This document shows positions 1-14,384 of a stretch of 14,384 bases of DNA, one piece after another. The stretch lies in assembly GCA_009781125.1 (NCBI GenBank), contig WQYS01000023.1:1-14384 (forward strand). Reading direction: 5' to 3'. The notes beneath the pieces were generated by a model. It ran no database searches, was not told the DNA's origin, and saw only the letters and a program-made list of their open reading frames with translations. This stretch comes from Acidobacteriaceae bacterium. GTDB taxonomy: Bacteria > Acidobacteriota > Terriglobia > Terriglobales > Acidobacteriaceae. Each line of letters begins with the position of its first letter. Positions within the stretch are counted from its first letter, which is position 1. The translations under genes and the position numbers were made by a program.

Positions 1-846
1 CGCTTCGAGCGTGCGCAGCAGACGGCCAAACTGCTTGTCCACTCCGCTGATATGCGAGTAGTACCCATGCTGCGCATTGCGCAACGCCTCCGCCGAACCG
101 AGGACTCCGTTGCCATGGTTGCGGAACTTGACGTTGGGCCGCAGGGCCAGCGTCTCCGGGTTGTAGAGCTTCATGTCCTCGGCAGGCGCGTCGCCGTAGG
201 GAGGATGCGGAGGGTTCCACGAGACCATCAGCATCCACGGCTTGGAATCGGGCTTCTGCTGTTGCAGAAACTGCACGGCCTGATCGGTCATCAGATCGCA
301 GTTGTATCCGTGCGGCTGAACCTTCTGGCCGGTCTCGGGATCGAAGGTAAACGCCTGGTCGAAGTGGGCGTTGGTGCGCGCCCACACGTGCCAGTCCTCG
401 AAGCCCTGGCGCAAAGGACCAGCGGGAAGGAACCTTCCGTCGGAGCTGGAAAGATGCCACTTGCCGACGTATCCCGTATGGTATCCATTGTTGTGGAAGA
501 GGTTGCCCAGCGATCGCGGGTCAGCCGCCAACTGGATGCCATTATCGATCATCCCTGTCTGATACGGCCATCTTCCGGTCATAAGGATGGACCGGTACGG
601 CGCGCACAGCGGATAGTTCGAGATGCAGTTCTTGAAGGACATGTTCCTTCTTCGGAACTCCGCCAGGTTGGGAGCGAGCACGTCGCTGTGCGGCTCTCCC
701 GGCAGCGACTGGAAGCGGTGCTCGTCACTGAAGACGAACAGCACATTGGGCTTCCTGGAGGGCTTCGGCGCTGCGTTTAAAGTTGACGCGGCTCCCATGG
801 CGACCGTTGCGGCGATACCTTGTCTTACGAATTCCCTGCGATCCAT
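1..846 (-). CDS. Tat-exported type-I (Cys-type) sulfatase, 3' end beyond window
   Basis: Hydrolyses sulfate esters in the periplasm or outside the cell; the substrate cannot be read from the sequence. The frame is open for 282 codons from ATG at 846 to the window edge with no stop, so only the N-terminal part of the alkaline-phosphatase-fold domain is present and perhaps 200 residues are missing. The leader starts M-D-R-R-E-F-V followed by a hydrophobic stretch, a twin-arginine signal. The metal-binding strand reads NVLFVFSDEHR (about residues 34-44). The maturation motif is CAPYR with Cys81 as the predicted formylglycine, followed by the usual MTGRWPYQTG. GKWHL near residue 130 matches the active-site lysine/histidine segment. 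A purine-rich AAGAAGAAG site precedes the start. It lies 56 nt after the GH30 gene and is probably the next gene of the same transcript. CAPYR is a variant of the more common C-x-P-S-R. Confidence 0.9.
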   Translation of the reverse strand, partial: MDRREFVRQGIAATVAMGAASTLNAAPKPSRKPNVLFVFSDEHRFQSLPGEPHSDVLAPNLAEFRRRNMSFKNCISNYPLCAPYRSILMTGRWPYQTGMIDNGIQLAADPRSLGNLFHNNGYHTGYVGKWHLSSSDGRFLPAGPLRQGFEDWHVWARTNAHFDQAFTFDPETGQKVQPHGYNCDLMTDQAVQFLQQQKPDSKPWMLMVSWNPPHPPYGDAPAEDMKLYNPETLALRPNVKFRNHGNGVLGSAEALRNAQHGYYSHISGVDKQFGRLLRTLEA

Positions 847-902
847 TTAGCTTCTTCTTTCTGCAACCGTAGTTGATGGTTAAATACGCTGATGAAATTG
901 CC

Positions 903-2249
903 TCATTGAACGAACGTGGTGATACTCTCAGGCGGCAGCGTATAGGAGAACGCGCCCTTCGCAACCGCTACGGCGGGCATCTGCGCCAGACCGCCCTGCG
1001 CTGTAGTCTGCCAAGGTCTCATGGAGACGATGTCCGCATTCTTAATCGTGAAGGTCTGCGTGACAGGCGTCGAGCCCGCGTTGATGACCACGATGACGTG
1101 GCGCGCCGCTCCGGCCTCGCTGCCTGAGTACGCTGAGACGTAGACGTTTTTGCCGGGATTTTCGGTAGCCTCGTAGCGGTAGAAGCCGGGCCGTATGAAC
1201 CTTGCGTACTGTCCCAGCGCGTAGCCGTAGAAGGTCGGATTGTCGTGCGGGTCGAGCAGGCCGAAGTTGACGGTGGTCTGGTTCTTCCCGTAGGTCCAGT
1301 CGAGCGACCACCACCAGACGTATGCGTTGAACTGACCCGTCACCAGAGAGTTATGAATCTCCTGAGCTGCGGCAAGGCCGTCCTCGATGAACTGCTCCTG
1401 CGGCTTGCCCTCGCGCTTGATGTAGTGCTCGGTCATCCACAGATCCTTGCCCATCTCCACGGGCTTGGAGTAGTAGGGCATACGGCCCTTCACGCCGTAC
1501 AGGTGTTCGCCGACGATGCCGATCATGTCTCTGGTCTTGGGGTCGTCGAGCGACGGGTTCGACAGGCTGAAGTCGAAGTTGTACGACTCGGGCATGATGA
1601 TCTTCGCCGTCAGCATGGAACCGTATTTTGCAAGCCAGGTATGCAACTGATCAGGCGTCCAACTGACCGACTCGTACTTCACCTTGGGCCCCGACCAGTC
1701 CGGCTCGTTGGCTATCGAAATGGCATCGAGCTTCGCTCCGCCCATGGCCATGAACTTGACGAAGTTCTCCAGAAAGATGGCGTAGTCCTTATAGTGCTCG
1801 GGCCGCAGATATCCGCCGCAAAGCTCGCGCGGATTGCACGGAGGATTGCCGTCGTAAAAAGGCTGCTTTGCTGAACCGGCCTTCATCACAGGCGGCGGCG
1901 TGTAGGGCGAAGCGAAGACGGTTATGCTCGGATTGGCGTCCTTGGCCAGCAGAACATTGTTCCGCTCCATGTACCACTTCTGCGTGACCCATCCGTTCGT
2001 GGGCGAACCCTTGGGATCGACATGCGCGCGTATGATGCTGAGTCCCAACCCCTGCTGCTGGCTGAACAGCGCATTGGCCTGCCTGGGCGAGAGCTTCAGA
2101 AAAGCAGTGGCCCCGCCAAATCCGCGGATGACCTGATGCTTCGCTCCGTAGTCAACCGTTACCGAGGCGCTATCGGTTTCAGCGCTTCCATAACTACCGG
2201 CAAAGACCAGCACCATCGATGCCAGAACTGTGACGAACCTCGAATGCAT
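903..2249 (-). CDS. Secreted GH30 family (subfamily 8-like) xylanase-type glycoside hydrolase
   Basis: Retaining endo-acting clan-A hydrolase of about 448 residues. It has a Sec signal peptide (residues 1-23), a TIM barrel and the side beta-sandwich usual in GH30, ending in the family-typical SITTFVQ. The acid/base is Glu182 in SIANEPDW and the nucleophile is Glu274 in DLWMTEHY. From memory, segments HLYG, DLWMTE, AYVWWW and FIRPGFYR follow Bacillus XynC (glucuronoxylanase) closely. However, the XynC YIRRSYG loop that binds the glucuronate side chain is here SLDWTYG, so glucuronoxylan specificity is doubtful. I chose ATG at 2249 because AAGGAG lies 11 nt upstream and the signal peptide begins there. 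An upstream in-frame GTG at 2273 overlaps the previous stop as GTGA and would add eight residues, but it has no ribosome site. It sits 20 nt after the second sulfatase, within the same operon. Confidence 0.88.
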   Translation of the reverse strand: MHSRFVTVLASMVLVFAGSYGSAETDSASVTVDYGAKHQVIRGFGGATAFLKLSPRQANALFSQQQGLGLSIIRAHVDPKGSPTNGWVTQKWYMERNNVLLAKDANPSITVFASPYTPPPVMKAGSAKQPFYDGNPPCNPRELCGGYLRPEHYKDYAIFLENFVKFMAMGGAKLDAISIANEPDWSGPKVKYESVSWTPDQLHTWLAKYGSMLTAKIIMPESYNFDFSLSNPSLDDPKTRDMIGIVGEHLYGVKGRMPYYSKPVEMGKDLWMTEHYIKREGKPQEQFIEDGLAAAQEIHNSLVTGQFNAYVWWWSLDWTYGKNQTTVNFGLLDPHDNPTFYGYALGQYARFIRPGFYRYEATENPGKNVYVSAYSGSEAGAARHVIVVINAGSTPVTQTFTIKNADIVSMRPWQTTAQGGLAQMPAVAVAKGAFSYTLPPESITTFVQ

Positions 2250-2269
2250 GATCTTACTTACTCCTTCAT

Positions 2270-3889
2270 TCACGGTATAAACGGTTGCGGAGCGGTTCCC
2301 CGGCGATAGGGGGCGTACCAGTTATGCTTTGCAGGCCACTTAGTCTGCATGGGATTGCCCTGCACTCCCGTCGGCAGGCTGTCCTGATTGCGGATCGTCC
2401 ACATCATCAGCTCTTCCATCAGTCGCGCCTGCTCTTTGGCGACGGACGGCTCACCGTAGAGGTTCTTCAGCTCGCAGGGGTCCGACGGCAGGTGATACAA
2501 CTGCCCGTAGCCCATCATGTCGAAGATGAGCTTCCAGTCGCCCATGCGCACCATCTTCTGCGAGCCGCTCTGCGTAACCTTGTTCAGCTCGTCGAAGAAA
2601 GGCTCGATGCCCTGTGGCCTCTTTTCGCTGACGCTGTACGGAACCTTGTCCGCTTCGGTGTAATAGAGCCCGCCGACTCCCACATCGACATACATGCTGC
2701 GGAACTCATCTTCGGAAAACTCCCGGCCTTCGAGCAGCGGCCACAGGCTCCGGCCCTGCACACCGCGAGGAATCTCCGCGCCCATAACCTCGCACAGCGT
2801 AGGCATCATGTCGGCCAGTGAGACATGTGCCTTTGCAGCCGCTGGGGAGGGCTTTACGTGCCATCCGGCCCATACCATGGGAATCCGGGTCAGGCATTCT
2901 GGAAGGCCAATCCCCTTGCGGGCCAGGCCGTAGTCCATCAGGAACTCGCCGTGGTCGGCGGTGAAGATAACGATGGTGTTCTTCACCAGATCGCTCTGCC
3001 GCAGATAGTCCATGAGGCGCGCAAGCTGGTCGTCAATCATGCGCAGCGATCCGAGGTAGTTCGACTTGTAACGCCGCCAGTTGGCTTCGAGCGGAGAGAC
3101 ATCCTGTTCGAGCCCATAGAGCCACTGCGCGCGATAACCCAGCTTATCCAGAGCCTCCGGGCCAGCGCACCGCGCCGGAACCTGCTCGGGCGGAAACATG
3201 TCCCAATAAGGCTTCGGCACCTGCTCGGGATCGTGCGGCTCGGGGATTCCAACCTGCAAGATAAACGGCTGGTCGCCCATCTTCTTCATGAACTCGATGG
3301 AGTCATTCACGATGCGATAAGGAAGCTGCGCCTCCACGGGAAACGGCGTCGGCTCCAGCGAGAGGTTGTAGTCCAGCTTGCGCAGCCACTCGTCGTAGTC
3401 CCTGTGCATCTGCGGCTCGTTGGGGCCGTGCGGACCACCGCCGTGATTGTAGTTTCGCCAGTGGTCCAGAGTTTTCGGGTCGAGATAGGTATGGTTCTTC
3501 CCGATAAGCGCCGTCTTATAGCCCTGGTCCTTAGCCACCTGGTAGAGGTCTTTCTCAAAGAAGGCGGCCTCGGGCATGTGGTTGGTGCGCACGCGATGCG
3601 CCTCGGGCCAGCGTCCGGTCAGCATGGTGACGCGGCTGGGCATACACAGCGGAGTGGAGCAGTAGGCACGGTCGAACGCGATGCCGGAAGCGGCCAGCGC
3701 GTCCTGCGCCGGACTTGTATCGAGCGGATACCCGGAGCGCTTCGTCAGCCCGACCCGGTGCTGATCGGAGACGATAAAGATAATGTTCGGCTTCTCCGTC
3801 CGGACTCCCGCTTGCGCCTCAGCACCAACAGAAGTCGAGGCCGCAACCGCGGTCATGGATGCCAGCTTCAGAAAATCTCTTCGTTCCAT
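2270..3889 (-). CDS. Tat-exported type-I sulfatase
   Basis: Full-length sulfatase of 539 residues, near the usual family size. The leader M-E-R-R-D-F-L-K-L is a textbook twin-arginine motif. The metal site strand NIIFIVSDQHR is at 35-45. The maturation motif is CMPSR with Cys82 as the predicted formylglycine, followed by MLTGRWPEAH. GKNH stands where most relatives have GKWH. A second metal-binding segment, FTADHGEFLMDYG, is followed by ARKG. The C-terminal part has the KLIFDMMGYGQLYHLPSDP block, the small C-terminal domain of the family in which the residual product information is usually given as 'DPxExxNL'. The ribosome site AAGGGAAGGG lies just before ATG at 3889. It begins 18 nt after the preceding sulfatase stop and ends 20 nt before the GH30 start, so it is mid-operon. 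The substrate is not assignable; it differs clearly from its two sulfatase neighbours, so it is probably not a recent duplicate. Confidence 0.93.
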   Translation of the reverse strand: MERRDFLKLASMTAVAASTSVGAEAQAGVRTEKPNIIFIVSDQHRVGLTKRSGYPLDTSPAQDALAASGIAFDRAYCSTPLCMPSRVTMLTGRWPEAHRVRTNHMPEAAFFEKDLYQVAKDQGYKTALIGKNHTYLDPKTLDHWRNYNHGGGPHGPNEPQMHRDYDEWLRKLDYNLSLEPTPFPVEAQLPYRIVNDSIEFMKKMGDQPFILQVGIPEPHDPEQVPKPYWDMFPPEQVPARCAGPEALDKLGYRAQWLYGLEQDVSPLEANWRRYKSNYLGSLRMIDDQLARLMDYLRQSDLVKNTIVIFTADHGEFLMDYGLARKGIGLPECLTRIPMVWAGWHVKPSPAAAKAHVSLADMMPTLCEVMGAEIPRGVQGRSLWPLLEGREFSEDEFRSMYVDVGVGGLYYTEADKVPYSVSEKRPQGIEPFFDELNKVTQSGSQKMVRMGDWKLIFDMMGYGQLYHLPSDPCELKNLYGEPSVAKEQARLMEELMMWTIRNQDSLPTGVQGNPMQTKWPAKHNWYAPYRRGTAPQPFIP

Positions 3890-3907
3890 CGTCCCTTCCC
3901 TTGTTGT

Positions 3908-5443
3908 CTACTTCGTGGAACCCGGCGCTTCCAGCGTGAGGTCCTTCTGCGGCCTCGGATGGTCCAGATCGAGCGGATCGTCAAGCTCCGCCTGAAGCTG
4001 CTTCAGCCGCTTCATCAGATCGGCCTTGACATCGGCATACGCGGGATCGTCCGAGAGATCGTGCATCTCCCACGGATCTTTTTCGATGTCGAAGACCTGC
4101 ATCTTCTTCACCTGCGGATAGACGATCAGCTTATGCTTCTTAGTGCGAACCATGCGCTGAAAGTCTCTGTAGTAGCTGAACACGGCATCGTAGACCGGAG
4201 TTGTGTCGCCGCGCAGCATCGGCGCCAGGCTCTTGAACTCGACCGTCGAAGGAATCGGCAGACCCGCCAGCTCGCAGGTAGTCGCGTATAAACAGTGCTG
4301 ATAGACCAACTCATCCACCTGGCTGCCCGGCTTGATTCCGGGGCCTGTGATCAGCAACGGTATGCGCAGGCTGTGATCGTACATGTTCTGCTTGCCCATC
4401 AATCCGTGCTCGCCCACGGCCAGACCGTGGTCGGCGGTCAGGATGACGTAGGTGTTGGAAGCCTTGCCCGTCCGCTCCAGAGCATCGAGAATGCGCCCTA
4501 TCTGCACATCCAGATACGTGATGTGCGCGTAGTATTCGCGGCGATGCAGTTGCACGGCCTCTCTGGTGCGCGGAAACGGAGCCAGCAGTTCGTCGCGAAC
4601 CTTGTGGTCTCCCTGATTGAAGGGATGCTCGGGCAGGAAGTTCGGCGGAACCTCGATCTTATCCTGCGGATACATATCCACGTACTCTTTAGGAGCCTGG
4701 CGAGGATCGTGCGGCGAGTTCCATCCCACATACATAAAGAAGGGCGTATCGCGTTTGGCTACCTTCTGCTCCAGATGCTCGACTACCTGGTCCGCGTACA
4801 TCTCCGCGGAGTGCTGGATGCGGTCGGGCTTCTTATCGCGCCACAGACCGAGATGTAACCATTGTCCCTTCTGCGAGGTGTCCCACGGCTCCCACGTATT
4901 GCCCGGACTGGGGCGGTTATAGGCATCGCCAAAGGCCTTGCCGTCTAATCCCGTGGACGGAAACCACGCCGGCCCAACCGTGCCCATCTCCTTGAAGCTG
5001 CGCGCCAGCAGCACGTCGCCGTTGTTCATGTGCCACTTGCCGCAGATGTAGGTGTCGTATCCAGCGGCCCCGAAGGTCTGGCCCCAGGTGTTGACATCGT
5101 TCGCACCGGCCTGCACATGGAACGCGGTCAGGCCCGTGTTCAACTTCATGCGGCTGGGCATGCACACGGCAGCCACCCACGAGCCCTGCTGAAAGCTATG
5201 CGTAAACGCGCATCCCGTCCTGACCATGCGGTCGAGGTTCGGCGTGCGGACCTCTTTGTTGTTGAGCGAATGGATGGTGCGAAACATAAGATCGTCGCAG
5301 ATCATGAACAGAAAGTTCGGCTGTGACGACGCGGCTCCAGATGCGGCTCCATTGGCTGCGAGCGCCTTGGGCACAGTGCCTGCGGCAACCGTAGTTGCGG
5401 CTACGCCCGACGAAACCAATCCGATAAACTTGCGGCGATCCAT
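3908..5443 (-). CDS. Tat-exported type-I sulfatase (choline/iduronate-sulfatase-like superfamily member)
   Basis: Sulfatase of 511 residues, full length. The leader M-D-R-R-K-F-I-G is a twin-arginine motif followed by an Ala/Val-rich segment ending near LAA (about residue 30). Metal ligands are in FLFMICDDL (44-52). The maturation motif is CMPSR with Cys94 as the predicted formylglycine, followed by KLNTG. GKWHM and the very typical TADHGLAVGEHGLMGK block follow, then YDHSLRIPL. The C-terminal block is VFDIEKDPWEMHDLSDDP, the usual end-domain signature. AAGGAG lies 11 nt before ATG at 5443. A strong terminator-like hairpin lies directly upstream, so dosage of this and the following genes may be lower than that of the GH39-like gene. 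The final 20 residues are charged and look dispensable. Sulfate-ester hydrolysis is secure, the substrate is not. Confidence 0.93.
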   Translation of the reverse strand: MDRRKFIGLVSSGVAATTVAAGTVPKALAANGAASGAASSQPNFLFMICDDLMFRTIHSLNNKEVRTPNLDRMVRTGCAFTHSFQQGSWVAAVCMPSRMKLNTGLTAFHVQAGANDVNTWGQTFGAAGYDTYICGKWHMNNGDVLLARSFKEMGTVGPAWFPSTGLDGKAFGDAYNRPSPGNTWEPWDTSQKGQWLHLGLWRDKKPDRIQHSAEMYADQVVEHLEQKVAKRDTPFFMYVGWNSPHDPRQAPKEYVDMYPQDKIEVPPNFLPEHPFNQGDHKVRDELLAPFPRTREAVQLHRREYYAHITYLDVQIGRILDALERTGKASNTYVILTADHGLAVGEHGLMGKQNMYDHSLRIPLLITGPGIKPGSQVDELVYQHCLYATTCELAGLPIPSTVEFKSLAPMLRGDTTPVYDAVFSYYRDFQRMVRTKKHKLIVYPQVKKMQVFDIEKDPWEMHDLSDDPAYADVKADLMKRLKQLQAELDDPLDLDHPRPQKDLTLEAPGSTK

Positions 5444-5466
5444 GCGTTCTGATTCTCCTTGATTTG

Positions 5467-5510
5467 AAAAATTACGAGGGTCTCAGGAAACGAGATATCC
5501 AAGACCCTCG
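5467..5510 (-). terminator. Rho-independent-terminator-like hairpin after the GH39-like gene
   Basis: Perfect 9-bp arms CGAGGGTCT / AGACCCTCG (5475-5483 and 5502-5510) enclose an 18-nt loop. Read on the minus strand, the stem is followed by TAA and a run of five T (5467-5471). It begins 23 nt past the GH39-like stop, and the T run ends only 6 nt before the AAGGAG of the next sulfatase gene. The arrangement leaves little room for a separate promoter downstream, which suggests partial termination or mRNA 3'-end protection rather than a full stop. Confidence 0.65.
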
Positions 5511-5532
5511 CAAAGCGCTGAGTATTGCAGTC

Positions 5533-7092
5533 CTACAAGCCCGATACAACAGCGACAGCGAAGGGCGCCAGGGTTACATGCGCGCTCTTCAAAGTTTCCT
5601 TCCGGGGCTCCTGCTCTCCGGAGGCCTGATCGACAACCTGAACCTTAAGCGGAGCCTTGAAGACTCCGGCCAGATCAACCGTCTGCGGCTGGTCTGTAGT
5701 GTTGATGAGCATCACCCTGCGGCCCGCGGGCGTGATGTACGCCTGAGCAAATACGTTCTCCGTAGAAGACTCCGTGGCAACAACTTTGTCCCCCGGCCCG
5801 AAGTTATGCGTAATCAGCCACAGCGCCCAGTAGTGCGAATTGGGCTTCATGCTGTCGTTATTCATCATCGAGATCGACGGACACTGCGTCGGATATCCGT
5901 CCATCTGCGACATGCTGATCAGCGGAACACCCATCTTCGTTGCCACGATGTAGGTGGCCGCCCAGTTGGCTCCGGTGGCGTTCCAGTAGAGCGGGTGGTA
6001 CTCCTTGTACTCGTGCTCGGCCTTGCAGTTGTGCTCCTTCGGCACCAGAGCGTCGAAGGTGCCGCCCTCGTCCATGATGACCTGGGTATGCGGAGAGAGC
6101 TGGTCGCGGATCTTCATCACCTCGGCGAACCTGCTCTCCATGCCTTTGGCCGAAGCGCCGCCGGTCTCGGCCTTCGGCATGGCCGTGAAATATGCCTCAT
6201 GCCATTTAGACGGATCGTTGCCCGAGTTGACATAGTTGTGGAAGCTGAACCACTTGATCAGCGGCACCGCCTCGGGATCGTGGTTCTTGGGGTCGAGGAA
6301 GTAGCGCGCCCACGGAATCTCGGTCATGGCCGGTTCGGGCCCGTAGAACTCCACGCTGGGATCGATCTTGTGGATCGCCTTCACTACGGCGTCGTAGAGC
6401 TTCGTGTACTGCTGGACGTTAATCTTGTTCTCCAGCCAGGTCTCGTTCATCACGCCCCAGGTATCGATCTTGTAGTGATGGCCGCTCTTGTGCTCCTTGC
6501 CCAGCTCGTCGGTGAACCCGCCCTGCGTGTACCACTGGTAGATGCGCGCCTGATAGTCGGCAAACTGCTTGCCGTCAGGATCCTTCAGCAGAGTTCCCTT
6601 GGTGTCGTCGTTGGTGTAGTTATAGAAGGACACGTTGGGGTCGGTGGGAACCTCCATCGAAGGAACGTTGAACATCCAGCGCGGCACGGTGCCGATATTG
6701 ACGTGATGACGGCCCGTGGTGTGAGCGTAGAAGTCCTCCATCAGGTCGTCGAGGTACTTGAAGTCCCAGAAGGTCTCCTTATCGGTCGGCTCCTTCAGCT
6801 CGGGAACCGCCTGTATGGGAATCGAGTACCACGCCTGCAAGCGGGTGTCGTTGGTCTTCAGGTCTTCCAGCGCCTTGAACTCCGGATCGTGCATCGGATG
6901 GGTGCGCAGCGTGTTCCTGTGAGCAAGAATCTGGGTCGTCGGAACGGTGCTGGAGACGCGCGTGACGTCCGCCCACTTCACGCTTACCTTGGCGTTTCCG
7001 TCCGCCGCTTGAGCTGAGACAAAGACCGAAGCCGCAAAGACGGCTGCCAGAACGCTGATGCCAACACGAATCTTCTTACCGGTTACTTTCAT
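5533..7092 (-). CDS. Secreted clan-A (GH39-like) glycoside hydrolase
   Basis: Protein of 519 residues with a Sec-type signal peptide (basic MKVTGKKIR, hydrophobic core, cleavage near SAQA, residues 26-29). The catalytic TIM barrel shows clan-A hallmarks. WGVMNET carries the probable acid/base Glu217 after strand 4, and VIMDEGG carries the probable nucleophile Glu342 after strand 7. The WFSFHNY segment (281-287) is typical of a substrate-contacting strand-6 loop. The C-terminal approximately 100 residues (VFAQAYITPAGRRVMLINTT onward) read as a beta-sandwich accessory domain, as in GH39 and GH30 enzymes. Overall it is most like GH39 (beta-xylosidase or iduronidase type), but a different clan-A family is possible and substrate cannot be assigned. 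GGGAGG precedes ATG at 7092 by 6 nt. It is first in the minus-strand polysaccharide operon and sits behind a promoter with a LacI-type operator. Confidence 0.8.
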   Translation of the reverse strand: MKVTGKKIRVGISVLAAVFAASVFVSAQAADGNAKVSVKWADVTRVSSTVPTTQILAHRNTLRTHPMHDPEFKALEDLKTNDTRLQAWYSIPIQAVPELKEPTDKETFWDFKYLDDLMEDFYAHTTGRHHVNIGTVPRWMFNVPSMEVPTDPNVSFYNYTNDDTKGTLLKDPDGKQFADYQARIYQWYTQGGFTDELGKEHKSGHHYKIDTWGVMNETWLENKINVQQYTKLYDAVVKAIHKIDPSVEFYGPEPAMTEIPWARYFLDPKNHDPEAVPLIKWFSFHNYVNSGNDPSKWHEAYFTAMPKAETGGASAKGMESRFAEVMKIRDQLSPHTQVIMDEGGTFDALVPKEHNCKAEHEYKEYHPLYWNATGANWAATYIVATKMGVPLISMSQMDGYPTQCPSISMMNNDSMKPNSHYWALWLITHNFGPGDKVVATESSTENVFAQAYITPAGRRVMLINTTDQPQTVDLAGVFKAPLKVQVVDQASGEQEPRKETLKSAHVTLAPFAVAVVSGL

Positions 7093-7194
7093 TCAATTCC
7101 TCCCGCTGTTCGTAAACGAGTTGTCCCGCTGGACAGCGATTCAAACTCTAGCTAAAGCCCGCATGACCAGCTTCGGCACCGGGCGTGATTTCCT

Positions 7195-7216
7195 GTTTTT
7201 GAATGCTTTCAAAAAC
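7195..7216. promoter_or_regulatory. Predicted LacI-family operator of the GH39-like operon
   Basis: Nine-base arms GTTTTTGAA and TTCAAAAAC are perfectly complementary around TGCT, giving a 22-bp palindrome with only one mismatched pair and a central GC. Its core (7200-7211, minus strand TGAAAGCATTCA) has the TGAAA/TTTCA design of LacI-family sites. It lies 13-34 nt downstream of the predicted -10 element, where a bound repressor would block initiation or clearance. Confidence 0.65.
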
Positions 7217-7229
7217 ATCGGGTAAAAGC

Positions 7230-7259
7230 ACCTTACTCCACCGCAAATCCGCTTGTCAA
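7230..7259 (-). promoter_or_regulatory. Predicted sigma-70 promoter of the GH39-like/sulfatase operon
   Basis: Read on the minus strand, a consensus TTGACA (7254-7259) is followed by an 18-nt spacer and TAAGGT (7230-7235, weak -10). The implied start, near 7222, leaves a leader of about 130 nt before the ATG. The -35 element lies within CTTGTCAAGGA (+ strand), which recurs at the transporter promoter. Confidence 0.55.
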
Positions 7260-7280
7260 GGACTGAATCAGACAATCACA

Positions 7281-7293
7281 TGAAAAGTTTTCA
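7281..7293. promoter_or_regulatory. Odd-length palindrome TGAAAAGTTTTCA, possible auxiliary operator
   Basis: Perfect 6+1+6 palindrome about 22 bp upstream of the -35 of the GH39-like promoter. It carries TGAAA and TTTCA half-sites like the other candidate operators, but its one-base-longer spacing would place the half-sites differently. It may be an auxiliary or non-LacI site, or chance in AT-rich sequence. Confidence 0.3.
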
Positions 7294-7300
7294 CGAAGCA

Positions 7301-7342
7301 CATCCAGGTACGCCAAGCCTAATGGTATGACGTACCTGGATG
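7301..7342 (-). terminator. Strong hairpin after the transporter gene, probable terminator
   Basis: Perfect 12-bp arms CATCCAGGTACG (7301-7312) and CGTACCTGGATG (7331-7342) enclose an 18-nt loop, 20 nt past the transporter stop on the minus strand. No T run follows directly; the nearest T-rich stretch, AACTTTTC, begins about 12 nt further. It is placed to separate the transporter transcript from the GH39-like promoter. It could instead be an RNA-stabilising or protein-binding palindrome. Confidence 0.5.
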
Positions 7343-7362
7343 GAAATGTTAGCGTGCGATGC

Positions 7363-8373
7363 CTAGTGCGTCATCGAAAACACCAGCAGCAGCAGTCCCG
7401 AAAGGAAGCAGACAAACATGGCGGCGGTCATCCACTGCGTGCCGCGCGAAGCTCCCCTGGTCTCCTTCCAGATGAAGATGCCCCAGATGGCTGCAATCAT
7501 GGTTCCGCCCTGCCCCAGGCCGTAGGCGATTGCAGGGCTGGCCACCTTCGACGCCACGATGTTCGCCGTAAAGCCAATGCCGTTAATGACGCCGCCCAGT
7601 ATGCCGACCAGATGCCACGGGATGCCGCGGCTGAAGAACTCCGAGTAGGTCGCCGTGGGGCCCTTCACCGGACGCCGCATCATGTAGCTATTGAAGACGA
7701 AGCTCGACAGCAGCGCGCCCACCGTATTCACCAGCACCGCCGCATAAGGTCCAAAGCGGCCTGGAGTCAAGCTGACGAAATCGGGCGACACCGACCGCAG
7801 CGTCAGGTAATAGAAGAGTCCCATGAGGACGCCGCCGACGAGTGCAAGGGTGATGCCCTTGGCCACCACGCCCTGCTCTGTGCTCTTGTCTTTCTGGATG
7901 TTGCGGTACACCAGGCTGTTGATGATGATCGCCAGCGCAACCAAAGCCACGCCACCGAAGATCAACGCCGGATTGCCGCGCGGGTCAAAGAAGTAGTTGA
8001 TCAGCACGCCCTCCACCAGCGCCGTGCCAATGGCGATCGGTTGAGCGATGGCTATGCCTGCGATGTCGACCGCGGACATGAAGAGGATGTTGGCGAGGTT
8101 CCAGACCACGCCGCCCGCCAGCGCCCATCCGTAGGTGCCCATCGAGCCTTGGCGCAGATCCTCAATCAGGCCGCGTCCGGTCGATCCCATCGATCCGAAC
8201 GTCAGGCCTACGATCAGCGGCAGCAGAACGTAGCCGATGTTTGTGTCCCAGTAGAACAGCGAAAATGGATATGAGGGGCGCTTCAGCTTCAGCGTGTTCG
8301 CCCACGATCCCCAGCAGATCATGGTGAGCACGCACAGGGCGATGGCCAATGGATACGACTGAACAAGCATCAT
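7363..8373 (-). CDS. Ureide-permease/GRP-like (DMT superfamily) sugar or nucleoside transporter
   Basis: Inner-membrane protein of 336 residues, almost entirely hydrophobic, with about ten membrane helices. The first ends in ICWGSWANT, a motif I know from bacterial relatives of plant ureide permeases and the glucose/ribose porter (GRP) group. GGVVWNLANI followed by PIAIGTALVEGVLINYFFDPR matches the plant ureide-permease pattern of a GN-containing helix then a T-x-L-N-Y-F-x-D loop. Such proteins are often annotated 'multidrug DMT permease' but are frequently found beside ribokinase genes, which fits sugar or nucleoside uptake here. I chose ATG at 8373; an adjacent ATG at 8370 is equally possible. 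A TTG at 8403 would add ten residues but lacks a ribosome site, while AGGAAGG lies inside that extension. It has its own promoter and LacI-type operator. The exact substrate is unproven. Confidence 0.8.
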   Translation of the reverse strand: MMLVQSYPLAIALCVLTMICWGSWANTLKLKRPSYPFSLFYWDTNIGYVLLPLIVGLTFGSMGSTGRGLIEDLRQGSMGTYGWALAGGVVWNLANILFMSAVDIAGIAIAQPIAIGTALVEGVLINYFFDPRGNPALIFGGVALVALAIIINSLVYRNIQKDKSTEQGVVAKGITLALVGGVLMGLFYYLTLRSVSPDFVSLTPGRFGPYAAVLVNTVGALLSSFVFNSYMMRRPVKGPTATYSEFFSRGIPWHLVGILGGVINGIGFTANIVASKVASPAIAYGLGQGGTMIAAIWGIFIWKETRGASRGTQWMTAAMFVCFLSGLLLLVFSMTH

Positions 8374-8481
8374 AACGGACGGTTCCGCCTTCCTTGCGAT
8401 CAATAGAATCAGAATCGTCCCGCCACAAAAGCCGCTTACTCCCGGGTGGAAGGCGGCAGGCCTTCGCTTCGGGAGCAGCGG

Positions 8482-8493
8482 TGAAAGGTTTCA
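8482..8493. promoter_or_regulatory. Predicted LacI-family operator of the transporter gene
   Basis: TGAAAGGTTTCA is palindromic except for its central GG and differs by one base from the perfect TGAAACGTTTCA found upstream of the ribokinase gene. It lies 16 nt downstream of the predicted transporter -10 element. Confidence 0.6.
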
Positions 8494-8509
8494 AGGACGA
8501 ACCGGATGA

Positions 8510-8539
8510 AGTGTAGGACGCCTCTGCAAGACTTGTCAA
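8510..8539 (-). promoter_or_regulatory. Predicted sigma-70 promoter of the transporter gene
   Basis: On the minus strand TTGACA (8534-8539), an 18-nt spacer and TACACT (8510-8515) form a good promoter, with start expected near 8503 and a leader of about 130 nt. The rest of the 408-bp gap between the transporter and the regulator gene (8374-8781) holds the matching operator, the regulator's own promoter, and otherwise GC-rich sequence in which I see no gene. Confidence 0.6.
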
Positions 8540-8676
8540 GGAAGCCTGCCGATTTTTCCTCCGATAGCCGGCCTCTCCGGGAACATTTCTCAGGCCGCGC
8601 GCGGCTCTCTCCCCGCCCGGCCAATCCATAAAGACCGGCGGGAGAATGTGATGAACCGGTAACAAACGGAAACTGG

Positions 8677-8685
8677 TGTTATGCT
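8677..8685 (+). promoter_or_regulatory. Possible extended -10 promoter of the LacI-family regulator gene
   Basis: TGTTATGCT fits the extended -10 form TGn-TATnnT. No convincing -35 element is seen 16-18 nt upstream. The start would fall near 8692, giving a leader of about 90 nt. A small ATGCT/AGCAT inverted repeat (8681-8695) overlaps the expected start. No TGAAA/TTTCA operator is seen here, so I find no sign of autorepression. Confidence 0.35.
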
Positions 8686-8781
8686 GTGATAGCATCCGCC
8701 AGTGAGATATGCGCAGACCTGGTTGATCGGGCACGGTGGCTGCATGTGGCACGATATTTGAATCTGGAAGAAGGCACGCGC

Positions 8782-9831
8782 ATGGCAAACATGAAACAGA
8801 TCGCCGAGCTTGCAGGAGTCTCGCTGGGTACGGTGTCCCACGTACTGAACGGCACCGTAAGGGTGCGGGAGCCACTGCGCAAGCGGGTTTTGGATGCCGT
8901 GCAGGCGACCGGCTACCGCCCCAGCCAGTTGGCGCGAGGACTGCGCAAGGACAAAACGAACATCCTGGCGATGATTATTCCCGATATTTTGAATCCTTTT
9001 TTCCCGGGCGTGGTGCGCGGAGCCGAGGATCTTGCATCGGCCAACGACTATCGCCTGGTGCTGTGCAATACGGATAACGACCCGGAGAAGGAGCTCGCGC
9101 ACGTGAAGGCGCTCGAAGCCTATCTTCCCTCCGGGCTGATCGTGATTCCGTCAGACATGAGCGAGCTGGCCTACGAGGCGGACTCCTTCATTCGAGCAGG
9201 AGCTGCCGTGGTCTGCGTAGACCGGCGTCCGCGTAACTGGGACGGCGACAGCGTCACGATTAACAACGTCGCCGGAGCCATGGACGCCACGTCGTATCTG
9301 ATTGGACTGGGACATCGCCATATCGCGGCCATCACCGGGCCGCTGCACCTGACCAGTTCGCAGGACCGCTTGAACGGATTCAAGCGGGCGCTGCGGCAGG
9401 CGGGACTGGATTCGCCTCCCGGATACCTGCACGAGACCACCTTCGACCGCAGCGGCGGTTATGCCAAGACAAAAATTCTGATGCGCCTGGTGCCGCGTCC
9501 GACGGCGATCATGGCATGTAACGACATGATCGCGCTGGGCGCGCTGATGGCCATCCGCGACGAAGGACTGCGCTGTCCGCAGGATGTCTCGCTGATCGGC
9601 TTCGACGGACTCGATCTGACCGAGGTCACTACGCCGCAGTTGAGTTCGGTGTACCAGTCACCCTACCAGGTCGGTGCCGAGGCCGTGCAACTGGCGCTGG
9701 ACCGGCTCAAGCGCCCCAAAGGCCCCATGCGCCGCGTGGTGCTGAAGACGGAGCTGAGGATCCGCGAGTCGGTAGCGCCTCCGTCGCAAAACGGACAGAC
9801 GGCTCCGCCAATAATCCAGCAGATGGCATGA
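8782..9831 (+). CDS. LacI-family transcriptional regulator
   Basis: DNA-binding sugar-responsive regulator of 349 residues, the usual family size. The N-terminal helix-turn-helix reads MKQIAELAGVSLGTVSHVLNG (about 4-24). It is followed by the hinge GYRPSQLARGL, with Leu54 as the likely minor-groove-intercalating residue that selects a central CG or GC step. The rest is the periplasmic-binding-protein fold: NILAMIIPDILNPFFPGVVRG, VCVDRR, GHRHIAAITG, and PTAIMACNDMIALGALMAIRDEG with the family-typical effector-pocket Asp-rich segment, then SLIGFDG. The start is ATG at 8782, with AGAAGG 8 nt upstream; the frame extends further upstream but that part lacks family similarity. It lies between the transporter and the ribokinase, and three candidate operators in the window match its family's site type, so it probably controls the whole cluster. 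The effector is unknown. Confidence 0.93.
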   Translation: MANMKQIAELAGVSLGTVSHVLNGTVRVREPLRKRVLDAVQATGYRPSQLARGLRKDKTNILAMIIPDILNPFFPGVVRGAEDLASANDYRLVLCNTDNDPEKELAHVKALEAYLPSGLIVIPSDMSELAYEADSFIRAGAAVVCVDRRPRNWDGDSVTINNVAGAMDATSYLIGLGHRHIAAITGPLHLTSSQDRLNGFKRALRQAGLDSPPGYLHETTFDRSGGYAKTKILMRLVPRPTAIMACNDMIALGALMAIRDEGLRCPQDVSLIGFDGLDLTEVTTPQLSSVYQSPYQVGAEAVQLALDRLKRPKGPMRRVVLKTELRIRESVAPPSQNGQTAPPIIQQMA

Positions 9832-9840
9832 CCGCTGTGC

Positions 9841-9892
9841 CCTGTACTCCGGAGACAGGCATGAAACTCTTCTCATTTGCATGAGAGTTCAT
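9841..9892 (+). terminator. Hairpin-rich end region of the regulator gene, weak terminator candidate
   Basis: Two consecutive inverted repeats lie past the stop: CCTGT/ACAGG around 9841-9859, and TCTCAT-TTGC-ATGAGA (9871-9886) flanked by ATGAAAC/GTTCAT. No proper T run follows, so intrinsic termination is uncertain. Confidence 0.3.
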
Positions 9893-9943
9893 CGGCTCCT
9901 CGGCTGAGGATTACCCTGCGGTCACCGCCTCCACAAACAAGGC

Positions 9944-9973
9944 TTGACAGCGCTAACTAAGTTGGAATACAGT
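9944..9973 (+). promoter_or_regulatory. Predicted sigma-70 promoter of the ribokinase-mutarotase operon
   Basis: TTGACA (9944-9949), an 18-nt spacer and TACAGT (9968-9973). The expected start near 9980 gives a leader of about 130 nt. The 281-bp gap between regulator and ribokinase holds the weak terminator, this promoter, the operator below and a leader with no recognisable riboswitch. Confidence 0.65.
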
Positions 9974-10011
9974 TGCACGAGGAAATGAAACGTTTCAACA
10001 TCAAGTTGGAA
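9959..10011 (+). repeat. Direct repeat AAGTTGGAA flanking the ribokinase operator
   Basis: Nine identical bases at 9959-9967 and 10003-10011, 44 bp apart, bracket the -10 element and the operator. This could be a second factor's paired site or chance. Confidence 0.3.
9986..9997. promoter_or_regulatory. Predicted LacI-family operator of the ribokinase operon
   Basis: TGAAACGTTTCA is a perfect 12-bp palindrome with central CG, the classical LacI/PurR/CcpA-type half-site pattern. It starts 12 nt after the -10 element, overlapping the early transcribed region, as expected for a repressor site. Confidence 0.78.
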
Positions 10012-10112
10012 ATTCAGCGCCAAATCGCCGGATTCTGTGCTTCCTGTGTGGACTTTTCATCTGCCGAGCGCTCGCATGAGAGCCGCCGACATATCGAATC
10101 TATGGATGGAAT

Positions 10113-11084
10113 ATGAGGAAACCGATTGTTGTTGTGGGTAGCGTGAATCTGGACCTGGTCAGCAAGGGAAAGAAGATCCCGGCCCCGGGAGAGACGGTGC
10201 GTGGTGAGTCGTTTCAAACCTTCAACGGCGGAAAGGGCGCGAACCAGGCGGTTGCGGCGGCCCGGCTCGGCTACCCGGTCAGCATGATTGCGAAGGTCGG
10301 CGGAGACGACTTCGGCGCGCGCCTGCGCGGCGCTCTCGAAGCCGAGAAGATCGATGTCGCTCATGTGGGAACGGCTGCCTCGCTGTCGTCCGGAGTGGCC
10401 ATGATCTCCGTGGACGAGAAGGGGCAGAACAGCATCACCGTGGTGCCGGGCGCAAACGACGCTCTTATGCCCGCCGATCTGGATGCCTGCCGCGAGACGC
10501 TGCGCGCCGCAGGTATGATCCTGGCGCAGCTGGAGATTCCCCTGGAGACGGTGGAGCGGCTCTCGCAGCTTGCCGCTGAGTTCGGCGTACCCATGATGCT
10601 CGATCCCGCTCCGGCGAGGCCGATTCCGCAGCAGATTCTTAAGCGCGTCACCTACCTGACGCCCAACGAGACCGAGACCCTCACGCTGTGCGGAATCACG
10701 AAGTCCGAACTGGATCTCACGACTGCCGCCGAGTGCGCAAAGCAGCTCCAGGCGCAGGGCGTGGCCAATGTCGTGATTAAGATGGGCAGCCGCGGAGCCT
10801 ATGTAACCGACGCCAGCGGAGCGGCTACGTTCGTTCCGACCATCAAGGTTGCGGTAGTGGATTCAACGGCAGCGGGAGACGCCTTCAACGGCGCGTTCGC
10901 ATCCGCTCTGCTGAGCGGCAAGGATCTGCTGCAAGCGGTGCGCTATGCGGCGGCGGCGGGAGCCGTATCGGTGACGCGCGCGGGCGCGCAGCCTGCCATG
11001 CCGGCGGCCGCCGAAGTGGAAGCTCTGCTTGCCCAAAACGGGCAGGCACTGAAGGAACCAGAGATGGTAAAAATTGGAGGGTAA
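10113..11084 (+). CDS. rbsK: Ribokinase (PfkB/carbohydrate kinase family)
   Basis: Cytoplasmic ATP-dependent sugar kinase of 323 residues, slightly longer than the roughly 305-310 of typical ribokinases because of a short C-terminal tail. N-terminal VVVGSVNLDLV is the ribokinase first strand. FNGGKGANQAVAAARLG (37-53) is PfkB signature 1 with the sugar-binding GGKGAN. TPNETE (183-188) is conserved. VDSTAAGDAFNG (249-260) is signature 2 with catalytic base Asp256 and the anion-hole Ala-Ala-Gly, where many relatives read D-T-T-G-A-G-D. The start ATG at 10113 has only a weak upstream GGATGGAA, and a five-codon reading frame (ATG at 10102) ends in the overlapping ATGA. It is followed after 11 nt by the FucU/RbsD gene, forming a phosphorylation plus mutarotation pair. 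Ribose is the default substrate, but another pentose or deoxysugar is possible in this context. Confidence 0.9.
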   Translation: MRKPIVVVGSVNLDLVSKGKKIPAPGETVRGESFQTFNGGKGANQAVAAARLGYPVSMIAKVGGDDFGARLRGALEAEKIDVAHVGTAASLSSGVAMISVDEKGQNSITVVPGANDALMPADLDACRETLRAAGMILAQLEIPLETVERLSQLAAEFGVPMMLDPAPARPIPQQILKRVTYLTPNETETLTLCGITKSELDLTTAAECAKQLQAQGVANVVIKMGSRGAYVTDASGAATFVPTIKVAVVDSTAAGDAFNGAFASALLSGKDLLQAVRYAAAAGAVSVTRAGAQPAMPAAAEVEALLAQNGQALKEPEMVKIGG

Positions 11085-11095
11085 GAGTAGAGCTT

Positions 11096-11527
11096 ATGCT
11101 GAAGACATTAGGTATTCTGCACACGCCAGAGCTTCTGCATGTTCTGGCATCGATGGGCCACGGCGATGTAATCGCCATCGTGGACCGCAACTATCCGGCG
11201 GTCTCGAACGCGCAGCGGCTGGTGCGGCTCGACGGGGCAGACCTGCCCGCTGCCGTCACGGCCTGTCTGCAACTGATGCCGATAGACACGTTCGTTGAGA
11301 ACCCTGTCCAGCGCATGATGCAGGTGCACGCCCCCAGTGAGGTTCCCGAGGTACAGCAAGAGTGTCAAGCCATCCTCGACAAGGCGGAAGGCAAGCACAT
11401 TCCCATGGAAGCCGTCGAGCGGCTCGCGTTCTACGAGCAGGCCCGCAAGGCCTTCGCCATCGTCTACACCACCGAATCGCGGCCTTATGGATGTCTTCTC
11501 TTCAAGAAGGGCGTCGTCTTCGATTAG
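11096..11527 (+). CDS. fucU: RbsD/FucU-family sugar mutarotase (FucU-like)
   Basis: Protein of 143 residues, the normal size for FucU/RbsD, which interconvert alpha and beta anomers (or pyranose forms) of monosaccharides and act as decamers. The N-terminus MLKTLGILHTPELLHVLASMGHGD carries the conserved HGD (His22, Asp24). The C-terminal block FYEQARKAFAIVYTTESRPYG then KKGV resembles E. coli FucU (from memory: FYERAQKAFAIV then KKGV) more than RbsD, so an L-fucose-type mutarotase is the better guess. GGAGGG lies 14 nt before ATG at 11096, overlapping the end of the ribokinase gene; the 11-nt gap marks a shared transcript. A FucU-like mutarotase beside a ribokinase rather than fuculokinase is notable and leaves the sugar open. 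The gene is followed by an intergenic repeat palindrome that probably ends the transcript. Confidence 0.82.
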   Translation: MLKTLGILHTPELLHVLASMGHGDVIAIVDRNYPAVSNAQRLVRLDGADLPAAVTACLQLMPIDTFVENPVQRMMQVHAPSEVPEVQQECQAILDKAEGKHIPMEAVERLAFYEQARKAFAIVYTTESRPYGCLLFKKGVVFD

Positions 11528-11557
11528 GGCATTGTCCCAGGAGCTGTACCCTTTGGG

Positions 11558-11625
11558 CTTGTCATTCCGATTGGCTTGTCATCCCGATTGACTTGTCATC
11601 CCGATTGACTTGTCATTCCGAACGG
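11558..11625 (+). repeat. Four tandem 17-bp units of CTTGTCATTCCGATTGG type
   Basis: Units start at 11558, 11575, 11592 and 11609; the first three differ by only a base or two (T/C in ATTCC or ATCCC, G/A at the end). The fourth diverges after TTCCGA where it becomes the left arm of the palindrome that follows. Two 19-bp copies of GGAATGACAATTCGTGAG (11703-11740), the inverse of the same TTGTCATTCC core, stand on the far side. Confidence 0.85.
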
Positions 11626-11711
11626 AGTGAGGGATCTGCTTTTTCCCTGCCGCCACAAACATTTACGGTGCGGAAGAAGAAAGCAGGTTCCTCGTTTCAC
11701 TCGGAATGACA
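11611..11711 (+). repeat. REP-like intergenic palindrome between convergent genes, probable terminator
   Basis: Two 32-nt arms (11611-11642 and 11680-11711), both ending in TGTCATTCCGA outward and CTGCTTT inward, match at 25 of 32 positions when inverted. Five of the seven differences give G-U pairs in the plus-strand RNA, so 30 of 32 positions can pair there. It fills the gap between convergent fucU and the ROK kinase gene and can serve as terminator or mRNA 3'-end stabiliser. I recall related TGTCATTCC-type elements as frequent in Acidobacteriaceae intergenic regions; this needs a genome search. Confidence 0.75.
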
Positions 11712-11762
11712 ATTCGTGAGTGGAATGACAATTCGTGAGGACATACCAATCCGGATATCACT

Positions 11763-12800
11763 TTAGCCTTCGCGCCATAGCCAGGCCGCTCCACGCACGC
11801 CGCTGGCGTCTCCGTATTTCGCCTTCCGGATCGGAGTATCCATCTCCCGGCCAAAGACGTAGGGCTTGATCTTCTTCCACAGCAGATCATCTTTGTAGAG
11901 ATGATCTGCATTCGACAGTCCTCCACCGATCACAATGACATCCGGATCCATGAGGTTAATCATCTGGGCAAGGCTTCTTGCCAGCCGATCTTCAAAACGA
12001 CGCACCGTAGCAACGGCATCGGCATCCCCGGCCTCAAAACCGGCCAGAATCTCCTTCGAGGTCTTCGTTTTTCCCGTCACTTGCTCGTGGTCCCTCTCCA
12101 CGCCGCTGCCTGATATCCATTGTTCGATGCACCCGCGCATGCCGCATTTACAAGCCGGTTCGGGAAACTCGCCGACCTGCAGCCATGGCAATGGATTATG
12201 TCCCCACTCACCGGCTACGTCGTTCGGGCCAGGGTGAATTTTTTTATCGATTGCAACTCCACCGCCACACCCAGTCCCCAAAATCACCCCAAAAACTACT
12301 CTCTTCCCCTCCCCCGCGCCGTCGGTTGCCTCCGAGACCGCCATGCAGTTGGCGTCGTTTGCAATAAGCACCTCTTCGCGTTTCAACGCCGTGCGCAGGT
12401 CGACCTTCAGATACTTGCCGTTCAGCCCCTTTACATTGGGGGCATTCTTGACCTGTTCCGTTAATTTGGAGATGGTGCCGGGAATACCGACACCAACCGT
12501 GCCAGTCCGGCCCGTCTTGGCCTCTATGCGATCGACAAGCCATGCAATGGCAGCTATCGTTTCCTCGTAAACATCTGGCGTATCGACGCGAAGCCTCTTT
12601 ATGTTGATAACGCCAGTCTTCTCATTCTCCTCGTTCTTCAGAGTCAACTCCGTTTTGTTGGCCCGAGTCAACTTCTCTCCACCAGGATCAACCGGCAGTG
12701 GCAGTTCCTCACCGCTGGGATCAAGCGCCAGCGCCGCGATCTTCGTTCCACCCAGATCAATCCCTATGTACATTTCAGGAACATTGCCGTTCTTCGTCAC
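11763..12800 (-). CDS. mak: ROK-family sugar kinase, Mak (fructokinase)-like, with an N-terminal-domain insertion
   Basis: Cytoplasmic ATP-dependent hexose kinase of 345 residues; Mak relatives are about 300. The phosphate-binding IGIDLGGTK (12-20) opens the fold. ANDANC carries catalytic Asp149. LGTGCGGG (174-181) binds phosphate. GEWGHNPLPW (197-206) and CKCGMRGC (Cys217, 219, 224) with His201 form the ROK zinc site. DPDVIVIGGG and GDASGVRGAAWLW near the end are almost identical to E. coli Mak as I recall it. Fructose (or mannose/glucose) is therefore the likely substrate. Residues about 34-66 have no counterpart in Mak and are lysine-, glutamate- and asparagine-rich. The start is GTG at 12800 with AAGGAG 7 nt upstream. 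It follows the semialdehyde-dehydrogenase homologue by 23 nt and is probably co-transcribed with it, not with the catabolic cluster. Confidence 0.88.
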   Translation of the reverse strand: MTKNGNVPEMYIGIDLGGTKIAALALDPSGEELPLPVDPGGEKLTRANKTELTLKNEENEKTGVINIKRLRVDTPDVYEETIAAIAWLVDRIEAKTGRTGTVGVGIPGTISKLTEQVKNAPNVKGLNGKYLKVDLRTALKREEVLIANDANCMAVSEATDGAGEGKRVVFGVILGTGCGGGVAIDKKIHPGPNDVAGEWGHNPLPWLQVGEFPEPACKCGMRGCIEQWISGSGVERDHEQVTGKTKTSKEILAGFEAGDADAVATVRRFEDRLARSLAQMINLMDPDVIVIGGGLSNADHLYKDDLLWKKIKPYVFGREMDTPIRKAKYGDASGVRGAAWLWREG

Positions 12801-12823
12801 GAACTTTCTCCTTATCCAGCGGC

Positions 12824-13861
12824 CTACTGGACCTTCCCTTGGGGCCGAAGTTTTCCTAACTCACAGGCGCAGGCAATGGCATTGATCGCCGCCAGCTTCA
12901 GATTGTCTGCCGCCATCCACAACCACACACCGGAGGCGCCCGCGCTCTTCACGCGAACCATAATCTCGTCCCTGCCTGCGGCGCTTAGATTGCTGGGCGG
13001 CTCTGCATCGGATGCTACTACATCGATGTGCTCCCCGGCGAGAGCTTTTTCCACCTGCTCGGCGCGGGCTGGCTCTCCCAGCTCGACAAACGCCGAGATC
13101 ACATAGCCATGAAAGACCGGAGCCTGCACCATCTGAAGCATCAGAGGCGGCTCGCCGCCGATCAGCGCCGCGAACTGCTCGTGAATGCGCTGCTCGATGG
13201 CATCCAGCTTGATCCTGGCCTCTTCTCCAAGCACGGGCAGAAGATTGAACGCAGCCTGCGCATCATAAAGCTCGCGCGGAAGGCTCTGGAAAGACAGCAG
13301 ATTCACGGTCTGCTGATGCAGCTCGTCCATGGCCGCGCGTCCGTGCTCTGACGCCGGAGTCATCACCGTAGCGGCAATTCCGGCCAGCGGAAACTTTGCC
13401 TTCAGCCTGGCCACCGCCAGCGCCAGCATCAGCGATGCCGGATGCGCCGAGACTACGGCGCTGGTCTTCAGATCAGGATCGCGGCCCGGCTGCGCGTTGC
13501 CAGCGATCCACGGCGCGCGCACCAGAACATCCTTCTCGTGATCCAGCGCCGAGGTCAGATCGACGATGCTGGCTCCCGAGTGACGTGCCTGCTTCCAGAC
13601 CTTCTTCGTCGTCTCCGGACTGCCTGCGAAGAAGACGTAGTCCATGCGGTCGAACGAGGTCTCGTCAATCGGCTGGATCACGGCGGCCTCGTCGCCCGCA
13701 GCGGCGATCTGTCCGGCGGCCTCTTCGTCGTCGAGCAGCACGAACTCCGACGCTGCCAGCGCCGACTCGTTCAAGGCGTCGATCAGCTCTTTACCCAGCA
13801 GCGACGACGCTCCCACGACTCCGATCCGGGCTGTATGAACTCTCTTCTCTGCCGTCATCAT
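12824..13861 (-). CDS. Aspartate-semialdehyde-dehydrogenase homologue lacking the catalytic cysteine (Usg-like)
   Basis: Protein of 345 residues with the N-terminal NAD(P)-binding fold (IGVVGASSLLGKEL, 13-26; FFAGSPETT, 77-85; IVDLTSALDH, 99-108) and the C-terminal Asd dimerisation domain (AFNLLPVLGEEARI; QMVQAPVFHGY). True Asd has N-P-N-C-T/S at the end of the first domain; here the segment reads VVSAHPASLML, with Ala142-Ser143 instead of the cysteine nucleophile. It should thus lack ordinary dehydrogenase activity. From memory, E. coli Usg is also a Cys-less Asd homologue and shares the QAPVF and AFNxLPxL blocks. Function is unknown. ATG at 13861 has GGAG 8 nt upstream. It lies 18 nt after pssA and 23 nt before the ROK kinase in one minus-strand operon. 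Confidence 0.8.
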   Translation of the reverse strand: MMTAEKRVHTARIGVVGASSLLGKELIDALNESALAASEFVLLDDEEAAGQIAAAGDEAAVIQPIDETSFDRMDYVFFAGSPETTKKVWKQARHSGASIVDLTSALDHEKDVLVRAPWIAGNAQPGRDPDLKTSAVVSAHPASLMLALAVARLKAKFPLAGIAATVMTPASEHGRAAMDELHQQTVNLLSFQSLPRELYDAQAAFNLLPVLGEEARIKLDAIEQRIHEQFAALIGGEPPLMLQMVQAPVFHGYVISAFVELGEPARAEQVEKALAGEHIDVVASDAEPPSNLSAAGRDEIMVRVKSAGASGVWLWMAADNLKLAAINAIACACELGKLRPQGKVQ

Positions 13862-13879
13862 TCACTTATCTCCGCACCG

Positions 13880-14384
13880 CTATGCTGGTATCTGACGGGC
13901 TCTGCGCGACTTCCAGGAGTACGCCAGCCGGGCAATCACCCCGGAGACCAGATATCCCAGCGCCAGCGCCAGCAGCACCTGCTCCGACCACAGAACGATC
14001 AGCACGCCAAAGAAGACCAGCACGATAATCAGCCGGAAGGGATGCCGCTCGCCCACCTTAAGTTCCTTGCCACTCCAGAAGCGCCACGTGCTCACCATAA
14101 GAAAGCCCACGAACAGGATCAGGCACAGCCACAGAATGGCCATCCTGGCGTCATCGATGGGCGAGCCCTGCTCGAAGTGAACTACAGCCGCGATCACTCC
14201 GGCACCGGCGGGAATGGGCATTCCCACAAAATACTTCCTGCCCGGACGCCCCGGATTGCGCGGCTGCGGATTGACGCTGATGTTGAATCGCGCCAGACGG
14301 CTGGCTCCGCAGATCAGGAAGAGGAAGCAGGCAAAGATTCCCAGGTGTACGATTCTGCCGCGGATCATCGGATGATCTAGAGGA
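13880..14384 (-). CDS. pssA: CDP-diacylglycerol--serine O-phosphatidyltransferase (phosphatidylserine synthase), 5' end beyond window
   Basis: Inner-membrane enzyme making phosphatidylserine from CDP-diacylglycerol and L-serine, on the route to phosphatidylethanolamine. The window holds about 168 C-terminal residues: ICGASRLARFN, then GRKYFVGMPIPAGAG, which are hallmark PssA segments, and four further membrane helices ending in a basic tail. The catalytic CDP-alcohol phosphatidyltransferase motif (D-G-x2-A-R type) should lie upstream, outside the window. The frame stays open past the in-frame ATG at 14368 to the window edge, so that ATG is internal and not the start. The stop is 18 nt before the next gene, indicating an operon with the Asd-like and ROK genes. 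Confidence 0.88.
   Translation of the reverse strand, partial: PLDHPMIRGRIVHLGIFACFLFLICGASRLARFNISVNPQPRNPGRPGRKYFVGMPIPAGAGVIAAVVHFEQGSPIDDARMAILWLCLILFVGFLMVSTWRFWSGKELKVGERHPFRLIIVLVFFGVLIVLWSEQVLLALALGYLVSGVIARLAYSWKSRRARQIPA

Follow-up and report, generated by a model that had tools for sequence, protein, structure and literature searches.

A predicted RbsR-like regulon with shared LacI-type operators in Acidobacteriaceae

Local regulons of LacI-family proteins have been surveyed broadly; in the accessible part of that survey (PMC4052901) they combine an even palindrome with mostly neighbouring catabolic targets, a central CG is given for 1173 of 1303 regulators, 72% are autoregulated, and the string "Acidobacteri" does not appear in the main text. 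The portion of a study of Lactobacillus sakei available to us (PMC3146418) describes an rbsUDK-rbsR operon with an RbsU transporter, RbsD, ribokinase and a local LacI-family RbsR, and the Serratia RbsR is predicted to bind AAACGTTT (PMC5601083, seen as an excerpt). In E. coli, the palindrome AGCGAAACGTTTCGCT lies upstream of rbsD. The rus locus of Bacteroides thetaiotaomicron, as Glowacki is said to have described in 2020, reportedly unites an outer-membrane receptor, a permease, ribokinases, a nucleoside hydrolase and a glycosidase in one ribose-responsive locus, with a SusC/D receptor and another type of regulator.

We analyzed a 14,384-nt stretch of the Acidobacteriaceae contig WQYS01000023.1, referred to in the following as the window, where a LacI-family gene lies between promoters followed by TGAAANNTTTCA-like palindromes (Table 1). 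The system is of a known kind, in that a conserved palindrome is found at neighbouring catabolic promoters and co-occurs with the regulator, as in a local regulon. It resembles the E. coli RbsR system in several respects: the best solved relative of the regulator is the ribose operon repressor RbsR (PDB 9ny7), the inner operator half GAAACGTTTC is common to the rbsD palindrome and window site 3, and ribokinase and an RbsD/FucU-family mutarotase belong to the regulon. In contrast to E. coli, there is a single RhaT/RbsU-like transporter with no adjoining ABC system, the commonest operator centre is GC rather than CG, the regulator has no site at its own promoter and falls short of the NCBIfam RbsR cut-offs, and the regulon includes hydrolases and outer-membrane receptors. 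The reported logic of the rus locus is the same, with a LacI-family repressor and OMP_b-brl_4/CarboxypepD_reg receptors taking the corresponding places here. The L. sakei operon, as far as described in the part available, differs in including rbsR with its targets and no hydrolases or outer-membrane receptor. A literature search of incomplete coverage, which leaves absence from print unproven, returned no account of such a regulon in Acidobacteria.

Table 1. Genes and predicted regulatory elements of the window.
Feature	Position	Strand	Remarks
Sulfatase A, cut by contig end	1–846	−	PF00884, motif CAPYR
GH30-like protein	903–2273	−	Profile scans
Sulfatase B	2270–3889	−	PF00884, motif CMPSR
Sulfatase C	3908–5443	−	PF00884, motif CMPSR
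GH39-like secreted protein	5533–7092	−	Clan GH-A-like predicted fold; invariant N216-E217, E342
Operator 1 (putative), TGTTTTTGAA-TGCT-TTCAAAAACA	7194–7217, core 7200–7211		Matrix rank 1, score 24.1
Promoter 1, TTGACA-N18-TAAGGT	7230–7259	−	Would serve GH39-like/sulfatase gene row
RhaT/GlcU/RbsU-like sugar transporter	7363–8403	−	PF06800, PF07168
Operator 2 (putative), TGAAAGGTTTCA	8482–8493		Matrix rank 3, score 15.7, near low end of training sites
Promoter 2, TTGACA-N18-TACACT	8510–8539	−	Would serve transporter
LacI-family regulator, RbsR-like	8782–9831	+	PF00356, PF13377, pocket residues, best PDB relative
Promoter 3, TTGACA-N18-TACAGT	9944–9973	+	Would serve rbsK-fucU
Operator 3 (putative), TGAAACGTTTCA	9986–9997		Matrix rank 2, score 21.6
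Ribokinase	10113–11084	+	TIGR02152 340.4 bits (cut-off 299.65); PRK11142 311.5 (cut-off 341)
RbsD/FucU-family mutarotase, nearer FucU	11096–11527	+	FucU 94.9 vs RbsD 39.9

Promoter–operator composites in the window

The pattern TTGACA-N18-TAnnnT occurs exactly three times in the window (0.02 expected; at least three in 0 of 200 shuffles), and these are the three promoters of Table 1. On the minus strand, the −10 elements of promoters 1 and 2 are followed after 18 and 16 nt by TGAAAGCATTCA (7211–7200) and TGAAACCTTTCA (8493–8482), respectively, while on the plus strand promoter 3 is followed after 12 nt by TGAAACGTTTCA. The original prediction had described three such promoters with a palindrome 12–18 nt past the −10, and all were found where it placed them. 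Two of the three sites (2 and 3) have a strict TGAAA/TTTCA core; operator 1 has the core TGAAA/ATTCA within longer arms, of 10 bp each around a 4-bp centre. Four matches to TGAANNNNTTCA are present, compared with 0.17 expected (at least four in 0 of 200 shuffles), the fourth (9371–9382) lying inside lacI without such a promoter.

Conservation and co-occurrence with the regulator

When half-sites were sought blindly behind such promoters, TGAAA was recovered in 36 of 66 LacI loci, followed by AGCTT in 2; in any context it was recovered in 46 of 66, the next half-site reaching 5. The strict composite was absent within 3 kb in 30 of the 66 loci, some of which have relaxed forms. A position matrix was trained on 50 unique sites from relatives, excluding the window. 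Its three highest scores in the window fell on the three sites (Table 1), and the next window match scored 10.7, below the training minimum of 14.0. Together with the shuffles, these results rule out a chance origin of the composites, bearing out the view that chance was unlikely. The palindromes had also been expected to recur upstream of orthologous genes in related genomes; this check was run, and they do. The exact 18-nt spacing holds for all three window promoters; with 16–19 nt allowed, 81 sites at 77 loci, some of which overlap, have spacings of 18 (56 sites), 17 (23) and 19 nt (2).

Of 299 family genomes, 36 contained the strict composite, against 0 for the reversed control; 34 of these 36 belong to the 60 genomes that have the regulator (Fisher p = 5e-26, with no correction for kinship). 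One of the two others, G170, has a LacI piece at a contig end, adjoining a site; no recognisable regulator was seen in the 11 kb read around the G223 site. Of 56 sites placed, 42 are within 5 kb of lacI, 8 are farther away on the same contig and 6 are on contigs without a listed lacI. G003 encodes eight LacI-type HTHs, yet has only two composites, both flanking the ortholog of the window lacI. In 845,526 bases of loci picked for the regulator, many also for the motif, TTGACA-N17–19-TAnnnT appeared 68 times with an operator nearby and 9 times without, counts that do not represent a genome-wide rate. On this difference we rejected an ordinary housekeeping promoter; promoters close to consensus accompany the regulon. 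The relatives give strong support, at the level of sequence comparison, to the proposal that the palindromes serve as shared operators for the LacI-family protein whose gene they surround.

Site centres were GC in 44 of the 81 sites, CG in 20, GG or CC in 16 and TC in 1, unlike the prevailing CG in the available part of the LacI survey. The regulons also differ from those surveyed there in autoregulation: none of the 56 sites is at the lacI promoter. None of the 12 best matrix matches in the window falls in the interval from site 2 to the start of lacI, and the expectation that the regulator's own gene lacks such a site is strongly supported by the relatives. Two sites point at lacI from afar, at 2.0 kb in G193 and 1.6 kb (a relaxed site) in G208, so read-through into lacI may occur there. 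A palindrome inside lacI (9367–9386) has no promoter and a low score. In 9 of 65 relatives TGAA-N4-TTCA lies at the corresponding codons, these being drawn from 11 with any such match in the 110 nt searched; in an earlier inspection of 10 relatives it recurred in 2. A role as auxiliary operator was considered for this palindrome, but a conserved protein motif at that position is probably its best explanation.

Regulator, targets and alternative readings

The regulator contains a LacI HTH (PF00356, 51.8 bits) and a periplasmic-binding-protein-like sensor domain (PF13377, 136 bits), which place it in the LacI family. As originally claimed, no other clear regulator appears in the window, for which 12 proteins were scanned (10 with Pfam and/or 10 with NCBIfam); a ROK kinase matches the NagC and Mlc models with scores well under cut-off (63.8 of 650 and 52.7 of 530). 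Because the scores of the LacI-family protein against the NCBIfam RbsR models stay under the cut-offs (229.7 of 531 and 216.9 of 382 bits), we call it RbsR-like rather than RbsR. By alignment rather than structure, it is identical at 10 of the 10 ribose contacts listed for E. coli ribose-binding protein in the accessible part of PMC2630998. All 10 of these contacts are found in 57 of 60 relatives, and E. coli RbsR matches 8. Twenty paralogues were located by HTH coordinates and three short ones dropped; 1 of the remaining 17, a G123 paralogue of 36% identity, has the same ribose-type pocket by this list. Recognition-helix types did not split cleanly between loci with and without sites, and these residues were rejected as a predictor. 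We read the regulator as an RbsR-like repressor, probably induced by D-ribose or a close analogue. With three promoters sharing a conserved palindrome and a pocket that resembles a ribose pocket, one sugar probably turns on the genes for its own uptake and breakdown.

Candidate operators precede the ribokinase and putative sugar transporter genes, an arrangement conserved in relatives. The ribokinase passes one of two ribokinase models, TIGR02152, and misses PRK11142; both mutarotase scores are under cut-off. The transporter might start at an ATG at 8373. The GH39-like protein missed the PF01229 gathering cut-off (21.6 of 26 bits); of three homologues scanned, two passed (27.4 and 29.2) and the third scored 25.0. 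It had no sequence match in the PDB, and its predicted fold appears to resemble clan GH-A enzymes, at 8–14% identity among the 50 matches listed. Three proteins combine PF00884 with the C-x-P/A-x-R motif of type I sulfatases. The window holds no outer-membrane receptor genes, and neither rpe nor rpiB was seen in it. The predicted structure of an FGE-domain fusion protein (pLDDT 44) was too poor to use.

Among relatives, the commonest conserved targets are outer-membrane receptors, of the OMP_b-brl_4/CarboxypepD_reg type, the RhaT/RbsU-like transporter and ribokinase, while GH39-like, fucU and other hydrolase genes are lineage-specific. In the four closest relatives (G001, G040, G171 and G208), the operon behind the operator adds an Rpe-like epimerase, RpiB and a ROK kinase, the first two as second copies; G003 and G123 have a single epimerase and a single RpiB. 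GH39-like was found in 4 of 299 family genomes (E ≤ 1e-120), and no sulfatase homologues were present in the stretches read of these four. The sulfatase part of the regulon, seen in this contig only, is unproven, and the claim that an entire sulfated-polysaccharide pathway is repressed found no support in these targets. For the inducer, D-ribose or a close analogue is the better prediction.

That absence of sulfatases, along with the imperfect core of operator 1, might mean that only operators 2 and 3 are genuine and that the GH39-like and sulfatase genes stand outside the regulon. However, operator 1 is the best matrix match of the window, its promoter has the same design as the other two, and in all four GH39-like genomes such a promoter, followed by a TGAA-N4-TTCA operator, precedes the fucU-GH39-like genes, which makes a chance palindrome very unlikely. 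Binding of the palindromes by another LacI-family paralogue encoded elsewhere is highly improbable. Six relatives do have 7–14 LacI-type HTHs each, and a consensus-like promoter followed by a palindrome occurs in 3 of 20 paralogue loci, which is why we rejected the idea that the design is unique to this regulator. Those palindromes have other half-sites, though, the TGAAA composite was not found in the 20 loci (82,820 bases), and 34 of the 36 genomes that contain it also have this regulator, whose gene it mostly adjoins.

The same regulon might instead respond to a ribo-configured hexose or derivative, of the D-allose or allulose type, with the ribokinase-like and ROK kinases, RpiB and the epimerase forming an allose-like route. 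E. coli RpiB also acts on allose-6-phosphate, and the duplicated epimerase and RpiB in the operator-linked operons of the four closest relatives, with the ROK kinase, would suit such a route. The scores, from single representatives, point the other way: the epimerase scores closer to Rpe (208.5, cut-off 212.6; Rpe subfamily model PRK05581 passed) than to allulose-6-phosphate epimerase (173.5, cut-off 271), RpiB exceeds the ribose-5-phosphate isomerase cut-off (193.5 of 138.65), and the ROK protein is far below that of allose kinase (113.7 of 253). The kinases pass TIGR02152, and the lack of rpe and rpiB in the window likewise makes a hexose inducer rather unlikely.

Proposed mechanism and significance

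The reading we favor is that, without inducer, the RbsR-like repressor would be bound 12–18 nt beyond the −10, directly after the start of each of the three promoters close to consensus, and block transcription. Once the pocket is occupied by an intracellular sugar, in all likelihood D-ribose or a close analogue, the repressor would be released, switching on uptake by the transporter, mutarotation by the FucU-like protein and phosphorylation by ribokinase. In this lineage, release would also turn on secreted hydrolases, namely the GH39-like protein with the co-directional GH30-like protein and sulfatases, which would liberate the sugar from some larger compound. At its own promoter, lacI would lack control by a site of this kind. 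We infer binding, repression, inducer identity, operon transcription and the hydrolase role from layers visible in the sequence itself: the sites, their conservation, their co-occurrence with the regulator, the gene content and the pocket residues. Taken as a whole, we consider this model likely to be correct. A bolder version, which we regard as doubtful, is that a ribose-sensing repressor governs glycan degradation, that the GH39-like family is a new ribofuranosidase-type enzyme, that the substrate of the co-directional sulfatases is a sulfated ribose-bearing glycan or riboside, and that soil Acidobacteriaceae forage for covalently bound ribose by a LacI-controlled pathway that arose independently of its Bacteroides counterpart.

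For an acidobacterial sugar regulon, the operator is thus defined and both its single regulator and its inducer are predicted, so that genes of unknown specificity, including those for the GH39-like protein, the FGE-domain fusion and the outer-membrane receptors, become testable. The regulon further suggests that, in soil, ribose incorporated into larger molecules may serve as a carbon source under regulatory control.

Promoter–operator composites in the window and its relatives

The original prediction placed a palindrome of the TGAAA/TTTCA type behind each of three TTGACA-N18-TAnnnT promoters, and all three composites were confirmed at the places it gave. This promoter pattern occurs three times in the window, only at sites 1–3, against an expected 0.02, and the operators start 12–18 nt past the −10, approximately at the predicted transcription start. 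The window is a contig of 14,384 bases. In the genome collection, the proteins most like its regulator share 77 and 68% identity with it and come from Acidobacteriaceae MAGs; that of Edaphobacter lichenicola is 60% identical.

Features of the window in order, followed by two from relatives
Feature	Position	Strand	Remark
Sulfatase A, GH30-like, sulfatase B, sulfatase C, GH39-like		minus	in this order
Site 1	7200–7211		predicted operator of GH39-like/sulfatase row
RhaT/RbsU-like transporter		minus	after GH39-like
Site 2	8482–8493		predicted operator of transporter
LacI-family regulator (lacI)	8782–9831	plus	after transporter
20-nt palindrome CGCTTGAACGGATTCAAGCG	9367–9386		inside lacI coding sequence; operator-like
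Site 3	9986–9997		predicted operator of ribokinase–fucU
Ribokinase, then FucU/RbsD-family mutarotase		plus	after regulator
Short repeats around 'cttgtcatcccgattga' and 'cattccga'	11578–11740		between fucU and ROK gene; seen by eye
ROK kinase, aspartate-semialdehyde-dehydrogenase-like protein, PssA-like protein		minus	last in gene order
Two same-design promoters with TGAAGCGCTTCA operators	G004:C1:67868 and 75985 (L041, L046)		genome G004
735-aa protein with C-terminal FGE/SUMF1-like domain	L121:1387–3591, and orthologues		often a neighbor within this regulon throughout the family

At E ≤ 1e-70, 60 of 299 family genomes contain the regulator, at 64 places in all. Palindromes (5-mer, 2 nt, reverse complement) lying 8–20 nt behind a promoter (five of six TTGACA positions, N17–19, TAnnnT) were counted in 66 loci, including the window and four second copies. 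TGAAA was the half-site in 36 of these, the runner-up in 2; regardless of context, the counts were 46 for TGAAA versus 5 for the next. The strict composite was absent within 3 kb in 30 of the 66 loci, some of which had relaxed forms. The position-matrix check bore out the three sites: a matrix built from 50 unique sites of relatives, with the window left out (consensus AATTTGAAAGCTTTCAAATT; training minimum 14.0, median 24.0), placed them at ranks 1–3, with scores of 24.1, 21.6 and 15.7, the fourth match scoring 10.7.

Genome-wide, the strict pattern gave 56 sites in 36 of the 299 family genomes, and its reversed control gave none. Thirty-four of the 36 are among the 60 genomes with the regulator (Fisher p = 5e-26, uncorrected for kinship). 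Of the two remaining genomes, G170 has a cut LacI piece next to a site, and the 11 kb read in G223 contained no recognizable regulator. A class-wide draw had the pattern in 18 of 299 genomes, 16 of them shared with the family draw. The finding itself is real, with good support for its regulatory core.

Consensus-like promoters followed by different palindromes (GGAAGCGCTTCC, GAAAACGTTTTC, GGTAACGTTACC) were seen at three loci with other LacI-family genes in E. lichenicola (L174, L175, L176), hinting that the design is general. The TGAAGCGCTTCA sites in G004 probably belong to another regulator; a distant LacI-family gene (27% identity) adjoins one of them.

Sites around lacI

The regulator gene was predicted to lack a site of its own, and this proved a recurrent feature: 39 loci have a total of 56 sites no more than 3 kb from lacI, none of them at a lacI promoter. 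On the strand opposite lacI, 33 are upstream of the gene and four downstream; a further 18 share its strand and lie downstream. The remaining site points in the lacI direction from 2.0 kb upstream (G193), and G208 has a relaxed site at 1.6 kb in the same orientation; there may be read-through into lacI from both. Site 2, 288 nt from the lacI start in the window, may also affect the gene. Autoregulation is given for 72% of the LacI regulators surveyed in PMC4052901. As for the palindrome inside lacI, 9 of 65 relatives also have TGAA-N4-TTCA at these codons, a recurrence that probably stems from a conserved protein motif.

Genes behind the predicted operators

The first recognized gene was tallied behind 81 sites in 77 loci, several overlapping, with families named via Pfam on representatives. 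Receptor-type outer-membrane proteins (30 sites) and the transporter (16) were commonest, ahead of ribokinase (5), fucU, Rpe-like epimerases and GH29-type proteins (4 each), LamG and TPR proteins (3 each), FGE-domain fusion proteins (2) and the GH39-like gene (1, the window); at 9 sites the probe set recognized no gene. Of the candidates scored, 6441 were homologues of the 735-aa FGE/SUMF1-like protein at E ≤ 1e-30; the N-terminal part of this protein had no Pfam match.

At E ≤ 1e-120, the GH39-like protein was found in 4 of 299 genomes, which are exactly the four nearest (G001, G040, G171, G208). There it always stands behind fucU and an operator, which makes the operator at the window GH39-like gene credible. 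A GH13-like gene comes after fucU–GH39-like and a nucleoside-hydrolase-family gene after ribokinase in all four; their epimerase operon includes RpiB and a ROK kinase, and in three also GH127. The stretches read of these four genomes contained no sulfatase homologue, so the sulfatase genes have thus far been seen in this contig only.

The predicted structure of the GH39-like protein is good (pLDDT 89.5) and, among 50 listed matches, resembles enzymes of the GH30, GH51, GH39 and GH79 types (query TM-scores 0.51–0.60, 8–14% identity); on this likeness, the protein is probably a glycosidase. It falls below the Pfam GH39 cut-off, and two of three scanned homologues lie above it; 928 of the candidates scored were homologues at E ≤ 1e-3. 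N216-E217 and E342, kept in 32 aligned sequences, fit a catalytic pair of clan GH-A.

Predicted inducer

Among solved structures, the best relative of the regulator is 9ny7, the ribose operon repressor. The E. coli ribose-binding protein lines its ribose pocket with ten residues, which were taken from a contact table in PMC2630998 and aligned using the MG1655 sequence; 5 of 65 relatives, with stops or N, were dropped. All ten (NFFDRRFNDQ) are identical by alignment in the window regulator and 57 of the 60 relatives. E. coli RbsR retains eight, and among 17 paralogues (other LacI-family proteins) from three relatives, one has all ten and the rest four to eight. The ribokinase passes the TIGR02152 cut-off and falls below that of PRK11142; the regulator is below the NCBIfam RbsR cut-offs. 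The solved relative, the pocket residues and the TIGR02152 match favor D-ribose as the predicted inducer. The missed RbsR cut-offs temper this reading, and a D-allose-type sugar is a less likely alternative, suggested by the second copies of Rpe-like and RpiB proteins that the nearest relatives have in the regulon.

A system of this kind is already known. While the regulatory core of the original prediction held, its sulfated-polysaccharide pathway should give way to a ribose-type sugar and lineage-specific hydrolases.
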